64,000 bases of DNA, from contig JAGYKB010000002.1 in the NCBI GenBank assembly GCA_018401885.1, positions 62,001 through 126,000 of the forward strand, in the 5' to 3' direction. The translations under genes and the position numbers were made by a program. The notes beneath the pieces were generated by a model that made no database searches, was not told the origin of the DNA, and saw nothing but the letters and a program-made list of their open reading frames with translations. This document shows positions 1-64,000 of this stretch, piece by piece (position 1 is the first letter of the stretch; each line of letters starts with the position of its first letter). Source of the DNA: Gammaproteobacteria bacterium. Its GTDB lineage: Bacteria; Pseudomonadota; Gammaproteobacteria; Pseudomonadales; Pseudohongiellaceae.

Positions 1-591
1 GCTGCGCTGTTCCTTAATTCTGCGCCGGCGTTCGGTCACGGCGGCGTTGCGTTTGAAGACGATGTTTGTCTCATAAGTATCAATTTCCTCCAGGCGCACT
101 TTACCGTGTTCCAGCCCGAGCAGAGTGAGGCCGAAGAGCACTGCGAAGACATTCCCGAGGTGGCCCGCTCCGTGTTTGTCATGGAGTATCTGCACGATCT
201 GCTGCCCGAAATGCTTATTGATCTGCGGATCATCAAAGATGTCGACAAGCTCGGTCGTTTCGCTTCGTGGTCTGACATCGAGGCGATTGAAGACCTCGAC
301 GCGCTGACGGTCTTCTATGAAGAACCAAGGATAGAAGACGGCGGTTACTACAGCACCGAATATACCTTCGATGAAAAGGGCGCCTACATCGGTGTCGTTA
401 CCGCCCGTCACCCGACTGAGAATCGCGACTACAACGCGGTCTTTTACTTTCAAGTCGGCGGCGCTGACTATGGCACGCTCCCTCTGTTCGCGTTGCTGCT
501 GATAGGACTTCACGGACTATATTGGTTAACTAGCGGCGGTCCCGAACGGCGACGTCAACGCAGGCTCGAAGCTGCCGCGATGAGGGGCTAA
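1..591 (+). CDS. Conserved membrane-anchored protein, 5' end outside window
   Basis: The reading frame is open from the first base of the window to the TAA at 589-591, so the gene begins upstream. An internal GTG at 106 is not a credible start because the same frame is already coding before it. The visible protein begins with what looks like the end of a signal peptide (Ala-Pro-Ala-Phe-Gly-His-Gly-Gly), followed by an acidic soluble domain. It ends in one hydrophobic segment (Leu-Pro-Leu-Phe-Ala-Leu-Leu-Leu) and a short Arg-rich tail, so it is probably exported and held in the inner membrane by its C-terminus. I recognise it only as a conserved hypothetical family of aquatic bacteria and can assign no function. 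Confidence 0.75.
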   Translation, partial: AALFLNSAPAFGHGGVAFEDDVCLISINFLQAHFTVFQPEQSEAEEHCEDIPEVARSVFVMEYLHDLLPEMLIDLRIIKDVDKLGRFASWSDIEAIEDLDALTVFYEEPRIEDGGYYSTEYTFDEKGAYIGVVTARHPTENRDYNAVFYFQVGGADYGTLPLFALLLIGLHGLYWLTSGGPERRRQRRLEAAAMRG

Positions 592-896
592 CATCGTCTA
601 TGCGCACTTGAGTAGGCGCACCTTCTGCCGATAATAAGCGGGAGACTGCGAAATAAAGACGAAATAAGACGAAATAGAAAGGCACGCATACAGAACCAAC
701 AGGAATAAACTAATCGGACTAACCAGTAATAAAATAGTAATAGAATAGTTATAGGGTAGTTATAAGCAGACGCGTGTGGAATTGTCTCTGCGGGTGTAAG
801 CTCGGGGCATAGAGCGAACAAAAACGTAAGAAGAAGTCTCAGTCAGTAAAGAAACGAGCGTGATCGGTCAATGTCCCTGGAGGCGAGTGATTCGGT
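592..896. other. AT-rich intergenic stretch with short degenerate repeats
   Basis: This 305-base stretch holds no convincing gene. Three units of roughly CGAAATAAGA lie at 649-681. At 725-766 there is an AT-rich run in which AATAG/TATAG-like words recur. A 77-codon minus-strand frame across the region is low-complexity and lacks a ribosome binding site, so I do not call it. Confidence 0.5.
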
Positions 897-1448
897 GTGA
901 ATGCGAAGATTCTACGATTGAACAAAGCGGGTATTCCGGTGAGTTGGCTCACACGTGAAGAAACCGCAACACTGCTTGTGAAAGAGCAGGTCATCTGGTC
1001 GCTAGGCGACACCGTGTTCGAGATGCGAGGCGGGCTCAATCGCAGCGGGATCCGGTCGGTATTGAAGCTGCCTAGCATCGTTGCCTGCGATGGCAAGGTG
1101 CACGATGTGTTCGCCGATCCCCCCCTCGAAAATAAATTTCTGTTCCGCCGCGACTGCAATCTGTGTCTCTATTGTGGCAAGACATTCGGTTACCACGAAC
1201 TCTCCCGCGACCATGTTCATCCGCTATCCAAAGGCGGCCTCGATATTTGGACGAACGTTGTGACCTCCTGCAGGCGCTGTAATAATCGGAAAGCCGATAG
1301 ACTCCCCGAACAGGCTGGGATGGAACTATTGGCCGTGCCTTTCGTGCCCAACCAATATGAATTTCTGTATCTGTCGAACCACAACGTGCTCGCAGATCAA
1401 ATGGAGTTTCTAAGCGCCCGCTTCTCTAGCGCGCTGCATCTAAGCTAA
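897..1448 (+). CDS. HNH endonuclease family protein
   Basis: A 183-residue protein with a C-terminal HNH nuclease domain. Two zinc-knuckle cysteine pairs are visible (Cys-Leu-Tyr-Cys near residue 98 and Cys-Arg-Arg-Cys near residue 128). Between them is the Arg-Asp-His-Val-His-Pro-Leu-Ser-Lys-Gly-Gly stretch that carries the catalytic histidine, and Cys-Asn-Asn-Arg-Lys follows the second pair. The N-terminal ~75 residues resemble the lead-in of small stand-alone HNH proteins common in proteobacteria. The start is GTG at 897, with a GGAG at 879-882 that is somewhat far away. No methylase or restriction partner lies nearby, so it is more likely an orphan nuclease than part of a restriction system. 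The biological target is unknown. Confidence 0.85.
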   Translation: MNAKILRLNKAGIPVSWLTREETATLLVKEQVIWSLGDTVFEMRGGLNRSGIRSVLKLPSIVACDGKVHDVFADPPLENKFLFRRDCNLCLYCGKTFGYHELSRDHVHPLSKGGLDIWTNVVTSCRRCNNRKADRLPEQAGMELLAVPFVPNQYEFLYLSNHNVLADQMEFLSARFSSALHLS

Positions 1449-1557
1449 CGCAGACGCGAGCCCTTATAGGACTGCGGTGTGCGTCAGCCCCTTTATCCTG
1501 TGGCGCTTTCATGGTTTTGTGCTAGGATGCCGCTCCTTTTTACCGAGTGTTCCTCGC

Positions 1558-2541
1558 ATGTCATCACTTGCCGCAGCGCCTCAGAGTAATCTCAAAGGCT
1601 TTCTTTTGTCGCTTACCGCCGCGGTGATGTGGGGAATGCTGCCAGTTGCACTCAAAGAAGTGTTAACCGGCATGGATGCGACGACAATTGTTTGGTACCG
1701 CTTTCTGATCGCGGGCGTTGCGCTTTGGGCATGGCTCGCCGCGACGAAGCAGCTTCCTAAGCTTGCGTCTGCGCCAATGGTCACCAAGTGGTTTCTGCTT
1801 TTCGCCTCGGCGAGTCTCTGCGCCAATTATTTTTTCTTTTCCTACAGTCTTAACTTCGTGAACGGCGAGACAAGTGAGGCTGTGATTCAGCTGAGCACGC
1901 TGTTCCTCATCCTAGGCGGTGTAGTCATTTATCGAGAGCCGTTTCTCGCCGTACAGAAGCTCGGCACGCTACTGATCGTTGGCGGGCTTTTATTGTTTTT
2001 TAACGAAAGGCTTTTCGAGCTCAATAGTCTGGAGAACGAGCAAACCATTGGCGTGCTGATCGTTGTGGCGGCGGCGATAACATGGACAGTCTACGCGCTC
2101 TTGCAAAAGCAGCTGCTCAGAAGCTACACGCCGGTGCAGATCCTGAGCGTGATTTATGCCTTCTCGATCGTTGTGTTGCTACCGCTAGTGTCTCCTATGC
2201 TGGTGTTTGACCTTACGCCCGTGCAATTCTCGCTGCTCGCGTTTTGCTGTCTCAATACGGTGATTGCCTATGGGTGTTTCGCCGAGGCAATGAGCTGCTG
2301 GGACGCATCAAAGGTGAGTGCCGTACTCGCGCTTGCTCCGCTTTTTACTATTGCCTCGCTCAAGATCACCGTCTTCTTTTTGCCCGACTATGCCTTCAGT
2401 GACAGGCTTGGTCTACTCTCCGTCGCGGGTGCGGTGCTGTTGGTCATCGGCTCGATCTTGACCGCTCTGGTGCCCTGGCTTTATCAGCGAAGGATGCAGC
2501 GCCGCAAAGACGCTGCCACCGCCGTTGACTCCGTGAGCTAA
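1558..2541 (+). CDS. EamA/DMT-family inner-membrane transporter
   Basis: A 327-residue, very hydrophobic protein with about ten transmembrane helices arranged as two EamA repeats, the architecture of drug/metabolite exporters such as RhaT/YdcZ-type and PecM/YdcO-type carriers. The first repeat opens with Met-Trp-Gly-Met-Leu-Pro and contains Trp-Tyr-Arg-Phe. The second begins near Thr-Trp-Thr-Val-Tyr-Ala-Leu. The frame also extends upstream to a GTG at 1477, but the ATG at 1558 is preferred because the added residues are not typical of the family and the helix pattern begins properly after it. The substrate cannot be read from the sequence. The C-terminal tail is rich in Arg and Lys, consistent with a cytoplasmic end. 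Confidence 0.85.
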   Translation: MSSLAAAPQSNLKGFLLSLTAAVMWGMLPVALKEVLTGMDATTIVWYRFLIAGVALWAWLAATKQLPKLASAPMVTKWFLLFASASLCANYFFFSYSLNFVNGETSEAVIQLSTLFLILGGVVIYREPFLAVQKLGTLLIVGGLLLFFNERLFELNSLENEQTIGVLIVVAAAITWTVYALLQKQLLRSYTPVQILSVIYAFSIVVLLPLVSPMLVFDLTPVQFSLLAFCCLNTVIAYGCFAEAMSCWDASKVSAVLALAPLFTIASLKITVFFLPDYAFSDRLGLLSVAGAVLLVIGSILTALVPWLYQRRMQRRKDAATAVDSVS

Positions 2542-2610
2542 ATACACAAAACTCTTCCGCATTAGCCCAAGCGAGACTCGCTGCTAAGGGCACTATTTGG
2601 GAGAGCTGCG

Positions 2611-4644
2611 ATGAATCCGCGTCAGAAAAATCTACACTATTCTTTACGCTCGATTTTTTTCGGGCTTGCACTCTTCGGTCTTCTCACCTCGTCTTCATTC
2701 GCCGAAGTCGTTTCAATTGATGTCGCCTCGCGAGAGACTATCGCTGAGGCCGATGTCAGCTTTAGTTATGAGTCTATTGTAGGTGTCGTTCACTTTACCC
2801 TAGATCCTGCGGCGCCGAGTAACCAGGCGGTTGTCGATTTAGCTCATGCGCCGATCAATGCTGAGGGGCTCGTCGAGTATTCTGCCGATTTCAAACTTCT
2901 CGTACCCTCTGCCAATATTGCCTCTGATTTTCTCTACTACAACGTAAACAATCGTGGTGGCAGTCGCGTGCCGCCGGAGGTAGGCCTTGATCATCCACTA
3001 GCGGAGTTGGGCTATACCTATCTTGTTACGGGCTGGATTAACGAGATCAGCTCAGGCCCCAATCGACAAAGACTCCATGCGCCAATTGTTACGAGGGCAG
3101 GCGCGCCAATTAAAGGTGATGTCCGCTACGAAGTGACAGTGAGTGCGCCATCGTTTTCTGAAAATATTGCAGGTAGCGGTCATCTGGCTTACACGCCGAC
3201 TCGCGAAGGGCTTGCCACCGCCACGCTCAGTAAAAGACTCTATCAGGACAACACGCGCGAATACCTGTCGCGCGAAGACTTCGAATTGCAGGTCACGCCA
3301 CAGAGTGACAGCAATCAGCCACTCGTTGAACTGATACTCGCAGCGGGATTCGAGCCAGGGGTTATCTACGAGCTTATTTACGAGGCGCAGGATCCCGTGC
3401 TCGCAGGCTCAGGCATGACAGCCATCCGCGATCTTGTTTCGCTGATGCGATTCGGTGGCGAGAGCGCTGCTCAGTTAACGCAGCTCAGACTGCCAAACAT
3501 AAATCATACTGCAGCATGGGGTATTTCCCAGAGTGGACGGCTTCTGCGGCAGTTCGTTTACCAAGGGTTTAATGAAGACCTTGAAGGCCGACGTGTCTTT
3601 GATGGAGTAATTCCCGTCATCGCCGGCGCCGGCTACGGAATGTTTAATCATCGTTTCGCGATGCCCACGCGTACCAATGGCCAGCACTCGAACCATCTCT
3701 ACCCTAATGATTACTTTCCGTTTACCTATGGCGAAAGTACCGATCCTTTCAGTGGGCGCAGCGACGGAGTCTTGAAACGAGCAATCGCAAGCGGCACCGA
3801 TCCCAAGATCATGCATATCCAAACCTCAAATGAGTATTGGGTGCGTGGCGGTTCGCTTCCGCATACAAACCCTGAGGGAACCGAGGATGCTGAGCTGCCA
3901 AGCAGCGTCCGCTTCTACACCTTAGGCGGGTCACAGCACGGATCGGGCAGTGGGCTGCCACGACAGGCATCCTCAGGACAGCTGCCGCCCAATCCGAATC
4001 GGTGGTCCCCGCTATCTGACTCTTTGCTAGTGGCCATGGCAAGGTGGATCGCCGAAGGCAAAGAGCCGCCCGTGTCGCGCTATCCTCGCATAGCCGATGG
4101 CAGTTTGGTTGCGTCGCACACAGACCGAGGAATCAATCATGCTGCATGGAACCCGCTGGAGGGGGTGAATCATCCTAGCGCTATCTACAGGCCGGCCGCA
4201 GCAGATTACGGTTCGCGTTGGGAAAGAGAGGGAATAATAGATTCGCATCCTCAAGTCGCGATCGGGTACTACAACCCACTAGTGCCAGCCGTGAACCCCG
4301 ACAACAACGATTCTGCCGACACCACCGTTCTCTCCCCGTTAACGCAAGCACCCGTAGCGACCTTCGTGCCTTGGAATCTGCGAGCGGAGGCAACCGGGGC
4401 GCCATTGTCACTCGCAAGACTTGCAGGGGGCTATATACCCCTGCCTGCCTCTCCCAACATGGCGGCGCAGACGCGCGATGCGCGTCACTCGTTAACAGAG
4501 TTATACCAAGGCTTTGATGATTACCTTGCTCAGTTTGAGGCGGCGACGGACAAACTCATCGCCGAGGGTTATTTGCTCGCAGGATTCAAAGAAGAGTATA
4601 TGGCTATCGCCGCGCAGTATGCGGATCTATTTGAGCGAAGGTGA
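2611..4644 (+). CDS. Secreted alpha/beta hydrolase-domain protein (Abhydrolase_10 type)
   Basis: A 677-residue exported protein. An N-terminal signal peptide (hydrophobic core Gly-Leu-Ala-Leu-Phe-Gly-Leu-Leu-Thr, then Ser-Phe-Ala) precedes a beta-rich N-terminal region and an alpha/beta hydrolase region. The nucleophile elbow is Gly-Ile-Ser-Gln-Ser-Gly-Arg near residue 308, and a candidate acid/His pair lies further on (Gly-Gly-Ser-Gln-His-Gly-Ser-Gly). The phrase Tyr-Asn-Val-Asn-Asn-Arg-Gly is typical of this large periplasmic hydrolase family, whose substrates are mostly unknown. GGGAGAG lies just upstream of the ATG at 2611. It is flanked downstream by a convergent asparaginase gene. The gap at 4645-4706 has a tight CCGCCC-GT-GGGCGG inverted repeat (4682-4695) that could end transcription but lacks a T run. 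Confidence 0.85.
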   Translation: MNPRQKNLHYSLRSIFFGLALFGLLTSSSFAEVVSIDVASRETIAEADVSFSYESIVGVVHFTLDPAAPSNQAVVDLAHAPINAEGLVEYSADFKLLVPSANIASDFLYYNVNNRGGSRVPPEVGLDHPLAELGYTYLVTGWINEISSGPNRQRLHAPIVTRAGAPIKGDVRYEVTVSAPSFSENIAGSGHLAYTPTREGLATATLSKRLYQDNTREYLSREDFELQVTPQSDSNQPLVELILAAGFEPGVIYELIYEAQDPVLAGSGMTAIRDLVSLMRFGGESAAQLTQLRLPNINHTAAWGISQSGRLLRQFVYQGFNEDLEGRRVFDGVIPVIAGAGYGMFNHRFAMPTRTNGQHSNHLYPNDYFPFTYGESTDPFSGRSDGVLKRAIASGTDPKIMHIQTSNEYWVRGGSLPHTNPEGTEDAELPSSVRFYTLGGSQHGSGSGLPRQASSGQLPPNPNRWSPLSDSLLVAMARWIAEGKEPPVSRYPRIADGSLVASHTDRGINHAAWNPLEGVNHPSAIYRPAAADYGSRWEREGIIDSHPQVAIGYYNPLVPAVNPDNNDSADTTVLSPLTQAPVATFVPWNLRAEATGAPLSLARLAGGYIPLPASPNMAAQTRDARHSLTELYQGFDDYLAQFEAATDKLIAEGYLLAGFKEEYMAIAAQYADLFERR

Positions 4645-4706
4645 GTAGGTAGCTTGGTAATTACGTGAGTAGGCGAGCACCCCGCCCGTGGGCGGCCAGC
4701 ACTCGT

Positions 4707-5207
4707 TTAGATCGCAACAAAGCGCTGGCCTTCCCTGTCTTTTTTAACCGCGTCGTAAGCGAACACTTGGCCGCTCATCGCAATATAGATGCCAGGCTTC
4801 ATCGTCTGTACCGCAGTTAGTGCTGCGCCAAGATTAAACATGGCGTCGGACTTCTTGAAAATGGCCGGAGCCAGTGCGCCTGTTAACACGAGGGTTTTAT
4901 TAAAATTTTCGTCTTTGTACAGTGAGCTCAATGCGCCTGCGGTATTAACCATGGTGTCGGTGCCGTGGGTGATGACAATAAGCTCTTCATCAGTTTTCGC
5001 GACAGCGTCGCGCACGAGTTCGCGATCAGCGTCATCCATTTCGAGCGAGTCCTTGCGCATAAGCGAGGTGACCCGGCAGTCAAGGTTTAAGTTTAGCTCT
5101 TCGAGCATCTCGAGCGCATAGGGTACACCGACTTCGTATTCGCTTAACGCGTCGAAATAGACCTTATCGATCGTCCCACCGACGCACAGTATTCTAATGG
5201 CCTGCAT
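4707..5207 (-). CDS. Single-domain L-asparaginase-like protein
   Basis: A 166-residue protein matching only the N-terminal domain of the L-asparaginase family (usual length about 330). Both Thr-containing active-site motifs of this domain are present: Gly-Gly-Thr-Ile-Asp-Lys near residue 11 and Thr-His-Gly-Thr-Asp-Thr-Met near residue 82. The C-terminal domain that contributes to dimer contacts and substrate closure is absent. The ATG at 5207 is preferred over an upstream TTG at 5222, because AGAGGA lies 6-12 bases before it. There is no signal peptide, so it is cytoplasmic. The reaction would be asparagine, or a related amide, to acid plus ammonia. That is an inference, since short forms are little studied. 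Confidence 0.8.
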   Translation of the reverse strand: MQAIRILCVGGTIDKVYFDALSEYEVGVPYALEMLEELNLNLDCRVTSLMRKDSLEMDDADRELVRDAVAKTDEELIVITHGTDTMVNTAGALSSLYKDENFNKTLVLTGALAPAIFKKSDAMFNLGAALTAVQTMKPGIYIAMSGQVFAYDAVKKDREGQRFVAI

Positions 5208-5309
5208 AATTTGTCCTCTCAAATAACGCGCCGAACGGGCTGTCGTTTATAGGCCGACGAGTATAGACATTTCGAACGCGGCCCGCGAGGAGAAGCGAGA
5301 GCTGAGGAG

Positions 5310-5819
5310 TCAGCGAGGCAGCACTTCGAACATCCACGTATCGCCGCTGGTCACCTGAGAATCGTCGCTCGCTGCGCTGAATCCATATTTGCGACCAAAC
5401 TCCGAGAGCACCGGCGCTACAATCTCCCCGCCCATAATGCGCTCGAGGCGCTGTTCGTAGAGCTTGCCGTCGATCCTTAAAATAATGCGATCGTCATCGG
5501 CAAGATAATGAGGCCACTGCTTCCAAAGCCCTCCGTACCCGGTGTTCATGTAGCCACTCACGAGGAAAAGCCTGCCCTCGACTACGCCCAGCCACACTGT
5601 ACGAGAAGTAGTTGGATTTAGCGTTTGGAATTCGATTTCTTGCCGATCTTTAATAAAGTCCCAGCTCATCGGTGTTGTGCTCAGCTCGCCGGTTTTAAAG
5701 GGTCCGCCCGAGATAATTTCCAGAGGGCCGTCGTGAAAGCGCATGCCGAAGAAGAAAGCCCCGATACTCAGAGCCAGTACAATCAGGAATGTGGCAAGAA
5801 GTCGAAAGAAAGCGCGCAT
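5310..5819 (-). CDS. Membrane-anchored conserved protein, possible split-barrel fold
   Basis: A 169-residue protein with one N-terminal transmembrane/signal-anchor segment (residues about 5-26) and a soluble periplasmic domain. The central stretch (Val-Trp-Leu-Gly-Val-Val-Glu-Gly-Arg-Leu-Phe, Ser-Gly-Tyr, Trp-Lys-Gln-Trp-Pro-His, Leu-Arg-Ile-Asp-Gly-Lys) has the strand-turn spacing seen in the FMN/F420-binding split-barrel (PNPOx/nitroreductase-like) superfamily. I could not confirm cofactor residues. GGAG lies nine bases upstream of the ATG. It is divergent from 5991-6407, another small anchored protein of similar layout. The function is unknown. Confidence 0.7.
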   Translation of the reverse strand: MRAFFRLLATFLIVLALSIGAFFFGMRFHDGPLEIISGGPFKTGELSTTPMSWDFIKDRQEIEFQTLNPTTSRTVWLGVVEGRLFLVSGYMNTGYGGLWKQWPHYLADDDRIILRIDGKLYEQRLERIMGGEIVAPVLSEFGRKYGFSAASDDSQVTSGDTWMFEVLPR

Positions 5820-5990
5820 GGTAAAGGTCTCCTAAACAGAGGGCGTGTCGGGCGGTACGTTAACATTTTACTAGAATGACTGTTCGTGATTGCTAAAGTT
5901 GACTAACAGTAGCTAAGTCCCTCAATGATTGCTAGATTGAAGTAACCCGAGATAGCATAAACTGCCAAAAAAAGCCGCGGAGATTAACGA

Positions 5991-6407
5991 ATGGCGCAGC
6001 TACTCAAAGTACTGAAGTGGATTTTTCTAGGCTTGCTTATCGTCGGCGCTGCCTTTGCAGGGCTTGAGCGCCTCGCAGCGGAACGCATCGAAGTGGTCGA
6101 GCTTATTGCCGCGAATGATGCGGGCGAGAAGCAAATTACCCGTCTCTGGGTAGTCGATGACGAGGGGTTGGCCTATCTGCGGGTCGGTGCCAATGGTTCG
6201 GGTTGGTACGACCGAATTCTGATGAATGACTCAGTTGAAGTGGTTCGGGACGGCGTAACGGCGCAGTACCGTGTGCAGGCGCGTCCCGAAAAGTCGGTGC
6301 GGATTAATGAGCTCATGGAGCAAAAATACACCTGGGGCGATACGTTAATTGCTGCAATGATCGGTAGCAGAGAAGGATCGATACCGCTCGAGCTGCAACC
6401 GCTTTAA
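5991..6407 (+). CDS. Small membrane-anchored protein, possible split-barrel fold
   Basis: A 138-residue protein with an N-terminal membrane segment (about residues 9-27) followed by a soluble domain. Arg-Leu-Trp-Val-Val-Asp-Asp-Glu-Gly, Leu-Arg-Val-Gly-Ala-Asn-Gly-Ser-Gly-Trp and a run of predicted beta strands suggest a split-barrel fold such as the deazaflavin-dependent nitroreductase group. This assignment is tentative. GGAG at 5978-5981 fits the ATG at 5991. The gene is divergent from 5310-5819, sharing a 171-base upstream region, and both proteins have the same anchor-plus-barrel plan. No operon partner follows on its strand. Confidence 0.7.
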   Translation: MAQLLKVLKWIFLGLLIVGAAFAGLERLAAERIEVVELIAANDAGEKQITRLWVVDDEGLAYLRVGANGSGWYDRILMNDSVEVVRDGVTAQYRVQARPEKSVRINELMEQKYTWGDTLIAAMIGSREGSIPLELQPL

Positions 6408-6427
6408 TCAACAGTCGTGTGGCAAGG

Positions 6428-6733
6428 TTAAATACCGAGGCGGCTTAGGGAATTAATCAATTCTCGGAGTATTTTTTCTGCAACGGGATGTTCTGCTGCA
6501 AACAGTGCTTCGAGAGCGACGGCCTCCTCTAAGAGCGATTCTTTTGCTGCGTTGCTGCGAGGCAGGTCTTCCGCAGAATTCTGCGGGACATTGCCGACCC
6601 CAACATAGTCCTCCACTCGTCGCCTGAATGCGGCATTCTGCAAAGCTAATTGACGCTGCGCGCTAGTATTGATTTCGCTATCGATGGCATCGAGCCGGGC
6701 ACGCGTTGCGCCTCTAAATTCGTCTCTGTTCAT
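6428..6733 (-). CDS. Hypothetical small alpha-helical protein
   Basis: A 101-residue, charged, probably all-helical cytoplasmic protein (Arg-Ala-Arg-Leu-Asp-Ala-Ile-Asp-Ser-Glu-Ile near the N-terminus, Ala-Glu-Lys-Ile-Leu-Arg-Glu-Leu-Ile near the C-terminus). I do not recognise the family. The ATG at 6733 is chosen because GGAG lies five bases upstream of it. A longer form from 6760 would lack such a site. It converges on 5991-6407 with only 20 bases between them. The clean RBS and balanced codon use argue that it is real. Confidence 0.55.
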   Translation of the reverse strand: MNRDEFRGATRARLDAIDSEINTSAQRQLALQNAAFRRRVEDYVGVGNVPQNSAEDLPRSNAAKESLLEEAVALEALFAAEHPVAEKILRELINSLSRLGI

Positions 6734-6922
6734 AAGGGCTCCATTGGTGCGTAAACTCATAAGTAAGCTTAGCGCGCAGTGGCGTGGGTGCCTTGACTTA
6801 GAACAATGCCTGCGTCATTGCCTTGCTTGTGTTTTTAAACGCCTACTCCTATGCTAAGACCGGATTGCTAACCGCATTATTTGCAATGTCACTTAATAAA
6901 AAAGAGTTTCTGAGGACCTACT

Positions 6923-7822
6923 ATGTGTGATTTAGATACCCAAAAAGACGCCGAGGCGTTTCTCGCTGGAGACGGCGGCAAGAAAAAGTTGACTGCAGCA
7001 TTCTCGCGTCGAGAATTTGGTTTGATGACTGCCGTTGCTGGATCGGCAATGTTGCTGCCGCCTGTGGCGAATGCGCAGTCGGTAATAGAGAGCGACGTTG
7101 ATATCACTACTGCAGATGGCGTTGCCGATTGCTATTTCGTGCATCCCGCGCAGGGTAGTCATGCGGCAGTTATTGTATGGCCAGATATTCTCGGACTGAG
7201 GCCGGCTTTTCGCGCCATGGGCAAACGCCTCGCGCAGTCAGGTTACAGTGTTCTTGTAGTTAATCCGTTCTACAGAGATGCGCGGTCGCCGGTGGTGGGC
7301 GAGGGGGCAAGCTTCGGCCAACCCGAGACGCGGGAAATCGTTCTGCCGATGGCGCGTAATCTCAATGCCGAAACGCATTTTACCGATGCGCGCGCAATGG
7401 TCGCGTTCCTCGATGCTCAGCCTTCTGTTGATACCTCGCGTCGTATTGGCACGACCGGTTATTGCATGGGCGGTCCAATGGTTATGCGTACGGTCGCGGC
7501 GGTGCCAGAACGTCTTGGTGCAGGGGGCACATTCCATGGAGGAGGCCTTGCAACGGACGGAGAAAATAGCCCGCATCTGCTAATTCCGCAGACACAGTCG
7601 GCTATGTTGCACTGTGTGGCTGCGAACGACGACGCGGCAGATCCTGATGCTAAAGACATCCTCAACACGGCCTATGCCGTGGCAGGTATTTCGGCCGAGA
7701 TAGAAGTTTATGCCGACACGCTTCACGGCTGGTGTCCCCCAGATTCGCAGGTTTATCACGAGGCGCAGGCAGAACGGGCTTGGAGCCGTCTGTTAGCGCT
7801 TTTCGAAGTCGCTCTCGCTTAG
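6923..7822 (+). CDS. Exported dienelactone hydrolase family protein
   Basis: A 299-residue alpha/beta hydrolase of the dienelactone hydrolase family. The nucleophile is Cys in Gly-Tyr-Cys-Met-Gly-Gly near residue 181, the class-defining cysteine variant. A late Asp (Asp-Asp-Ala-Ala-Asp) and His (Leu-His-Gly-Trp) can complete the triad. Ser-Arg-Arg-Glu-Phe-Gly near residue 29, followed by a hydrophobic core ending Ala-Asn-Ala-Gln, looks like a twin-arginine signal, so export to the periplasm is likely. GAGGA lies before the ATG. The last 30 bases overlap the end of the convergent lipoprotein gene on the other strand. Confidence 0.85.
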   Translation: MCDLDTQKDAEAFLAGDGGKKKLTAAFSRREFGLMTAVAGSAMLLPPVANAQSVIESDVDITTADGVADCYFVHPAQGSHAAVIVWPDILGLRPAFRAMGKRLAQSGYSVLVVNPFYRDARSPVVGEGASFGQPETREIVLPMARNLNAETHFTDARAMVAFLDAQPSVDTSRRIGTTGYCMGGPMVMRTVAAVPERLGAGGTFHGGGLATDGENSPHLLIPQTQSAMLHCVAANDDAADPDAKDILNTAYAVAGISAEIEVYADTLHGWCPPDSQVYHEAQAERAWSRLLALFEVALA

Positions 7823-9013
7823 AGGCGCGTTTTCGAGTTCGAAGAGGGCGCGGAGAATTCCGCGCCACTCCCTGTATTGCTGTTCCATCGTTCCAGATAA
7901 CCCGTGCACCTGTCCGTTGAGTTCAAGCATCGCTGGTGCGAGCTCGTTATTGAATCCTGCCGCGAGTTCGGTGAATTCGTGTTCGTAAATTTTGCTCCAT
8001 TTAAAGCGATCATAGCGCTGGCTAAGAGCAAGGAAGCTGCGCGAGTCGCCATAGGTGGTTGTCGATGGGGGCGTAGCATCGCGACTAAGGGTTTCTTCTG
8101 TTTGGTCGAGCGAATAGCGTCGCCACAGTAGGTAGGCAGGTTGAATATCCGCGTAAAGCGTCTGGTAATACTCGTCGACAGTGTCGATAAATAAATGATG
8201 CCGATAGCGCATGTCGCTGACTCGGGCGAGCATAGGGTCGTCGGAAGCAGGCAGGGTGACCAGTTGCAGGCGTCCTTCCTCGTCCTCGGCGAGTGTGTTT
8301 GCAAAGCGTTCGGGTGAGAGGTCGCGAGCATAGACGAGGTCGGCGATCTGCAGAATTTCAGCGAGACGCTCCTCTGACAGCGAGTCGCGCTGTGCGAGTA
8401 AATCGTTAGCTACCTGCTCGTATAGATCATGGAATGGATCGATCGCGTTCGCACCATCAAAGCGATTGCCGTAGGTAAAACGCGTCGACTCCGGGTAGTC
8501 AGAAAGCTTTGCAATGTCGGCGTAGTCTTTTGATAACCACACTCTGCCACTGCTATCCGTCGCGTCGATATGCACTGCAAGATCGAGGCCGGTGGAGCTT
8601 ATTATTTCGCCGCGGATGGTTAAGACAAGTGAGGGGTCTGCCTCGGGCACGACTCTTACCGCGCCCCACAGATCCGACTCAATCAGCGCTTTGCCTAGCA
8701 GATGGGGTAAGAACTGCGTCTCTTTCTGTTTAATCTCATCAAAAATCCACTCGCCGAACGCAGTATTGACGGCTTCAGTTTCGCGTGTAGTAAAGGGCAC
8801 GATTCCAATATCGATTCGAGTGCCGAGCGCGTCGCTTGCGAGTCTTTCTGTGCGCATCTGCGAGGTGACTAGGGTTACCGAGCCAACGGGCTCGATAGTC
8901 GGACGCGCAGCAAGCGCATCTGCAGCGCTGGTGTCTACAGGCATAGTGCTGCGCTGAGCACAGCTGGACAGCGAGGTGATTGTCAGTGCCAATAGTATCA
9001 GTGAGTACTTCAT
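7793..9013 (-). CDS. Lipoprotein of unknown function
   Basis: A 406-residue predicted lipoprotein. The start at 9013 gives a short signal ending in Ser-Leu-Ser-Ser-Cys, a good lipobox. An internal domain near residues 55-185 (Ile-Gly-Ile-Val-Pro-Phe ... Val-Val-Pro-Glu-Ala-Asp ... Leu-Thr-Ile-Arg-Gly-Glu-Ile) resembles proteins that combine an outer-membrane anchor with a CsgG/LpoB-like alpha/beta fold, but I cannot assign a family. The C-terminal half is helical and charged. Its ATG overlaps the TGA of the upstream gene by ATGA (9010-9013), so the two are translationally coupled. Its 3' end overlaps the convergent hydrolase by 30 bases. Confidence 0.7.
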   Translation of the reverse strand: MKYSLILLALTITSLSSCAQRSTMPVDTSAADALAARPTIEPVGSVTLVTSQMRTERLASDALGTRIDIGIVPFTTRETEAVNTAFGEWIFDEIKQKETQFLPHLLGKALIESDLWGAVRVVPEADPSLVLTIRGEIISSTGLDLAVHIDATDSSGRVWLSKDYADIAKLSDYPESTRFTYGNRFDGANAIDPFHDLYEQVANDLLAQRDSLSEERLAEILQIADLVYARDLSPERFANTLAEDEEGRLQLVTLPASDDPMLARVSDMRYRHHLFIDTVDEYYQTLYADIQPAYLLWRRYSLDQTEETLSRDATPPSTTTYGDSRSFLALSQRYDRFKWSKIYEHEFTELAAGFNNELAPAMLELNGQVHGLSGTMEQQYREWRGILRALFELENAPLSESDFEKR

Positions 9014-9762
9014 TGCTGCGTACCTGCTTGGCTGCAAACTCGTCCGCGGCTGAGTGTTTGCTCGCAGTCGAATTCCGCACGCGGCGCGTCGTAGCGGTTA
9101 AAGGCTTGCCGTAGATCGAAGGATTCGCTGCCCTTGCTAATGACCGAGGTGATGAGATTGAGCAGCAGGCCATCGGATGACACGCTGAAGCGATGAACGA
9201 TAATTAAGTCATCGGGAAGCATTGTTTGGAAGACTAACTGCTGCCCGTCCCAGCCGCACGCTTCGACGCCATGGTTGCTCGCGAACGTTTGCTGAACCTG
9301 CCAACCCGTGCCACAGACTAGAGACGAATCGCCGCGACGCTCGATGCGGATTTCGTCACGCGTTTGATCAATACGTAGCGTGGTTTGGCGGCTGATATAT
9401 TCCGCGAGGCGCGCGAGATCTATGATGCTAGCGCCGCGACCGCGACTGCTATTTAGATTGATATTACCAATCGAGATTGGCGGCACGCTCACTCTAGCCG
9501 CTGCACCGGGATTGCCGCCCTGACGCGCAGCAGCCTCTTGCCTCAGGCGCATCTTACGTGTGAGTTCATCTTGCCAGTCGTCGCTGCGGCGAAAGTCCTT
9601 CTCCCAGAATCCGCTAAAATCCAGTCGAAGCGGCTGGTCGAGATCGAGAACCGTTAGCTGATCATTGTCTTGGGCAATAGCTGGCAGGACTACGAAACAG
9701 GTAAGCAGGGTTACTACGCCGAGAATCCGTGGGAGAACAGTCGATGTGACACAGCGAGACAC
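9010..9762 (-). CDS. Secreted hypothetical protein, coupled to the lipoprotein
   Basis: I use the GTG at 9762, which gives 250 residues and a clean signal peptide (hydrophobic core Leu-Gly-Val-Val-Thr-Leu-Leu, then Pro-Ala-Ile-Ala-Gln). The frame continues upstream to 9954, but those residues do not look like a protein N-terminus. The RBS (GAAGG) is distant, so the start is uncertain. The mature part has four cysteines, near Val-Cys-Gly, Glu-Ala-Cys-Gly, Asp-Cys-Glu and Val-Cys-Ser, that could form two disulfides. It also carries an Ile-Gly-Asn-Ile-Asn-Leu segment and an amphipathic region rich in Arg. The overlap with the lipoprotein gene suggests the products work together in the envelope. 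The family is not recognised. Confidence 0.6.
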   Translation of the reverse strand: MSRCVTSTVLPRILGVVTLLTCFVVLPAIAQDNDQLTVLDLDQPLRLDFSGFWEKDFRRSDDWQDELTRKMRLRQEAAARQGGNPGAAARVSVPPISIGNINLNSSRGRGASIIDLARLAEYISRQTTLRIDQTRDEIRIERRGDSSLVCGTGWQVQQTFASNHGVEACGWDGQQLVFQTMLPDDLIIVHRFSVSSDGLLLNLITSVISKGSESFDLRQAFNRYDAPRAEFDCEQTLSRGRVCSQAGTQQ

Positions 9763-9930
9763 AGCGAGCCAGGCACCTTCGAAGGGCGACAACTGAGTAT
9801 GTGGCAAGAGTTTGATGCTGAGCACTGCGACTGAGTTCCCTAAGTTCACTGCGTCCGACTGCAAGATAAGAATACACGTGCTGTCGCTGCGTAGTCTAAG
9901 AGTATACGGGCTGAGTGTAAAAAACACGCA

Positions 9931-9957
9931 ACTCACATAACTCACATAACTCACGCA
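9931..9957. repeat. Triple 9-bp tandem repeat
   Basis: Three successive copies of ACTCACATA (the third ending CGC rather than ATA) lie between the divergent genes at 9762 and 10078. The unit is short and nearly perfect. It belongs with the other short tandem arrays seen at 649, 23043 and 36659. Confidence 0.7.
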
Positions 9958-10077
9958 GATAAAGCCGAAGCCTGAGATGATGACAACTGGCGCTCGCCGC
10001 TAGACTTACATTCCGTGCGGGCCTACTCTTATGGCATATTAGCTCGCGGCGTAAACGTAGATCTTAAGGAGAACACA

Positions 10078-11358
10078 GTGTCATTTCGCAGCAATACCCT
10101 CGTTATTTCACTCATGCTTGCGATGGCATTGCTGTCAGTCTGTGTGCGCGCGATTGCGCAGCCAGGCGCTACCGATGAGACGCTCGAGACACTTATTGGC
10201 CGCTTCTGGCATGCACAAACTGAAGAGGAGCGTTCCTCAGTGGCAGAGACGCTGCTCGCAAAGAATCTTGAGGCGCGCAGCGTTTACCGCGCACTCGCCG
10301 CGGCAAAATTACACACGAGCGATGTAGCGACCGGTGTTGTCCGCGATAGTCGTACGAGCGAATCTGGCCTCGAGTTGCCGTATGCAGTGCTTGTCCCGAC
10401 AAGCTACGATCCAGACAAGCGCTACCCCGTAGAATTTATGCTACACGGTGGCGTTGGCCGACCAGCGTGGCAAGACAACGAGGATTTCTGGCGCCGAGGG
10501 TATGATAATTTACTTAGCGAGGACAGAATCACGGTCGTCCCCGCAGCGTGGCGCGATGCGATTTGGTGGCAAGAGGAGCAGGCGCGTAATCTGCCGGCTA
10601 TTTTGCGCCAAGTGAAACGTGATTACAGCGTAGATGACAATAGGGTAACGATGACAGGCGTATCCGATGGCGGTACGGGTGCGTATTTCTTCGCCTTTAA
10701 ACAGCCAACGCCGTGGGCAGCTTTTCTTCCTTACATCGGTAATGCGGCGGTGCTGAGAAATCCACAGAGTGGCGGCGGCTATCGGCTTTATTTTGAAAAT
10801 CTACGCGATAAGCCGCTGTTTATCGTCAATGGTGAGAACGACCCTCTCTATCCGGCCTCGTCAATAAAACCGTTTGTCGAGGTCCTCGACGAAGCCAAGG
10901 TTAACTTCGAATTCACGGTCATCGAGAACGGAGGCCATAATCTCGACTGGCTGCCCGCTCAGCTTGATCGCATCGAGGCGTTCAAAAGCGAGAATCCGCG
11001 AGACCCACTGCCTGATGTGCTGCAGTGGGTTGCCGATCGCACCGATATCTATAATCGTAACCATTGGCTTGTAATCGATGAGCGCACGGGATTCGGCAAG
11101 CCTGCAGTCATTGCAGCGACCCGCAACGGCAACTCTTTTGTGGTCGATACTTCGGGGGTTAAAAAGTTCACGCTCCTGCTCAGCCCGAGCGAAATCGATT
11201 TCTCTGCACCTGTTACTGTGACACTGAACGGCCGAGAGAGTCACGGCGCGATAATCGAGGAGAGCACCGAAACCTTGCTAAAGTGGGCTCAGCGCGATTT
11301 AGATAGATCGATGCTATTCACTGCAGAACTCGCCATTCGTCTGGAATACGCCGAGTAG
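10078..11358 (+). CDS. Secreted esterase/phospholipase-like alpha/beta hydrolase
   Basis: A 426-residue exported hydrolase. The true start is the GTG at 10078, because a perfect AAGGAG (10066-10071) lies six bases before it. This gives a signal peptide with core Leu-Val-Ile-Ser-Leu-Met-Leu-Ala-Met and cleavage after Ala-Ile-Ala-Gln. The enzyme core includes Tyr-Pro-Val-Glu-Phe-Met-Leu-His-Gly-Gly, a nucleophile elbow Gly-Val-Ser-Asp-Gly-Gly-Thr-Gly, and an Asn-Gly-Glu-Asn-Asp-Pro-Leu-Tyr / Gly-Gly-His-Asn acid-His pair. This is typical of polyhydroxyalkanoate-depolymerase-like or feruloyl-esterase-like proteins. A C-terminal beta domain follows. The next gene, 92 bases on, encodes a secreted beta-propeller, so the two may share a substrate or transcript. 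Confidence 0.8.
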   Translation: MSFRSNTLVISLMLAMALLSVCVRAIAQPGATDETLETLIGRFWHAQTEEERSSVAETLLAKNLEARSVYRALAAAKLHTSDVATGVVRDSRTSESGLELPYAVLVPTSYDPDKRYPVEFMLHGGVGRPAWQDNEDFWRRGYDNLLSEDRITVVPAAWRDAIWWQEEQARNLPAILRQVKRDYSVDDNRVTMTGVSDGGTGAYFFAFKQPTPWAAFLPYIGNAAVLRNPQSGGGYRLYFENLRDKPLFIVNGENDPLYPASSIKPFVEVLDEAKVNFEFTVIENGGHNLDWLPAQLDRIEAFKSENPRDPLPDVLQWVADRTDIYNRNHWLVIDERTGFGKPAVIAATRNGNSFVVDTSGVKKFTLLLSPSEIDFSAPVTVTLNGRESHGAIIEESTETLLKWAQRDLDRSMLFTAELAIRLEYAE

Positions 11359-11450
11359 CTGCGCGTTTTAAGTATTGTGCGGTGGCCGAGAACTTGCCAC
11401 TATGGTCAACAAAATTTCTAGAAAATAACTCGCAACAGGAGAGAAACCAG

Positions 11451-12647
11451 ATGCCTAGTAGTCTTTATCCGCGTAGGAATAATAGTGGCAGAGAGGGTTG
11501 GGCGATTCTCGCTCCACTTAAGTCGCTACTCGGCGCGCTCAGTGTGGGAGTAAGCCTTGTTGCAGCGTCGGCTGCGACCGCCCAGCAAGCGCCGGAGGGC
11601 AATGCGCGTGGCCCTATTGGTCCCAGCCCCTACGACATTCAATCGCTATGGCATAAGCCGTTCGCCGAGCCCGGTTTCGCCTTTGGAGGCAACTCTGGTG
11701 TGTGGGCAGAGTCGCCCGACCGCATCATTGTCGCTCAGCGCGGTGAGACTATTTTGCCTTATCCGATCAAAGACGACTTCTTGGGTTTTGCGGGAGACAT
11801 GGGCATTAACGTACTGTTCGAAACCGAACGTCGCACATGGAAAAACTGTCTTTATGAGCTCAACGGCGACGGAGAAGTTATTAAACTTTGGGATCAGTGG
11901 GATTTCCTGTGTGCTGATTCCGATGGTCCAGGCCCGCATAGGGTCCGCATCAGCCCCTACGATCCTGAAAAGCGCGTGTGGGTGATAAACGAGACCTTCC
12001 ATCAGATTTATGTTTTTAGTAACGATGGGAGCGAGTTACTTCTAACCCTAGGTGAAAAGTTAGTGCCGGGCAACGACGCAACTCACTTCGGTCGGCCTCA
12101 AGACGTCGCGTTCTTGCCTGACGGCCGCGTACTTATTGCTGACGGTCTCGATAATCACCGCATAATGATTATGGATTCGGCGCTCAATTACCTCGGTGAG
12201 TTTGGTGGATTTGGCGAAGAACCAGGACAGTTTAACGGCATCCATGCGCTTGGCGTGGGGCCTAACGGACTCATCTTTGCGCTCGATAGGTCGGGAGGCC
12301 GCATTAATGTCTTCCGCACAACGGATGACCCTTCGCGCATGGACTTTGTGGACGTTTGGGACGGCTTCACACTTCCGCTAGATATAATCGTAAACGAAGA
12401 CAGTATCTGGATAACGGACTTGGGGCCGTTGAGGTTCGTTAATCTTGATTTCGAGGGCAATTATCGCTACACCTGGCTCGTGCCGCGCGAACTCCCCGAC
12501 GGCTATATAGAAGTTCACACATTCTCGGTGGACGACGCGCTGAATTTATACGGTGGCGACAATCAGTATGGCCGCTCGCAAAAATTCGTGCCCAAGCCCG
12601 GCATTGATCCAAAATTAATTATTCAACCGCCATGGGTTGCTAAGTAG
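11451..12647 (+). CDS. Secreted NHL/SMP-30-like beta-propeller protein
   Basis: A 398-residue exported protein. The ATG at 11451 has AGGAG at 11437-11441. The N-terminus carries a longish n-region, then a hydrophobic core ending Ala-Thr-Ala-Gln-Gln. The body has recurrent NHL-type blades such as Phe-Gly-Arg-Pro-Gln-Asp-Val-Ala-Phe-Leu-Pro-Asp-Gly, followed by Leu-Ile-Ala-Asp-Gly and then Gly-Glu-Phe-Gly-Gly-Phe-Gly with Pro-Gly-Gln-Phe-Asn. Such propellers act as binding scaffolds or lyases/lactonases, and the activity cannot be chosen from sequence. Two cysteines (Lys-Asn-Cys, Phe-Leu-Cys) near residue 140 may pair. It follows a secreted hydrolase and precedes a convergent ABC operon. Confidence 0.8.
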   Translation: MPSSLYPRRNNSGREGWAILAPLKSLLGALSVGVSLVAASAATAQQAPEGNARGPIGPSPYDIQSLWHKPFAEPGFAFGGNSGVWAESPDRIIVAQRGETILPYPIKDDFLGFAGDMGINVLFETERRTWKNCLYELNGDGEVIKLWDQWDFLCADSDGPGPHRVRISPYDPEKRVWVINETFHQIYVFSNDGSELLLTLGEKLVPGNDATHFGRPQDVAFLPDGRVLIADGLDNHRIMIMDSALNYLGEFGGFGEEPGQFNGIHALGVGPNGLIFALDRSGGRINVFRTTDDPSRMDFVDVWDGFTLPLDIIVNEDSIWITDLGPLRFVNLDFEGNYRYTWLVPRELPDGYIEVHTFSVDDALNLYGGDNQYGRSQKFVPKPGIDPKLIIQPPWVAK

Positions 12648-12727
12648 CCAAGACAAGCAGTCAGCTAGGCAATTAAACAGGACCGATAAGATCGAGTTTG
12701 TGGCTGTCAAAATGGCCTGTTAAGTGA

Positions 12728-12756
12728 GCGCTGAGCACCTCGGGTGCGCTCAGCGC
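12728..12756. terminator. GC-rich inverted repeat between convergent genes
   Basis: GCGCTGAGC at 12728-12736 pairs with GCTCAGCGC at 12748-12756 around an 11-base loop. It lies midway between the propeller gene (+) and the YnjD-like gene (-), where a bidirectional terminator is expected. There is no T run, so intrinsic termination is only possible. Confidence 0.4.
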
Positions 12757-12826
12757 CGCATGCACCTCTGAACCTCGAATAAGATTGTAGGGTGAGTAAT
12801 CCTTGGTTGCGATTCCGTGTGCTAGT

Positions 12827-13471
12827 TCACAACGCGATAATTTTCCCGCCCGCGGCTTGTGCGTCGGCGAGATCATGGGTTACGAGAAAGGCGGGGACGT
12901 CAGCGGCGCGTAGGGTGTCGAAGGTAAATGTCCTAATTTCTTCGCGCAGTTGCATGTCAAGATTGGAGAACGGCTCGTCCAATAAAATTGCTTTAGGTTC
13001 TGATAAAAGCAGCCGCATGAGTGCAACGCGCGACTGCTGACCTCCCGAGAGGGATGCCGGATCACGGTCGCCGAAGCCTGCTAACCCTATTGCGTCGAGC
13101 GCCAGTTCTATCCTAAGGTCTCGCTCCCTCGGGCTTTCGCCGACTTTTCGTACCAAGCCAAATTTTAGGTTCGCAGCGACACTCAGGTGAGGAAACAGCA
13201 GCGCGTCCTGGAACAACAAACCGATGCGTCGCTTCTCGGCCGGCACGGCATTCAATTCTTTCCCTGCAAGCAAAACTCTTCCCTCGGCGGTAAACGCATC
13301 GCCTAAAAAACCGGCGATAAAGGCAAGCAGTGTCGATTTCCCGGTGCCGGAGGCGCCCATGACTGTCATGACCTCTCCCGGTGCTACGCTGCAGCTGAGT
13401 GAGAGCAATTGCCTTGAACCGACACTCAGGGAGACGTTTTGTAATTCTAATCCGGTGGTCATGGTGGTCAT
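12827..13471 (-). CDS. ynjD: ABC transporter ATPase, YnjD type
   Basis: A 214-residue ATP-binding cassette subunit. The Walker A motif is Gly-Ala-Ser-Gly-Thr-Gly-Lys-Ser-Thr (residues 39-47), the signature is Leu-Ser-Gly-Gly-Gln-Gln-Ser-Arg-Val, Walker B is Ala-Ile-Leu-Leu-Asp-Glu-Pro-Phe-Ser-Asn-Leu-Asp, and the switch is Val-Thr-His-Asp. It is the last gene of the substrate-binding protein / fused permease / ATPase set and lies eight bases after the permease gene. Size, motifs and partner architecture fit E. coli YnjD (COG4136) of the uncharacterised YnjBCD importer. The family is near polyamine/iron/thiamine-type importers, but the substrate is not known. It energises uptake from the cytoplasmic face. 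Confidence 0.85.
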   Translation of the reverse strand: MTTMTTGLELQNVSLSVGSRQLLSLSCSVAPGEVMTVMGASGTGKSTLLAFIAGFLGDAFTAEGRVLLAGKELNAVPAEKRRIGLLFQDALLFPHLSVAANLKFGLVRKVGESPRERDLRIELALDAIGLAGFGDRDPASLSGGQQSRVALMRLLLSEPKAILLDEPFSNLDMQLREEIRTFTFDTLRAADVPAFLVTHDLADAQAAGGKIIAL

Positions 13472-13479
13472 AATGATCC

Positions 13480-15189
13480 TTAAAGCATGCCTTTCCTATT
13501 CGACCAAATGAGGCGAGGGGCTAGTAAGGCTAGCATGAAACACAGAGTGGGCAATGCAGATTGGAGTAGCGCCCAAGTTCCAATCGTGCCGCGGCTGCCG
13601 GATGAGACGAGCGCGATCGCCTCTGTCGTGATCGTGGGAACACGGCCTGCTCCTAGAATCTGCGTTGGCAAATAGAGGCTGAGACTAATCGTTAACCCGA
13701 GCATGGCGGCGGTAATGAGCTGCGTGCTTATCAGAGGAATCCGAACGCGCAAAAAACAAACAGCGCTCGATGCGCCGAGAGTTTTCGCAAGCAGCAACCA
13801 GCGGGAATCTAGCCGTGCATAGCCACTCTGTAAGGTTAAATACACATAGGGCATCACGAAGAAAAAGTGACCACCCGCGACCAGTAGGAGAGAGGGAGAA
13901 AGTCGTGTGCGCTCTGCGAAGACGGCGATGCCCGAAACAAAAACGACCTGCGGTATTAATAACGGGAGATAGAGAAACGTTGAAAGACGTGTAGTGTTCG
14001 CCCTCGATCGTGTTTGCGCTTCTAGCGTGATAAGCGATAAGACAATCGCGGCAGTAACCGAAAGTAGCGCGATAGCAATCGCGTTAAACAAGGGCGTCTG
14101 CCATGTCGATAGCGCTGTCGACCAATGCTGCAGACTCCACGCAGTCGGCAGAATCGCCGGATAGCGCCACTGCGCGCCAACACTGGCCAAGAAAAGCGCC
14201 ATAATCCCCATCAGCACAAGCACGAGCGATGTCGGAATTAGGGTGTTACCGATCGCGGTGAGAACTGCCTCAAAGCGCAAATCTGTGGAGGCGGCGCGCG
14301 GCGCGCCTCGCGCTGCGATACTCGCATAGGCACGCGCAGTCAGGCGTTCAAAAATTAACCAAATACTGAGAGCAAAAAGGCTGATAAAAAGCTGCAAAAG
14401 CGCCGCGGCTGAAGCGAGCTGTCGCTGTTCGATCTCGGGCGCAACAAACCACTCCACGAGTCTTACGCTGAGTGTGGGCGGCAAGCTTGGGCCGAGAATT
14501 AGTGCAACATCAACGGTCGAAGACGCGAAAACAATCACGGCAAAGAGCGGGAGTCTAATCAGTGGGTAAAGCGCAGGCGCAACTGTAAGTAGCCAAGCTG
14601 TTGTTGGTCTGTAGCCTAAGGTACGTGCGAGGGCAACGCGCCGAGGCGCATCCGTTGAGGGTAGAGCAGCGAGTGCGACTAGTAAAACGAAAGGCGCTTC
14701 TTTTAGCGCGAGGCCCAAGATAAGTGCAACACTGTTCGGATGATTAATGAAAAGAAAGTCCGGCGGTAGCTCCCAGCCGGCCACGCTCGCAATAATTCGA
14801 CTCGCAATACCGGTAGGTGCAAGCAAGAGTGCCAGCGCAAATGCTGCCGCGGCATGGGGGATCGCAAGCACTGGCGCTGCGAGCTGAGCTATCATTTTGC
14901 CTGTTCGCCCTTCCTGCGAGGCCGCTAAGAATAAAAAGACGCTCACAAGAGAAAGAGCCGGCGTTAGTAGGCCAGCGAGAAGACTCGTCATTGCGCTAGT
15001 TGCAATTCCGGGCGTCGAGACGAGCGCGATAAAAGCGGGCGGGATTTGCCCAGCGAAGTAATTCAAAGAGTCATTTAAAGAACCGTCTGAAAGGTTGTAT
15101 TGGGAGAACGCAGGCGCAAGAGCCAGAACGCTGCCTACTAGTGGAGGGGCGCCGAGTACAAGGAAAAGCAAACGCGTTGACCACGACAT
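13480..15189 (-). CDS. ynjC: ABC transporter fused permease, YnjC type
   Basis: A 569-residue inner-membrane protein with about twelve helices and two binding-protein-dependent permease halves in one chain, the layout of YnjC (COG4135). Coupling-loop signatures of the EAA type are visible in both halves (Lys-Glu-Ala-Pro-Phe ... Ala-Arg-Thr-Leu-Gly-Tyr near residues 160-190; Leu-Ala-Lys-Thr-Leu-Gly-Ala near residue 465). It starts three bases after the stop of the binding-protein gene and ends eight bases before the ATPase gene, so all three are co-translated. It should form the pore with the ATPase at 12827. The substrate is unknown. Confidence 0.85.
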   Translation of the reverse strand: MSWSTRLLFLVLGAPPLVGSVLALAPAFSQYNLSDGSLNDSLNYFAGQIPPAFIALVSTPGIATSAMTSLLAGLLTPALSLVSVFLFLAASQEGRTGKMIAQLAAPVLAIPHAAAAFALALLLAPTGIASRIIASVAGWELPPDFLFINHPNSVALILGLALKEAPFVLLVALAALPSTDAPRRVALARTLGYRPTTAWLLTVAPALYPLIRLPLFAVIVFASSTVDVALILGPSLPPTLSVRLVEWFVAPEIEQRQLASAAALLQLFISLFALSIWLIFERLTARAYASIAARGAPRAASTDLRFEAVLTAIGNTLIPTSLVLVLMGIMALFLASVGAQWRYPAILPTAWSLQHWSTALSTWQTPLFNAIAIALLSVTAAIVLSLITLEAQTRSRANTTRLSTFLYLPLLIPQVVFVSGIAVFAERTRLSPSLLLVAGGHFFFVMPYVYLTLQSGYARLDSRWLLLAKTLGASSAVCFLRVRIPLISTQLITAAMLGLTISLSLYLPTQILGAGRVPTITTEAIALVSSGSRGTIGTWALLQSALPTLCFMLALLAPRLIWSNRKGML

Positions 15190-15192
15190 TCG

Positions 15193-16464
15193 TTAGCGAC
15201 CTCCGCCGTAACGCCGTAGCCATTCTCGCTCTAATTCATTGGTCCAGCTTGGATGCGGCTCTTGGATTTTTCTTGCAAGTTCGGTGGGCGAAATTGCCCC
15301 CGGCGCACGCGCATTTTCGAGCAGCACTGCCTGTTGTTGAGGTGCAAAGTTTTCAAAAGACAGAACTGGCTCGCTTGCAAGTTTCGTGTTCGTCGCCGCT
15401 TTAAACTGCACTTCGGGCGAGAGTAGAAAATTACTCACAATCATCGCGCCTTGTTTACTTGGTGCGTTGTTTGGGATGGCTACAAAGCTCACATTGCTCA
15501 GAGTGCCTGATTCGAATACGTAGCTTCGAGTGCTGGGGGCAAGTTCGCCGCGGCTAATCGAGCTCACTACCTCGTTTGGGCTGAAGGCGAAAGCGAGGCT
15601 TATTTCTCGGTCATTCAACGCAGATCGAAGCTGCGCTCCGCTTTGTGGGAAATGACGCGCCCCTCTGAGTAGATAGGGATGAATTTCGTCTAAGAATGTC
15701 CACAGCGGCGCGGTGACCGCGTCGAATGAGTCGTTCGGAGGGTTCGTGAAAAGGGTTTCAATGTCAGTAGTTTTTGCTTCTGCTGTGAGTTCGATTAGGA
15801 GTTGCTTCAACAGTGTTGTGCCGAGAAAAGCAGGCGGACGAGGATAAGTAAACTCACCGGGGTTTTCTTTTAGCCACTTCCTTAGCGCCTGCGCCGTGCG
15901 CGGCGGTTCGATAAGTCGCTCGCTGTCGTAGTAGAAAATAAGTTGGGACCGAGTCCAAGGCGATTCGTAGCCCTCGGTTTTAACGCCGAAGTCTTGCCGC
16001 ATTTCTGGAAAGCGATCGGCATCGACTAGGTGGAAGTTTGGCTGTGCCTCGGCCCACGGACCGAAAAGCAAATTCGCGCGCTTAAGCGCCGAAAAATTTT
16101 CGCCATTCAGCCAGATGAGATCTGCACTGCCGCGTTCGGTATTGCCCGCGTCACGCTCGGCGATAAGCCGTGAGACAGCCGATGAAGTATCTGCGAGCTT
16201 GACATGAATGAGTTCGATACCGAATCGCGACAGCGCTTCGGCAGCTACCCAAGAGAGGTGGGCGTTTAGCGCTGTATCGCCACCCCACGCATGAAAATAG
16301 ACACGCTGGCCGCGCGCCTCAGCGCTAATCTGCGGCCAGTTGTCCGCATTAACAGATGATTGGCACAAAGCACTGGTAGAAAAGCTGGCTAGTAACCACG
16401 CCCCGGCAGGCAACGCGATCAGCCTTATCTTTTCGAAAAACGCCCGTGAAAAAAAGTTACCCAT
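15193..16464 (-). CDS. ynjB: ABC transporter substrate-binding protein, YnjB type
   Basis: A 423-residue periplasmic binding protein with an N-terminal signal (core Leu-Ile-Ala-Leu-Pro-Ala-Gly-Ala-Trp-Leu-Leu, cleavage near Ala-Leu-Cys-Gln). The mature protein shows the YnjB hallmarks: Arg-Val-Tyr-Phe-His-Ala-Trp-Gly-Gly, Ala-Asp-Leu-Ile-Trp-Leu-Asn-Gly-Glu-Asn-Phe, and Leu-Leu-Phe-Gly-Pro-Trp-Ala-Glu. A Cys just before the mature N-terminus could make it a lipoprotein (Ser-Ala-Leu-Cys), but the context is weak. Its start codon lies within the radical SAM gene, an eight-base overlap that implies co-translation. It delivers the unknown substrate to the YnjC permease. Confidence 0.85.
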   Translation of the reverse strand: MGNFFSRAFFEKIRLIALPAGAWLLASFSTSALCQSSVNADNWPQISAEARGQRVYFHAWGGDTALNAHLSWVAAEALSRFGIELIHVKLADTSSAVSRLIAERDAGNTERGSADLIWLNGENFSALKRANLLFGPWAEAQPNFHLVDADRFPEMRQDFGVKTEGYESPWTRSQLIFYYDSERLIEPPRTAQALRKWLKENPGEFTYPRPPAFLGTTLLKQLLIELTAEAKTTDIETLFTNPPNDSFDAVTAPLWTFLDEIHPYLLRGARHFPQSGAQLRSALNDREISLAFAFSPNEVVSSISRGELAPSTRSYVFESGTLSNVSFVAIPNNAPSKQGAMIVSNFLLSPEVQFKAATNTKLASEPVLSFENFAPQQQAVLLENARAPGAISPTELARKIQEPHPSWTNELEREWLRRYGGGR

Positions 16465-17542
16465 TGCTCGCGATAACGGCTAAACGTTTCCCGCGGCGTT
16501 CGCTGCGTCGTTTATCCAATGCTGCGCCCAGCACCTCTTTGTGAAACTTGTCACAGGCGATGCAGAGATTCGCATAGGGCTCGCCCTTTGGTGTGGTGGT
16601 CTGAGATTCGGCAAAGAAGCGTTCTCTGTCCCAGCCATCACTGAGTCCCATGCGTTCGGGTTTGCCTGCGTTAATGGCTTCCATCGCAGGCATGCCGGTC
16701 AGGCTGTCGAGAATCTCGAGTAGGGGCTCCTCTGTGAGGTTGCCCAGCGGATGTGCTGTTTTTATACAGCACGGAAACACATCGCCGTTAGGGTCGATAG
16801 AGACTTCAGAACCGGCGTAACCGTGGTTGAGAAAATTAAGACCGCCCGACCACGCATTGCAGAAATTATCGGTGAGCGTAGCGCTCGAAAGCCCGTTCTC
16901 CCATGCGCGGCCGCGTGGCCAGAGTTTTCCAATCCACGTGTCTTCGTTGGCGCCGAACATATTGTACAGAGGCCCCTGCTCGAATCCCCGTTCATGACGA
17001 TCGGCTTCAGGGTCTGCCTTGCGCACTCCCCCTTCCTCAAGCATTGCGGCAATCTTGTTAGCCTGAGTAACTTTCTTGTCGCCTTCCATTCCAACGTGGA
17101 AGTCGTCCATGCCCGACACCGAAATAGTCCACACGCCGAGGTCGACGAGCTCCCGAATAATGGTTGGTGTTAGTAGGTCGCCGGTTGTTTGCACAACTAC
17201 GCTGACACCGCCCTGCGCTGCGTATTTTTCGCGTATCGCGGCAAGTGTCGGATAGAGCACAGCCTCGCGCACCGGTTCAGTGAGAACGTCACCGCCGGAA
17301 AGTATTATTTTGCCGATGCGTTCGACGAATAGTTCTGAACCCGCTGCGCGCTCCGCCTCGGTTGCAGCCTCGAGATAGGTTAAGCGCGCGGGCAGGTTGG
17401 CGATTACACGCGGGGCGTTGGCCTTTGCCTCCGCAACCACGCCTGCGAGCTCCTCGCGAATGTAAGGTCTGAAACGCTCCTCGTAGCAGTGTTTGCAGCG
17501 GCGGTGGCAGTGCCAGCAGAGCACGTAGTAAATTGATTCCAT
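16457..17542 (-). CDS. Radical SAM protein with SPASM-like C-terminus
   Basis: A 361-residue radical SAM enzyme. The 4Fe-4S motif Cys-x3-Cys-x2-Cys is at residues 12-19 (Cys-His-Arg-Arg-Cys-Lys-His-Cys), with a further Cys at 9. Gly-Gly-Asp-Val-Leu-Thr-Glu-Pro is the SAM-binding Gly-Gly motif. The C-terminal third has cysteines in Phe-Pro-Cys-Cys-Ile-Lys, preceded by Asp-Pro-Asn-Gly-Asp-Val, and in Leu-Cys-Ile-Ala-Cys-Asp, the pattern of an auxiliary-cluster (SPASM-type) domain. No precursor-peptide gene is visible next to it. It lies 46 bases after the acyl-CoA ligase gene and overlaps the YnjB-type gene by eight bases, so its product probably works on, or makes, the molecule handled by the transporter. 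This is inference. Confidence 0.85.
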   Translation of the reverse strand: MESIYYVLCWHCHRRCKHCYEERFRPYIREELAGVVAEAKANAPRVIANLPARLTYLEAATEAERAAGSELFVERIGKIILSGGDVLTEPVREAVLYPTLAAIREKYAAQGGVSVVVQTTGDLLTPTIIRELVDLGVWTISVSGMDDFHVGMEGDKKVTQANKIAAMLEEGGVRKADPEADRHERGFEQGPLYNMFGANEDTWIGKLWPRGRAWENGLSSATLTDNFCNAWSGGLNFLNHGYAGSEVSIDPNGDVFPCCIKTAHPLGNLTEEPLLEILDSLTGMPAMEAINAGKPERMGLSDGWDRERFFAESQTTTPKGEPYANLCIACDKFHKEVLGAALDKRRSERRGKRLAVIASNG

Positions 17543-17588
17543 GAACTTCTCACTGTTGTTCGATATTACTAGCGTAGCATCGCGCCTG

Positions 17589-19073
17589 TTAGGTGGCTAA
17601 CGTCTTTAGCGCTGGTTTAGTGACTTTGCCCATCGCGTTACGCGGGAGCGAGTCTAGAACATGCAGAGACTTGGGGATCTTATACCCGGACATCTTGCCG
17701 TCGCACCAGGTTTTGAGGGCGTCATATGACAAGGTTTTTGTTGGTTTAAGTACGACGAAAGCGCTTACAGATTCCCCCCACGTCTCGTCCTCGATGCCGA
17801 TTACAGCGACCTCCGCAATATCGTCATGGGTCAACAAAGTGCCTTCGATTTCGAGCGCCGACAGCTTGTATCCACCGGACTTGATGATATCGACGGACGA
17901 GCGACCCATGATGCGGTAATAGCCTTTGTCGAGAACAGCCACATCGCCTGTGCAGAACCAGCCATCGACGAAGCTCTCTTTTGTTGCCGCTTCGTTGTTC
18001 CAATACTCGAGGAACACGTTGTCGCCTTTTATGCGGATTTCGCCAGGCGTATTTTCCTCTGTGATAGGTGTGTTCGAGTCATCGAAAAGTTGTGCATCGA
18101 CACCCGGCAGAGGCTGGCCGACGTGGCCTGCTCGGCGCTCGCCGACATAGGGATTCGATAGGCCCATCCCGATTTCTGTCATACCGTATCGTTCGAGGAG
18201 CACTTGATCGGTAAGCGCTTTCCATTGCTCAAACAGCTTGACTGGGCAAGCAGCAGAGCCGGAGATGTTTAGGCGCATACTTCGAAAACCCTCGGTGATT
18301 CTTGCAACGCCGTCGTCGCCAAGCGTCTCGAAATACTGCAGTAATTTTACATAGATTGTTGGCACCGCCATGAACACGCTATACCGTTTGCTCGCCACTT
18401 TTGCGCAGATCTCGGGCATATCAAATTTCGCGTAGAGGTCGACTGTAGCGCCGGCCCAGAGTCCGCAGCTAAGAATATTAATAATGCCGTGAATGTGATG
18501 CACAGGCAGGAATAAAGGAATCGTATCGGCCTCGCTCCACTGCCAGGCATCGAGTAATGTCGTGATCTGCGCGGCGATGGTTTTATGCGTGCTCACAACA
18601 CCCTTGGGCTTATTTGTCGTACCCGAGGTGAACAGCATCATCGCACGTCGCTCTAGCGCGATGTCGGGCAGCGTTGCGACGTCTGCGCTCAGAATCTCTT
18701 CGACGCTGAGCAGCTCGATATTAAGTGAGGTGCAGAGTGCGGTGAGTGACTCGCGATACTCGCCGTTCGCGATCATGCGGCTGACGCTCGCCGAACTTAA
18801 ATAATGCTCGAGTTCGGTGACCGCCGAGGCCACATTAAGGGGCACTGCGATGCCTCCCGCTCGCCAGATGCCGTGCATTGTAGTGACGTAGTCGATACTG
18901 GCAGGCATAAAGAAGGCGATGCGCTCTTCTTCTAGATCGGCTTTGCCGCGTAACAGCCCCGTTGCGAAACGATCGCAGCGCAGATTCAGCGCCGCATAGG
19001 AGATGACTTTGTTGCCCTCGACGAGAGCGGTTTTGAGGTTGGTGGCATTAAGTGTGGGAAAGCTGCTGCGCAT
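17589..19073 (-). CDS. matB: Acyl-CoA synthetase, probable malonyl-CoA synthetase (MatB-like)
   Basis: A 494-residue AMP-forming acyl-CoA ligase. Visible ANL-family motifs are Leu-Phe-Thr-Ser-Gly-Thr-Thr-Asn-Lys-Pro-Lys-Gly (P-loop), Tyr-Gly-Met-Thr-Glu, Trp-Phe-Cys-Thr-Gly-Asp, Gly-Gly-Tyr-Lys-Leu-Ser, and the catalytic Lys in Pro-Arg-Asn-Ala-Met-Gly-Lys-Val near the end. The length and Gly-Tyr-Lys hinge fit malonyl-CoA synthetase MatB, which makes malonyl-CoA from malonate, ATP and CoA. That specificity is inferred mainly from its place directly after the MadL/MadM malonate carrier genes. No malonyl-CoA decarboxylase is in the window. Other short-chain or aromatic acids remain possible. Confidence 0.8.
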   Translation of the reverse strand: MRSSFPTLNATNLKTALVEGNKVISYAALNLRCDRFATGLLRGKADLEEERIAFFMPASIDYVTTMHGIWRAGGIAVPLNVASAVTELEHYLSSASVSRMIANGEYRESLTALCTSLNIELLSVEEILSADVATLPDIALERRAMMLFTSGTTNKPKGVVSTHKTIAAQITTLLDAWQWSEADTIPLFLPVHHIHGIINILSCGLWAGATVDLYAKFDMPEICAKVASKRYSVFMAVPTIYVKLLQYFETLGDDGVARITEGFRSMRLNISGSAACPVKLFEQWKALTDQVLLERYGMTEIGMGLSNPYVGERRAGHVGQPLPGVDAQLFDDSNTPITEENTPGEIRIKGDNVFLEYWNNEAATKESFVDGWFCTGDVAVLDKGYYRIMGRSSVDIIKSGGYKLSALEIEGTLLTHDDIAEVAVIGIEDETWGESVSAFVVLKPTKTLSYDALKTWCDGKMSGYKIPKSLHVLDSLPRNAMGKVTKPALKTLAT

Positions 19074-19135
19074 AGCGAGTCAAAACCTTAGGTTACTGGG
19101 TCGATTAAAATGTGTGAAGGGGTGGTCAAACGCGA

Positions 19136-19897
19136 TTAGAAGAGTGCGCTCACGGCAAAGAATAAAACCGAAGGCCCAAGGAGGCAACCAACGCCGGTGT
19201 AGAATGTTGCGGTCATTGCCCCGTAGGGCACGAGTTTCGGATCCGTTGCCGCAAGTCCGGCGGCGACGCCGCTCGTTGTCCCCATGAGGCCGCCAAATAC
19301 CATCGCCGACTGGGGATTGTTCAGCCCGATCGAGCGCGCAACAAGCGGCGTGCCGATCATGACCAGAATAGACTTAACAAGCCCTGCTGCGACGCTTAGC
19401 GTAACAATTTCCCCGCTCGCACCGATTGCTTCACCCGTCACAGGGCCCACGATATAAGTGACCGCACCCGCGCCGATGGTTGTGATTGCGATAGGGTCGG
19501 TATAGCCGAACGCGACGGCAACCGCCGCGCCAACGATAAATGACACAATGACTCCAGCAAAAATAGACACGACACCCGCAAGCCCGGCTTTCTTGAGTTC
19601 ATCTAGGTGTACGCCAAAGGCTGTCGAGACAATCGCGAAGTCGCGCAGCATGCCCCCGCCCATGAGTCCGATACCGCCTAGCAGCGTAATGTCAGCGACC
19701 CCTTTCGAACCGCCAGTTACGGTGCCGCCCCAATACGCCGCGAGCAAGCCCAGGGCAATCGCTATTGCCGAGCCATGGAGCCTTCCGGCGGTGAGCTTGT
19801 CGGCGAGCAAATAGGAAAACCAGATGGTGACCCCAATTACCGCAAAGGCGACGACGAGGCTGTTGCGAATAAAGACCGATTCGATGAGATCGATCAT
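19136..19897 (-). CDS. madM: Malonate carrier subunit MadM
   Basis: A 253-residue polytopic membrane protein that matches MadM (usual length about 254), the larger subunit of the sodium:malonate symporter first described in Malonomonas. Gly-rich helices such as Gly-Gly-Ile-Gly-Leu-Met-Gly-Gly-Gly-Met-Leu-Arg-Asp-Phe-Ala and Val-Phe-Gly-Gly-Leu-Met-Gly-Thr-Thr-Ser-Gly-Val are characteristic. Its ATG overlaps the TGA of madL by four bases, so the subunits are translated together. It should import malonate across the inner membrane for the ligase encoded 62 bases downstream. Confidence 0.9.
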   Translation of the reverse strand: MIDLIESVFIRNSLVVAFAVIGVTIWFSYLLADKLTAGRLHGSAIAIALGLLAAYWGGTVTGGSKGVADITLLGGIGLMGGGMLRDFAIVSTAFGVHLDELKKAGLAGVVSIFAGVIVSFIVGAAVAVAFGYTDPIAITTIGAGAVTYIVGPVTGEAIGASGEIVTLSVAAGLVKSILVMIGTPLVARSIGLNNPQSAMVFGGLMGTTSGVAAGLAATDPKLVPYGAMTATFYTGVGCLLGPSVLFFAVSALF

Positions 19898-20283
19898 GGC
19901 GCCTCTCCTCGCTGCTCTGAAACAGCCCCAGAGTTGCCGATTCTGCTAATAACCGGAACAAGCAGGAAGCTAACGACGACCGCAGCGACACCGGCGACAA
20001 GTGCAAGTAGGCCGCCGGAGGCAGCCGCGGCGACATTCTGCTGCGCCGCCATTGCCACGACAATCGGAATATACATGGCACTCCAAAACTGGATGCCCTG
20101 AGCGGAGGCGCCGCTGCTGAGGAGTTGGAATTTCGCCGAATTGCTCGCGAGAACAAGTAGCAGCATCGCGATACCGACGCCGCCTACGTTGGCGTCAATT
20201 CCAAGCGCTGCGCCAAGTGCCTGGCCGATGAGCATACCTATCACCAGGCAGGTGGAGAGCAGCGCTACGCCGTAAATGATCAT
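19894..20283 (-). CDS. madL: Malonate carrier subunit MadL
   Basis: A 129-residue membrane protein with four hydrophobic segments, matching MadL, the small partner of MadM. The family signature Gly-Val-Ala-Leu-Leu-Ser ... Ile-Gly-Met-Leu-Ile-Gly ... Asn-Val-Gly-Gly-Val-Gly-Ile-Ala-Met is present. AAAGGA precedes the ATG at 20283. It is the first gene of a seven-gene minus-strand run (madL, madM, ligase, radical SAM, YnjB, YnjC, YnjD types), so the promoter should lie in 20284-20400. No regulator gene for it is seen nearby. Confidence 0.9.
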   Translation of the reverse strand: MIIYGVALLSTCLVIGMLIGQALGAALGIDANVGGVGIAMLLLVLASNSAKFQLLSSGASAQGIQFWSAMYIPIVVAMAAQQNVAAAASGGLLALVAGVAAVVVSFLLVPVISRIGNSGAVSEQRGEAP

Positions 20284-20397
20284 GTGTGAATCCTTTTTAT
20301 TATTGTCTCACGAACCCGTGTTTTAGCCTGTTCGGAGGAGGCTGGCAAGGGGCAGGCATTCAGGTGTAGAGCAATTTACTGGTGAGTCGGCAGCGCA

Positions 20398-20426
20398 TTG
20401 ACACGCATCGAGGGTTATAGGTTAAT
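20398..20426 (+). promoter_or_regulatory. Candidate sigma70 promoter for the PQQ dehydrogenase locus
   Basis: TTGACA at 20398-20403 is a perfect -35 box. After 17 bases, GTTAAT at 20421-20426 is a four-of-six -10 box. The start site would fall just before the inverted repeat at 20430-20447. It lies on the side of the broken dehydrogenase gene at 20517. Confidence 0.45.
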
Positions 20427-20429
20427 TGG

Positions 20430-20447
20430 GGCACGCATTCGCGTGCC
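20430..20447. promoter_or_regulatory. Inverted repeat downstream of the candidate promoter
   Basis: GGCACGC (20430-20436) and GCGTGCC (20441-20447) form a perfect seven-base inverted repeat with a four-base spacer. Its position at the likely transcription start suggests an operator or a 5' leader hairpin. A second perfect palindrome, TTAACTAGTTAA, lies at 20481-20492. Confidence 0.4.
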
Positions 20448-20516
20448 AGAAGGGAGATCTGCGGGCGCTTACGCATTTAGTTAACTAGTTAATTTTAAAA
20501 AGAATAGGGTAGAGAT

Positions 20517-22161
20517 ATGTCGAGAATGCAGAGTTTGCAAAAATCACTTTGCGCCGCGCTGCTGGGGGGACTGCTTTTCGTTGGCACGGCGTCTGCGCAG
20601 AATGTCACCACAGAAGTCCTTGAGGATGCACAAAACCTCTCCGATCGCTGGGTGCACTACGGCCGTAACTATGGCGCGTGGCGCTATATGCCAGACGATC
20701 AGATTAATCGCGAGACAGTAAAAGATCTGCGCCCTGTTTGGATCAAGCAGACAGGAGTAACGGGTGGTGCGTTCGAGGTGACAGCCCTGGTTAACGACGG
20801 CCGCATGTATCTGACAACCGCTAACAGCCACCTCATCGTCGTCGATCCCCTGACGGGCGCTGAGCTATGGCGCTATGACCATGATTTCGCGGACGTCGAT
20901 CTCTGTTGCGGCCCGCATAACCGCGGTGTTGCGCTTTACGAGGATATGGTTTTCTACGGCACGCTCGATGCACATCTGATGGCGTTCGACGCCGCAACGG
21001 GCACACAGCTATGGGACACCGAGGTTGGCGACAACCGTGAATCGCTTTCGATTACCGGCGCACCGCTGGTAGTTAAAGATATGGTACTAATCGGCGTGGG
21101 CGGTGGCGAATTCGGTATTCGCGGCTTTATCGACGCTTATGATGTGCACACGGGTGAGTTGCGCTGGCGCTTCTGGACAACCGCAGGCGAAGACGACCCT
21201 AACAACGACACATGGCTCGGCGATTCGTGGAAAACAGGCGGCGGGCCAACTTGGGTGACAGGCACCTACGATCCCGAAACGGATCTCATTTTCTGGGGCA
21301 CTGGTAATCCATGGCCAGACGTGAACGCAAACATCCGCGCCGGCGATAATCTCTACACTAACTCAGTAGTCGCGCTGCATGCAGATACGGGGGAACTCGA
21401 GTGGTATTTCCAAACTTCTCCACGTGACGAGTTCGATCATGATTCGACTTCTGAGCCGATGATTATCGAAGAGATGTGGGAAGGCGAGATGCGCAAGATG
21501 GTAATTCAGGTCTCGCGCAACGGACACGTTTACGGACTCGATCGTTTCAGCGGCGAGTTCCTCTATGCGGGCGAATACACGCGCGTGAACTGGGCTGACC
21601 GCGACGAACGTGGTAAGCCGGTGCTTAAAGAAGCGTTTAAAGAGCCTAAGAACGAGATGGTTTTCCCAGGCCTTTACGGCGGAAAAAACTGGCCGCCAGC
21701 GTCTTACAGTCCAGACACTCATATGCTCTACATTCCGACTACGGAGTGGGGCGCGCGCTTCATCCGACGTGAAGGCGAGGGTAGGCCGGGCACGATGGAC
21801 CTAGGTGGCATGGTGCGGTTTCGACAAGTCAGGCACTGGTTGGGTCGTCGCCTTAGTTACTCACAGGGAAGTCGACTGGCGAAGAGATGCGGGCAATTTC
21901 GCTTGGGCAGGTACGCTCGCTACTGGCGGCGAGTTTGGTATTCTCAGGCGCGCCGGATGGCTATCTCTATGCGCTGAACATGAGACTGGCGAAGTGCTCT
22001 GGAAATTCAAACGGGTAGCGGCTATCCTACGCACCACCGACGAGTTCCACGATCGACGGTAAGCAGTACATTGGCATTGCCTCCTGGTACGCGCGATCCT
22101 GTCTCGCGCTGAGTGTCGCTTCAGGTATTTCTCAGACAATTACATCTTGTTTAGCCTTTAA
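20517..22161 (+). pseudogene. PQQ-dependent dehydrogenase, frameshifted 3' third
   Basis: The first 430 or so codons read well: a signal peptide (Leu-Leu-Gly-Gly-Leu-Leu-Phe-Val-Gly-Thr-Ala-Ser-Ala-Gln), the vicinal Cys-Cys at residues 130-131 typical of quinoprotein alcohol dehydrogenases, and propeller Trp motifs. From about 21,815 the homologous protein is spread over three frames. Asp-Lys-Ser-Gly-Thr-Gly-Trp and Trp-Ala-Gly-Thr-Leu-Ala-Thr-Gly-Gly are in one frame, Gly-Ala-Pro-Asp-Gly-Tyr-Leu-Tyr-Ala-Leu-Asn in another, Glu-Thr-Gly-Glu-Val-Leu-Trp-Lys-Phe back in the first, and Ile-Asp-Gly-Lys-Gln-Tyr-Ile-Gly-Ile-Ala in a third, with a C-terminal Ser-Leu stop at 22,159-22,161. This requires at least four indels. 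The uninterrupted frame ends at 21,977. The enzyme is probably inactive unless these are sequence errors. The likely ancestral role was periplasmic alcohol oxidation. Confidence 0.85.
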
Positions 22162-22251
22162 CAGAAAAAGATGCAGCGCCGCGGACTCGATCGGAGACTG
22201 CGGCGAGCGAGTTACCGCGAAAGCGGTGTGCACAAACTTAGAACGAATAAA

Positions 22252-23050
22252 ATGATGAGTTTGAAAAGTTCGGTAAATAAAACTTGCGGGCTTAGGCGTC
22301 GCGGCATTACTCGGCCTTGCTGCGACAACGGCTCAGGCAGGTCTCAGCGGGGCCTTGTTTTATATCAATCATTCTGCGCAGTGTGTCACGGCGCCGAAGG
22401 CCGAAAGGTCAGGCAAAGCTAAGGTAAATCTCTGATCGATGACAGCGCTAAGTCGCTCGAGCCAATGGCCTTGCTAGCGGTAATTAGAGGAGGTCGTGCC
22501 AGCCTGGAATGGCTTGGGGGCTCATTCAGCGAAGAAGAGATACTAGACACGGCAAATTACATTCGCGCGATGCAGGGTAAGCTCCGAGTAGCTCATCATA
22601 GGCCCGAAGACCCCATTGCAGACGATCCGGTGCGCTTGCCGGCCGCGCGACCTCTTTAACGGCTCGGCAAATTGCATCTCTTGTCATACCATTTGGCGAC
22701 AAGGGCGGTCAGGTTGATTACGTGCTAGACGGTTTGTCTGATCGACTCGACGCTCAGGATATACTTCAAGCGGTGTCCTCGCCTTCGGCTTCTATCGTCC
22801 GAAGGATATGGCGTAAAGGTGATCGAACTTAATGACGGCACAATCGTGGGCGGTCGTGCGCGCAACGAGACTGCGAATACAGTACAGATCAGAGCGCTGA
22901 CGGGAAGCGGTGGCGGACGTACTTCAAAAAGACCCGCGTGAAATCGGTTAGCGACAGTGACACATCGCTCATGCCGAATATCTACGCGGGCTTGACCTCA
23001 ATGCAGCAACAGCAGATCGTTGCCTTTAGCCGGTCTAGCGCTAACTGATC
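22252..23050 (+). pseudogene. Cytochrome c / heme-binding domain protein remnant
   Basis: A decayed gene whose pieces lie in different frames. A start and signal peptide (Leu-Ala-Gly-Leu-Gly-Val-Ala-Ala-Leu-Leu-Gly ... Ala-Gln-Ala) are followed by a heme c motif Cys-Ala-Val-Cys-His-Gly-Ala-Glu-Gly near 22,375-22,401. Then come Ser-Leu-Glu-Trp-Leu-Gly-Gly-Ser-Phe-Ser-Glu-Glu-Glu-Ile-Leu and Tyr-Ile-Arg-Ala-Met-Gln up to about 22,574. Further on, Ile-Glu-Leu-Asn-Asp-Gly-Thr-Ile-Val-Gly-Gly-Arg and Leu-Met-Pro-Asn-Ile-Tyr-Ala-Gly-Leu-Thr match the heme-binding (TIGR02603-like) module often found with PQQ dehydrogenases. At least four frame changes and an in-frame stop after Val-Asn-Leu make it non-functional. 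It was probably the electron acceptor of the dehydrogenase just upstream. Confidence 0.75.
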
Positions 23051-23132
23051 TATTTCAAACTGGTCTATTTCAAACTGGTCTATTTCTAACTGATCTATTT
23101 CGAACCGATCTATCTCTAACAGGTCTAACTTT
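23043..23132. repeat. 15-bp minisatellite, six units
   Basis: Six consecutive 15-base units of the form AACTGRTCTATTTCN fill exactly 90 bases. Unit boundaries are at 23043, 23058, 23073, 23088, 23103 and 23118. The first four are nearly identical and the last two diverge. Because 15 is a multiple of three, one frame runs through the array as a five-residue Leu-Thr-Asp/Gly-Leu-Phe type repeat and ends at a TAG after it. The array joins the end of the decayed cytochrome gene to the mscS leader. Confidence 0.9.
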
Positions 23133-23190
23133 TTAGACTAATCGCGCTAAAATCCCTTGCGATCAATTGGATGAACTCAGGACGCTGAAC

Positions 23191-23997
23191 ATGGAATTTT
23201 CACAAGAAACGATTATGGCGCTTGCCGTGCAATGGGGCACGGCTCTAGCACTCTCATTGGCGACCCTGATAGCTGGGCTCTTTGTTGCCGGACTCTTAGG
23301 TCGACTGCTCAGCAAGGTGTTAGATCGCGCGCAGGTAGATCCCTCGCTCCGCAGTTTCCTTTCGAGCCTTATGTCTATCTCACTCAAGACCCTGGTCTAC
23401 ATTACCGCCTTGAGCGTGCTCGGTGTCGAAATGACGTCATTTGTGGCTATTCTCGCCGCCGCGGGACTCGCCGTAGGTATGGCGCTTTCGGGTACGCTGC
23501 AGAATTTCGCAGGTGGCGTGATGATTCTGCTTTTTAAGCCGTTTAAGGTCGATGATTTTATTGAAGCGCAGGGCTATGCGGGCGTGGTGAAAGAGATTCA
23601 GATTTTTGTCACAGTGTTGACGACCGGCGACAATAAAACGGTGCTGATCCCAAACGGGGGATTGGCTAATGGCTCGCTGATTAATTACTCAACACAGCCT
23701 CTGCGCAGAGTCGATTGGACCTTCGGCATCGCCTACGGAGATGACATCGACAGGGCGTATGAAGTTCTGCGTACGATTCTCTCGGAGGATGAAAAAATAC
23801 TGCAGGAGCCGGCGCCATTCATGGCACTCGCAAGTCTAGGCGACAGTTCGGTGAACCTTGTGGTTAGGGCATGGGTAAAAGCGCCGGACTACTGGGAAGT
23901 CCATTTCCGCATGAACGAGAATGTCTATCGACAGTTCGGCGAGAATGGATTGAGTATTCCTTTCCCGCAGTTTGACGTGCATGTTCACGACAATTAG
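23191..23997 (+). CDS. mscS: Small-conductance mechanosensitive channel, MscS family
   Basis: A 268-residue MscS-type channel, close in length to E. coli MscS (286). Three transmembrane helices are followed by the pore helix Ala-Gly-Leu-Ala-Val-Gly-Met-Ala-Leu-Ser-Gly-Thr-Leu-Gln-Asn-Phe-Ala-Gly-Gly, then Leu-Phe-Lys-Pro-Phe-Lys-Val-Asp-Asp and the cytoplasmic cage domain ending Ile-Pro-Phe-Pro-Gln-Phe-Asp-Val. It releases solutes on hypo-osmotic shock. The ATG at 23191 is preferred over a TTG at 23167, because AGGA lies upstream and the family starts there. It sits 58 bases after a 15-bp minisatellite. A second MscS-family gene is at 30439. Confidence 0.9.
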   Translation: MEFSQETIMALAVQWGTALALSLATLIAGLFVAGLLGRLLSKVLDRAQVDPSLRSFLSSLMSISLKTLVYITALSVLGVEMTSFVAILAAAGLAVGMALSGTLQNFAGGVMILLFKPFKVDDFIEAQGYAGVVKEIQIFVTVLTTGDNKTVLIPNGGLANGSLINYSTQPLRRVDWTFGIAYGDDIDRAYEVLRTILSEDEKILQEPAPFMALASLGDSSVNLVVRAWVKAPDYWEVHFRMNENVYRQFGENGLSIPFPQFDVHVHDN

Positions 23998-24042
23998 CGC
24001 GCGCAATGCACGCGGCAAAGAGCGCAGATTTGCGGCGCAACG

Positions 24043-24846
24043 CTAGCGAATGCAATCCGGTGTCGCGCCGCGCGCCTGTGCGGCATCGAGCTCGGCCTCT
24101 GCTGAAGGCATGCGTGCACGTAGTTCATCCATGCGCGAGCCCGGCGAGGGGTGAGTCGATAAGAGTTCTGGCGAGCGTTCACCGGCAGTAGCCGCCATGT
24201 TTTCCCACAGGCTTATGCTTTCCTCCGGCTCAAACCCAGCTCGCGCCATAAGCGTCAGGCCTATCACATCGGCCTCGCTTTCTTGCGTTCGGTTAAACGG
24301 CAGAAAGAGGCCGAGTTGGGTGCCGACATCGAGTGCGCGCAGCGTAGACTCCGACGCACCAAGTATTTGCGCGACACCGAAGCCAACGTTACGGAGTGCC
24401 GACTGACTCGCTCGTTCGTTGCTGTGGTTTGCGAGCACATGACCCACCTCGTGCGCCATGACCGCGGCGAGCTGATGCTGGTTTATCGCGACGTCCAACA
24501 ATCCCTCATAGATCCCTATTTTCCCGCCGGGTAGCGCAAAGGCGTTTACCTGCTCACTTGCAAACAGGGTGACTTCCCACTTCGTATTTGCTCGCTGCGC
24601 CTCTGGCAGCGCCTCGACGACGTGGTCGGCGACACATTGCACATAGCGCGTCGCCCGCGCATCCTCGCTCGCGGCTATCTCTGCGCGCATCTGCGAATAG
24701 GCGGCTTCTCCTCGTGCGGTCATGTCGGCTTCGGAATAAAGCACAACCTGACGTCGCTCTAAAGGCGAACTCGCGCAGGCGGCTAGCAGAGCCAACAGAA
24801 TGAGGAGCACGCCTGTCGCTGCCCGAGGATATAACCGAGTCGTCAT
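24043..24846 (-). CDS. M48-family lipoprotein metalloprotease
   Basis: A 267-residue lipoprotein (Leu-Leu-Ala-Ala-Cys lipobox, Cys24) with an M48 peptidase domain. The zinc motif is His-Glu-Val-Gly-His at residues 132-136 and the third ligand is in Glu-Ser-Glu-Ala-Asp near residue 190. This matches LoiP/YcaL-type outer-membrane-associated proteases that act in envelope protein quality control. GGAG lies nine bases before the ATG. It converges with mscS, with 45 bases between them. The last residues (Thr-Pro-Asp-Cys-Ile-Arg) include an unpaired Cys. Confidence 0.9.
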   Translation of the reverse strand: MTTRLYPRAATGVLLILLALLAACASSPLERRQVVLYSEADMTARGEAAYSQMRAEIAASEDARATRYVQCVADHVVEALPEAQRANTKWEVTLFASEQVNAFALPGGKIGIYEGLLDVAINQHQLAAVMAHEVGHVLANHSNERASQSALRNVGFGVAQILGASESTLRALDVGTQLGLFLPFNRTQESEADVIGLTLMARAGFEPEESISLWENMAATAGERSPELLSTHPSPGSRMDELRARMPSAEAELDAAQARGATPDCIR

Positions 24847-24940
24847 AACAATCTCTCCGGTTTTTTGGGGTAATTATTCATTACCGAGTGCCGTCATCAC
24901 CTTAGTATAGCGCGGGTAAAGAAGCCGAATCATCACCGTT

Positions 24941-25651
24941 TTATAGCGCGCACTGGGCAGGGTCAAGCTGCAGACGAACCTCATTACCGAGGCTATCGCG
25001 ACTGACATCGAAGCAATTCCCTTCAAGATCTATGAGCAATCGCCGTGTGGAGTTTGGAAGGCGCCTCGGCAGGCCTCCACTAGAAGATTTGATGACACTC
25101 GGTGAAGTGACTATCGACGTTGTCACAACCGGTGCGGGACTAATGACGGTCTGATAGACCACTGTGTTCGAGGATTGGCCTCCTCGCCACACATCAAATC
25201 TGTTGCCATAGATGCGTCCGTATCCGCTGAATGTTGGGCCGAATGTAGGGTAGTAGCTCGAGTGCCGATAGCCTGTCCCCCGTCGTAAGTCGAACGGACG
25301 ATCGTAGCGGCTACCATAGTGCAAAGTGCCACGATAATTACTTGCATAATGTCGGTTAGCGCCTGAGTGATTGGCGCTCAATAGAGACCCCAACACGACG
25401 CCTCCGAAAAAACTGCCGCTATCGAAGCGATTGTCGCGTCGATTGTCGTGCCGTCTGTCAATTCGCTCGTTGCGGTCGCCGTAATGAGCACGGCCGCCCC
25501 GATCGCTGTGTCGGCTGAAGCCAGGTTTGTCAAACTTGCCACCTCGGCGATCGCCTCTGTCGTCTGCAAACGCTGAGTTAGCTCCCAAAACTAATGAAAC
25601 GGCCATCATGATAGCGATGCTCGTTTGCGCAGTAAGAGTTGATAGCCGCAT
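24941..25651 (-). CDS. Secreted Arg/Gly/Asp-rich hypothetical protein
   Basis: A 236-residue protein with a clear signal peptide (core Ile-Met-Met-Ala-Val-Ser-Leu-Val-Leu, cleavage after Ala-Phe-Ala). Next comes a low-complexity basic/acidic segment rich in Asp-Arg-Gly-Asp-Arg-Arg and His, a short hydrophobic Phe-Phe-Gly-Gly-Val-Val-Leu-Gly-Ser segment, and a C-terminal domain with two cysteines (Asn-Cys-Phe-Asp, Gln-Cys-Ala). It resembles RcnB-like or glycine-zipper periplasmic proteins, but no family is certain. AGGAG lies eight bases before the ATG. It stands alone, downstream of and co-directional with the LysR gene. Confidence 0.7.
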   Translation of the reverse strand: MRLSTLTAQTSIAIMMAVSLVLGANSAFADDRGDRRGGKFDKPGFSRHSDRGGRAHYGDRNERIDRRHDNRRDNRFDSGSFFGGVVLGSLLSANHSGANRHYASNYRGTLHYGSRYDRPFDLRRGTGYRHSSYYPTFGPTFSGYGRIYGNRFDVWRGGQSSNTVVYQTVISPAPVVTTSIVTSPSVIKSSSGGLPRRLPNSTRRLLIDLEGNCFDVSRDSLGNEVRLQLDPAQCAL

Positions 25652-25774
25652 AGAAATGACTCCTTTGGTTGAGTACAGTGAGTTCTCTCGACTCTGAGTC
25701 TACCGAGTGGGTCTTAATCTAAACTGAATGAGCAGCGCCGAAGGTTGGACGCGCTGCGCTGCGACATGGGCAGA

Positions 25775-26659
25775 TTAGTCGCCTAGTTTAGTGATCAGAA
25801 TATCTGCTAGTCCGAGCGTTGCGGGACCTGCCGCGTGTTTGGCGGCGACTAGTAAGTAAAGCGGTATGTGTCTGTCCATCGGCACGCCTAGCGGGATAGG
25901 CACGAGACTCCCTGTTCTCAGCTCATCTACTATCCATTCTTTTGGCACAAAGGCAAAGGCAAGCCCGCTTTTAAGGAGTTTTAAGGTGGTTGCAAAATGG
26001 CTTACCGTCCAACGCTTTTCGGCTTGTAACCAACCGGCGTCGACATTGCGCCGCAGGCCCGAGTCCCGCAATACGAGTTGGCGATGACCGCGCAGCTCTG
26101 TCTCTGAGACTTCACTTCGGCCGAGGCAAAGTGGGTGACTGGGTGCCGCAACGGGAATAAGTGTGGCGCCACGGAGCGACCGGCCTGAAAAGCCAACGGG
26201 AACTTCGGGCGTGATCACGAGATCGGCTCTGCGCTCTAGCAGCGCCTCGGTAGTGCCAGACAGCGTGGTTTCGAGCACGCGCATACGCGTGTGCGGGAAT
26301 TGATCGGAAAATGCAGAAAAAGAAGCCGCGAGCGCGCCGACATCCTGCAGAGCATCGATCGCGAGGGTGACTTCAGACTCGAAGCCCATCGCGAGCGAAC
26401 GTGCAACAGCCTCGGCGTCGCTTGCCTGCTTGAGGAGTTGTTCGGCATGGCGATAGAGAATTTTTCCGGCCTCTGTTAGGACCGAACGACGTCCTTCGAT
26501 GCGCAGAACTGGCTGCGGTAGCTGTGTATTGAGCTGGCCAATGGCGTAGCTAATGCTCGACTGGCTTTTGTTCAGTCTCTCCGCAGCGCGGGCGAACGAG
26601 CCCTCATCGACAACGCAGCGGAATGTCTGCCACTGTTCAAGTGTGATCCTCGGGCTCAT
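25775..26659 (-). CDS. LysR-family transcriptional regulator
   Basis: A 294-residue LysR regulator. The N-terminal helix-turn-helix includes Gly-Ser-Phe-Ala-Arg-Ala-Ala-Glu-Arg-Leu-Asn-Lys-Ser-Gln-Ser-Ser-Ile-Ser, and a periplasmic-binding-protein-like effector domain follows from about residue 90. It is transcribed away from the azoreductase gene at 26810, and the shared 150-base region carries a CTAATA-N10-TATTAG dyad. Control of the azoreductase, and of itself, is therefore likely. The effector is unknown but may be a quinone or other electrophile. Confidence 0.9.
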   Translation of the reverse strand: MSPRITLEQWQTFRCVVDEGSFARAAERLNKSQSSISYAIGQLNTQLPQPVLRIEGRRSVLTEAGKILYRHAEQLLKQASDAEAVARSLAMGFESEVTLAIDALQDVGALAASFSAFSDQFPHTRMRVLETTLSGTTEALLERRADLVITPEVPVGFSGRSLRGATLIPVAAPSHPLCLGRSEVSETELRGHRQLVLRDSGLRRNVDAGWLQAEKRWTVSHFATTLKLLKSGLAFAFVPKEWIVDELRTGSLVPIPLGVPMDRHIPLYLLVAAKHAAGPATLGLADILITKLGD

Positions 26660-26698
26660 GGGTACCTCGCGGTCTGGCGCGTGAGTTTGTAATTATAT

Positions 26699-26720
26699 CT
26701 AATAATTCGATTGATATTAG
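26699..26720. promoter_or_regulatory. Candidate LysR operator between divergent genes
   Basis: CTAATA at 26699-26704 and TATTAG at 26715-26720 form a perfect inverted repeat with a ten-base spacer. It lies about 40 bases from the regulator start and 90 bases from the azoreductase start, the usual place for a LysR binding site. Confidence 0.5.
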
Positions 26721-26809
26721 CAGTATTTTGCGCTTTTAAAGCCACTTATTTGGTATATTATCCTTCCAACGCACCAAAATTACTGATCAAAACAGCAGGA
26801 TCCAAGAAA

Positions 26810-27430
26810 ATGACGAAGGTTTTACAGATAAACAGCAGCATCACCGGCGATAACAGCGTGAGCCGCGAGCTGAGTCGCGAACTCATCAAAAGGCTCAACC
26901 AAGTCTCCGAGGGTATCGAGCTGATCGAACGGGATTTCAGTAAGGAGCCTATCCCGCATTTAGACGGCGCCCGCCTAGGTGCGCTTTTCACGCCGGCGGA
27001 GGCGAGAAGCGAAGAGCAAAATCAAGCGGTGGCGTTCGCCGATCAATTGATCGATGAGCTGATGCAGGCTGACACGCTGGTCATCGCGCTGCCAATGTAT
27101 AACTTCACCATTCCTTCGATGTTGAAGGCATGGGTTGATCACGTGGCGCGCGCGGGCGTGACATTTCAGTATACCGACACTGGGCCGGTCGGACTGTTGT
27201 CGGGGAAAAAAGCGTATTTAGTCAGCGCGCTTGGCGGCAAACATGAGGCGGGGGGCAGCGACTTTATGCGCCCCTACATGAAGTTGATACTGAATTTCGT
27301 CGGTATCACTGATATTGAATTCATCAGCGCCAGGGCTAAGTATGGAGTGATGAGCCACGGGTCGCCGGGCTCGCCACTGGCACGAGGCAGTGCTGGGTGC
27401 TGCATAGCGCGAATCAGAGAAGATAGTTAG
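26810..27430 (+). CDS. azoR: FMN-dependent NADH-azoreductase (AzoR) with altered C-terminus
   Basis: A 206-residue flavodoxin-fold reductase. The ATG at 26810 gives the usual AzoR N-terminus with the Ser-Ser phosphate-binding turn (Gln-Ile-Asn-Ser-Ser-Ile). Other FMN-site motifs are Leu-Pro-Met-Tyr-Asn-Phe and Ala-Leu-Gly-Gly-Lys-His. AzoR uses NADH to reduce quinones and azo compounds in the cytoplasm. After Asp-Ile-Glu-Phe-Ile-Ser (about residue 172) the expected C-terminal helix is not in frame. Ala-Pro-Gly-Leu-Ser-Met and Asp-Glu-Pro-Arg-Val-Ala-Gly-Leu-Ala appear in the two other frames, so the last ~35 residues are probably scrambled by small indels. It is divergent from a LysR gene. 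Confidence 0.8.
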   Translation: MTKVLQINSSITGDNSVSRELSRELIKRLNQVSEGIELIERDFSKEPIPHLDGARLGALFTPAEARSEEQNQAVAFADQLIDELMQADTLVIALPMYNFTIPSMLKAWVDHVARAGVTFQYTDTGPVGLLSGKKAYLVSALGGKHEAGGSDFMRPYMKLILNFVGITDIEFISARAKYGVMSHGSPGSPLARGSAGCCIARIREDS

Positions 27431-27486
27431 TATTCACATACACGAAAGACACTGCTAATTAGGGTTGGTAGGCAAAGGAGAGCGTC

Positions 27487-28386
27487 ATGACAGAGGCCAA
27501 CATGAACAATGCGAAGGTCAGGAAAATCGAGGAAGTGCTCATCGCGCAAAGTGCAAGCGATGGCGACGGCGTGCGACTCAAGCGCGTCTTCGGCGGTGGT
27601 AATCTCTCGCGCTTCGATCCCTTTTTGATGCTGGATGAATTCGGATCCAATGATCCAAGCGATTACATCGGTGGGTTTCCGTCGCATCCGCACCGCGGTT
27701 TCGAGACGGTAACCTATATGCTCGAAGGGCATATGGAACACCGCGATCACATGGGCAACGTCGGTCAGCTCATGGCCGGTGATGTGCAGTGGATGAAGGC
27801 GGGTGCAGGCGTTATTCATTCGGAAATGCCAAAGCAGGAAGAGGGTCGCATGCGTGGTTTTCAGCTTTGGGTGAATTTGCCCGCGCGAGAAAAGATGACG
27901 CCCGCGCACTACACGGAGCTCGCCGCCGCCTCGATTCCGCAATACGACATAGACAACATTCGTGTTAAGGCGATCGCAGGTGGGTTGACGGTCAATGATC
28001 AAGCGGTGACAGGCCCGATATCGGGGCTTTCAACCGAGCCGGGCTATTTGGACATAACCGTCGACCCGACTGACCAGCCCTCAAAAGAGCGCTCAAACGA
28101 ACTCTCGGTCAGCGTGCCAGAGGGTCATACGGCACTTGTGTATGTTTACGAAGGCGAGCTTCAGATCGGCACCGACGCTTATCCGATAAAGGCTGGGAGC
28201 CTCGCGCGGCTGAGTCTATCGGGTGACCTCGTCATCCAAGCCTGCGCTAACACCCGTCTGCTGGTCATTACCGGCAAACCGATCGGCGAGCCGATCGTGC
28301 AGCGTGGGCCGTTTGTCATGAATACGGCCGAAGAGATTCATCAAGCGATTCGAGACTACACTGACGGAAAACTAGTCGCGGTTTAG
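27487..28386 (+). CDS. Pirin-family cupin protein
   Basis: A 299-residue pirin. The N-terminal cupin has the metal-binding set Pro-His-Pro-His-Arg-Gly-Phe-Glu-Thr-Val and Glu-His-Arg-Asp, followed by Gly-Asp-Val-Gln-Trp-Met-Lys-Ala-Gly and Gly-Val-Ile-His-Ser-Glu. The C-terminal cupin contains Gly-Glu-Leu-Gln-Ile-Gly. Bacterial pirins bind iron and some have quercetinase activity or bind metabolic enzymes. Which applies here is open. AAGGAG precedes the start. It follows the azoreductase gene by 56 bases on the same strand and may share its LysR-controlled promoter. Its stop overlaps the end of uup by four bases. Confidence 0.9.
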   Translation: MTEANMNNAKVRKIEEVLIAQSASDGDGVRLKRVFGGGNLSRFDPFLMLDEFGSNDPSDYIGGFPSHPHRGFETVTYMLEGHMEHRDHMGNVGQLMAGDVQWMKAGAGVIHSEMPKQEEGRMRGFQLWVNLPAREKMTPAHYTELAAASIPQYDIDNIRVKAIAGGLTVNDQAVTGPISGLSTEPGYLDITVDPTDQPSKERSNELSVSVPEGHTALVYVYEGELQIGTDAYPIKAGSLARLSLSGDLVIQACANTRLLVITGKPIGEPIVQRGPFVMNTAEEIHQAIRDYTDGKLVAV

Positions 28387-30311
28387 CCTTCGAGTGCCTC
28401 CCAGTCGGCGTAGGCCTGTGCGAGGGCCTCCGCAACACTCGCGACCTCTTTGAGGGTTTCGTTAACTTGTCTCGACTCGCCCTCGTAAAACGTTGGATCA
28501 GAGATCAGCGCTTCGAGATTAGCCTGCTGCGCTTCGAGTTCGTCGATACGCTTAAGCGCGGCTTCAAGCGCGCGCTTCTCGCCATAACTTAGTTTCTTTT
28601 TTGGGGCTGGCCGAGGCGCGTCGAGATCTACTGTAGGTTGAGTGCTTGCGAGTGGCGCCGAACTCTCGATCGACTGGGCAACGACGCTTTTCGCAGGGCC
28701 GGCCTGTGGCGCAGCAAAGTCGCTAAGATTGCCGCCGTGGCGAACCCAATCGCTATAGCCCCCCACGTATTCGCGCACGTTCGAATCTTCTTCGAACACC
28801 ATTATCGAGGTGACGACGTTATCCATGAATTTTCTATCGTGGCTAACGAGTAATACCGTGCCGTCGAACCCAAGCAGCAAATCTTCGAGGAGTTCTAGCG
28901 TTTCTATATCGAGATCGTTGGTTGGTTCGTCCAACACGAGAATGTTGGCGGGGCGGCTAAACACTTTGGCGAGGATCGCGCGATTCTGTTCACCACCCGA
29001 CAACGCTTTGGCTGGTGTTCGGATGCGATCCGGCGTAAACAAAAAGTCGCTTAGGTAGCTGATCGCGTGTTTACGCTTACCACCAATCTCGATGTACTCC
29101 TGCCCGCCACACACATTGTCGATAAGGTTTTTCTCGAGGTCCAAGTGCTCGCGCAACTGGTCGAAGTAGGCTACCTCGAGTTTGGTGCCCAGCTTTACCT
29201 TGCCTTCGGTAGGCTCGAGCTGACCCAACAGAATTTTGAGTAGCGTCGACTTGCCCGCGCCGTTAGCGCCGACAAGACCGATTCGGTCGCCACGCATCAC
29301 GGTGGTGGAGAGCTTGTTGATGACTAGCTTGTCGCCAAAGCGCTGAGTAATTTCGGTAAGCTCGGCGACGATTTTGCCGGAGCGCTCTGCGCTGCTTACC
29401 TGAAAGTTCGCCTTACCTTGCTGTACGCGGCGCTCGCCGCGTTCTTTGCGCATTGCCTCGAGCGCACGGACACGGCCCTCGTTACGTGTTCGGCGCGCCT
29501 TGATGCCCTGTCTGATCCACACTTCTTCTTCGGCGAGCTTCTTGTCGAAGAGCTTGTTGGCAGTCTCTTCGGCGGCAAGCTGCTCTGCGCGGTAGCGTAG
29601 AAAGCGCTCAAAAGTGCCTTCGAACTGGTAGAGATGCCCACGGTCAAGTTCGACAATCTTATTCGCAACATTTTGCAAGAAGCTCCGGTCGTGCGTAATA
29701 AGCATGAGGGCGCCGTGATAATCCTGAAGCTGTTTCTCGAGCCATTCGATCGCTGGAATATCGAGGTGGTTGGTTGGCTCGTCGAGCAATAAAAGCTCGG
29801 GCTCGCGCACAAGTGCGCGTGCAAGGGCAACGCGTTTGCGCCAGCCGCCCGAAAGCTCTTTCATGAGCTTGTCAGCGGGCAGGTCGAGCTGCGAAATGAC
29901 CGTGTCGACCTTCTGACTCAGGCTCCAGCCATCTTTTGCTTCGAGTGCACTCTGCACGCGTTCGAGTTGAGCCATGTCGGCGTCCTCGTAATTCGACGTG
30001 AGGTGGTGATACTGTTTGAGCAATTCTCCAACCTCTGCGAGGCCATCGGCGACGAGATCGTAAACAGTTTGCTCGTCGGCATCCGGAAGGTTCTGCTCAA
30101 GCCATGCAACCTTGACGCCCGGGCGCAGCCAGCGCTCGCCACCGTCGAGCCCCATAATTCCTTCAATTACTTTCATCAGGGTGGTCTTGCCGGCGCCATT
30201 GCGGCCGAGAAGGCCAATGCGGGCACCACGTTTAATTTCGAAATCGACCTCATCTAAAAGCACATGTGTGCCGAAGTTAAGGGAAGCTTTGTCGAGTCTG
30301 AGCAGAGGCAT
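28383..30311 (-). CDS. uup: ABC-F ATPase Uup
   Basis: A 642-residue ABC-F protein with two ATPase domains and no membrane segments. The first Walker A is Gly-Arg-Asn-Gly-Ala-Gly-Lys-Thr-Thr (about residue 36) and the second is Gly-Ala-Asn-Gly-Ala-Gly-Lys-Ser-Thr (about residue 350). The signatures are Leu-Ser-Gly-Gly-Trp-Arg-Lys-Arg and Leu-Ser-Gly-Gly-Glu-Gln-Asn-Arg. A P-site linker lies between the domains, and a C-terminal coiled coil (about residues 570-640) with a short Pro-Ala-rich lead-in is diagnostic of Uup. Uup acts on ribosomes or branched DNA intermediates. The start at 30311 has no strong RBS. Confidence 0.9.
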   Translation of the reverse strand: MPLLRLDKASLNFGTHVLLDEVDFEIKRGARIGLLGRNGAGKTTLMKVIEGIMGLDGGERWLRPGVKVAWLEQNLPDADEQTVYDLVADGLAEVGELLKQYHHLTSNYEDADMAQLERVQSALEAKDGWSLSQKVDTVISQLDLPADKLMKELSGGWRKRVALARALVREPELLLLDEPTNHLDIPAIEWLEKQLQDYHGALMLITHDRSFLQNVANKIVELDRGHLYQFEGTFERFLRYRAEQLAAEETANKLFDKKLAEEEVWIRQGIKARRTRNEGRVRALEAMRKERGERRVQQGKANFQVSSAERSGKIVAELTEITQRFGDKLVINKLSTTVMRGDRIGLVGANGAGKSTLLKILLGQLEPTEGKVKLGTKLEVAYFDQLREHLDLEKNLIDNVCGGQEYIEIGGKRKHAISYLSDFLFTPDRIRTPAKALSGGEQNRAILAKVFSRPANILVLDEPTNDLDIETLELLEDLLLGFDGTVLLVSHDRKFMDNVVTSIMVFEEDSNVREYVGGYSDWVRHGGNLSDFAAPQAGPAKSVVAQSIESSAPLASTQPTVDLDAPRPAPKKKLSYGEKRALEAALKRIDELEAQQANLEALISDPTFYEGESRQVNETLKEVASVAEALAQAYADWEALEG

Positions 30312-30438
30312 AGTTGGATTGGCTTCTTGGCTGAGAAAATCAGCATGGGATTAAGAGTGCGCATTCTACCCTAGCGATGGCATGCTGAAGAGCTAATTTA
30401 GCATTTATGTTTCACACTACGATGAGTACCATGGCCCC

Positions 30439-31434
30439 ATGGCAAATATCTGGTTAAAAATCATAAAACCCGGTCGCAGCGCCGCTAAGTGGCTGCTGTT
30501 CATGGTACTCATTGCGGTAGTGTCGGCGACTTATTTGGGCTATTTCGATTCGGTGCGCACAGTGCTCGATACGCCTGCTTTAACGCTTCGAATCGGCAGC
30601 TTTGGAATTTCCGCCTACACGCTACTAAGCTCTTTAATTGCCATTGCGTTGGTCTTTTGGACAACGGCGATTATCGTCGACACCGTTGAAAATCGGATTT
30701 CGAGGCTTCAGAGCCTGCGTGCGGCAAACCGCGCCTTGGTTCTCAAGCTTGCCCAGATCGTAATCTATTTAGTTGCCTTTTTAATTGGACTCGATTTTGT
30801 CGGTATTGATCTCACCACGCTCACTGTATTCAGTGGTGCGGTAGGTATCGGGCTTGGCTTTGGCCTGCAAAAAATAGCTTCGAACTTTATTTCCGGCCTC
30901 ATACTACTGATGGAAAAATCGATCGAGGAGGGCGATCTCATCGAGCTTTCCGACGGCACGTTCGGCTTCATCCGCCGCGCGAGCGCACGCTATACGCTCG
31001 TCGAGACTTTTGATAGCAAGGAAATCCTCGTTCCCAATGAAGACTTGATTACCAGCCGTGTGGTCAATTGGACATTCTCCAATGCGAGCGCCCGTGTAGA
31101 CGTCGAGGTTGGCGTCTCGTATCACAGCGATATCGAACTCGCCAACGACCTTATTCTCGCCGCGGCGCGCGAGCATCCAAGGTGTGCGACTCATCCGGAG
31201 CCCGCCTGTTTTCTACGCTCCTTCGGCGACAGCTCGGTCAACTTCACCCTGCATTTCTGGGTTGATGATGTCACCTTAGGACGCTGGCCTCCGCACAGCG
31301 AGGTCATGTTCTCGATTTGGCGTAAGTTCAAAGAGCATGGCATTGAAATCCCGTTCCCTCAGCGCGATTTGCACATAAAGGGGGCGCTCGATTTCACGCC
31401 ACCGGCGAAACCGGCTGCGGATAAGGAAGGATAA
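30439..31434 (+). CDS. Mechanosensitive channel, MscS family (longer form)
   Basis: A 331-residue MscS-family protein with about four N-terminal helices. The pore helix is Gly-Ala-Val-Gly-Ile-Gly-Leu-Gly-Phe-Gly-Leu-Gln-Lys-Ile-Ala-Ser-Asn-Phe, followed by the beta domain (Val-Pro-Asn-Glu-Asp-Leu-Ile-Thr) and a cytoplasmic cage ending Ile-Pro-Phe-Pro-Gln-Arg-Asp-Leu. It is an osmotic safety valve. The next gene (ZntB type) starts two bases after its stop, so the two are probably co-translated. It differs from the 23191 copy by the longer membrane region and a charged C-terminal tail. Confidence 0.9.
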   Translation: MANIWLKIIKPGRSAAKWLLFMVLIAVVSATYLGYFDSVRTVLDTPALTLRIGSFGISAYTLLSSLIAIALVFWTTAIIVDTVENRISRLQSLRAANRALVLKLAQIVIYLVAFLIGLDFVGIDLTTLTVFSGAVGIGLGFGLQKIASNFISGLILLMEKSIEEGDLIELSDGTFGFIRRASARYTLVETFDSKEILVPNEDLITSRVVNWTFSNASARVDVEVGVSYHSDIELANDLILAAAREHPRCATHPEPACFLRSFGDSSVNFTLHFWVDDVTLGRWPPHSEVMFSIWRKFKEHGIEIPFPQRDLHIKGALDFTPPAKPAADKEG

Positions 31435-31436
31435 GC

Positions 31437-32474
31437 ATGGTCGACTGCAGCGGTATTATTTACGCCTACCAGATTGGCGAAGACGGAGCGGCGAAGTCTC
31501 TGCTGCCAATTCAGCTCGACAGCGAAGGACTGCCAACAAGCGGTACCGTTGCTAATTCGGAAGTCTCGGCGCGAATCACAGCCTCCCTCGAAGGGAGTGA
31601 TCTTACTTGGGTACACCTCGACATAAACGATGCTAGCTCGAAAAGGTGGGCAGACGCCGAGTTACCGTTTCTTGACTCGCTCACGCTCGACGCACTTTTT
31701 GCCGAGGAGACAAGACCGCGCATACTCGAGTTTGAAACCGGCGCACTGCTTATCCTGCGCGGCGTTAACCTAAACACCAACGCCGAGCCTGAGGATATGG
31801 TTTCTATCAGACTGTGGATTGATGGGTCGCGAATAATCAGCGTACGGAAGCGTCGGCTTAAAGCGGTTACTGATCTGCGCGAAAGACTGGAGGCCGGCGT
31901 CGGTCCACGCAGCGCAGGGGATTTCATTACGCAGTTAATGAGCCGCCTGTTCGAGCGCATGGAGCCTGTTTTTACGGAGCTCGACGAACTATTAGACGAC
32001 GCCGAAGAGCGGGTAATGGAAGCGGCGGATACGAAATACCGTGCGCAAATTACAGACATTCGCAAACAGGCAATTGTTTTCCGACGGTATATCGCACCGC
32101 AGCGCGATGTCATTGCTGCGCTGCGTGTATCCGACAAGCCTTGGCTAAACGAGTTGCATAAAAGGCGGCTGCAAGAGTCATTAGACCGAGTGATACGGTA
32201 TATAGAAGACATCGACACGATTCGAGAACGCGCTCAAATCGTAAAAGACGAACTGGCGAGTGCGCTGTCCGACAAGATGAATAAGAACTTATATCTCTTG
32301 TCAGTCATTGCTGCTGTATTTTTGCCACTGGGCTTTCTAACCGGTCTGCTCGGCATTAACGTCGGTGGTGTACCCGGAGTCGATGATCCAGCTGCGTTCT
32401 GGATTTTCAGCGGCTTCCTTACAATAATCATTACACTGCAGATCTGGCTATTTAAACGTTGGAAGTGGTTTTAG
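31437..32474 (+). CDS. zntB: CorA/ZntB-family divalent cation transporter
   Basis: A 345-residue protein with a large cytoplasmic N-terminal domain, a long helix (about residues 170-275) and two C-terminal transmembrane helices. The loop between them has Gly-Ile-Asn (Leu-Leu-Gly-Ile-Asn-Val-Gly-Gly-Val-Pro-Gly) in place of the Gly-Met-Asn of CorA, which is the ZntB variant. ZntB moves zinc across the inner membrane. The ATG follows the mscS-type stop by two bases, and its RBS (GGAAGGA) lies inside the end of that gene. It converges with the operon at 32504-36557. Confidence 0.9.
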   Translation: MVDCSGIIYAYQIGEDGAAKSLLPIQLDSEGLPTSGTVANSEVSARITASLEGSDLTWVHLDINDASSKRWADAELPFLDSLTLDALFAEETRPRILEFETGALLILRGVNLNTNAEPEDMVSIRLWIDGSRIISVRKRRLKAVTDLRERLEAGVGPRSAGDFITQLMSRLFERMEPVFTELDELLDDAEERVMEAADTKYRAQITDIRKQAIVFRRYIAPQRDVIAALRVSDKPWLNELHKRRLQESLDRVIRYIEDIDTIRERAQIVKDELASALSDKMNKNLYLLSVIAAVFLPLGFLTGLLGINVGGVPGVDDPAAFWIFSGFLTIIITLQIWLFKRWKWF

Positions 32475-32503
32475 CAGGAAGTCTCAATACTCAGGTTAAA
32501 CCC

Positions 32504-32923
32504 TCATGCCGGATTCAGGCGATGACGCGATCGCCACGCGGCGTAAGCGAGGCCGATAAAGGGGATGGCAATTAAGAGCGCGGTTGGCTCGTTACTTCCA
32601 CGCGGATCGGTCAGTCCCCAGTAAGCCATACCAAAGGCAATCTGCAGTAAATACAAGCTCATCCACGGCTGCAACCAGCTGCGCATGCGCCAGAGTCCGA
32701 GTGTGCCAGCACCATAGACGAACCAGTGAAGCAGCGCCCCAGCTTTGGCCGCCCAGCCGGTAAAAAGCACGCCAAACCAGACTTCCTGATCGACTTCTAA
32801 AGGCTTGATGAAAACATCCCAGGGCAGGTAGATAAACGTCATGTAGGCGCAAAAAGCGAGAATGGCATTCATCCAAAGTGGCCTGCGCGCGAGGCCCTCG
32901 CGGAGCCAAATTACTGTAGTCAT
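32504..32923 (-). CDS. Small integral membrane protein, function unknown
   Basis: A 139-residue protein with about four transmembrane helices and conserved-looking Trp/Tyr positions (Leu-Pro-Trp-Asp-Val-Phe, Gly-Trp-Ala-Ala-Lys, Leu-His-Trp-Phe-Val-Tyr-Gly). The ATG at 32923 has AGGA about ten bases upstream. I do not recognise a named family. It resembles small unassigned membrane proteins of marine gammaproteobacteria. It is the last gene of the minus-strand run that begins with the CHRD gene, 31 bases after the MOSC gene. Confidence 0.7.
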   Translation of the reverse strand: MTTVIWLREGLARRPLWMNAILAFCAYMTFIYLPWDVFIKPLEVDQEVWFGVLFTGWAAKAGALLHWFVYGAGTLGLWRMRSWLQPWMSLYLLQIAFGMAYWGLTDPRGSNEPTALLIAIPFIGLAYAAWRSRHRLNPA

Positions 32924-32954
32924 TGATTTGTTCCTGCGGCGTTGAAAAGGAGTT

Positions 32955-33428
32955 CTATCCTTCTGTAATCGTCGAGCCGATCTCTGCGCTTCCACTTTTA
33001 ATAATAATCGCCCTTAGTCCGCCGCGGTTGACTAAACCTGGTAGCACGCCTCGGTGCACCGTTGCTGCGAGGAACGCGCAGGGTTCGCATAGCTCTACGC
33101 CGCGGCAGCGAGCGCCGCCCACCATGAATTCCTTGTCGACGAGTGCATTGAGATCGATGCCACTCGTAATGAGGTTGCGGCGGAAGTCGGCATAGGTTAA
33201 GTCCGAATCTTTGGCCTGATTCGCTAAAAAATCATCGAGCACTGATTTTTCGATCAAGCTAAGGTGGTTTTCGGGCACGGGGTCCTCTGTCGCAAGACAG
33301 CGTTTGCCATGGGTATGGTAGCGGTCACCTACGATGCCTAACCCAGCCTCTAGCTCAACTTTTTCGCGCGCCTCGGTCTCGCCGCGCTTTTCGGCAACGA
33401 GATAAATATGTTCAAGTATGCCCGTCAT
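32955..33428 (-). CDS. MOSC-domain protein
   Basis: A 157-residue single-domain MOSC protein. Gly-Leu-Gly-Ile-Val-Gly-Asp-Arg-Tyr, Arg-Arg-Asn-Leu-Ile-Thr-Ser-Gly, and Gly-Val-Glu-Leu-Cys-Glu-Pro-Cys are the conserved MOSC elements, and the Cys of the last motif is the presumed sulfur- or molybdenum-ligand residue. MOSC domains handle sulfurated molybdenum cofactor (for example YiiM, YcbX and the MoCo sulfurase C-terminus). A partner in this window could be the molybdenum hydroxylase at 57631, but the two are 25 kb apart. It lies in the operon with a VOC protein upstream. Confidence 0.85.
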   Translation of the reverse strand: MTGILEHIYLVAEKRGETEAREKVELEAGLGIVGDRYHTHGKRCLATEDPVPENHLSLIEKSVLDDFLANQAKDSDLTYADFRRNLITSGIDLNALVDKEFMVGGARCRGVELCEPCAFLAATVHRGVLPGLVNRGGLRAIIIKSGSAEIGSTITEG

Positions 33429-33484
33429 CTTCTACTCCTTTGAACCCAGTTAACAGCGCCGCGTTTGAGCTTGGAGCTAGTGGT

Positions 33485-33892
33485 TTAGTCGGACAGCAAC
33501 GCCATGACCGCCCCTTCCGGATCTTTGATCACGCAGAAGTTGCTGCCGCCCATGCGCCGAGGGCCGTCGAGTACTTCGCCGCCGAGGCGTCTGCAAGTGT
33601 CCGCGCTTTCGTGTACCGAGGCAACGCGCACATAGACTAGCCATTGGCTCGGCAGGTTTGCATTGGGCCCGCGTGAATGGCAGATACCAGCAACCGTGTC
33701 TCTGCCCTCGGGCGTGTGTATGCTGTAGTCGCTGTAGCTGCCCATGTCGACATCATCGGCCTTCCAGCCAACCACCGACGCGTAAAAATTCTTTACCCGG
33801 GAAGCATCATTGACGGTTAGGTCGAGCCATTCAATTTGACCGATTACCGGGCCGTTTTCCTGTTCGTCTTTGTGATGCTCTTCTTCGTTCAT
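33485..33892 (-). CDS. VOC (glyoxalase/bleomycin-resistance) family protein
   Basis: A 135-residue VOC-fold protein with two beta-alpha-beta-beta-beta halves (Ile-Glu-Trp-Leu-Asp-Leu-Thr-Val-Asn-Asp ... Ser-Val-Val-Gly-Trp-Lys; then Trp-Leu-Val-Tyr-Val-Arg-Val-Ala-Ser ... Val-Ile-Lys-Asp-Pro-Glu-Gly). Metal ligands are not certain. The first 16 residues are a charged His/Glu/Gln tail. It starts three bases after the PQQ dehydrogenase stop, so it is co-translated with it and may process the product of that enzyme. Small-molecule specificity cannot be read. Confidence 0.85.
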   Translation of the reverse strand: MNEEEHHKDEQENGPVIGQIEWLDLTVNDASRVKNFYASVVGWKADDVDMGSYSDYSIHTPEGRDTVAGICHSRGPNANLPSQWLVYVRVASVHESADTCRRLGGEVLDGPRRMGGSNFCVIKDPEGAVMALLSD

Positions 33893-33895
33893 GAT

Positions 33896-36043
33896 TTATT
33901 TTTCCGGAAGGCTAAAGACATAAAGCGCATTACCCCAACGCGGATAGGTTATTTCCGTCGCGATAACGTCGGGCACTGTCCGCGGACTCGTGCCACCAAC
34001 CGCGCTTGTTACCGCGATGTATTGTTTGCCGTCGATTGCAAAACTCACGGGGTGACCTTGAACGGAGGTACCCAGGCGTGTCTCCCACAGTACCTCTCCA
34101 GTACGCGCGTTAAGCGCCTTGAAGCGGCGATCTAAGTCGCCAACGAAGACGAGATCGCCGGCAGTCGACATTGTGCCCGTGTGGAAAGAAGCTCGCTGCT
34201 GATGGCTCCAGACTTCCTCCATTGTGTCGACATCATATGCGCCGATTTTGCCGAGATTGCCGTCGGTGCCGGGCATTTCGAAAAATTTTCGGCTCGCTGC
34301 TAAACCGCCACCGCCTTGTACGAGGGCAACTTCGCGTGCCGCGTTTTCTAAACAGGTTTGGCTAAGCGGTGCGATCATCAAGCCGCTAGGCTCATGATAG
34401 GTCATTGAGTGCCAGTCTTTGCCGCCTGCACTGCTCGGGCATGCCGACGTCCACTCGTTGAGTTTGGCATTCTGGATATCTTCCCGATAAGTTACACGGC
34501 CGGTGACGGAATCGATATCGGTAAAGGCGTTCTGGAATACTGTTTCCTTATAGCCTTTAAATTCACCAGAGACGCGATCATGCTTCCAGAGAATGCCGTA
34601 TTTGCCGAGCGAAAACACAAGCTTCTCGTCTCCGCGGTTTACGAGTACGCGCTCAAACACCTCGTCCAGATCGAGTGCCTCGGCGGGCACGTGCTGGAAA
34701 TGCCAGTCGAGTGTGCCATCGTCGATGTTAACGGCAACTGTAGAATTGGTGAAAAGACCCTCGTCGTGAATCGTGAGATGACGGCTCACGGGCACCCAAG
34801 GCTTTTGCTGTGCCGTGCCCCAGTAGGTGAGCTTAAGCTCTGGGTCATAGCTGCCGGTTATCCATGTCTCACCGCCCGCGCGGAAAATATCGTCGAGCTC
34901 ACCCCACGTATCGCCGCCTGGCTCATTGGCCTTGGCGATAGTGTTGAAGCGCCATTCGAGTTTGCCAGTGTTAGCGTCGTGGGCGCTGATATAGCAGTCG
35001 TCCTTTATGTAACGAGCGCAGCCCGCTAGCCCGAGAATCACCCGTCCGTCGGCAACGATCGGACCGCTCGAATTCTCGAAACCCTGAGAGTTGTCTGCAA
35101 CTGCGGTCTCCCATAATTGCTTACCGGTGCGCGCATCGAGGGCAACGAGTCTTGCATCGGTAGTTGCTTGGATAATCTTGTTGTCATAGATTGCTATGTT
35201 GCGCATATCCTGGCGATTCGCAGGACCCGTCCAGTGTTCCCAAATTAACTCGCCGGTCTTGCCGTCGAGCGCCTGAATAACGTTCCCTGGATTGATAAGA
35301 TAAATAATCCCGTTGTACACCAGAGGCGAAGGTTCGGAATCCCCCTCGTGCATATTCCAGACCCATTCGAGACTGAGGTTGCCGACATTGGTGGTGTCTA
35401 TTTGATCGAGAGGGCTATAACTATGCGCGTCGTAGCTACGTCTGATCATTGGCCAGTCGGCCGGATCCGGTGATTCGAGCATTGCATCGGTTATCGGCAC
35501 GAAAGGTACAAATTTGTCGACGTTGCCGGCGACAGTAATTCCCTCGGGCGCAGGCGGCTCGCTTCTCTGGCGATTGGCGAGTTGTGCTGAGGCATTGTCC
35601 GCAATCTTAAACTCGGTCGTAGTGGTAATCGCTGCGGTTATCGCATCGACACCGTTGGTGTTGAGAATGTGTGCGGTGATTGCTAGATAATCGGCATCAT
35701 CCAATCCTTCGTTGCCGCCGGGGGGCATGTTTGCCTTGATATTGCTGAACAAAAGACTCGGCGTTCGTTCACCCCAGCGCTGCATAAAGGGCCTGCCCGA
35801 AAGCAGCGGGCCGAGCGTCGACCCTTCGAGATTTGCGCCATGGCACGCGGCGCAGTTGGCTGCGAATTTTTCCGCGCCGACTGCGGCTTGGTCGCCAAAC
35901 GGGCTGCTCAAAGAGTCTGCAGAAATGTTCTCGCTCTCCTGCTCCGGCGCTTCATTGCAAGCAGCTAAGCCAAAGGCTATCGGTAGGCAGAGGATCGCAC
36001 TGCGAAAGAAACTAGGCTTTTGGCGTGACGTTTGCATTTTCAT
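33896..36043 (-). CDS. Cytochrome c-fused PQQ-dependent dehydrogenase, lipoprotein
   Basis: A 715-residue quinohemoprotein. The start at 36043 gives a lipoprotein signal (Phe-Gly-Leu-Ala-Ala-Cys, Cys29). An N-terminal cytochrome c domain follows (Cys-Ala-Ala-Cys-His at residues 64-68, Met ligand candidates in Asn-Met-Pro-Pro-Gly-Gly), then an eight-bladed PQQ propeller with repeated Trp-docking motifs such as Leu-Asp-Gly-Lys-Thr-Gly-Glu-Leu-Ile-Trp and Asn-Ala-Arg-Thr-Gly-Glu-Val-Leu-Trp. Heme-first fusion is less common than C-terminal fusion in quinohemoprotein alcohol dehydrogenases. The enzyme should oxidise an alcohol or aldehyde in the periplasm and pass electrons to its own heme. It lies in an operon after a CHRD gene. 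Confidence 0.9.
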   Translation of the reverse strand: MKMQTSRQKPSFFRSAILCLPIAFGLAACNEAPEQESENISADSLSSPFGDQAAVGAEKFAANCAACHGANLEGSTLGPLLSGRPFMQRWGERTPSLLFSNIKANMPPGGNEGLDDADYLAITAHILNTNGVDAITAAITTTTEFKIADNASAQLANRQRSEPPAPEGITVAGNVDKFVPFVPITDAMLESPDPADWPMIRRSYDAHSYSPLDQIDTTNVGNLSLEWVWNMHEGDSEPSPLVYNGIIYLINPGNVIQALDGKTGELIWEHWTGPANRQDMRNIAIYDNKIIQATTDARLVALDARTGKQLWETAVADNSQGFENSSGPIVADGRVILGLAGCARYIKDDCYISAHDANTGKLEWRFNTIAKANEPGGDTWGELDDIFRAGGETWITGSYDPELKLTYWGTAQQKPWVPVSRHLTIHDEGLFTNSTVAVNIDDGTLDWHFQHVPAEALDLDEVFERVLVNRGDEKLVFSLGKYGILWKHDRVSGEFKGYKETVFQNAFTDIDSVTGRVTYREDIQNAKLNEWTSACPSSAGGKDWHSMTYHEPSGLMIAPLSQTCLENAAREVALVQGGGGLAASRKFFEMPGTDGNLGKIGAYDVDTMEEVWSHQQRASFHTGTMSTAGDLVFVGDLDRRFKALNARTGEVLWETRLGTSVQGHPVSFAIDGKQYIAVTSAVGGTSPRTVPDVIATEITYPRWGNALYVFSLPEK

Positions 36044-36080
36044 GTCTGTTCTCGCTTCAGAATGTTCAATAGAGTTGCGG

Positions 36081-36557
36081 TTAGGGCTGCGCAAATAACC
36101 AGCCGCGGAGTTCGCCGGCAGGGTTTGTTGCGCTATGAATCTGCACATATAGGGCGTTTGCTTTTAGGGCAGCCACCTGTTCGTCCGTGAGCTCAATCTC
36201 GGCGCTTAGTTTACCGCCTGTACCCGCGGTCGCGGTAAGCGCTGCAACAACCGGACCTGGTTGCGCGGGCGGGCCGTTATGAATATGCGCCATGGTGGCA
36301 GCGGAACTCATGCCGGCAAACTCTCCTGTTAGCGTGAGCGTGTTGCCTGCGAGGGAGACGACTGCCTCGCCGCCGCCGGTGATAGTGTTCTTAGTCTGAG
36401 GCGTGGTAGGCATGGGAGAAAGTCGCGCGCGAAAACTGCTCTCTTCAGCGGCTATCGCCTCATTCAGAGTGAGGCTCGGCGCGGAGATCACGAGAACGAG
36501 AGATAAACAGAGCTTCGATACGCGGCTCAAAGTCTTAGAAAGCTTGGAATGTGTCAT
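36081..36557 (-). CDS. Secreted CHRD-domain protein
   Basis: A 158-residue exported protein with one CHRD domain. After a signal peptide (Leu-Cys-Leu-Ser-Leu-Val-Leu-Val-Ile ... Ala-Ile-Ala-Ala) come Ala-His-Ile-His-Asn-Gly-Pro-Pro-Ala-Gln-Pro-Gly-Pro-Val-Val and Tyr-Val-Gln-Ile-His-Ser-Ala-Thr-Asn-Pro-Ala-Gly-Glu-Leu-Arg-Gly, the core of this fold. The role of bacterial CHRD proteins is not known. GGAG lies before the ATG at 36557. It is the first gene of the operon CHRD, PQQ dehydrogenase, VOC, MOSC, membrane protein, and may be a periplasmic accessory of the dehydrogenase. Confidence 0.85.
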   Translation of the reverse strand: MTHSKLSKTLSRVSKLCLSLVLVISAPSLTLNEAIAAEESSFRARLSPMPTTPQTKNTITGGGEAVVSLAGNTLTLTGEFAGMSSAATMAHIHNGPPAQPGPVVAALTATAGTGGKLSAEIELTDEQVAALKANALYVQIHSATNPAGELRGWLFAQP

Positions 36558-36658
36558 AGCTGCTCCTTTATTTTTATTGCCTACATTAAAACGCAGCCCA
36601 GCCAAAAGGTATAGAGACCGGCGTCTCTCATCATACTTCCCTGCGACTTACTTGCTTC

Positions 36659-36718
36659 TTGAATAACCCCTTAAATAACCCCTTGAATAGTCCCTTGAAT
36701 AGCCCCTTGAATAGTCGC
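36659..36718. repeat. 12-bp minisatellite, five units
   Basis: Five consecutive 12-base units of the form TTGAATARYCCC start at 36659, 36671, 36683, 36695 and 36707. Twelve is a multiple of three, so the array can be read as an Asn-Pro-Leu-Asn type tetrapeptide repeat, which spuriously extends the SRAP reading frame. The array ends 69 bases before the true start at 36788. Confidence 0.9.
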
Positions 36719-36787
36719 GGTGCGCATTATAAGTTCGGACCTACCGCGCGGCTAAACTGCGGCGCAGCAAAATCCCGGAGGTCATCC

Positions 36788-37480
36788 ATGTGTGGTCGTT
36801 TTAATCTGATAGATAGCCCGCAGGTACAGCTTCTTTGCGCCATGTTAGGTGTTCCCGTGCCAATCAATAATTTCCGCGCCGACATCGCACCTGGCGCATC
36901 AATCGCGATCGTTCTCGAACAAATCGATGCGCAGGGACTGAAGGTGCGTCAGGTGAGCGAGGCCATCTGGTGGCTGCTGCTAGACCCCAAAAGTCTTGCA
37001 CCTAACTACAAGTATGCAAGCTTCAACTCGCGGTCCGACAAACTCGATAGTCCGCGGGCGGCAGCTTACGCGCCTTATCGCGAGTCCCGCTGCATCATCC
37101 CAGCGAGCGCATTTATTGAAGGACTCGGCGATAAGAAAACCTATCATAAAATCGAACTTGAAGAGTCGGCAATTGCTTTCGGCGGTGTGTACAAACGCTA
37201 TCTGAACAGAGAGACGGGTGAGTCGGTGCTTGGCGCATCAATAATTACGTTGCCACCGCTTCTTCCGCAATGGCAGCATATTCATCCCAAATCATTACCG
37301 CTGATGCTCGATATGAACAACAAAGCGCTGATCGATCAGTGGTTAGATCCTGCGTTTGATCGCGTCGAAGAGTTTGCAGAGGTTCTTGAACCTCGGGTGA
37401 GGGCAGCAATGAAGGTAACGCCTATCGACAGACCAAGCCGCTGGAATCCAATAGCGGATTCCTTCCTGATCGTGGCCTAG
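36788..37480 (+). CDS. SRAP-domain (SOS response-associated) protein
   Basis: A 230-residue YedK/HMCES-type protein. The ATG at 36788 follows GGAGG by seven bases and places Cys at position 2 (Met-Cys-Gly-Arg-Phe), which becomes the N-terminal nucleophile that crosslinks abasic sites in single-stranded DNA. The Asn-Ser-Arg-Ser-Asp stretch corresponds to the Asn-Ala-Arg-x-Glu motif, and a late His-Pro-Lys-Ser-Leu-Pro replaces the usual His-x-Arg-Met-Pro. It protects apurinic sites during replication and can show autopeptidase activity. It lies alone, downstream of a 12-bp minisatellite. Confidence 0.9.
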   Translation: MCGRFNLIDSPQVQLLCAMLGVPVPINNFRADIAPGASIAIVLEQIDAQGLKVRQVSEAIWWLLLDPKSLAPNYKYASFNSRSDKLDSPRAAAYAPYRESRCIIPASAFIEGLGDKKTYHKIELEESAIAFGGVYKRYLNRETGESVLGASIITLPPLLPQWQHIHPKSLPLMLDMNNKALIDQWLDPAFDRVEEFAEVLEPRVRAAMKVTPIDRPSRWNPIADSFLIVA

Positions 37481-37521
37481 TTGCATAAAAAGTGCCTCTC
37501 AAAAAGAGACGAAGGCAGTGC

Positions 37522-38958
37522 CTAGATTGCGAACCAAATAATCAGCGCGCAGCATCCTAGTAAGAGCTGGCTGCGACGGTCCTGCATCGCAAACCTGACT
37601 GGGTCCTCCTGTAATTCGCCGGCGCGCGCGATTCGCCAAAGCCTCAGCACGAGGTAAATCATGGGCGGACAAACGCCGAGCAGGATTAGCGGCTGGCTGT
37701 AGAGTTGCGTGGTCGACGGTGCCAACGCATAGAGTGCGAAGACGCCAATCGCTGCGAGATTTGCCGTGAGGCCTAGTCTTCGAATGAGCGCTAAATGGTA
37801 AACATGGTAGCCGCGTCCTGCACTTGTTAATTTTCCTGCCTTCTCCAGATTCATGAGTTCAGCGTGGCGTTTAACGAGGGCGAGGCCAAAGAACAGGAAA
37901 AGTGAGAAAGCGAGTAACCAATCGGTAGTGGTTACTCCAATGGCGGCAGAACCCGCAACGATACGTAGTGTAAATAAGCCAGCCAACACTACGGCGTCGA
38001 TTAAAAAATAGGCTTTTATATACAGGCTGTATAAAAGGGTTGTCATCCAATACGCGGCGAGCGTAAACAAAAATACCGAAGGCAAGGCTGTCGCAATCAC
38101 AAGCGAGGCAAACAGAAGAATCGGCGCCGCGATAAAGCCGACGCGCAAAGACAGCTCTCCGGATGCGAAGGGCCTCTTGTGTTTACTCACGTGCTGGCGA
38201 TCGCTTTCTAGGTCGAGCATATCGTTTAGCAAGTACACGCTAGATGAACACAGACTAAAGCTCACAAAGCCAACGCAGGCGGCAAATAGCAGCGATAAAT
38301 TGTCTGCTTGGTGAGACAGGAGTAACGGTAAAAACAGCAGGCTGTTCTTTATCCATTGATGGGGCCGCAGCGCGCGGTAAAAGGCCTTTATGCGCGAACT
38401 CGGCACATCAAAATGCAGCGTTTCCCCACCTGATTGTTCTTGCGCGGCTAGCTGCGCTCGAATGGCTTTCGAGGCGTTGACCGTGATTCGCTGCTCGGCA
38501 TGCTGCCAAATAACAAGATCTGGCGCCGAGTCACCCGCGTAGCCGAATGCCCCGTCGCCGCACAGATGCCGGATACGTAGCAGCTTGTTTTGCCCTTTGA
38601 GGTTCGTGTGCGCGTCGCTACCTATCGCATCAACGAAATGCCCCAAGTGAGCAGCGACGAGTCGTGTTAACCGCTCATCGCTCGCAGAAATCAAAATAAG
38701 ATCGCGCCCCCTCTCGGCCTCGCAGCGAAGAAAGGCCTCGAACTCAAGATTGCGAGGCTGACTTTCGATAATCGGCTGCGCGCGATTGGCGACTTCGAAC
38801 TTGAGGCGTGCTCGCCCGCGCATGAGCCAGAAAGGAACGAGCAATAGAATCCAAGGTTTATGTCGCAATAGCCAGAGCACAGACTCAAACAGTAAGTCCG
38901 ATTTCAGGACCGTGCCGTCAAGGTCGACAAAAAGAGGAATAGTTTTATTTGGGGGCAT
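37522..38958 (-). CDS. HAD phosphatase-UbiA prenyltransferase fusion (arabinose-donor pathway type)
   Basis: A 478-residue fusion. Residues 1-190 form a HAD phosphatase (Asp12-Leu-Asp14-Gly-Thr; Ser-Ala-Ser-Asp near 91; Lys near 121-125; Gly-Tyr-Ala-Gly-Asp-Ser near 139-144). Residues 195-478 form a UbiA-type membrane prenyltransferase with Asn-Asp-Met-Leu-Asp-Leu-Glu-Ser-Asp at 245-253 and about nine helices. In mycobacteria a UbiA-type enzyme joins phosphoribosyl pyrophosphate to decaprenyl phosphate. A phosphatase must then remove the 5'-phosphate, a step that the HAD domain could supply. The gene ends the operon DprE1-like, DprE2-like, HAD-UbiA. Confidence 0.85.
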   Translation of the reverse strand: MPPNKTIPLFVDLDGTVLKSDLLFESVLWLLRHKPWILLLVPFWLMRGRARLKFEVANRAQPIIESQPRNLEFEAFLRCEAERGRDLILISASDERLTRLVAAHLGHFVDAIGSDAHTNLKGQNKLLRIRHLCGDGAFGYAGDSAPDLVIWQHAEQRITVNASKAIRAQLAAQEQSGGETLHFDVPSSRIKAFYRALRPHQWIKNSLLFLPLLLSHQADNLSLLFAACVGFVSFSLCSSSVYLLNDMLDLESDRQHVSKHKRPFASGELSLRVGFIAAPILLFASLVIATALPSVFLFTLAAYWMTTLLYSLYIKAYFLIDAVVLAGLFTLRIVAGSAAIGVTTTDWLLAFSLFLFFGLALVKRHAELMNLEKAGKLTSAGRGYHVYHLALIRRLGLTANLAAIGVFALYALAPSTTQLYSQPLILLGVCPPMIYLVLRLWRIARAGELQEDPVRFAMQDRRSQLLLGCCALIIWFAI

Positions 38959-38974
38959 GACGGCGGCGAGCCTC

Positions 38975-39709
38975 TCAGAACCTTAGGCGTTTGAAAAGAC
39001 GCTGTGGTATCGCCTTCACTACCAACATTACGAAGCGCCAATAGCCGGGCGCGTAGAGTGTTGTGCGGTTTTTTCGAATGCCTTTTACAATACAGCGCGC
39101 GACCCGATCGGGCGTTGAGAATAACGGACCCTTTTCTAGCTCACGCGTCATCGGCGAATCTACAAGACCTGGACGTATATCGATGACGTTAACGCCGCTG
39201 TCGTGAAGCCTGCCCCGCAAGCCTTCTAAAAAAGTTGAGATCATAGCCTTGCTCGCGCCGTAGACGTAGTTGCTGCGTCTACCACGATCCCCTGCCACCG
39301 AGGTGATAACGGCGAGCGATCCCGAGCCCTGCTTTTCAAAGTAGTTGCCTAGCTCGACGAGTAAAGACATGGTGCTGATGACGTTCACATCGAGGCTTGC
39401 CTGCAACGCGGTAAAATCACGTTCGCATATTTGTTGGTCGGGCAGGACTCCGTGGCAAATAATCGCGAGATCGATTCCGCCCAGGGCAGTTTGCGCTCTT
39501 TCGATTAGTTCTGTGTGGCGCGCTGTATGCGTAATGTCCAATTCGACGAGGGCAACTCCCCCTGCGCCGCGAACGGTAAGGTCGTCGCGCAGAGTCTCAA
39601 GCTTTGCCAAATCTCGCCCAACCAAAAATAAGCCATGGCCGTCGGATGCGTAAAGGCGAGCCACTGCCGTTGCAATAGCGGAGTTGGCGCCTATCAAGAG
39701 TATGTTCAT
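38975..39709 (-). CDS. SDR oxidoreductase, DprE2-like
   Basis: A 244-residue short-chain dehydrogenase. The start at 39709 puts the nucleotide-binding turn at residues 7-13 (Gly-Ala-Asn-Ser-Ala-Ile-Ala). The catalytic Ser is near 137 and Tyr150-Gly-Ala-Ser-Lys154 is in place. The Gly-Ala-Asn-Ser-Ala-Ile-Ala variant and its neighbours fit DprE2, which reduces the 2-keto intermediate made by DprE1 to polyprenyl-phospho-D-arabinose. It lies between a DprE1-like gene (80-base gap) and the HAD-UbiA gene (16 bases away). The RBS is weak, so the start could lie elsewhere in the upstream frame. Confidence 0.85.
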   Translation of the reverse strand: MNILLIGANSAIATAVARLYASDGHGLFLVGRDLAKLETLRDDLTVRGAGGVALVELDITHTARHTELIERAQTALGGIDLAIICHGVLPDQQICERDFTALQASLDVNVISTMSLLVELGNYFEKQGSGSLAVITSVAGDRGRRSNYVYGASKAMISTFLEGLRGRLHDSGVNVIDIRPGLVDSPMTRELEKGPLFSTPDRVARCIVKGIRKNRTTLYAPGYWRFVMLVVKAIPQRLFKRLRF

Positions 39710-39789
39710 GGATAAGAGTCGGGCTCGCAGCGTGTGAGATGCAGACTTTACAGGACTCGACGCAGGTTGAGTAGCCGTGAGGAGCCGCT

Positions 39790-41145
39790 TTAGCCGAGAC
39801 CAAGTCTGCGTGACTGCAGGGAAGAGAATTGTCCACGCGGGTCTAATTTCTGTTTCAGCTCGGCGAATTGCTCCCATTGACGGTAGGACCGGCGGAAACA
39901 CTCTTTGCTCATGCGCGCGTCTTTCGCAAGATAGAGCCGGCCTCCGTGCTCCAGGACGATCGCGTCGAGTTTGTCTAGCAAGGGGAAGAGAGAATCCTCA
40001 TATTTGAAATCAAGCGCTAACGTATAGCCTTCGATAGGAAACGAGAGGAGGTTGTTATTCGCCTTGCCAAACTTTTTTAGCACTGACAGAAACGACCCCT
40101 TACCAGCGTGTGAGACGCAGCTAAGAACCGCGCTGATGCAGGCATGCGCAGACTCCTGCGGGACCGCCAGCTGGTATTGCAAAAAACCCTTAGACCCGTA
40201 AAGCCGATTCCAGTTGCGCAGTCTCTCCAACGGAAAGAAAAACGCGTCGTAATCGATTCGTTTGGGCGCGCCGCGGCTTTTTTGCAGTGCGTAATAGGCG
40301 CTGTTGAATCCCATCATGGTGTGCTTGTTGAGAAGGAATGACGGCGCATCGAAGGGGATTTTGAGTTCGCTGCGTTTAATCGCGCGAAGGCCTCTGCGCC
40401 CTGATTTGGATTTCTCTCGAGCGTCTTTCTCGTCAACGTGTTCGCCTAGGTAGAGCACCGAGCGACCCTGTGCCGCGCCGGATGCGAGACAATCTATCCA
40501 TGCGACGCTGTATTTCGACTCGTGATGTTCATCCATCAATTCCATACAATCCTGCAGACTGTCGGCCACGAGAGTGCGTTGGGCAATGTCTAACGAAGAC
40601 ATTGGAACGAGTTTGATTGCGGCGTCGAGTATTATTCCGGTCAGTCCCATGCCGCCGCAGGTTGCATGAAACAGCTCGGGGTAAGCGTCGCGATTGCAGT
40701 TGATTATCTCGCCGGTGGCGAGCAGTACCTGCATAGACTCGACGTGGTCGCAGAAGCTGCCATCGATATGGTGATTTTTACCGTGGACATCCGCGGCGAT
40801 AGCGCCGCCAACGGTAACGGCTTTAGCACCGGGCAAGACAGGCAAGAATAGACCCTTCGGGATTATGGTCTCGAGCACTTTTTCGAGACTCATGCCCGAC
40901 GCGCAGCGCAGCACTGTATAACCATGCTCCGACGTGGTTAGGCTCGAGAAATTGTCAAGATAGCGCGTGCTGACGAGTGTTTCTGCAAGCGCGCTGTCGC
41001 CATAGCTGCGACCTGCGCCGCGGGCGATGATGGATGGGCCCCACTGGCCTGAACCACCTAAGCTCTCCTCGATTTCAAAGGTCGAAATAGGCTCAATCAG
41101 CCGCGACTCGAGGCGTGGGTATCTACCCCATCCAGAAAAAGTCAT
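39790..41145 (-). CDS. FAD-dependent oxidase, DprE1-like
   Basis: A 451-residue VAO-type flavoprotein. The FAD domain contains Arg-Gly-Ala-Gly-Arg-Ser-Tyr-Gly-Asp and Gly-Gly-Ala-Ile-Ala-Ala-Asp-Val-His-Gly-Lys-Asn-His-His (about residues 113-126), the hallmark of decaprenylphosphoryl-ribose 2'-epimerase subunit DprE1. The C-terminal Arg-Leu-Tyr-Leu-Ala-Lys-Asp-Ala-Arg matches the loop with the essential Lys. At the position of the mycobacterial Cys that benzothiazinone inhibitors modify, the local sequence reads Gly-Tyr-Thr-Leu-Ala-Leu-Asp, so Ala appears to replace it. It should oxidise the ribose 2'-OH of a polyprenyl-phosphoribose. It is the first gene of its operon, divergent from 41308. 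Confidence 0.85.
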   Translation of the reverse strand: MTFSGWGRYPRLESRLIEPISTFEIEESLGGSGQWGPSIIARGAGRSYGDSALAETLVSTRYLDNFSSLTTSEHGYTVLRCASGMSLEKVLETIIPKGLFLPVLPGAKAVTVGGAIAADVHGKNHHIDGSFCDHVESMQVLLATGEIINCNRDAYPELFHATCGGMGLTGIILDAAIKLVPMSSLDIAQRTLVADSLQDCMELMDEHHESKYSVAWIDCLASGAAQGRSVLYLGEHVDEKDAREKSKSGRRGLRAIKRSELKIPFDAPSFLLNKHTMMGFNSAYYALQKSRGAPKRIDYDAFFFPLERLRNWNRLYGSKGFLQYQLAVPQESAHACISAVLSCVSHAGKGSFLSVLKKFGKANNNLLSFPIEGYTLALDFKYEDSLFPLLDKLDAIVLEHGGRLYLAKDARMSKECFRRSYRQWEQFAELKQKLDPRGQFSSLQSRRLGLG

Positions 41146-41189
41146 ACTGGTCTCGAAGGTGTTTAATTTACGATTTTGCAGCTTAGTCC

Positions 41190-41201
41190 AGTCAGCTGAC
41201 T
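41190..41201. promoter_or_regulatory. 12-bp perfect palindrome in divergent promoter region
   Basis: AGTCAGCTGACT is fully self-complementary and lies midway between the divergent DprE1-like gene (start 41145) and the inositol-phosphatase family gene (start 41308). A dimeric repressor or activator site is possible. No cognate regulator is visible. Confidence 0.35.
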
Positions 41202-41307
41202 ATATCTAGCTTCCAAATGGTTTACACTCGCGAAACTCAGCAGTTTTGGTAGAAACGCGGACGGCAAAGTTTTCTTTTCGCTTAACCCGCGCAATTGAAG
41301 GTAGCTA

Positions 41308-42120
41308 ATGCAATCGACATATGAATTTTCTCTCGATGTTGCGCGCCGAGCAGGGGCATTGATCGGTGAAAAACGCCTCAACGAGCCCCTGCAGCGCGAT
41401 TTTAAGGGTGGCATCGAAATCGTCACTCAGGCAGACATCGCCGCGGACGAACTCATTTCGGAGGCCATTCGTGCCACCTATCCGAATCATCAGATTCTCT
41501 CGGAGGAATCCTCACCCGACCTAGGCCGTGTCGAAGAGATAAAAGGACCGCTTTGGATTATCGACCCGATAGATGGCACGGTGAATTTTGCCCATGGACT
41601 CAATCAGTCCGCCGTTTCGATCGCGTTCGTTGATGGCGGTCAGATTCAGCACGGCGTGGTGTTCAATCCCTTTAGTGATGAACTCTTCGCCGCACAGCGA
41701 GGATGCGGCGCAACGCTGAATGGGACACCGATCGGTGTCGCGGAGGAGTCGCGGCTCGATCGTGCCATAATCGCGACGGGCTTTCCGTATGTTAAAACCG
41801 GTCTCGAACCAATGATCAAGCGCCTAAGCGCCATTCTGGCGGAGTGTGCCGACATCCGGCGGTTGGGCTCGGCTGCCTTGGATATCTGCTTCGTCGCCGC
41901 AGGCAGGCTGGATGGCTATTACGAAAGCCTTAGCGTATGGGATTACGCAGCGGCGCAGCTCATCGCAAAAGAGGCTGGAGCGGTCTACGGGCATTTCGGT
42001 GACGTACCCGAAGGAGACGACCCGCAGTTCTGCAGCGCTGACATCTTGGTCGCGAACGCGGCACTTTTCGAGCCTCTCAGAGCGCTGCTCCGTTCGGCTA
42101 GCGAGAATGCTGCAGTCTGA
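41308..42120 (+). CDS. Inositol monophosphatase family protein
   Basis: A 270-residue enzyme of the inositol monophosphatase/SuhB family. The metal site is visible as Leu-Ser-Glu-Glu-Ser (Glu near residue 70), Trp-Ile-Ile-Asp-Pro-Ile-Asp-Gly-Thr-Val-Asn-Phe near 88-99, and a C-terminal Trp-Asp-Tyr-Ala-Ala. It hydrolyses phosphate monoesters such as myo-inositol-1-phosphate in a Mg-dependent way. SuhB itself also acts in rRNA transcription, and which role applies is not known. GAAGG lies before the ATG. It is divergent from the arabinose-donor operon but may serve other polyol-phosphates. Confidence 0.85.
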   Translation: MQSTYEFSLDVARRAGALIGEKRLNEPLQRDFKGGIEIVTQADIAADELISEAIRATYPNHQILSEESSPDLGRVEEIKGPLWIIDPIDGTVNFAHGLNQSAVSIAFVDGGQIQHGVVFNPFSDELFAAQRGCGATLNGTPIGVAEESRLDRAIIATGFPYVKTGLEPMIKRLSAILAECADIRRLGSAALDICFVAAGRLDGYYESLSVWDYAAAQLIAKEAGAVYGHFGDVPEGDDPQFCSADILVANAALFEPLRALLRSASENAAV

Positions 42121-42124
42121 AGTA

Positions 42125-42153
42125 TTGACTTGAAGGCTCGGAATTCGTAAATT
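42125..42153 (+). promoter_or_regulatory. Candidate sigma70 promoter for the redoxin-cytochrome-copper fusion
   Basis: TTGACT at 42125-42130 and TAAATT at 42148-42153 are separated by 17 bases. The start codon lies at 42235, which leaves a leader of about 75 bases. Confidence 0.4.
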
Positions 42154-42234
42154 CAATCGGTATAAAACTGATTTAGAAAGATTTTTCCTCATACCGCAGA
42201 GCAATGCGGCCAGTATTTAGGATAGGAGTCAGAC

Positions 42235-43944
42235 GTGAAGAAAACCAATCGATTAATCGCCGCGATCGCTGCCGCGGGCGCCGCAGGACTGCTCCCTAGC
42301 GCCGTGGTTGCCGCAGATAGAGTGGGGGATTTCTCCCTTCTCGATCAAGATGGCTATCACCATTCAATGAGCTGGTACGACGATCATAAGACCATCGCTC
42401 TATTGGTGCAGGCCAATGACAGCGCCGCAACGGCCGCCGCTGTGCCCGATTTTGCGCAGCTCAAGGCAAGCTATGAAGACGCGGGCGTCGAGTTTTTCAT
42501 GCTCAACCCAATGGGCAATCGTAACCGCGCAGAGGTGAAGGCCAAGCTCGCAGAATACGGCGTCGACATTCCTGTATTAATGGATGATGCACGTGTGATT
42601 TCAGAGGCGCTCGGTATCGAACGAACCGGCGAAGTAGTGCTTTTCAGCCCGCGCTCGTTTGAAGTTGAATACCGCGGCGGCCTCGCCGGCGCGAAGGCAG
42701 CTATCGACGAGATATTGGCTGGCGAGGCTGTAAGCGTCGCGATGACCGAAACCAATGGTTCAATGGTGAGCTACGAGCAGATGGCGGCAGTGCCTTCTTA
42801 CTCGAAAGACATCGCGCCGATACTTGCGGAAAACTGCGCTGCTTGTCACCGTGAAGGTGGCATCGCGCCGTTTGCGATGGACAGCTACACGATGGTTAAA
42901 GGCTGGTCGCCGATGATCCGCGAAGTGTTGATGACAAAGCGTATGCCGCCGGGTCAGATCGACGGTCATATTGGCGAGTTCATTAACGACATGCTGATTG
43001 AAGACCAAGAAGTGCGCAACATCATCGCTTGGGTCGAAGCCGGTGCGCCGAAGGACGACGCTAACGACCCGCTGGCAGAGCTCACGTGGCCCGAGACAAA
43101 ATGGGCGTTTGGCGAGCCCGACTACATCATTAAAGTGCCACCTCAGTCAGTACCAGCGACCGGCGTACTCGACTACCGAGACGTGGCAGTGCTTATCGAT
43201 ATTCCTGAGGACCGCTGGCTACGCGGCAGCCAATACATTGCGGGCGACCGCACTGTATTGCACCACACGATCAACCGGCTCGACTTTCCTGGCGAAAGCC
43301 GCGGCGGTTTCCTCGGTAGCGGCGATCCCGATAAAGCAAGCATCACCGCGTATATCCCCGGTGCGACGCCTCAGCTTAATCCGCCCAACACCGGTGGCTT
43401 GATTAAAGCGGGGTCTGTGCTCAATCTTAATCTTCACTACACGACTAACGGACGTGAATCCGTCGATGCTGGTGAAATTGGCCTTTGGTTCTACCCAGAA
43501 GGTGAAATACCCGAAGAGCGTATGTCTGGTCAGTGCGCATGTATATTCCCCAATACGTGGACGACTATTCCGGCGAACGACCCTGCGTTCGAGCAAACCG
43601 CGTCGATCATGATTAAGAAAGATGCGAAGCTCCACAGTTTCCTCCCGCACATGCACTTCCGCGGCAAATACATGCGTTTTTATGCGGACTATCCTGACGG
43701 TACACAGGAGGAGCTTATAAACATCGCCCAATATAACTATGCTTGGCAACTGAGCTACACCTACGCCGAGCCTAAGTTTGTGCCCGCGGGTACTAGAATC
43801 ACTGCAGTTGGGGCTTTTGATAATTCGGCACAGAATCCTGCGAACCCAGATCCGGAGCGAGATGTGCCTTGGGGTCAGCAGAGCTGGGACGAGATGTTCT
43901 TCGGCGCAGTCAACTGGAAGTATATCGATCAAGGCGGCGACTAG
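42235..43944 (+). CDS. Redoxin-like / cytochrome c / copper-monooxygenase-like fusion protein
   Basis: A 569-residue exported protein with a signal peptide (Ala-Ala-Ile-Ala-Ala-Ala-Gly ... Val-Ala-Ala) and three parts. Residues about 28-165 form a thioredoxin-like domain without any Cys. A cytochrome c domain carries Cys201-Ala-Ala-Cys204-His205 and Met candidates (Lys-Arg-Met-Pro-Pro-Gly). From about residue 290 a copper type II monooxygenase-like domain shows His-His (Val-Leu-His-His-Thr), Leu-Asn-Leu-His-Tyr, and Pro-His-Met-His-Phe-Arg-Gly-Lys. The substrate is unknown. The GTG start has AGGAG upstream. It is separated from the convergent RND gene by a strong terminator. Confidence 0.85.
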   Translation: MKKTNRLIAAIAAAGAAGLLPSAVVAADRVGDFSLLDQDGYHHSMSWYDDHKTIALLVQANDSAATAAAVPDFAQLKASYEDAGVEFFMLNPMGNRNRAEVKAKLAEYGVDIPVLMDDARVISEALGIERTGEVVLFSPRSFEVEYRGGLAGAKAAIDEILAGEAVSVAMTETNGSMVSYEQMAAVPSYSKDIAPILAENCAACHREGGIAPFAMDSYTMVKGWSPMIREVLMTKRMPPGQIDGHIGEFINDMLIEDQEVRNIIAWVEAGAPKDDANDPLAELTWPETKWAFGEPDYIIKVPPQSVPATGVLDYRDVAVLIDIPEDRWLRGSQYIAGDRTVLHHTINRLDFPGESRGGFLGSGDPDKASITAYIPGATPQLNPPNTGGLIKAGSVLNLNLHYTTNGRESVDAGEIGLWFYPEGEIPEERMSGQCACIFPNTWTTIPANDPAFEQTASIMIKKDAKLHSFLPHMHFRGKYMRFYADYPDGTQEELINIAQYNYAWQLSYTYAEPKFVPAGTRITAVGAFDNSAQNPANPDPERDVPWGQQSWDEMFFGAVNWKYIDQGGD

Positions 43945-43964
43945 GCCTCGGCAATCTAAATCTG

Positions 43965-44003
43965 AAAAAAGCCCGACCCTCGTAGGAGAGTCGGGCTTTT
44001 TTT
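43965..44003. terminator. Bidirectional intrinsic terminator
   Basis: GCCCGAC at 43971-43977 pairs with GTCGGGC at 43990-43996. Six A precede it and seven T follow it, so it terminates both the fusion gene (+) and the convergent RND permease gene (-). Confidence 0.9.
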
Positions 44004-44044
44004 GTGCCTGCAGAGACGCGGAACTGATCGATTCAGTGAGATAT

Positions 44045-46354
44045 TTAGGACACGTTGGGTGCGAATCTGCGGAGAATCGCCGGCAGGTAAAAGAGGTCTA
44101 GCAGCAATGCGAGCACCACGATCGGCACGAGCAGCTGTGCTGCCTGCTGAAAGTAAAGCGTGTTGGCCCATATCAGAATCGTTGCCCCAATCGCTAAAAC
44201 GAGTGTCGTGATACTCAGGGCGGGGCCAGCCGTCAGAATCGCTTCGTTCATTGCAACCTCGCCTTCGATTCCCTCGCGCCGTCTGTGCAGATAGTGGCTA
44301 AGCAGATGCACGCTGTCATCGACAACAAGCCCAATGCTGATGCTAAACAGCATCATAACGAACGGATTTATCTGGCCCACGGTAATAGCCCAGATGCCGA
44401 AGACGATTGTTGCAGGAAGCAAGTTCGGGATGATACTCAACAGACCGAACTTAACACTTCGCAAGCCGACTACGAGACAGAGCGTGATGAGCAGAAGACT
44501 AAGGGAATAACCTTGCAGTAGTTCGACAGTGACGAGTTCATCCATGCGCGAGAAGAGAAGCAGTGTTGATCCGTGCATTAGCTGAGCCTCGGGAAAGCGG
44601 CGAGCAAACTCCTCGCTCAGCAGCGAATCGGTCGCTAGTAATTCTCTGTTGGTCGACGGCGTCGCGTTGAGAAAGAATCGCGTTAGTGCAAAATCTTCGG
44701 TGATGAAGTCGCTAAGAGGAAAATCGTCGCTCTGAACCACGGCGTAGGCGAGGAGTGAATTTGCCACCGCGTCGGTATCATCAGGGATGCGATAAAACTC
44801 TGGTTTGTCTTGGTGCTGGGCGCGGTTAACGGCGCGCGCAATGTCGACAATGCTCGCGACGGATTCTACGCCCTCTTGCTCGCTAGCCCAGACAAAATAC
44901 GCGTCTAGGCGAGCGAGAAATTCGGGGTCTATGGCGCCGTCTGCCTTTCCAGTCTGCACGCCATAGGTGAGAAGTGGGCCGCGATTGATGCTTGCGCCTA
45001 CGATGTCATAGTAGGCTGTGAGTTCAGGGTCGCTTCCCAGAAAATCGAGGCGGTTAAAATCCGATTCATTAAGTGGCAGAAGCGTAAGCGTCACGACCGC
45101 GAGCAGTGTGCAGCCCCAGAATATCCCGCTATCGAAGTGTTTTCCTAGCATTACAACGCCAGTGAGAAGCGAGGATGTGCGTTCACTGTTATTCGGAATC
45201 ATCTCAACCTTCGGCGCGAGAAGCATGAGTAAGGCAGGAAGAAAGGAAAGGGTAAGAGCGAAACCAAACCCGATGCCGATGCCAACTATAATGCCAAAGC
45301 CCTTGATCGCAGGTGAGGAGCAGAGCAGTAGCGACACGAAGCCGATAGCCGTCGTGAGTGCAGCGAGTGAGATAGGTACAATATTGTGCGCAAGGCTCGC
45401 CACCATCGCGTCGGTCTTAGTGGCGCCGTGTTCGAGGCTTTGGCGAAAGAGTGAGATGATGTGCACGCTGTTGGCGACAGCGATGATGACGACGATTAGA
45501 GGCGCGATCACCGAAATGCTGTTGAAGCTGAAGCCACTGTAGGCGAGGAAGCCGAGTGTGCAGAGGCAGGTCGCGAGGGTGTGAGTGAGAATGCCGACGC
45601 CGAAACGGATAGAGCGGAAGCAAAAACAGATGACCAGCACGCAGAGAATGATGACAAAAGGGAGGAGCTGCGAGAGATCATCAAGCATCGCTTGCTGACT
45701 CGATTGCTGGAGAATTACATCGCTCATCGCATAGACACCGATTTCTGGATGCGCAGCACGGAGCGAATCGCGAAGGTCTTCGATAGCCAGCGCAGTGCGT
45801 TTCCGGTCTTCTCCGTCGAGTTGATCAACCCAAAGAGAGATAATCGCAAACGTGAGCTGACCTTCTCCTGCGAGCAGGCTGTTGGTGAGCAGGCGGTCAG
45901 CGAGAGCAGGTTCGAGTAGCGCATCGAGCTCATCTTGGCTGTAGCGCTCTAGCGGGAATTGGAACAGACGGGTCTGGCTTTCGGGCGAATAAAAGTCCAG
46001 CAGCGAACTGAGGCGCTCAGCATAGGGAATTTGGGTGTAGCGAGCTTTCAGTTCGCTAAGCGCATCTATCATGCGGCGATCGAACACTGTTGCATCCGTG
46101 GGCGAAGTCAGCGCAAATCGCACTTCGAGAGTTGTTGGGAATTGTGCCTCTAGTGCGTCCACTTCAGGCAAAAAAGGATCGCTTTTGGTCAAAAGGGCAT
46201 CGAGCGAGGTATCAAATTGACTTTGCGGGATGACGGTAGCGAGCAGAATGCAGACTGCAACCGAAACCAAGGCAAGTAACAGGCGCCAAGTGACTAAAAA
46301 CTTTGCGAGGTGAAGTCGGCGCGACTGCGAACCGCGCTCATTTGGAGCATTCAT
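44045..46354 (-). CDS. RND/MMPL-family permease
   Basis: A 769-residue membrane protein with two repeats of one transmembrane helix, a large periplasmic loop and a five-helix bundle, the MMPL/SSD-like plan without an adaptor protein. Helix motifs include Ser-Val-His-Ile-Ile-Ser-Leu-Phe in the first half and Asp-Asp-Ser-Val-His-Leu-Leu-Ser-His-Tyr in the second. Such proteins export lipids or hopanoids or act in membrane trafficking. The substrate is unknown. It converges with the redoxin/cytochrome/copper fusion gene, and a paralogue lies next to another redoxin at 53887. GGGAAAAAC precedes the ATG. Confidence 0.85.
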   Translation of the reverse strand: MNAPNERGSQSRRLHLAKFLVTWRLLLALVSVAVCILLATVIPQSQFDTSLDALLTKSDPFLPEVDALEAQFPTTLEVRFALTSPTDATVFDRRMIDALSELKARYTQIPYAERLSSLLDFYSPESQTRLFQFPLERYSQDELDALLEPALADRLLTNSLLAGEGQLTFAIISLWVDQLDGEDRKRTALAIEDLRDSLRAAHPEIGVYAMSDVILQQSSQQAMLDDLSQLLPFVIILCVLVICFCFRSIRFGVGILTHTLATCLCTLGFLAYSGFSFNSISVIAPLIVVIIAVANSVHIISLFRQSLEHGATKTDAMVASLAHNIVPISLAALTTAIGFVSLLLCSSPAIKGFGIIVGIGIGFGFALTLSFLPALLMLLAPKVEMIPNNSERTSSLLTGVVMLGKHFDSGIFWGCTLLAVVTLTLLPLNESDFNRLDFLGSDPELTAYYDIVGASINRGPLLTYGVQTGKADGAIDPEFLARLDAYFVWASEQEGVESVASIVDIARAVNRAQHQDKPEFYRIPDDTDAVANSLLAYAVVQSDDFPLSDFITEDFALTRFFLNATPSTNRELLATDSLLSEEFARRFPEAQLMHGSTLLLFSRMDELVTVELLQGYSLSLLLITLCLVVGLRSVKFGLLSIIPNLLPATIVFGIWAITVGQINPFVMMLFSISIGLVVDDSVHLLSHYLHRRREGIEGEVAMNEAILTAGPALSITTLVLAIGATILIWANTLYFQQAAQLLVPIVVLALLLDLFYLPAILRRFAPNVS

Positions 46355-46453
46355 GTTTTTCCCTTCTCGTCACTTCTTAAGGATTCCCTGTCGATCGGCC
46401 ACGAGCCCAGTGCTCATATTCCGATAGGTTATAAGAACCCTCATTATTGGTTT

Positions 46454-46482
46454 TTGCAGGACTAGTAGATAGTCCTTATAAT
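46454..46482 (+). promoter_or_regulatory. Sigma70 promoter with operator palindrome, upstream of fpr
   Basis: TTGCAG at 46454-46459 and a perfect TATAAT at 46477-46482 are 17 bases apart. The spacer is largely filled by AGGACTA (46458-46464) and TAGTCCT (46470-46476), a seven-base perfect inverted repeat around GTAGA. A regulator bound here would contact the promoter from the spacer, as MerR/SoxR-type proteins do, or block it. The leader to the fpr TTG start would be about 125 bases. Confidence 0.6.
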
Positions 46483-46613
46483 CCGCACTCTTTTGAGCTG
46501 TCAGGTACTGCCGACTTAAAGCAGCGCATAATCGCTATTTGGTGTGAATCTCACAAGTACTAACGCGCGTATCCGAATTATCCGATCTAAAACCCCTTGT
46601 AGGAGCTAGACAG

Positions 46614-47384
46614 TTGGCCGCTATTACCACACAACGCGTCACCGCAGTGAATCACTGGAACGACACGCTTTTCAGTTTTAAGACCACCCGCGACGCGGGG
46701 CTCAAGTTCGAGAACGGCCATTTTGTCATGATTGGCATGCACGTAGAGGGTAAACCGCTCATGCGTGCCTACAGCATCGCAAGCCCTAACTACGAAGAGG
46801 AGCTCGAGTTCTTTAGCATCAAAGTGCCAGACGGTCCGCTGACCTCGCGCCTTCAGAATATCCAAGTGGGCGATGAGCTTCTCGTGAGTAGCAAACCCAC
46901 TGGCACGCTTGTAGTCGACCATCTACTTCCCGGGCGCAATTTATATCTAGTTAGTACCGGCACGGGTCTTGCGCCGTTCATGAGCATCATCCAAGACCCC
47001 GAGGTCTACGAGCGTTTTGATAAAATTATTCTTACGCACGGCGTGCGCGAGGTCTCTGAACTTGCCTACGAAGAGTTTATTACCTCGACTCTGCCAAACA
47101 ACGAGTTCTTCGGCGAGGAAGTGCGCGAAAAACTTATCTACTATCCTACCGTCACGCGAGAAGAATTCCGCACTCGTGGCAGACTTACCGATGCTATGTC
47201 CAGCGGGAAGCTGTTTGACGAAATAGGGTTGCCAATGCCAACTCTCGATGACGACCGCTTCATGATTTGCGGCAGTCCGTCTATGCTAAAAGACACCTGC
47301 GCCATCATCGAAGCCTGGGGCTTTAAAGAGTCACGTCATGGTATTCAGGCGCATTATGTTATTGAGCGAGCTTTCGTCGAGTAA
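46614..47384 (+). CDS. fpr: Ferredoxin--NADP reductase
   Basis: A 256-residue Fpr of the bacterial subfamily. The FAD motif is Arg-Ala-Tyr-Ser-Ile-Ala-Ser-Pro, the NADP site is Gly-Thr-Gly-Leu-Ala-Pro-Phe and Met-Ile-Cys-Gly-Ser-Pro-Ser-Met, and the C-terminus ends Tyr-Val-Ile-Glu-Arg-Ala-Phe-Val-Glu, all typical. It passes electrons between NADPH and ferredoxin or flavodoxin and is often induced by oxidative stress. The start is TTG at 46614, supported by AGGAG at 46601-46605. A palindrome-bearing promoter lies upstream. Confidence 0.9.
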   Translation: MAAITTQRVTAVNHWNDTLFSFKTTRDAGLKFENGHFVMIGMHVEGKPLMRAYSIASPNYEEELEFFSIKVPDGPLTSRLQNIQVGDELLVSSKPTGTLVVDHLLPGRNLYLVSTGTGLAPFMSIIQDPEVYERFDKIILTHGVREVSELAYEEFITSTLPNNEFFGEEVREKLIYYPTVTREEFRTRGRLTDAMSSGKLFDEIGLPMPTLDDDRFMICGSPSMLKDTCAIIEAWGFKESRHGIQAHYVIERAFVE

Positions 47385-47395
47385 GCCGCTTTCAC

Positions 47396-48553
47396 TCAGT
47401 GGCGCACTAAGAACTCTACAAATCGCGCCCATACTGCAGGGAAGTCCGCGAGGCCATAGCCGAGGCGAATGCCGCCGGCGAGTGTTTCCGCTCCCTCCCT
47501 GTCACCGGCCTCAGCGCTGCCAACGAAGCAGCGCTGAGGCACCAACATGACTCCAATCTCTTCGATGCAGCGTTGATCGAATCCATCATCGAGTGCGATA
47601 AGCGGAAATGCAACACAGCCCGCCTCGGGCTTCGTCCAAGTAAGTTTGCCGTCGAGCAGAGGCAGTGATTCTTCGATTATCTCCACATGACGCCTTAAGC
47701 GGTGCAGCGATGCTGTGCGCAGGGTTTGAGAATGCGCGAGTATCAACCGCGCAAGCCACTCGTCTGTAGTACCCGAACAGACTGACAGAGTGCGGCGAAT
47801 GTTTACTGCCCGAGTCAGTAGCTCAGCATCTTGACTAACCATCCAGCCGATCCTGACACCGCCAGCGCCATGCGGCTTCGCGAGCGAACCGATACTTACG
47901 CCGTTCGCCGTCAGCGTCGCGACTGGCTCTAGCGTGGCGCCCTCGGCGTGTTCTAAACCTCGGAACACCTCGTCAGCAATTAGGCGCGTGCCGTGTGTCT
48001 CGCAGTGTACAACTAGCTCGGCAAGCTCGGCGTGATCGATAAGCGCGCCGGTAGGATTGTGTGGGAAATTAATAAAAAGCTGATTGCTCTTGGCAATCGC
48101 TTCTCGAATTTCATCGCCGTCGACAACCCAGCGCGCCTCTGCGGCTTCCTCCCCCTGGCGCCGCAGCGGGATGCTATTCACCGCCGCGCCTATCGATTCG
48201 GGGATTTTTGCCAGTGGCTCATAGCAGGGTGTGATGACCGTGCAGCGATCGGACTGTTTGACTGCGGCGTGTATGCAGCAAAATAGAGCCTCCGTGGCAC
48301 TGGAGAAAACAACTACGTTGTCCGCTGAGAGTCCCGAGTAATTAGCCGCAATCGCAGCACGCAGTTCGACTCCGCCGCGGTCGGACACGTAGTTGAGAGT
48401 GAGGTTCTGCCACTCCGAAAGCTGCGCGGGGGTCGCAAGCGCGAGCACTTGGCTCAGACTCATCAATTCGAGCGTAGCTGCGCCGAGGCGTGCCGATGCC
48501 TTGGGGTTGTTTTCTGCTTGGTACTCGCTAAGCGCGTAGCTTGGAAACCGCAT
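47396..48553 (-). CDS. PLP-dependent aminotransferase-fold enzyme, candidate OvoB lyase
   Basis: A 385-residue fold-type I PLP enzyme. Phe-Ile-Asn-Phe-Pro-His-Asn-Pro-Thr-Gly, Ile-Ala-Asp-Glu-Val-Phe-Arg-Gly and the PLP Lys in Gly-Ser-Leu-Ala-Lys-Pro-His-Gly are visible, and the Arg-Leu-Gly-Tyr near the C-terminus could bind a carboxylate. It starts nine bases after the OvoA stop, and its RBS (GAAGG) lies at that junction, so the two are co-translated. Ovothiol synthesis needs a PLP-dependent lyase that cleaves the OvoA sulfoxide product to 5-thiohistidine. By position and fold this gene is the best candidate, but an ordinary aminotransferase cannot be excluded. Confidence 0.75.
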   Translation of the reverse strand: MRFPSYALSEYQAENNPKASARLGAATLELMSLSQVLALATPAQLSEWQNLTLNYVSDRGGVELRAAIAANYSGLSADNVVVFSSATEALFCCIHAAVKQSDRCTVITPCYEPLAKIPESIGAAVNSIPLRRQGEEAAEARWVVDGDEIREAIAKSNQLFINFPHNPTGALIDHAELAELVVHCETHGTRLIADEVFRGLEHAEGATLEPVATLTANGVSIGSLAKPHGAGGVRIGWMVSQDAELLTRAVNIRRTLSVCSGTTDEWLARLILAHSQTLRTASLHRLRRHVEIIEESLPLLDGKLTWTKPEAGCVAFPLIALDDGFDQRCIEEIGVMLVPQRCFVGSAEAGDREGAETLAGGIRLGYGLADFPAVWARFVEFLVRH

Positions 48554-48562
48554 AGCTGCCTT

Positions 48563-50716
48563 CTACTTTGCGCGTTTATGCCAGACACTCATTTGGGCAA
48601 TCGAGTGTTGGAACTTTCGCGCGGTCTCGCGGATAACGAAAGGCACATCTCGTGGTTCATCTACAAGATCGAAATGCGGCGAGAGAATCTCTTTTAGACC
48701 GTCGAGGGTCGTAAAGTTCTCACCGTCACGTTTGTATCCCCCGATCCAGTTATCAGGCTCTGTAAACTCGCTCAGCCATGTGTAGGGCGAAGTAATCACG
48801 AGTAATCCATCCTCGTTGATTAGCTCATGAATTCGGGAAACAAACTTGTCCGGCTCGTAGAGTCTATCGATGAGATTGCCTGCGAATACAAGATCGTAGT
48901 TGTTGAACTTATCGCTGAGATTGCAAGCGTCTCCCTGCCAGAAGTCACACTTATGCGCGGTGGCTGCGAGCCCGTGCTCGGCGAGCGACGTTTCTTTAAA
49001 GCTGAACAAGTCGCCTTCATCGCGTATCGTGTAACGCTTGCTGTCGTTTTCTTTTAACTGAGTCGCTGCCGAGACAAAGCGCGCAGAAAAATCGATACCA
49101 TCGACGTGATCGAATTCGCGTGCGAGTTCGAAACTCGTGCGACCAATCGCACAGCCCAGATCTAATGCACGGCGCGACTGTTTTTTCTTAGTCTTCTCGG
49201 CAAAGTATTTTAGGCATAGCTGGCCGCAGGTGCCTGCGAAATTTGGCACGCCGTGATAATCGCTGCCAAAATGGAACTCGATGTATTGAGAGACCTGCTC
49301 GTCAGTTTCGTAAGGATTGCTTGTGGTGATAATTGGCTCCTCGCCTTCGACATATCGAAATCCGGCATGCTGAAAAAAGTGTCGTCTAAAGGCATAACGT
49401 GAATCTTTGAGTGCGCTATTTCCTGTTGAGAAATAGCTGCCACCCTTGATGAGATTGTGTTGCCCGTCGAAGGTCGGCGTCGAAAAGTCGTCATAGACCT
49501 CGTGAACCTCGAAACCCGGCAGGCCGTCGATTGGCGTCTGAGTCCATTGCCAAACATTACCAATGATATCGAAAAATTCCTCGCCGCGTTTTGTGACCGT
49601 GCCGAAGCGATCGACAGGGCAAGCTGACGCGCCGTGTTCGAGGTTTATATTCCCAGGCGCAGACTTCCAATTGGGTTGGTCGCTTGGGATCTCCTCGCGG
49701 AGGCAAAACCATTCTGCTTCTGTTGGGAGGCGAACATTCTTACCCGTTTTCGCCGACTTCCAGCGGCAGAATGCGGCTGCTTCGAGGGCGTTTACATCAA
49801 CCGGCCAGTTCCAAGGCATGTCGATTTCGCTCGCAATGGTGCGGTAGCGATAGTCGGTTTCTGTCTTAAGCCAGAAGCTTGGATGACGCGCTTTGCTGTG
49901 CTGCAGCCACCCCCAACCCTCGTCGTCCCAGTAATCGCGGGTGGTGTAGCCGCCGTCCTCGACGAACGCCAGAAACTCGCCGTTGCTCGTTAGGTATTTA
50001 CTCGCGTTAAAGTTTGCAACCGGTGTCTCGAGATAGCCGTATTCGTTATCCCATCTATACAGCGTGTCGCGTCTGCTGCAACCCTGTTCGATGCGGCGTC
50101 CGCTTACTGGCAGCAGGGCGTTGGTCGGTGCTTCGCCAGAATCGCTGCAGTCTTTAAACAAAGGGGAGGGTTTTACGAGCGAAAGAGGTAACTGCCGCAT
50201 TAGCACGGATGAAGTTTCGAGGTGTATGCGCTCGTGCTCTATGCCCATCATAACAATCCAGAGAGGATCATCCCAACCAATCGGCAGCGTAATCGAAACG
50301 GAGGAAATCAGATCGTCGACTATGTCTCGTGTTTTGTTGCGGTAGTCCAATACCTCTGTGGGCGTCGGCCAATCATAGTGGGCATCGTTAAGGTCATCCC
50401 ATGACATCTCATCGACACCGATCGCAAGCATCGACTCGATGCGCGGATCGAGCCGCTCCGGGATCAACTTGGCGACATGTAGCTTGTTAATAAAAAAAAC
50501 AGCGGTGTGACCATAGTAAAAAATGAGCGGGTGTCGCAGTGGCGTCGCCTTGGTGTAATAGGAGTCGTCGCAGGCGAGGCAGTCGAAAAGATTTTCGTAG
50601 AGGCTAAAGGTCTGATGGAAATAACGGCGAATCTCCTCGCGTTTTTTCTCTGGGTCACTGCCGTCTAGGTAGCAGGTTTTGGTGATAAGCGGGTCGAGCC
50701 GTTCGGGGGCGTTCAT
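48563..50716 (-). CDS. ovoA: 5-histidylcysteine sulfoxide synthase/methyltransferase OvoA
   Basis: A 717-residue three-domain enzyme. An N-terminal DinB-like domain carries His70 and Glu-His161-Glu-Arg-Ile-His165, the iron-binding histidines. A sulfatase-modifying-factor (FGE) domain follows (Gly-Gly-Tyr, Pro-Thr-Glu-Ala-Glu-Trp, Gly-Asn-Val-Trp-Gln-Trp, Gly-Gly-Ser-Tyr-Phe). The third part is a C-terminal SAM methyltransferase (Leu-Asp-Leu-Gly-Cys-Ala-Ile-Gly-Arg). This is the full OvoA architecture, which joins cysteine to histidine C5 with oxygen and later methylates the thiol-histidine to ovothiol A. AGAGGA precedes the ATG. It is transcribed with the PLP enzyme at 47396. Confidence 0.92.
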   Translation of the reverse strand: MNAPERLDPLITKTCYLDGSDPEKKREEIRRYFHQTFSLYENLFDCLACDDSYYTKATPLRHPLIFYYGHTAVFFINKLHVAKLIPERLDPRIESMLAIGVDEMSWDDLNDAHYDWPTPTEVLDYRNKTRDIVDDLISSVSITLPIGWDDPLWIVMMGIEHERIHLETSSVLMRQLPLSLVKPSPLFKDCSDSGEAPTNALLPVSGRRIEQGCSRRDTLYRWDNEYGYLETPVANFNASKYLTSNGEFLAFVEDGGYTTRDYWDDEGWGWLQHSKARHPSFWLKTETDYRYRTIASEIDMPWNWPVDVNALEAAAFCRWKSAKTGKNVRLPTEAEWFCLREEIPSDQPNWKSAPGNINLEHGASACPVDRFGTVTKRGEEFFDIIGNVWQWTQTPIDGLPGFEVHEVYDDFSTPTFDGQHNLIKGGSYFSTGNSALKDSRYAFRRHFFQHAGFRYVEGEEPIITTSNPYETDEQVSQYIEFHFGSDYHGVPNFAGTCGQLCLKYFAEKTKKKQSRRALDLGCAIGRTSFELAREFDHVDGIDFSARFVSAATQLKENDSKRYTIRDEGDLFSFKETSLAEHGLAATAHKCDFWQGDACNLSDKFNNYDLVFAGNLIDRLYEPDKFVSRIHELINEDGLLVITSPYTWLSEFTEPDNWIGGYKRDGENFTTLDGLKEILSPHFDLVDEPRDVPFVIRETARKFQHSIAQMSVWHKRAK

Positions 50717-50907
50717 TGCTGAGCGATCCTCTCTGCGGGGTAAACAATGCCATGGCAGTCACAGGATGGACGCTGTGCAAGGCAAGGAAGTTAATTATTA
50801 GTGTTGAAGATGAAAAAGGCGATCTGGGCGATGAATTAATCCCTACGTTGTGAATGTATTAACGCGCGCCGAGGGGTACTGGATTAACCGCGCACGATTG
50901 TTGGTAT

Positions 50908-52725
50908 TCAAGCTGTGGGCAGCGTCGTTGCGCCCAGTTGCGCCTGAGTATCTCCGCCAAACTGGAGTTTCGCTAAATTAGCATACAGCTCACAGCCTTT
51001 TAGCAACGTACCGTGGGTCCCCGTTGCAATTAGCCTGCCGTTTTCGAGCACCGCGATTCGGTCAACGTTCATAACGGTTGCTAGACGGTGTGCAATTACC
51101 AGCGAGGTGCGGCCCTTCATGAGCTTTTCGAGGGCGATTTGCACCTTACGCTCGCTTTCTGCATCCAGCGCGCTAGTCGCCTCGTCTAGGAGCAAAATTT
51201 CAGGGTCGTTGAGTATGGCCCGCGCAATCGCGAGGCGCTGCCGCTGCCCGCCGGAGAGGCGAACGCCTGCTTCGCCTAGGAAGCTATCATAACCTTGGGG
51301 CAGTAACTCGATGAATTCGCTCGCGAAAGCCGATTCGGCGGCGGCGCGAACCTCGTCGAGCGAGGCATCGGGACGACCGAAGCGAATGTTATCGATTACG
51401 CTGCCGGTAAACAGCGCAGGCTGCTGCGAGACTATCGCAATGTGACTGCGTAGCTCTGTCGGCGTGAGGTCGCGGACATCTACGCCGTCTAGTGTGAGAT
51501 GCCCCGCAATTGGGTCATAGAAGCGCAGCACCAGGTCCAGAAGCGTTGACTTACCAGCGCCAGACGGGCCGACGAGCGCGAGACTCTCGCCAGGGCGCAC
51601 TGTGAGTGTCACCTCGTTAAGCGCCAAAGTTTCGGGACGCGACGGATACGCGAAGCTCACCGACTTGAAGTCGAGTTGACCGGTGAATGCGGCAACAAGC
51701 TTCGCGGGAACCGCGGGCGCCTGAATCAGGCTTTCGGCTTCGAGCAGCTCAATCAGCCTCTCCATCGCCCCCGCCGCGCGCTGAAGCTCACTGATCACTT
51801 GGCTTATCGCGCCGACCGCAGTAGCGACGATAACGGCGTAGGCGACGAAAGCGGTGAGCTCGCCTGCGCTCATGCGACCATTAATCACGTCTTGGCCACC
51901 AACCCAGATCATCACAGCTAAGGCTGCAAAGACGAGGGTCATTACGACGGTAATGAGTACAGAGCGCATGAGAATGCGGTCTTTGGCTACGTCGAAGGCG
52001 GTTTCGACGTAGCGCGAAAAAACGCCGTCATTATGTGCCTGCTGGTTATAGGCCTGCACTGTCTTTATTTGCTGGATACTCTCACCGACATAGGCACCGA
52101 CATTCGCAATCTCGTCTTGGCTGTCGCGTGAGAGTCTGCGTACCTTACGGCCAAAAAACATGATGGGGCCTATGACGAGGGGGATGCACAGCAGCACGAC
52201 GCTCGTCAGCTTAGGGTTGGTGATAAACAGAAACAGCGTGCCGCCAATCATCATTAGCAGGTTACGCAGCGCGATCGATGCAGACGAGCCAATGACAGAT
52301 TGAATCAAGGTTGTGTCGGTGGTGATCCGCGACTGAATTTCGCCGCTGAGATTGTCTTCGAAATAACCCGGATGCAGATTAATAATATGTTTATAGACCG
52401 CTTTGCGAATGTCGGCGGTTACCCGTTCGCCCAGCCAAGAAACCCAATAGAAGCGTGCGAAGGTGCCGATGGCTTGCAGCACAGCTACTATCAAGAAACC
52501 GAGTATCGCCGTATTTAATGACTCCGTTGATCCTTCCACGAAGCCGCGATCGACGATTAATCGCACATACTGCACGAGGCCAAGAGTGAGTGCGGCCGTG
52601 AACACCAGCGCCACAGAGGCGATGATGATCTGCTTAAGGTAAGGCTTGAGGAAAACCGAGGTGCTCGCTAATAAACGCGAACTGCTGCGGCGTTTAGCTG
52701 CCGATGGCTTTGTGGATTCTGTCAT
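50908..52725 (-). CDS. ABC exporter, MsbA/LmrA type
   Basis: A 605-residue half-transporter with six N-terminal helices and an ATPase domain. The Walker A motif is Gly-Pro-Ser-Gly-Ala-Gly-Lys-Ser-Thr, the signature is Leu-Ser-Gly-Gly-Gln-Arg-Gln-Arg, and Walker B is Ile-Leu-Leu-Leu-Asp-Glu-Ala-Thr-Ser-Ala-Leu-Asp. It dimerises to export lipids, drugs or peptides. The partner is not visible, and a lipid A role cannot be claimed because no lpxK gene is adjacent. The start has no good RBS. The C-terminal tail (Gln-Leu-Gly-Ala-Thr-Thr-Leu-Pro-Thr-Ala) is unremarkable. Confidence 0.85.
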   Translation of the reverse strand: MTESTKPSAAKRRSSSRLLASTSVFLKPYLKQIIIASVALVFTAALTLGLVQYVRLIVDRGFVEGSTESLNTAILGFLIVAVLQAIGTFARFYWVSWLGERVTADIRKAVYKHIINLHPGYFEDNLSGEIQSRITTDTTLIQSVIGSSASIALRNLLMMIGGTLFLFITNPKLTSVVLLCIPLVIGPIMFFGRKVRRLSRDSQDEIANVGAYVGESIQQIKTVQAYNQQAHNDGVFSRYVETAFDVAKDRILMRSVLITVVMTLVFAALAVMIWVGGQDVINGRMSAGELTAFVAYAVIVATAVGAISQVISELQRAAGAMERLIELLEAESLIQAPAVPAKLVAAFTGQLDFKSVSFAYPSRPETLALNEVTLTVRPGESLALVGPSGAGKSTLLDLVLRFYDPIAGHLTLDGVDVRDLTPTELRSHIAIVSQQPALFTGSVIDNIRFGRPDASLDEVRAAAESAFASEFIELLPQGYDSFLGEAGVRLSGGQRQRLAIARAILNDPEILLLDEATSALDAESERKVQIALEKLMKGRTSLVIAHRLATVMNVDRIAVLENGRLIATGTHGTLLKGCELYANLAKLQFGGDTQAQLGATTLPTA

Positions 52726-52756
52726 GCGCGCAATCTAGCAGTAAAATCGAATAACA

Positions 52757-52802
52757 CAAGTAACAACGCCAACTTCGTTGCCGAGATTGGCGTTGTTACT
52801 TG
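52757..52802 (-). terminator. Long perfect hairpin downstream of the redoxin gene
   Basis: CAAGTAACAACGCCAA at 52757-52772 and TTGGCGTTGTTACTTG at 52787-52802 form a perfect 16-base stem around a 14-base loop. It lies between the minus-strand redoxin gene (stop at 52913) and the ABC exporter gene (start at 52725). The T-poor flank makes a strong intrinsic terminator less certain, but the perfect stem should be a stable structure. Confidence 0.6.
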
Positions 52803-52912
52803 CTATTTGCTCTCGATTTTTCATCGATTCGCTTATTTCGTATCTGCCCGTGTGACGCGCGCTGGCTTAGCTTTGAAGGGCCACTTGGATCGAGGCAGAG
52901 GGCAGAGACACT

Positions 52913-53557
52913 CTAGAAGATCGCGACGAGGCAGCCCTTCGAGTCTGGCACGTCATCCAAATTAACCTTGCCGCCGGCCAGGACAGTGTTGAGCGCATCC
53001 TTTAAATAATGCGCACTCGCTGTATTTTTCTGGGTTTCGTATCCGAGCTTGTCGTTGATCGGGCCGCGGTAAAAAACCTCGCGAGACTTGGGGTCAATTA
53101 CGAAGACTTCCGCGGTACGCTCGACACCCAGCGCTTTGGCAAGGACCTGTCCTTCGTCTTTAAGCACGGTGAAATCAATACCAAACTCGTCAACCTCGCG
53201 CGCGATGCGTGGGATGTTGTCTTGAATGTTGGAATTGAACATCATGAATGCCACATTCTTAGACTCGAATTCGGCGCGGACTTCACGATAGCTTGGCACG
53301 GCTATGCGGGCGATCGGACAACCGACGCCTTGCACATAGAACACGAGAAGATCGCTATCGGCGTAGTCGGCGAGTGTGTGGGTATTGCCGGCCTGATCAC
53401 TAAGTTCAAATTCGGGGATCGATCGCAGCCAATCGTCTTCGGCGAATGCTTGCGAAGAGAGCGCGAGCAGCGCGCCTAGCATGCTCGCCGCAAGTGCCAT
53501 ACTGCGGCAAAGCCGACGCGTCATCGAGGTACACTTAATCGTTCGTGAACTACGCAT
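52913..53557 (-). CDS. Stand-alone periplasmic redoxin
   Basis: A 214-residue exported thioredoxin-fold protein with an N-terminal basic region and signal (Ala-Leu-Ala-Ala-Ser-Met-Leu-Gly-Ala-Leu ... Ala-Phe-Ala). Gly-Val-Gly-Cys80-Pro-Ile-Ala-Arg supplies the redox Cys that the fusion at 42235 lacks. Glu-Arg-Thr-Ala-Glu-Val-Phe-Val-Ile-Asp-Pro and Tyr-Arg-Gly-Pro-Ile show it is a paralogue of that fusion's first domain. It ends with Gly-Cys-Leu-Val-Ala-Ile-Phe, where the cytochrome domain of fused relatives would begin. GGAG lies eleven bases before the ATG. It is divergent from the RND permease at 53887. Confidence 0.85.
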   Translation of the reverse strand: MRSSRTIKCTSMTRRLCRSMALAASMLGALLALSSQAFAEDDWLRSIPEFELSDQAGNTHTLADYADSDLLVFYVQGVGCPIARIAVPSYREVRAEFESKNVAFMMFNSNIQDNIPRIAREVDEFGIDFTVLKDEGQVLAKALGVERTAEVFVIDPKSREVFYRGPINDKLGYETQKNTASAHYLKDALNTVLAGGKVNLDDVPDSKGCLVAIF

Positions 53558-53886
53558 GGTTGAGGCTTCTCCTTTAGGTTCGGACCAATCAGTTTTCTTA
53601 GAATGAGTACGAGGGTAACAACTAGGTAGACTTACGCCCAGCCTTTTTTATTGATTAGACACAATAAGTTGCACGGTTTTCAAGCCGCTCCGATACCTCA
53701 TGAAGCGCTCGCTAGCGCGTTACTTGCGGTTTTCTCGAAGCGATTTCCGATACCTCTGGGATCGAATTAGACAACTAATCGGCGTATAGTTCGCGTACCT
53801 ATTAAGAGATAAGCCCTGCCTGTCAGCTGCCACTACGTCCAGTTGGTGGCAGTCGAAACCACCTGAGCACTCGCGCGAGAGAAAGT
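53558..53886. other. Intergenic region between divergent redoxin and RND genes
   Basis: This 329-base region should hold promoters for both divergent genes. A GCCAC/GTGGC inverted repeat with a ten-base loop lies near 53831-53853 in the leader of the permease gene. No small gene or strong promoter match was found by eye. Confidence 0.4.
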
Positions 53887-56391
53887 ATGTCATTTCAGAA
53901 GCACCTCACTCGGCTGTATTCGAGCCTCGTCTTCGACCGGCCTTGGCTGACGCTCTCTTTGTTCATCCTTATCGCAGCGGGTTTCGGGTATTACGCGCAG
54001 TTCTTTCGACTAGATGCCTCTGCCGACTCGTTGCTGCTCGAGGGCGACGCCGAACTGGAGTATTCCCGCCAGGTCAATGTGCGCTACGGAATCAGGGAAT
54101 CGGTCATAGTCGCGTACACACCCCTCGAGGGTGAACTCTTTTCGCGTCCGGTGCTCTCGCGTCTGCAATCCCTTCGCGCTGATCTCTTGACACTGCCTCG
54201 GGTCGAGTCGGTAGACAGCATTCTGAATGTGCCCATTTTCGAAGACACGCCGCTTACGGGTATCTCCGAAGACTATCTCACCGTCGAGCAGGACATCGAT
54301 CTCGCTGCGGCGAAAGCTGAGCTTATGAGTAGTCCGGTCTTCAGCAATGCCGTCGTGAGTCCCGATGGGCGGACCGCAGGCATGCTAGTGAGCTTTGAGC
54401 TAGACCTCAAAGCGCAAACCCTGCTCGCGCGCCGCTCCGAGCTGCGCGAGGCAGAGGCGTTAGGTTCTCTCGATGCAGTCCAGCTCGCTGAGCTGCATGC
54501 GGTTGAAGACGAGTACTCGGCTTATACGGTGATGACTGGTGCGCGGCAATCTGCCACGATTGCTGAAATTCGCTCGCTGCTGGACAACTATCGCGGTGAG
54601 GCACAGATCTATCTCGGCGGCGCGCCGATGATCGCCGATGATCTCGTGACCTTTGTGCGCGGCGATCTGTCCAGTTTTAGCTTTGGTGTGCTCGCATTCA
54701 TCATTCTTGCCCTCGGGTTAATTTTTCGCAAACTGCGCTGGATAGCGCTGCCGCTCGCCTGCTGCGCAATTGCAGGCGTGACCATGGTGGGAATTTTAGG
54801 CTTAATGGATTGGCGCGTGACGGTGGTGTCGTCGAATTTTATTTCGCTGCTTCTCATAATCACCATTTCACTGACCGTGCACTTAACGGTGCGCTATCGC
54901 GAGCTTCGCGCGACCCGGCGTTCGAGCAACCATAACAAGCTCATGCGCCATGCTGTTTTGAGCATGTTTAAACCTTGCCTTTACACCGGACTTACCACTG
55001 CCGTCGCGTTCGGTTCGCTGATCGTTAGCGGCATCTCGCCCATTATCTCCTTCGGATGGATGATGGTGATTGGTGTGTTCGTAGCGATCGTAGTGGTCTT
55101 TGGCGTGTTTCCTTCGGTACTCAGTTTGCTGCCACAAGACCAAACTAAACTCTCTGCTGATGTTCGCCTCGGTTTTACCACCGGGCTTGCGCAACTCACG
55201 GCTCGATTGAATAACCGAGTGTTGGCGATTTATGCCGTGATCACGCTGCTCAGCATCGTCGGGCTTGCTCAGCTCAAGGTTGAGAATAGCTTCATCGATT
55301 ATTTTCGCGAGAAGACAGAAATCTTCCAGGGGATGACCCTGTTCGACGAAAAGCTGGGGGGTACGCTATCGTTCGACGTCATCGTCGACCTACCGGATGA
55401 ACCCGAGGACGTCGATGGGTTTGATGATGGCTTTGGAGATGGTTTCGACGATGGTTTCGGTGATAGCGGCGATGACGACGCCTACTATTTCACAGCGCCG
55501 AAAATGGATTTGGTAGAAGAAATTCACCGGTACCTCGATGATGATCCGCAGACGGGAAAAGTGCTTTCCTTTGGCGCGGTCGTGCAGTTGGCTCGGCAAC
55601 TCAATGGAGGCGAGCCAATAGACGGCGTGCTGTGGGCAGTTCTCTATTCGCGCATTCCTGAGACATTAAAAGACACAGTACTAAAGCCGTTTATCTCGAT
55701 TGAGGATAACCAGCTGCGCTTCAATGTCCGCGTGATTGAATCCGATCCCAATCTAAAGCGAAACGAATTATTGCAAAGAATCGAGCGCGGCATCGAAGAA
55801 GAGTTTGGATTTAGTGACGAGCAGGTTAACGTCACGGGCGTTCTCGTACTTTACAACAATGTCCTACAGAGTCTCTACGAATCGCAGATACTCACCTTGG
55901 GCGTAGTGATGTTTGTGATCATGCTTATGTTTTTGCTGTTGTTCCGTTCGTTGGCTATCGCGCTAATTTGCATCATTCCTAACGCGATTGCGGCGGCCTT
56001 CGTGCTGGGCATTATGGGCTGGCTCGGTATCCCACTCGACATTATGACCATCACCATTGCGGCGATTTCTGTTGGCATTGGCGTCGACAATACGATTCAC
56101 TATATGCATCGTTTTCGGCGAGAATATCCGCGCTTTGGCAATTACCGGCAGACAATGTTTTTCTGCCATAACAGTATCGGGCGAGCGATGTATTTTACTT
56201 CGATGACTATTGTCGCAGGCTTCTCGATTCTGGCGCTGTCTAATTTTATTCCGACGATTGTGTTTGGCCTTCTTACAAGCCTTGCTATGCTCGTCGCACT
56301 CGTTGGGTCGCTCACGCTGCTCCCTCAACTCTTAATTGTGTTTAAACCACTTGGACCTGAGACGCAGGCCGACGGAGCCCTACTGGGTTAG
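53887..56391 (+). CDS. RND/MMPL-family permease with Asp/Gly-rich loop
   Basis: An 834-residue membrane protein with the same two-repeat MMPL plan as 44045: helix 1 near residues 19-38, then a long periplasmic loop and a helix bundle, repeated in the second half. Helix motifs include Val-Asp-Asn-Thr-Ile-His-Tyr-Met-His-Arg in the second half. A loop near residues 511-535 is a run of Asp/Gly/Phe repeats (Asp-Asp-Gly-Phe-Gly-Asp-Gly-Phe). It starts divergent from a redoxin and is followed after 13 bases by a cytochrome-like lipoprotein gene. The substrate is not known. Confidence 0.85.
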   Translation: MSFQKHLTRLYSSLVFDRPWLTLSLFILIAAGFGYYAQFFRLDASADSLLLEGDAELEYSRQVNVRYGIRESVIVAYTPLEGELFSRPVLSRLQSLRADLLTLPRVESVDSILNVPIFEDTPLTGISEDYLTVEQDIDLAAAKAELMSSPVFSNAVVSPDGRTAGMLVSFELDLKAQTLLARRSELREAEALGSLDAVQLAELHAVEDEYSAYTVMTGARQSATIAEIRSLLDNYRGEAQIYLGGAPMIADDLVTFVRGDLSSFSFGVLAFIILALGLIFRKLRWIALPLACCAIAGVTMVGILGLMDWRVTVVSSNFISLLLIITISLTVHLTVRYRELRATRRSSNHNKLMRHAVLSMFKPCLYTGLTTAVAFGSLIVSGISPIISFGWMMVIGVFVAIVVVFGVFPSVLSLLPQDQTKLSADVRLGFTTGLAQLTARLNNRVLAIYAVITLLSIVGLAQLKVENSFIDYFREKTEIFQGMTLFDEKLGGTLSFDVIVDLPDEPEDVDGFDDGFGDGFDDGFGDSGDDDAYYFTAPKMDLVEEIHRYLDDDPQTGKVLSFGAVVQLARQLNGGEPIDGVLWAVLYSRIPETLKDTVLKPFISIEDNQLRFNVRVIESDPNLKRNELLQRIERGIEEEFGFSDEQVNVTGVLVLYNNVLQSLYESQILTLGVVMFVIMLMFLLLFRSLAIALICIIPNAIAAAFVLGIMGWLGIPLDIMTITIAAISVGIGVDNTIHYMHRFRREYPRFGNYRQTMFFCHNSIGRAMYFTSMTIVAGFSILALSNFIPTIVFGLLTSLAMLVALVGSLTLLPQLLIVFKPLGPETQADGALLG

Positions 56392-56404
56392 CAGAGCAAA
56401 GGCG

Positions 56405-56920
56405 ATGGCAGCAACTGAGGGGTCTTATTCGGGTGTTACAACTCCGCGAGGGAATACCCTCTGTTTACTTGTTATGGCTTTGGTACTGACGAGCTGTGCG
56501 GAGGAGGGGCGGGGCACAGCTGAGACCGGCACGCAGGCGCCCTCGCCGTCCCTTGTCCGCGGCGCAGCGCTCTATGCTGGCAGCTGCGGTGATTTTTGTC
56601 ATGGCAGAGGCCCCAGCGCCAATGAGGTGGCGTCGGTGATCGCCGCTTCTTCGGTTGGACTTCAGCCTTTCGCACAGAACCGCGCGATTGACGCTCCCGA
56701 TCTTTTTGACTGTGCATGGCTTGCGACGAAAAGCGACTCTGAGATCGAACAAGTGATCATTGCGGGCATACCCAACACCCGCATGGTAGGCTTCGGGTCG
56801 AATTTTCCCGAAGGGAAGCGCGATCATGCAGCGCTCATCGGCTATCTTCGCTTGGCTTCGGCCTGCGAGACGCCGTCCAGTGGTACCGAACAGCCTAACA
56901 GCGAGCCCCCGATTAATTAA
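56405..56920 (+). CDS. Lipoprotein with CxxxCH heme-like motif
   Basis: A 171-residue lipoprotein (Val-Leu-Thr-Ser-Cys lipobox) that resembles a small cytochrome c. Its Cys-Gly-Asp-Phe-Cys-His motif has three residues between the cysteines instead of the usual two. A second Cys pair (Phe-Asp-Cys-Ala-Trp, Ser-Ala-Cys-Glu) and Asn-Thr-Arg-Met-Val-Gly-Phe, a possible Met ligand region, follow. It starts 13 bases after the RND gene stop. The start at 56405 is chosen from the frame and short gap. Upstream ATGs would lie inside the RND gene. CxxxCH hemes are rare but known, so heme attachment needs testing. Confidence 0.7.
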   Translation: MAATEGSYSGVTTPRGNTLCLLVMALVLTSCAEEGRGTAETGTQAPSPSLVRGAALYAGSCGDFCHGRGPSANEVASVIAASSVGLQPFAQNRAIDAPDLFDCAWLATKSDSEIEQVIIAGIPNTRMVGFGSNFPEGKRDHAALIGYLRLASACETPSSGTEQPNSEPPIN

Positions 56921-56970
56921 CGAATTAGTAAAACCGGATAGAAACCCGGACAAAAACAAAGAGGAAAGTA

Positions 56971-57606
56971 ATGATTTTAGCCAGACAGAATGACCTAAAG
57001 ACCCACGCGCAGTCGGCGATGAATGGAAAAGATCAGGAAGCCAAAGACGACGCTAAACCAACGCGCGGCGGGTTAATCGATGAGAAACTATTCAACTCGC
57101 GCGCGATCACTATTTTTGGTGAGATTAACGACAAACTCGCGCGGTCGGTCACCGAGCGCCTTCTGGCATTGGCTGCTGAAAATGACGAGCCTATTTCGAT
57201 CTACATAAGCTCACCCGGTGGTCATGTAGAATCCGGCGATGTCGTTTATGACATCATCAAGTTCATCAAGCCCGTTGTCCGGGTAATCGGTACCGGTTGG
57301 GTAGCAAGTGCTGCGACAACTATTTATCTTGCTGCCGAAAAAGAAAATCGGTTCTCATTGCCAAACACACGTTTTCTTGTGCATCAGCCTTCAGGCGGTT
57401 CGCGAGGCTCGGCGAGTGACATTGCGATTCAGGCGCAGGAGATTGTTAAAATGCGCGCGCGTATTAACAAGCTCATTGCCGATGAAACCGGTCAGCCTCT
57501 TGAGCGCGTAGCTCAAGATACCGACCGAGATTATTGGATGAGTGCTGAGGAAGCGATCGAATACGGCATCGTCAGCCGCATCGTTAAATCGGCGGCTGAA
57601 ATCTAG
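56971..57606 (+). CDS. ClpP-like serine protease subunit
   Basis: A 211-residue ClpP-family protein. The catalytic Ser is Ser113 in Gly-Trp-Val-Ala-Ser-Ala-Ala, His is His138 in Phe-Leu-Val-His-Gln-Pro, and Asp is Asp187 in Asp-Thr-Asp-Arg-Asp-Tyr-Trp. It differs from housekeeping ClpP (Gly-Gln-Ala-Ala-Ser-Met-Gly-Ala) around the active site and has a charged N-terminal extension (residues 1-35). No clpX or clpA is adjacent. It follows the cytochrome-like lipoprotein by 50 bases and converges with the molybdenum hydroxylase gene. Confidence 0.85.
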   Translation: MILARQNDLKTHAQSAMNGKDQEAKDDAKPTRGGLIDEKLFNSRAITIFGEINDKLARSVTERLLALAAENDEPISIYISSPGGHVESGDVVYDIIKFIKPVVRVIGTGWVASAATTIYLAAEKENRFSLPNTRFLVHQPSGGSRGSASDIAIQAQEIVKMRARINKLIADETGQPLERVAQDTDRDYWMSAEEAIEYGIVSRIVKSAAEI

Positions 57607-57630
57607 AACGCCACTCTTTTCTTCAACACT

Positions 57631-59844
57631 CTAGGCTTTGGCAAGCGAGGGCTTGCCAAAATCGTGGTTTTTAATTGGCAGTTCACGCACGCGCTGGCCG
57701 GTTAAAATATAGATCGCATTGGTAACCGCGGCAGCTATCGGTGGCGTAGCAGGTTCGCCGAAACCGCCCAGCGTGTTATCCGACTCGAGGATATGTACGT
57801 CAATTTCAGGGCTTGTTGCCATGCGCACCATCTCGTAGTCAGGGAAGTTATTCTGCGCGACGCGACCATCCTCGATCGTAATCTCGCCATACATCGCCGC
57901 GGTGAGGCCGAAGATAATGCCGCTCTCGATCTGAGAAGCAGCGGTGTCGGGATTCACTGCAAAACCGCAGTCGATCGCACAGGTTACTTTGTGAACGACA
58001 GGACGCATATTTTCGTCCATCGAGACCTCCGCAATTTCCGCTACAACACTGCCAAAGCTCTCTTGAACAGCGATACCCAACGCATGACCTTCGGGCAGGT
58101 TGCGACCATAGCCCGCTGCCTCTGCCGCCGTCTCGAGCACGCGGCGATGGCGCGGATGTCCGCTCAATAGATCGAGTCGGAACTGATACGGGTTTTTACC
58201 CGCGCGATGTGCAATCTCATCGATAAACGACTCGGTGAAGAAGGTTTGCTGTGAATGGTCAACACTGCGCCACGCGGCGATTGGGACGTGAGTTGTGCCG
58301 TCGACTACGCGTATGGATTGGTTGTCGATAGCGTAAGGAATGTGCGCGGCGCCGGGAGTTTGCACGGGGCCGGTGAAGCGATTGTGCCAGCCGCGAACCA
58401 GACCTGAGGCGTCGAATGCCGCCTTGAAGTTGGAGGCGACGGCGGGGCGATAGTAGTCCTGTTGCAAATCGTCTTCGCGGCTTAGTACTGTTTTTACCGG
58501 CACATCGAATTCTTTCGCTATTAGTGCGGCGTGGTCGATCACATTCCAGTTGAACGGCAGGCGTCGGCCGAATCCGCCGCCGACGTAGCTGTGATGGAAG
58601 GTCGCGTTTTCGGCGTCAATACCTAGGATCGAGGCGATGCGACTCTTAATGCCGAGCGCGTCCTGCGTGCTTGTCCAGATATCGGCGCGCCCGTCTTTTA
58701 AGTGCACCGTGCAGTTCATCGGCTCCATCGCGGCGTGGGCGAGGTACGGTACTCGGTAGCTTGCCTCAATCACGTCGGCTGCGGACTCGAAGGCGGCCTG
58801 AGTATCGCCGATCTCTCGATCTTCATCGCTATCGTCGGCGGCGAGGCTGGCATCGAACTGCTCGTAAATCGAGGCGCTCGATGCATTTTCATTACCCAAT
58901 TCTTCGAATACCGCATCCACAGATTTGAGCGCCTCTTTTGCGCGCCAATAGCTGTCCGCAACGACTGCTACTGAATCTTCTAACTGCACGATTTTTTTGA
59001 TGCCGCGGCGGCTCAACACGTCGCCGGCGTCGACTGACACGAGTTTAGTGCCGAAAACCGGCGCGAATCTGATGGCGGCGTAGAGCATGTCCTCTGGCTG
59101 CGCGTCTATGCCATAGGGCGCAGTACCATTGACCTTGGCGGGGATATCGTTGCGCGACATCGCCTTGCCCATAATGTTGTACTGGTCGCGCGATTTGAGC
59201 ACCGGTTCGGTTGAGGGCTCGAGCATAGCAGCCTCGGCAGCGAGCTCTCCGTAGCTCAGTGAGCGACCAGTGGCGTTGTGATGGACGTAGCTCAATGCCG
59301 TCGTGCATTCGGCAGCAGGAATTGCCCAACGGGTTGCGGCGCATTGCACAAGAAGGTCTCGCGCGGCGGCGCCGGCGTAGCGCATAGAATGTTCACCGGT
59401 GAAGCGTACCGAGGAACTGCCACCGGTAGTTTGGAGGTTTGCGAGTTCAGCTATCTTTACGGCGCTGACGCTGATTAGCGGCGCGAGGAAACTCGGCGCA
59501 CCGAGCTCGCCTGCGAAGCCTGTAACTAGGTCGCCATTCGCAAACAGATCTATCGCCGGCGCTTGTTCAATGTTGACGCGCTCCCAGTCCGCATCGAGTT
59601 CGTCCGCTGCCATCATTGACAGGGAGGTATGCACACCTTGTCCCATTTCAGAGTGGGGAACGTAAATCGTAACCGTGTTGTCGGCCTCGATCTTAATCAG
59701 CGAGGTGACAAAGCTTTCGCCCGAACCTGCAAGCTCGGTATTCGCGCGCCGATGACGGCTAGGCCGCGTGGCGGTGTAACCGATTAAAACACCTCCGCCG
59801 ACGAGGGCAGAGCTCAGGAGGAAACGGCGTCTATTAATTTTCAT
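57631..59844 (-). CDS. Molybdenum hydroxylase large subunit (isoquinoline 1-oxidoreductase beta type)
   Basis: A 737-residue molybdopterin-binding subunit of the xanthine dehydrogenase family. A twin-arginine signal (Arg-Arg-Arg-Phe-Leu-Leu-Ser) and hydrophobic core start the protein, so it is exported with its cofactor. Gly-Gly-Gly-Phe-Gly-Arg-Arg and Gly-Gly-Phe-Gly-Glu-Pro are the molybdopterin/Mo-site motifs, and the Glu of the last is the catalytic base position. It hydroxylates heterocycles or aldehydes with water as the oxygen source. The small 2Fe-2S subunit is encoded 24 bases upstream. No separate FAD subunit is present, which fits the isoquinoline/aldehyde type that donates electrons to cytochromes. 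Confidence 0.88.
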   Translation of the reverse strand: MKINRRRFLLSSALVGGGVLIGYTATRPSRHRRANTELAGSGESFVTSLIKIEADNTVTIYVPHSEMGQGVHTSLSMMAADELDADWERVNIEQAPAIDLFANGDLVTGFAGELGAPSFLAPLISVSAVKIAELANLQTTGGSSSVRFTGEHSMRYAGAAARDLLVQCAATRWAIPAAECTTALSYVHHNATGRSLSYGELAAEAAMLEPSTEPVLKSRDQYNIMGKAMSRNDIPAKVNGTAPYGIDAQPEDMLYAAIRFAPVFGTKLVSVDAGDVLSRRGIKKIVQLEDSVAVVADSYWRAKEALKSVDAVFEELGNENASSASIYEQFDASLAADDSDEDREIGDTQAAFESAADVIEASYRVPYLAHAAMEPMNCTVHLKDGRADIWTSTQDALGIKSRIASILGIDAENATFHHSYVGGGFGRRLPFNWNVIDHAALIAKEFDVPVKTVLSREDDLQQDYYRPAVASNFKAAFDASGLVRGWHNRFTGPVQTPGAAHIPYAIDNQSIRVVDGTTHVPIAAWRSVDHSQQTFFTESFIDEIAHRAGKNPYQFRLDLLSGHPRHRRVLETAAEAAGYGRNLPEGHALGIAVQESFGSVVAEIAEVSMDENMRPVVHKVTCAIDCGFAVNPDTAASQIESGIIFGLTAAMYGEITIEDGRVAQNNFPDYEMVRMATSPEIDVHILESDNTLGGFGEPATPPIAAAVTNAIYILTGQRVRELPIKNHDFGKPSLAKA

Positions 59845-59868
59845 GTTAGTGTCCTTTTCTTCCGTTAT

Positions 59869-60342
59869 TTAGGCTGTGGCTAGCGAGCGAATGGCACGCC
59901 GCACGCGAGGGTATGTTCCGCAGCGGCACACGTTGGTGATGCTGCTGTCTATTTCGGCGTCGCTGGGATTGGGGTTCTGCGCGAGTAGAGACGAAACGGC
60001 CATAATCATTCCCGACTGGCAGTAGCCGCACTGCGGTACCTGATGGTCGATCCATGCTTGTTGCACCGCGGTAAGCGCTGGGTTCGAGGGATTGCTGCCC
60101 GCGGCTGCGGTCGCGAGTCCCTCGATTGTAGTAATTTCTTGGCCTTCGATGGCGCTAACAGGAGTGACGCAGCTGCGCATTGCTACTCCGTTAATATGGA
60201 CCGTGCACGCACCGCAGGCGGCGATTCCGCACCCAAATTTGGTGCCGGTCATACCGAGCTCGTCGCGAAGAGCCCATAAAAGCGGCATATCTGGCTCGAT
60301 ATCGAGTGTCTTATCTTCGCCGTTAACTTTGAAATTAGCCAT
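59869..60342 (-). CDS. 2Fe-2S subunit of the molybdenum hydroxylase
   Basis: A 157-residue small subunit with a plant-type 2Fe-2S domain ([12 protein letters not shown]) and a second helical 2Fe-2S domain (Gln-Cys-Gly-Tyr-Cys-Gln-Ser-Gly, Asn-Val-Cys-Arg-Cys-Gly). It relays electrons from the Mo centre encoded by the next gene. There is no signal peptide. It is probably carried across the membrane with the Tat-tagged large subunit. The ATG at 60342 follows GGGG. It is the first gene of the pair. Confidence 0.9.
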
Positions 60343-60733
60343 ATCTAGCCCCTTGTTAAGCCACTGTAGGAATTGCCTTTTACGCGGTCTTTGTAAGTGA
60401 TTTTCCGAATTAATTCGAGTCTATAGTAGCGCTTGTCCTTGTTCAACGCTGATGTTGGCAGGCCCGGCTTAGATGGATTTCAGTTGACTCGCGAAGTTTT
60501 AACAGGACAATGGGGATTCTGCTTGCTCATCGGGCCGGCAGCGACTCAGGCTTTTGTCAGGTTTTGCTGGGCTGAAGGCGCGAATATTCAGGTGGTGCTC
60601 CTCTTTGAGTGTTGCCGAGCCAAAGACTGGAGTGGACTATAGCTACGTGACACTGATAGATAACTTATAGAACACTCTCTCGAAACTACTGCGACAAAAT
60701 TTATATCACAACACTTTTGAAGGTAAGACAATT
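60343..60733. other. Intergenic region between Mo-hydroxylase and lipoprotein genes
   Basis: This 391-base stretch separates the divergent 2Fe-2S and lipoprotein genes. A 69-codon plus-strand frame at 60433-60642 has no RBS and no recognisable features, so I do not call it. AT-rich segments near 60645-60700 may contain the lipoprotein promoter. Confidence 0.4.
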
Positions 60734-61093
60734 ATGAAGAAAATACTTGGCGGATTGATGGCTCTCACTCTTTCTGTTCTCGTAGGCTGCGCGAGTGCGC
60801 CTGCACCTGCAGTTGGCGTTTGGTCGGTAGAATTGAACACGCCTCTCGGTAACCTGCCTGCCACGTTGACTGTTAACGCAGATGGCACTGGCACAATGGC
60901 TTCAGATGCACTTGGCGAGACTGGTATCGACGGCATTACCTTCGACGGCAACATGTTCATGTTCGACGCCGAAGTGGACGCGCAGGGCCAAATGCTCGTC
61001 TTAGAGTTTAGCGGCACAGTGGAAGGCGATTCAGTCTCCGGTGAGTTCGGTAGCGACTTTGGCGCCTTCGGCGTAACGGGCACGCGCCAGTAG
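60734..61093 (+). CDS. Small lipoprotein, beta-rich, unknown function
   Basis: A 119-residue lipoprotein (Ser-Val-Leu-Val-Gly-Cys lipobox). The mature part is rich in Gly, Thr, Asp and hydrophobics in an alternating pattern (Trp-Ser-Val-Glu-Leu, Thr-Leu-Thr-Val-Asn-Ala-Asp-Gly-Thr-Gly, Gly-Glu-Phe-Gly-Ser-Asp-Phe-Gly-Ala-Phe), suggesting a small beta barrel or sandwich like a lipocalin-type fragment. No family name can be given. GAAGGTAAG lies before the ATG. It ends at a strong bidirectional terminator. Confidence 0.75.
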   Translation: MKKILGGLMALTLSVLVGCASAPAPAVGVWSVELNTPLGNLPATLTVNADGTGTMASDALGETGIDGITFDGNMFMFDAEVDAQGQMLVLEFSGTVEGDSVSGEFGSDFGAFGVTGTRQ

Positions 61094-61133
61094 TTGAACA
61101 ACAGCGGGTGCTAACGCGCTCGAAAAGGTGTTC

Positions 61134-61163
61134 AAAAAAAAGCCGCAGTAATGCGGCTTTTTT
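61134..61163. terminator. Bidirectional intrinsic terminator
   Basis: GCCGCA at 61142-61147 and TGCGGC at 61152-61157 form a stem with loop GTAA. Eight A precede it and six T follow it. It serves the lipoprotein (+) and the convergent DUF481 gene (-). Confidence 0.9.
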
Positions 61164-61204
61164 GTGGGAGTTAAGTTGTGTCTCTAAGCGCTGCGTTTTA
61201 GCGC

Positions 61205-61921
61205 TTAAAAACTCAAGACGAGGGTTGCGGCGGTTTCCGTGTCGGTCTCTTCGCGGCCAACTGGTACCTGTGTCTGATGCTTAATCTTGATCGAGAAGCG
61301 AAGCGAAAGATTATCCATGATCTGCGATTGAATGCCGCTTTCTGAGCGGTAGATGCTGCTATCACTGCCCGAATCAAGGCTAAAGTCCTGCGTAAAAAAC
61401 GCAGTAGGAGAGAGGTTCCATACATAATTACCTTCGACGCGGCCGATCGCTTCGTTACTGCTCTTGTCCATCTTAACCGAGCGACGCATCCCGAGACCCA
61501 CATTCATCGCAAGCGTCATCGAGCTGCTTGAGCGCAGCATATTGCGACCATAGTTTACTGAGAAATCGCTTTGGCTATCGAAACCACTAAAGCGATCATC
61601 TTCGTAGGACACACGTGCATTTATAAAGCTGAACTCATTGATGTTATGGCCAGCCCGGCCGACGTGATAAAGCCGCTGTGCGTTAAGCTGATCGTTCTTA
61701 GATGACCGGAAGCCGTCGGAGCTAAAACCGTAAATCCAATCACCTCGATTCCAATCGACGGTGCCTTTGAATTTCACGTTCTGGTCATCGGAGTTACCCG
61801 AGGTGACAATTGCGCCGAATTCGATCTCGGTCGAAATGGTATTTTCCTCCTGCGCAAAAACAGGGAGGCTCAAAGCGCTCAGGCACAGGAGTAAGGCAGT
61901 CGGGGTTTGAGGTCTAAGCAT
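61205..61921 (-). CDS. DUF481 outer-membrane beta-barrel protein
   Basis: A 238-residue exported protein with a signal peptide (Leu-Leu-Leu-Cys-Leu-Ser-Ala-Leu-Ser ... Val-Phe-Ala-Gln) and repeated amphipathic beta strands, ending in Leu-Val-Leu-Ser-Phe, a typical outer-membrane insertion signal. Thr-Ser-Gly-Asn-Ser-Asp near the N-terminus is characteristic of the DUF481/YdiY family, which is thought to be a small outer-membrane barrel. The function is not known. AGGAT precedes the ATG. It is convergent with the lipoprotein gene. Confidence 0.85.
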   Translation of the reverse strand: MLRPQTPTALLLCLSALSLPVFAQEENTISTEIEFGAIVTSGNSDDQNVKFKGTVDWNRGDWIYGFSSDGFRSSKNDQLNAQRLYHVGRAGHNINEFSFINARVSYEDDRFSGFDSQSDFSVNYGRNMLRSSSSMTLAMNVGLGMRRSVKMDKSSNEAIGRVEGNYVWNLSPTAFFTQDFSLDSGSDSSIYRSESGIQSQIMDNLSLRFSIKIKHQTQVPVGREETDTETAATLVLSF

Positions 61922-62172
61922 TGGTTATATCCTTAGTTATTTAGGCGTTAGAGCAGAGTAATTACTCACGCCGGGCAATTGGCCAAATTGAATCAATTTG
62001 ATACAAGGCAAGATTGCTTTTTAGATAGGGATTATCGGCAGGAAGCGGAATAGTCGGAGTGGAAGTTGCGGTTAAATTTGAGTCTTCGTTAACGCCTTAA
62101 TTGATAGGCTTGCTACACTCGGACCTAGGCGTTAATCCCGGGTAGCGTCGCCGGCTCGTGAGTTAGATACAG

Positions 62173-62673
62173 ATGAAAACACTTTTTGTAATGAGGCACG
62201 CGAAGTCTAGCTGGAGCGAGCCAGACCTCAAAGATTTCTCGCGACCCCTCGCGCAGCGCGGCCTGGACGACATTCCTGTGATGGCGAGTCGATTTCTAGC
62301 GCGCGGCTGTACCCTCGATGCAATCGTAAGTAGCCCAGCAGTTCGAACCGAGACTACGTCACGCCTTTTTGCTTCAGCGATCGGATTGCCAGCTGACCGC
62401 GTATCGAGTGATGACAGCCTCTATTTCGCAGGGGCGCCGATGCTTCTGCGCGCGGTTGCTCTGTTCGATGATGACTGCAGCAAGGTCATGCTTGTTGGGC
62501 ACAATCCAGCGATCACCGATTTCGTCAACGAACTGGCAAATATGACTATCGACAATGTGCCGACGGGCGGCATAGTACAGTTTGAGCTTGAGATCGACCG
62601 ATGGAAGCAAATTTCGATCGGTTCCGCGAGGTTGGTGGAGTTCGACTATCCAAAAAAGGACGTTAAATGTTAG
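62173..62673 (+). CDS. sixA: SixA-type phosphohistidine phosphatase
   Basis: A 166-residue histidine-phosphatase family protein. The catalytic Arg-His pair is Phe-Val-Met-Arg-His-Ala-Lys-Ser at residues 5-12, and Val-Gly-His-Asn-Pro supplies the second His. SixA removes phosphate from histidine in phosphotransferase proteins such as those of the nitrogen PTS. The C-terminus overlaps the start of the ChaN-like gene by seven bases, so the two are translationally coupled. There is no signal peptide. It is cytoplasmic. Confidence 0.85.
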   Translation: MKTLFVMRHAKSSWSEPDLKDFSRPLAQRGLDDIPVMASRFLARGCTLDAIVSSPAVRTETTSRLFASAIGLPADRVSSDDSLYFAGAPMLLRAVALFDDDCSKVMLVGHNPAITDFVNELANMTIDNVPTGGIVQFELEIDRWKQISIGSARLVEFDYPKKDVKC

Positions 62674-63704
62674 ATTTTCGTGTGCTGCATGATACTTGCT
62701 TACGGACTGTCGCTAAGGCCCATGTCTCCAAGAAGCTCATGCTTGCGAGTGCATTAGGACTCGGGATCCTAAGTAGCTGCGCCGCAAGCAAGGATGCCGC
62801 GCAGGAAATTAACGCTCCGACGAACACGCCCGAGCGCGGTTGGCAGACCTCGCTGCGCGCCGATTCGCCCTTAGTTGGCGGAATCTGGGAGGTGTCGTCG
62901 GGCCGGTTCATCAGCGCTGACTCGCTACTCGCAAAGTTAAAAATGGCTGAGTATGTGTTGCTCGGGGAAAAACACGACAACCCTGATCATCACACACTGC
63001 AGCGCGAGCTTATCGATGCGCTCGCTGATAACGGCGCTCTCAGTGCGGTGTCTTTTGAGATGATCGCGACAGATATGATGCCTCGATTAGCCACGCTCGG
63101 CACCCGGCGATTTGCCAACAGTGAGCGCTTGGCCGAGTATATCGAATGGGATCGACAGGGCTGGGACTGGAGCCTGTATGGCCCTCTAGTGGCCGCGGTC
63201 TACGAACGAGGCGTGCCTATTTACGCGGGTAACATCAGTCGCTCTGAAATGACCGCTCTCTATGCCTCCGACGCCCCGATCGCCGATGGTGCGGTTGGGG
63301 AGTTAGGGAGGGCGAAGCTCAAAGAGGATATAGACTCGAGTCATTGCGGAATGCTCCCGGAATCTCAGTTCGATGCCATGGTGCGCGTGCAACAGGGCCG
63401 AGACGAATCACTGGCTAAGAGCCTAGCCTACGCACAGCGTGCCTATGGAAAAGGCACCGTGCTCGTCGCAGGCAACTACCATATCCGTCAGGATATAGGT
63501 GTACCGAATTACCTTTTGCGCGCTCACGCGGGACTTGCGCGCGACGCTATCACAGCGGTTGCTTTCCTCGAAGTGGTCGATGAAGAGTCGTACCCCGAGC
63601 GCTACCTGGACGACTCGGTTGAACTGCCGGCGTATGATTATGTCTGGTTTACACCTGCGCTATCCGACAAGGATTACTGCGCGGGAATGAGAGGCGAAAG
63701 CTAA
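62667..63704 (+). CDS. chaN: ChaN-family heme-binding lipoprotein
   Basis: A 345-residue lipoprotein of the ChaN family (Ile-Leu-Ser-Ser-Cys lipobox near residue 38). Leu-Leu-Gly-Glu-Lys-His-Asp-Asn is the conserved Glu/His metal-site motif, and Ala-Gly-Asn-Tyr-His-Ile-Arg and Asp-Tyr-Val-Trp-Phe-Thr-Pro follow. ChaN is an iron-regulated outer-membrane lipoprotein that binds heme. The ATG at 62667 overlaps sixA. Translation could start at the Met at 62739, but that shortens the signal n-region and seems less likely. No haem receptor lies in the window. Confidence 0.8.
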   Translation: MLDFRVLHDTCLRTVAKAHVSKKLMLASALGLGILSSCAASKDAAQEINAPTNTPERGWQTSLRADSPLVGGIWEVSSGRFISADSLLAKLKMAEYVLLGEKHDNPDHHTLQRELIDALADNGALSAVSFEMIATDMMPRLATLGTRRFANSERLAEYIEWDRQGWDWSLYGPLVAAVYERGVPIYAGNISRSEMTALYASDAPIADGAVGELGRAKLKEDIDSSHCGMLPESQFDAMVRVQQGRDESLAKSLAYAQRAYGKGTVLVAGNYHIRQDIGVPNYLLRAHAGLARDAITAVAFLEVVDEESYPERYLDDSVELPAYDYVWFTPALSDKDYCAGMRGES

Positions 63705-63705
63705 C

Positions 63706-64000
63706 ATGTGGCTGATAAGCAGACGCGCAAAATATCTGGAAATCGCAAGAGTAACGCTCTTTGCGACGACGCTGATCGTGCTCTTAGGCTTCTCGGGTTT
63801 ATTAAATGCGCAGCGGTTAGAGTCGTTTGGGCGCGGTTCGCAGCCAGACGGAGATGGCATTCTCGTCGATGATGCGGCAGGTGAATTCAATTTCGTGCGC
63901 GTTCGGTTTAACACATATTTTAGTGGCGGTGGCTTCCGGGGAGGGTTCGGTGATGGCCCATGGGCTATCGATTTTCCTGATGCGGATACTAATTTTCTGC
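63706..64000 (+). CDS. DUF4159-domain protein, 3' end outside window
   Basis: The ATG at 63706 lies one base after the ChaN-like stop codon and has an AGAGGCG-like site upstream. The frame is open to the window end. A signal/anchor segment (Leu-Phe-Ala-Thr-Thr-Leu-Ile-Val-Leu-Leu-Gly-Phe) leads to Glu-Phe-Asn-Phe-Val-Arg-Val-Arg-Phe-Asn and Trp-Ala-Ile-Asp-Phe-Pro-Asp-Ala-Asp, the opening of DUF4159. Members are exported and often sit in operons with AAA ATPase, DUF58 and VWA genes. Those neighbours would lie downstream, beyond this window. Confidence 0.8.
   Translation, partial: MWLISRRAKYLEIARVTLFATTLIVLLGFSGLLNAQRLESFGRGSQPDGDGILVDDAAGEFNFVRVRFNTYFSGGGFRGGFGDGPWAIDFPDADTNFL

Follow-up and report, generated by a model that had tools for sequence, protein, structure and literature searches.

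A radical SAM protein of an unnamed family encoded beside a YnjBCD-type importer and malonate genes in a gammaproteobacterium

Genes for malonate uptake, a radical SAM protein (rSAM) and a YnjBCD-type importer follow one another in a gammaproteobacterial genome, which raises the question of whether they serve a single pathway and on which molecule the rSAM acts. The window, meaning the whole stretch of DNA analysed, comprises 64,000 nucleotides. When coordinates and spacings were re-derived from the open reading frames (ORFs), the unbroken run of seven minus-strand genes described in the initial annotation was recovered correctly throughout (Table 1). From MadL to YnjD, the junctions are a 4-base overlap, gaps of 62 and 46 bases, an 8-base overlap between the 3' end of the rSAM gene and the start of the YnjB gene, and gaps of 3 and 8 bases. 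The earlier family assignments also hold, with MadL, MadM and YnjB scoring above curated cut-offs and YnjC and YnjD matching their E. coli counterparts. Nothing stands out in a promoter and terminator scan (3 promoter-like sequences versus 4.4 expected, 15 terminator-like sequences versus 9.4 expected), and the window contains neither Rfam matches at gathering score nor tRNA genes. The source of the gene run is a marine bacterium.

Table 1. Genes of the seven-gene run, with positions in the window.
Gene product	Position	Strand	Basis of assignment and module
MadL (malonate transporter subunit)	19894-20283	-	NCBIfam equivalog; malonate module
MadM (malonate transporter subunit)	19136-19897	-	NCBIfam equivalog; malonate module
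MatB-like malonyl-CoA ligase, 494 aa	17589-19073	-	Family models and PDB sequence matches; malonate module
Radical SAM protein (rSAM), 361 aa, unnamed family	16457-17542	-	Pfam SPASM, conserved cysteines, AlphaFold
YnjB-type periplasmic solute-binding protein, 423 aa	15193-16464	-	NF008633, identity to E. coli YnjB
YnjC-type double-length permease, 569 aa	13480-15189	-	Family models, match to E. coli YnjC
YnjD-type ABC ATPase, 214 aa	12827-13471	-	Pfam, match to E. coli YnjD

The run very probably consists of two independent modules placed end to end on one strand. To judge from the protein families, the first would take up malonate and then activate it to malonyl-CoA. MadL and MadM reach 137 and 382 bits with their equivalog models (cut-offs 113 and 236). 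The combination of these two equivalogs with a MatB-like ligase is shared with known MadLM and MatB systems for malonate uptake and activation, but the ligase of the window differs in scoring 335 bits with the curated malonyl-CoA synthase model PRK07514, under its cut-off of 558. Five PDB sequences match the ligase at E 1e-60 or better, two of them chimeras. As all five are of the MatB type and are named malonyl-CoA synthetase or ligase, a MatB-like working of the enzyme is likely. Malonyl-CoA decarboxylase was not found in the genome by a search that gave no match in the controls either.

Within the source genus, the malonate module is nearly universal, with MadM in 60 of 71 genomes, and the ligase follows MadM in all 18 fetched regions without rSAM nearby. 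Eighteen MadL-MadM-MatB regions contain neither rSAM nor YnjB, 17 of which come from genomes lacking YnjB. The initial annotation had proposed that malonyl-CoA or its product reacts with an imported compound, in which case all seven genes would form one pathway joined through the rSAM. The unbroken one-strand run in the window is in line with this proposal, as is the location of MadM near the rSAM, on the same contig, in 14 of the 17 rSAM-containing genomes of the genus; another of these genomes (G039, locus L008) has a ligase fragment at the contig end. The distribution of the genes speaks against it. YnjB is patchy in the genus (16 of 71 genomes), and of 61 genomes in which rSAM and MadM were both sought, 51 have MadM and 35 of these lack the rSAM. 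In the genus member G054, the two modules are located on different contigs. The co-occurrence with MadLM that had been put forward for scoring amounts to MadM in 18 of 68 rSAM loci, which speaks for the link. Against it, 41 of the 50 loci without MadM extend over 5 kb upstream, with loci reaching 10 kb at the most. Furthermore, a lipocalin-like gene separates the ligase from the rSAM in 14 loci, and further genes intervene in L004 and L037. The near-universal MadM versus the patchy YnjB, the MadM genomes without rSAM and the split contigs of G054 led to rejection of the malonate link. A single seven-gene pathway is thus highly improbable, and the malonate genes are most likely mere neighbours of the rSAM and the importer.

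The importer itself is well defined. YnjB scores 458 bits with the PRK11622/NF008633 model (cut-off 203), and identities to the E. coli proteins are 43% for YnjB, 45% for YnjD, and 28% and 40% for two pieces of YnjC. The gene order is B-C-D, with the double-length permease followed by the short ATPase. The predicted structure of YnjB (pLDDT 91.2) matches binding proteins for sugar phosphates, polyamines, metals and sugars at similar scores. Because such diverse proteins match about equally, no substrate was deduced from the model. By sequence, the PDB offered nothing beyond weak matches to polyamine-binding proteins (E 0.06), and no substrate is named in the consulted parts of the literature on YnjBCD or ynjB, ynjC and ynjD, including PMC9207381. 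In E. coli K-12, the gene order is ydjX-ydjY-ydjZ-ynjA-ynjB-ynjC-ynjD-ynjE, with ynjF pointing towards them, and the operon appears in a table of the FNR regulon (PMC3688515). This E. coli locus encodes the same importer family as the window (COG4134-4136), but its companions are DedA-type, ferredoxin-type, AhpD-like and sulfurtransferase genes, whereas the window has the rSAM. As claimed earlier, ynjBCD of E. coli K-12 stands apart from malonate and radical SAM genes, none of which occurs in the 15-kb region inspected.

The assignment of the rSAM as a radical SAM/SPASM protein stands for the SPASM part, with 30.2 bits against a Pfam cut-off of 21.5, while Pfam Radical_SAM remains just below its cut-off (27.6 versus 29.5 bits). 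The CX3CX2C motif is present, and its cysteines C12, C16 and C19 are invariant across an alignment of 44 sequences. Seven cysteines characterise a complete SPASM domain with two clusters. In the rSAM, five cysteines of the C-terminal auxiliary-cluster domain are invariant after the core in the same alignment (C228, C258, C259, C327 and C330), which is nearer to the single-cluster Twitch type. The AlphaFold model (mean pLDDT 89.7) is most similar to EpeE, followed by BtrN and then by sactipeptide and other peptide maturases. The profile of the family matches no PDB sequence at E 0.01 or better, and the window protein reaches no curated NCBIfam cut-off. Across the 44 members, matches at E 0.001 fall to ten NCBIfam families. 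Among these weak matches is the peptide maturase model DynA, matched by 37 of the 44 (the window protein with 26 bits versus a cut-off of 450), along with heme-pathway models and viperin (6 of 44). Viperin is also a weak PADLOC match of the rSAM (19.1 bits, E 1.7e-4). The radical SAM peptide epimerase EpeE (PDB 8ai1-8ai6) differs from the rSAM in its setting, as the latter has importer genes as neighbours and no conserved precursor peptide. The dehydrogenase BtrN (PDB 4m7t) is barely alike in sequence and, to our knowledge, is not encoded in an importer operon.

The pairing of rSAM and YnjB extends far beyond the window. In a refutation test set beforehand, the adjacency was found to be kept in other genomes: YnjB directly follows the rSAM in 49 of 68 loci across classes, with one gene in between in three more. 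A further 13 loci lack YnjB, and three are cut off by contig ends. The locus scan was seeded with exact peptide patterns and detects close relatives only. The pair is present in Gammaproteobacteria, Alphaproteobacteria and metagenome-assembled genomes of other phyla, and since it recurs in other genomes, the adjacency reflects more than chance. The divergence of rSAM matches that of YnjB in a distance correlation that ignores host relatedness. The neighbour lists derive from a codon-scoring gene caller and from tblastn and all-ORF searches, with some mis-calls likely, and for most neighbour clusters the Pfam name was taken from a single member. No mention of the pair was found in the consulted parts of the literature on YnjBCD and on radical SAM proteins with MadLM or transporters.

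As the rSAM gene directly precedes the importer genes in many bacteria, enzyme and importer probably share a molecule, as the initial annotation had held from the gene overlap. The conserved pair speaks for this idea, and the rSAM would then act on the cargo of the importer; the pairing is not obligatory, since few YnjB genomes of a phylum sample have the rSAM (2 of 51). The 13 loci without YnjB indicate that the enzyme also occurs where no such importer adjoins it. Also against the idea, rSAM-linked and unlinked copies interleave in the YnjB tree (8 changes, at least 4 of them forced). The second module, rSAM-YnjB-YnjC-YnjD, is an optional unit that lies just after the ligase in some members of the genus. 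In the periplasm, YnjB would pick up a small polar solute, which YnjC and YnjD would carry into the cytoplasm. There, the SPASM/Twitch-type rSAM would modify the solute by hydrogen abstraction after its import. The type of reaction can only be guessed; it might be a dehydrogenation or epimerisation, as in BtrN and EpeE, or conceivably a 5'-deoxyadenosyl transfer. Genes near YnjBCD elsewhere give a hint of a polyol- or head-group-like cargo. Taken as a whole, this explanation, in which the rSAM modifies a small polar solute imported by YnjBCD and both modules are independent, is slightly more probable than not.

The closest fold, that of a peptide epimerase with further peptide maturases behind it, and the weak matches to maturase models such as DynA would also suit an enzyme that modifies a peptide or protein, such as a protein belonging to the system or a short peptide brought in by YnjBCD. 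The weak matches include heme-pathway and viperin models as well, and the intergenic gaps of the operon in the window leave no room for a precursor gene. The absence of a precursor peptide gene noted earlier is borne out by a search of 929 small ORFs in 67 loci, covering the 800 bases that precede the rSAM and those that follow YnjD, in which none of the 12 largest short-ORF clusters spans more than one lineage; short ORFs 3' of YnjD in the window were also inspected. Modification of a peptide or protein is therefore unlikely. It is rather unlikely, too, that rSAM and YnjBCD are joint passengers through co-transfer or shared regulation, the target of the enzyme being unrelated to the cargo. 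Such an arrangement would agree with the 13 rSAM loci lacking an adjoining YnjB (nine alphaproteobacterial, including Rhodobiaceae and Parvibaculum, three from Nisaea, and L064), and with the fact that most YnjBCD systems lack the rSAM: in a phylum sample of 398 genomes, only two of the 51 with YnjB contain it, and in G370, one of the two, it lies on a different contig. In locus L069, the rSAM match is confined to its first 37 residues, and matches to an APH-type kinase, YnjB, YnjC and YnjD are retained. Against joint passengers stand the fixed gene order and short spacing in 49 loci, and the presence of the rSAM in all 16 genomes of the genus that have YnjB.

A more specific version of the preferred explanation is a head-group pathway, in which YnjBCD would import an alcohol or polyol, the rSAM, where present, would modify it, an APH-type kinase would phosphorylate it and a CDP-alcohol phosphotransferase of the YnjF type would join it to a lipid. 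Neighbouring genes suggest this route, by raw counts without a background rate. Loci were drawn from 25 of the 50 other YnjB genomes, and among the 24 anchored YnjB loci that lack the rSAM, 12 have a YnjF-type gene close to YnjB. Such genes are also close to the rSAM in L032 (weak), L036, L038 and L067, and the L067 protein clearly matches a single PDB protein, the CDP-alcohol phosphotransferase AF2299. An APH-type kinase gene adjoins YnjB in L033, L063, L069 and L125, and the rSAM in L064; TIGR04282/TIGR04283-type genes are found in L027, L038, L044, L064 and L125. BtrN, the second match by fold, oxidises an aminocyclitol. None of these companion genes occurs in the seven-gene run of the window, and a PDB comparison of the L125 APH-type protein yielded nothing informative. 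TIGR04283 is present in 62 of 71 genomes of the genus, and being near-universal it is uninformative about the rSAM; TIGR04283 and TIGR04282 were rejected as its specific partners. The source genome contains a TIGR04282 and TIGR04283 pair away from the operon. The head-group route is quite unlikely. A further and still more doubtful idea is that rSAM-YnjBCD and ArsS (TIGR04167) clusters are alternative entries to one unrecognised pathway, YnjBCD importing what the ArsS route makes inside the cell. If true, the rSAM would represent a new radical SAM family whose reaction, acting on the imported compound, is not yet described. It is based on shared companions and on the finding that YnjB (51 genomes) and ArsS (116) never meet in 398 genomes (Fisher p 8e-9, relatedness ignored; the counts stem from two samples, apparently the same set). 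Some ArsS clusters hold VTT-FAD fusion, TIGR04282 and TIGR04283 genes, also found near YnjBCD: in 20 loci from the 116 genomes, VTT-FAD above 600 bits occurs in seven, TIGR04282 in four and TIGR04283 in two, as raw counts without a background rate. YnjB and ArsS genomes do not overlap by genus, but families f16 and f42 contain both kinds, which leaves room for a clade effect. At E 0.001, the ten families to which the 44 aligned rSAM sequences, including the window protein, have matches do not include TIGR04167, and ArsS is absent from the source genome. ArsS was rejected as a partner of the rSAM, being found in none of 44 genomes tested directly, 42 of which belong to the 51 with YnjB.

The preferred explanation remains that the rSAM modifies a small polar solute imported by YnjBCD. 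E. coli encodes the importer, as do 51 of 398 sampled genomes of the phylum, and the reaction of the rSAM would indicate its cargo, and vice versa.

The unbroken run of seven minus-strand genes described in the initial annotation was confirmed, with all seven ORFs recovered in position and spacing. Family scans identified MadL, MadM, an AMP-binding ligase, the radical SAM/SPASM protein (rSAM), a YnjB-type binding protein and an ABC ATPase, and returned weak matches only for the permease. Judging by identity to E. coli (43% for YnjB, 28% and 40% for two pieces of YnjC, and 45% for YnjD), the binding protein, permease and ATPase are relatives of YnjB, YnjC and YnjD. The ligase scores 335 bits, below the curated malonyl-CoA synthase cut-off of 558, and is called MatB-like because its five PDB matches with E values of 1e-60 or below are each a malonyl-CoA synthetase or a chimera of such an enzyme. 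Relatives of the rSAM are found in OM182 bacterium BACL3 (94% identity) and in records labelled Pseudomonadales (97%) and Gammaproteobacteria (96%). In E. coli K-12, ynjBCD lies within ydjX-ydjY-ydjZ-ynjA-ynjB-ynjC-ynjD-ynjE, a set faced by ynjF. Next to MadL in the window, the PQQ-dependent dehydrogenase ORF has 486 aa, compared with 545-610 aa in most relatives upstream of MadL elsewhere; the end of the gene may continue in another frame, and the short ORF may reflect a broken gene or a sequencing error.

Coordinates of features in the window and in fetched loci (L numbers)
Location	Feature	Coordinates	Strand	Remark
Window	rSAM	16457-17542	-	361 aa
Window	PQQ-dependent dehydrogenase	20517-21977 and 21805-22062	+	adjoins MadL
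L005	lipocalin-like gene	9372-9839		155-170 aa in relatives; absent from window
L022	conserved protein, no Pfam match	9585-9890		~100 aa; just upstream of rSAM
L069 (Marinobacter gelidimuriae)	rSAM match	about 2173-2277		first 37 residues only
L189 (own genome, contig C56)	TIGR04283-TIGR04282 gene pair	9242-10695		away from the operon

The distribution of the rSAM was examined in a pattern-seeded scan of one genome per species (84,980 species), which detects close relatives only and yielded 68 loci. The position of YnjB was scored by tblastn with the window proteins. YnjB directly follows rSAM on the same strand in 49 of the 68 loci, which bears out the pairing of enzyme and importer: the pair is real and conserved. 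In three further loci (L033, L063 and L069) one gene, an APH-type kinase, intervenes, 13 have no YnjB match beside rSAM, and in three the contig is too short to judge. Among the hosts of the 68 loci are named records of Pseudomonas, Marinobacter, Pseudohongiella, Bosea, Roseovarius and Novosphingobium, alongside many metagenome-assembled genomes (MAGs). Distance matrices for rSAM and for YnjB, compared over 51 loci, correlate with r 0.86 (at most 0.22 across 2000 permutations), host relatedness being uncontrolled. Three records labelled Bacteroidota and one labelled Vicinamibacterales also carry the pair. According to distances and trees, their nearest outside relatives are alphaproteobacterial for rSAM and YnjB alike, consistent with joint transfer of both genes; mis-binned MAGs are a possible explanation as well.

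Several individual loci deserve mention. In L069, matches to APH, YnjB, YnjC and YnjD persist downstream of the partial rSAM match. The pair also occurs in L017, a MAG titled Klebsiella pneumoniae; this label is probably wrong, as its rSAM and YnjB group with those of the uncultured gammaproteobacterium L018. The small protein upstream of rSAM in L022 recurs in six other loci, within one gammaproteobacterial lineage.

The pairing is not obligatory in either direction. Among 398 genomes sampled from the phylum, four contain rSAM and 51 contain YnjB. Two have both: the window's own genome and G370, which carries them on separate contigs. A tree of 94 YnjB proteins shows copies linked to rSAM interspersed with unlinked ones (8 changes, at least 4 forced), which suggests that one importer family gained or lost rSAM several times. 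In the rSAM tree, copies without an adjoining YnjB form a few sets: an alphaproteobacterial group that includes Parvibaculum and Rhodobiaceae, the L054-L055 pair, the Nisaea copies, and L064. Because G370 and L068 (Nisaea nitritireducens) have identical rSAM proteins in this tree, YnjBCD probably lies elsewhere in at least one Nisaea genome. Within the alphaproteobacterial group, a TetR-type regulator and an MMPL-type transporter come after rSAM in L051, L052, L053, L056 and L059, and a TauD-type dioxygenase lies upstream of rSAM in L051, L052, L053, L058 and L059, the Pfam names being taken from L051 alone.

The initial annotation was half right: the enzyme-importer pair stands, but the connection with malonate is not supported. 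Among 71 genomes of the genus, MadM is found in 60 and YnjB in 16. rSAM occurs in 17 of the 61 searched for it, including all 16 with YnjB; in the seventeenth, G008, the contig ends inside rSAM. Of the 51 genomes with MadM among the 61 searched for both, 35 are without rSAM. MadM lies close by on the same contig in 14 of the 17 rSAM genomes; the contig of G039 (L008) ends in a ligase fragment, G054 carries the malonate and rSAM modules on different contigs, and the search for MadM found none in G031. Eighteen MadM regions were fetched: the one from G054 and 17 from genomes that lack YnjB. By tblastn, MadL, MadM and the ligase are consecutive in all 18, and none has a match to rSAM or YnjB at E 1e-3; in L158 and L166 an ATPase weakly matches YnjD, as could any ABC ATPase. 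Sequence extends at least 3.7 kb past the ligase in 17 regions, and L153 stops there. Immediately after its ligase, L164 has relatives of c15, NHL/c9 and DLH; this looks like an empty slot without rSAM-YnjBCD, because the genes beyond YnjD include NHL and DLH in the window and neighbour clusters c15 and c9 in L005. A lipocalin-like gene separates ligase and rSAM in 14 of the rSAM loci, and L004 and L037 have further genes between them. The malonate module is thus separate from rSAM-YnjBCD, and the connection is a matter of address.

Besides the window's own genome, the phylum sample has 50 genomes with YnjB; the neighbours of YnjB were surveyed in 25 of them, and the anchor was present in 24 regions. 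A YnjF-type CDP-alcohol phosphotransferase and a VTT or VTT-FAD protein are each nearby in 12 of the 24, and a DUF547 protein in six. L038 (Bosea vaviloviae) unites VTT-FAD, YnjF, rSAM, YnjB, TIGR04283, TIGR04282 and YnjC in a single run. YnjF-type genes also lie near rSAM in L032 (weak), L036 and L067; upstream of rSAM, L067 has a thioredoxin and DsbD-type pair and L021 a PAPS-reductase-type gene. L125, a YnjBCD locus without rSAM, adjoins an APH-type kinase, a TIGR04282-type gene and a VTT-FAD fusion. Within the genus, TIGR04283 is found almost universally (62 of 71 genomes). Loci of the radical SAM protein ArsS (TIGR04167) share such neighbours, in raw counts VTT-FAD (7/20), TIGR04282 (4/20) and TIGR04283 (2/20). 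YnjB (51 genomes) and ArsS-type TIGR04167 (116) occur together in none of the 398 phylum-sample genomes, a count that ignores relatedness and may reflect a clade effect. The shared neighbours and the non-overlap are weak grounds for regarding the rSAM-YnjBCD and ArsS clusters as alternative entries into one pathway.

In the best-supported reading of the observed pairing, for which we infer a common substrate and reaction, YnjBCD would import a small polar compound and rSAM would act on this cargo inside the cell. Radical SAM enzymes require reduced iron-sulfur clusters, so a low-oxygen role would, as a speculation, fit. PMC3688515 lists the E. coli ydjXYZ-ynjABCD operon in its FNR regulon table and, in the text, reports that FNR directly activates ynjE. 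PMC9207381 describes the YnjBCD importer as enriched in one Marinobacter clade; two Marinobacter records here, L033 and L069, have YnjB with APH. The YnjBCD importer operon type is known but uncharacterised, and the rSAM-bearing form is a variant of it. The rSAM-YnjBCD pair offers an entry point to what YnjBCD does.
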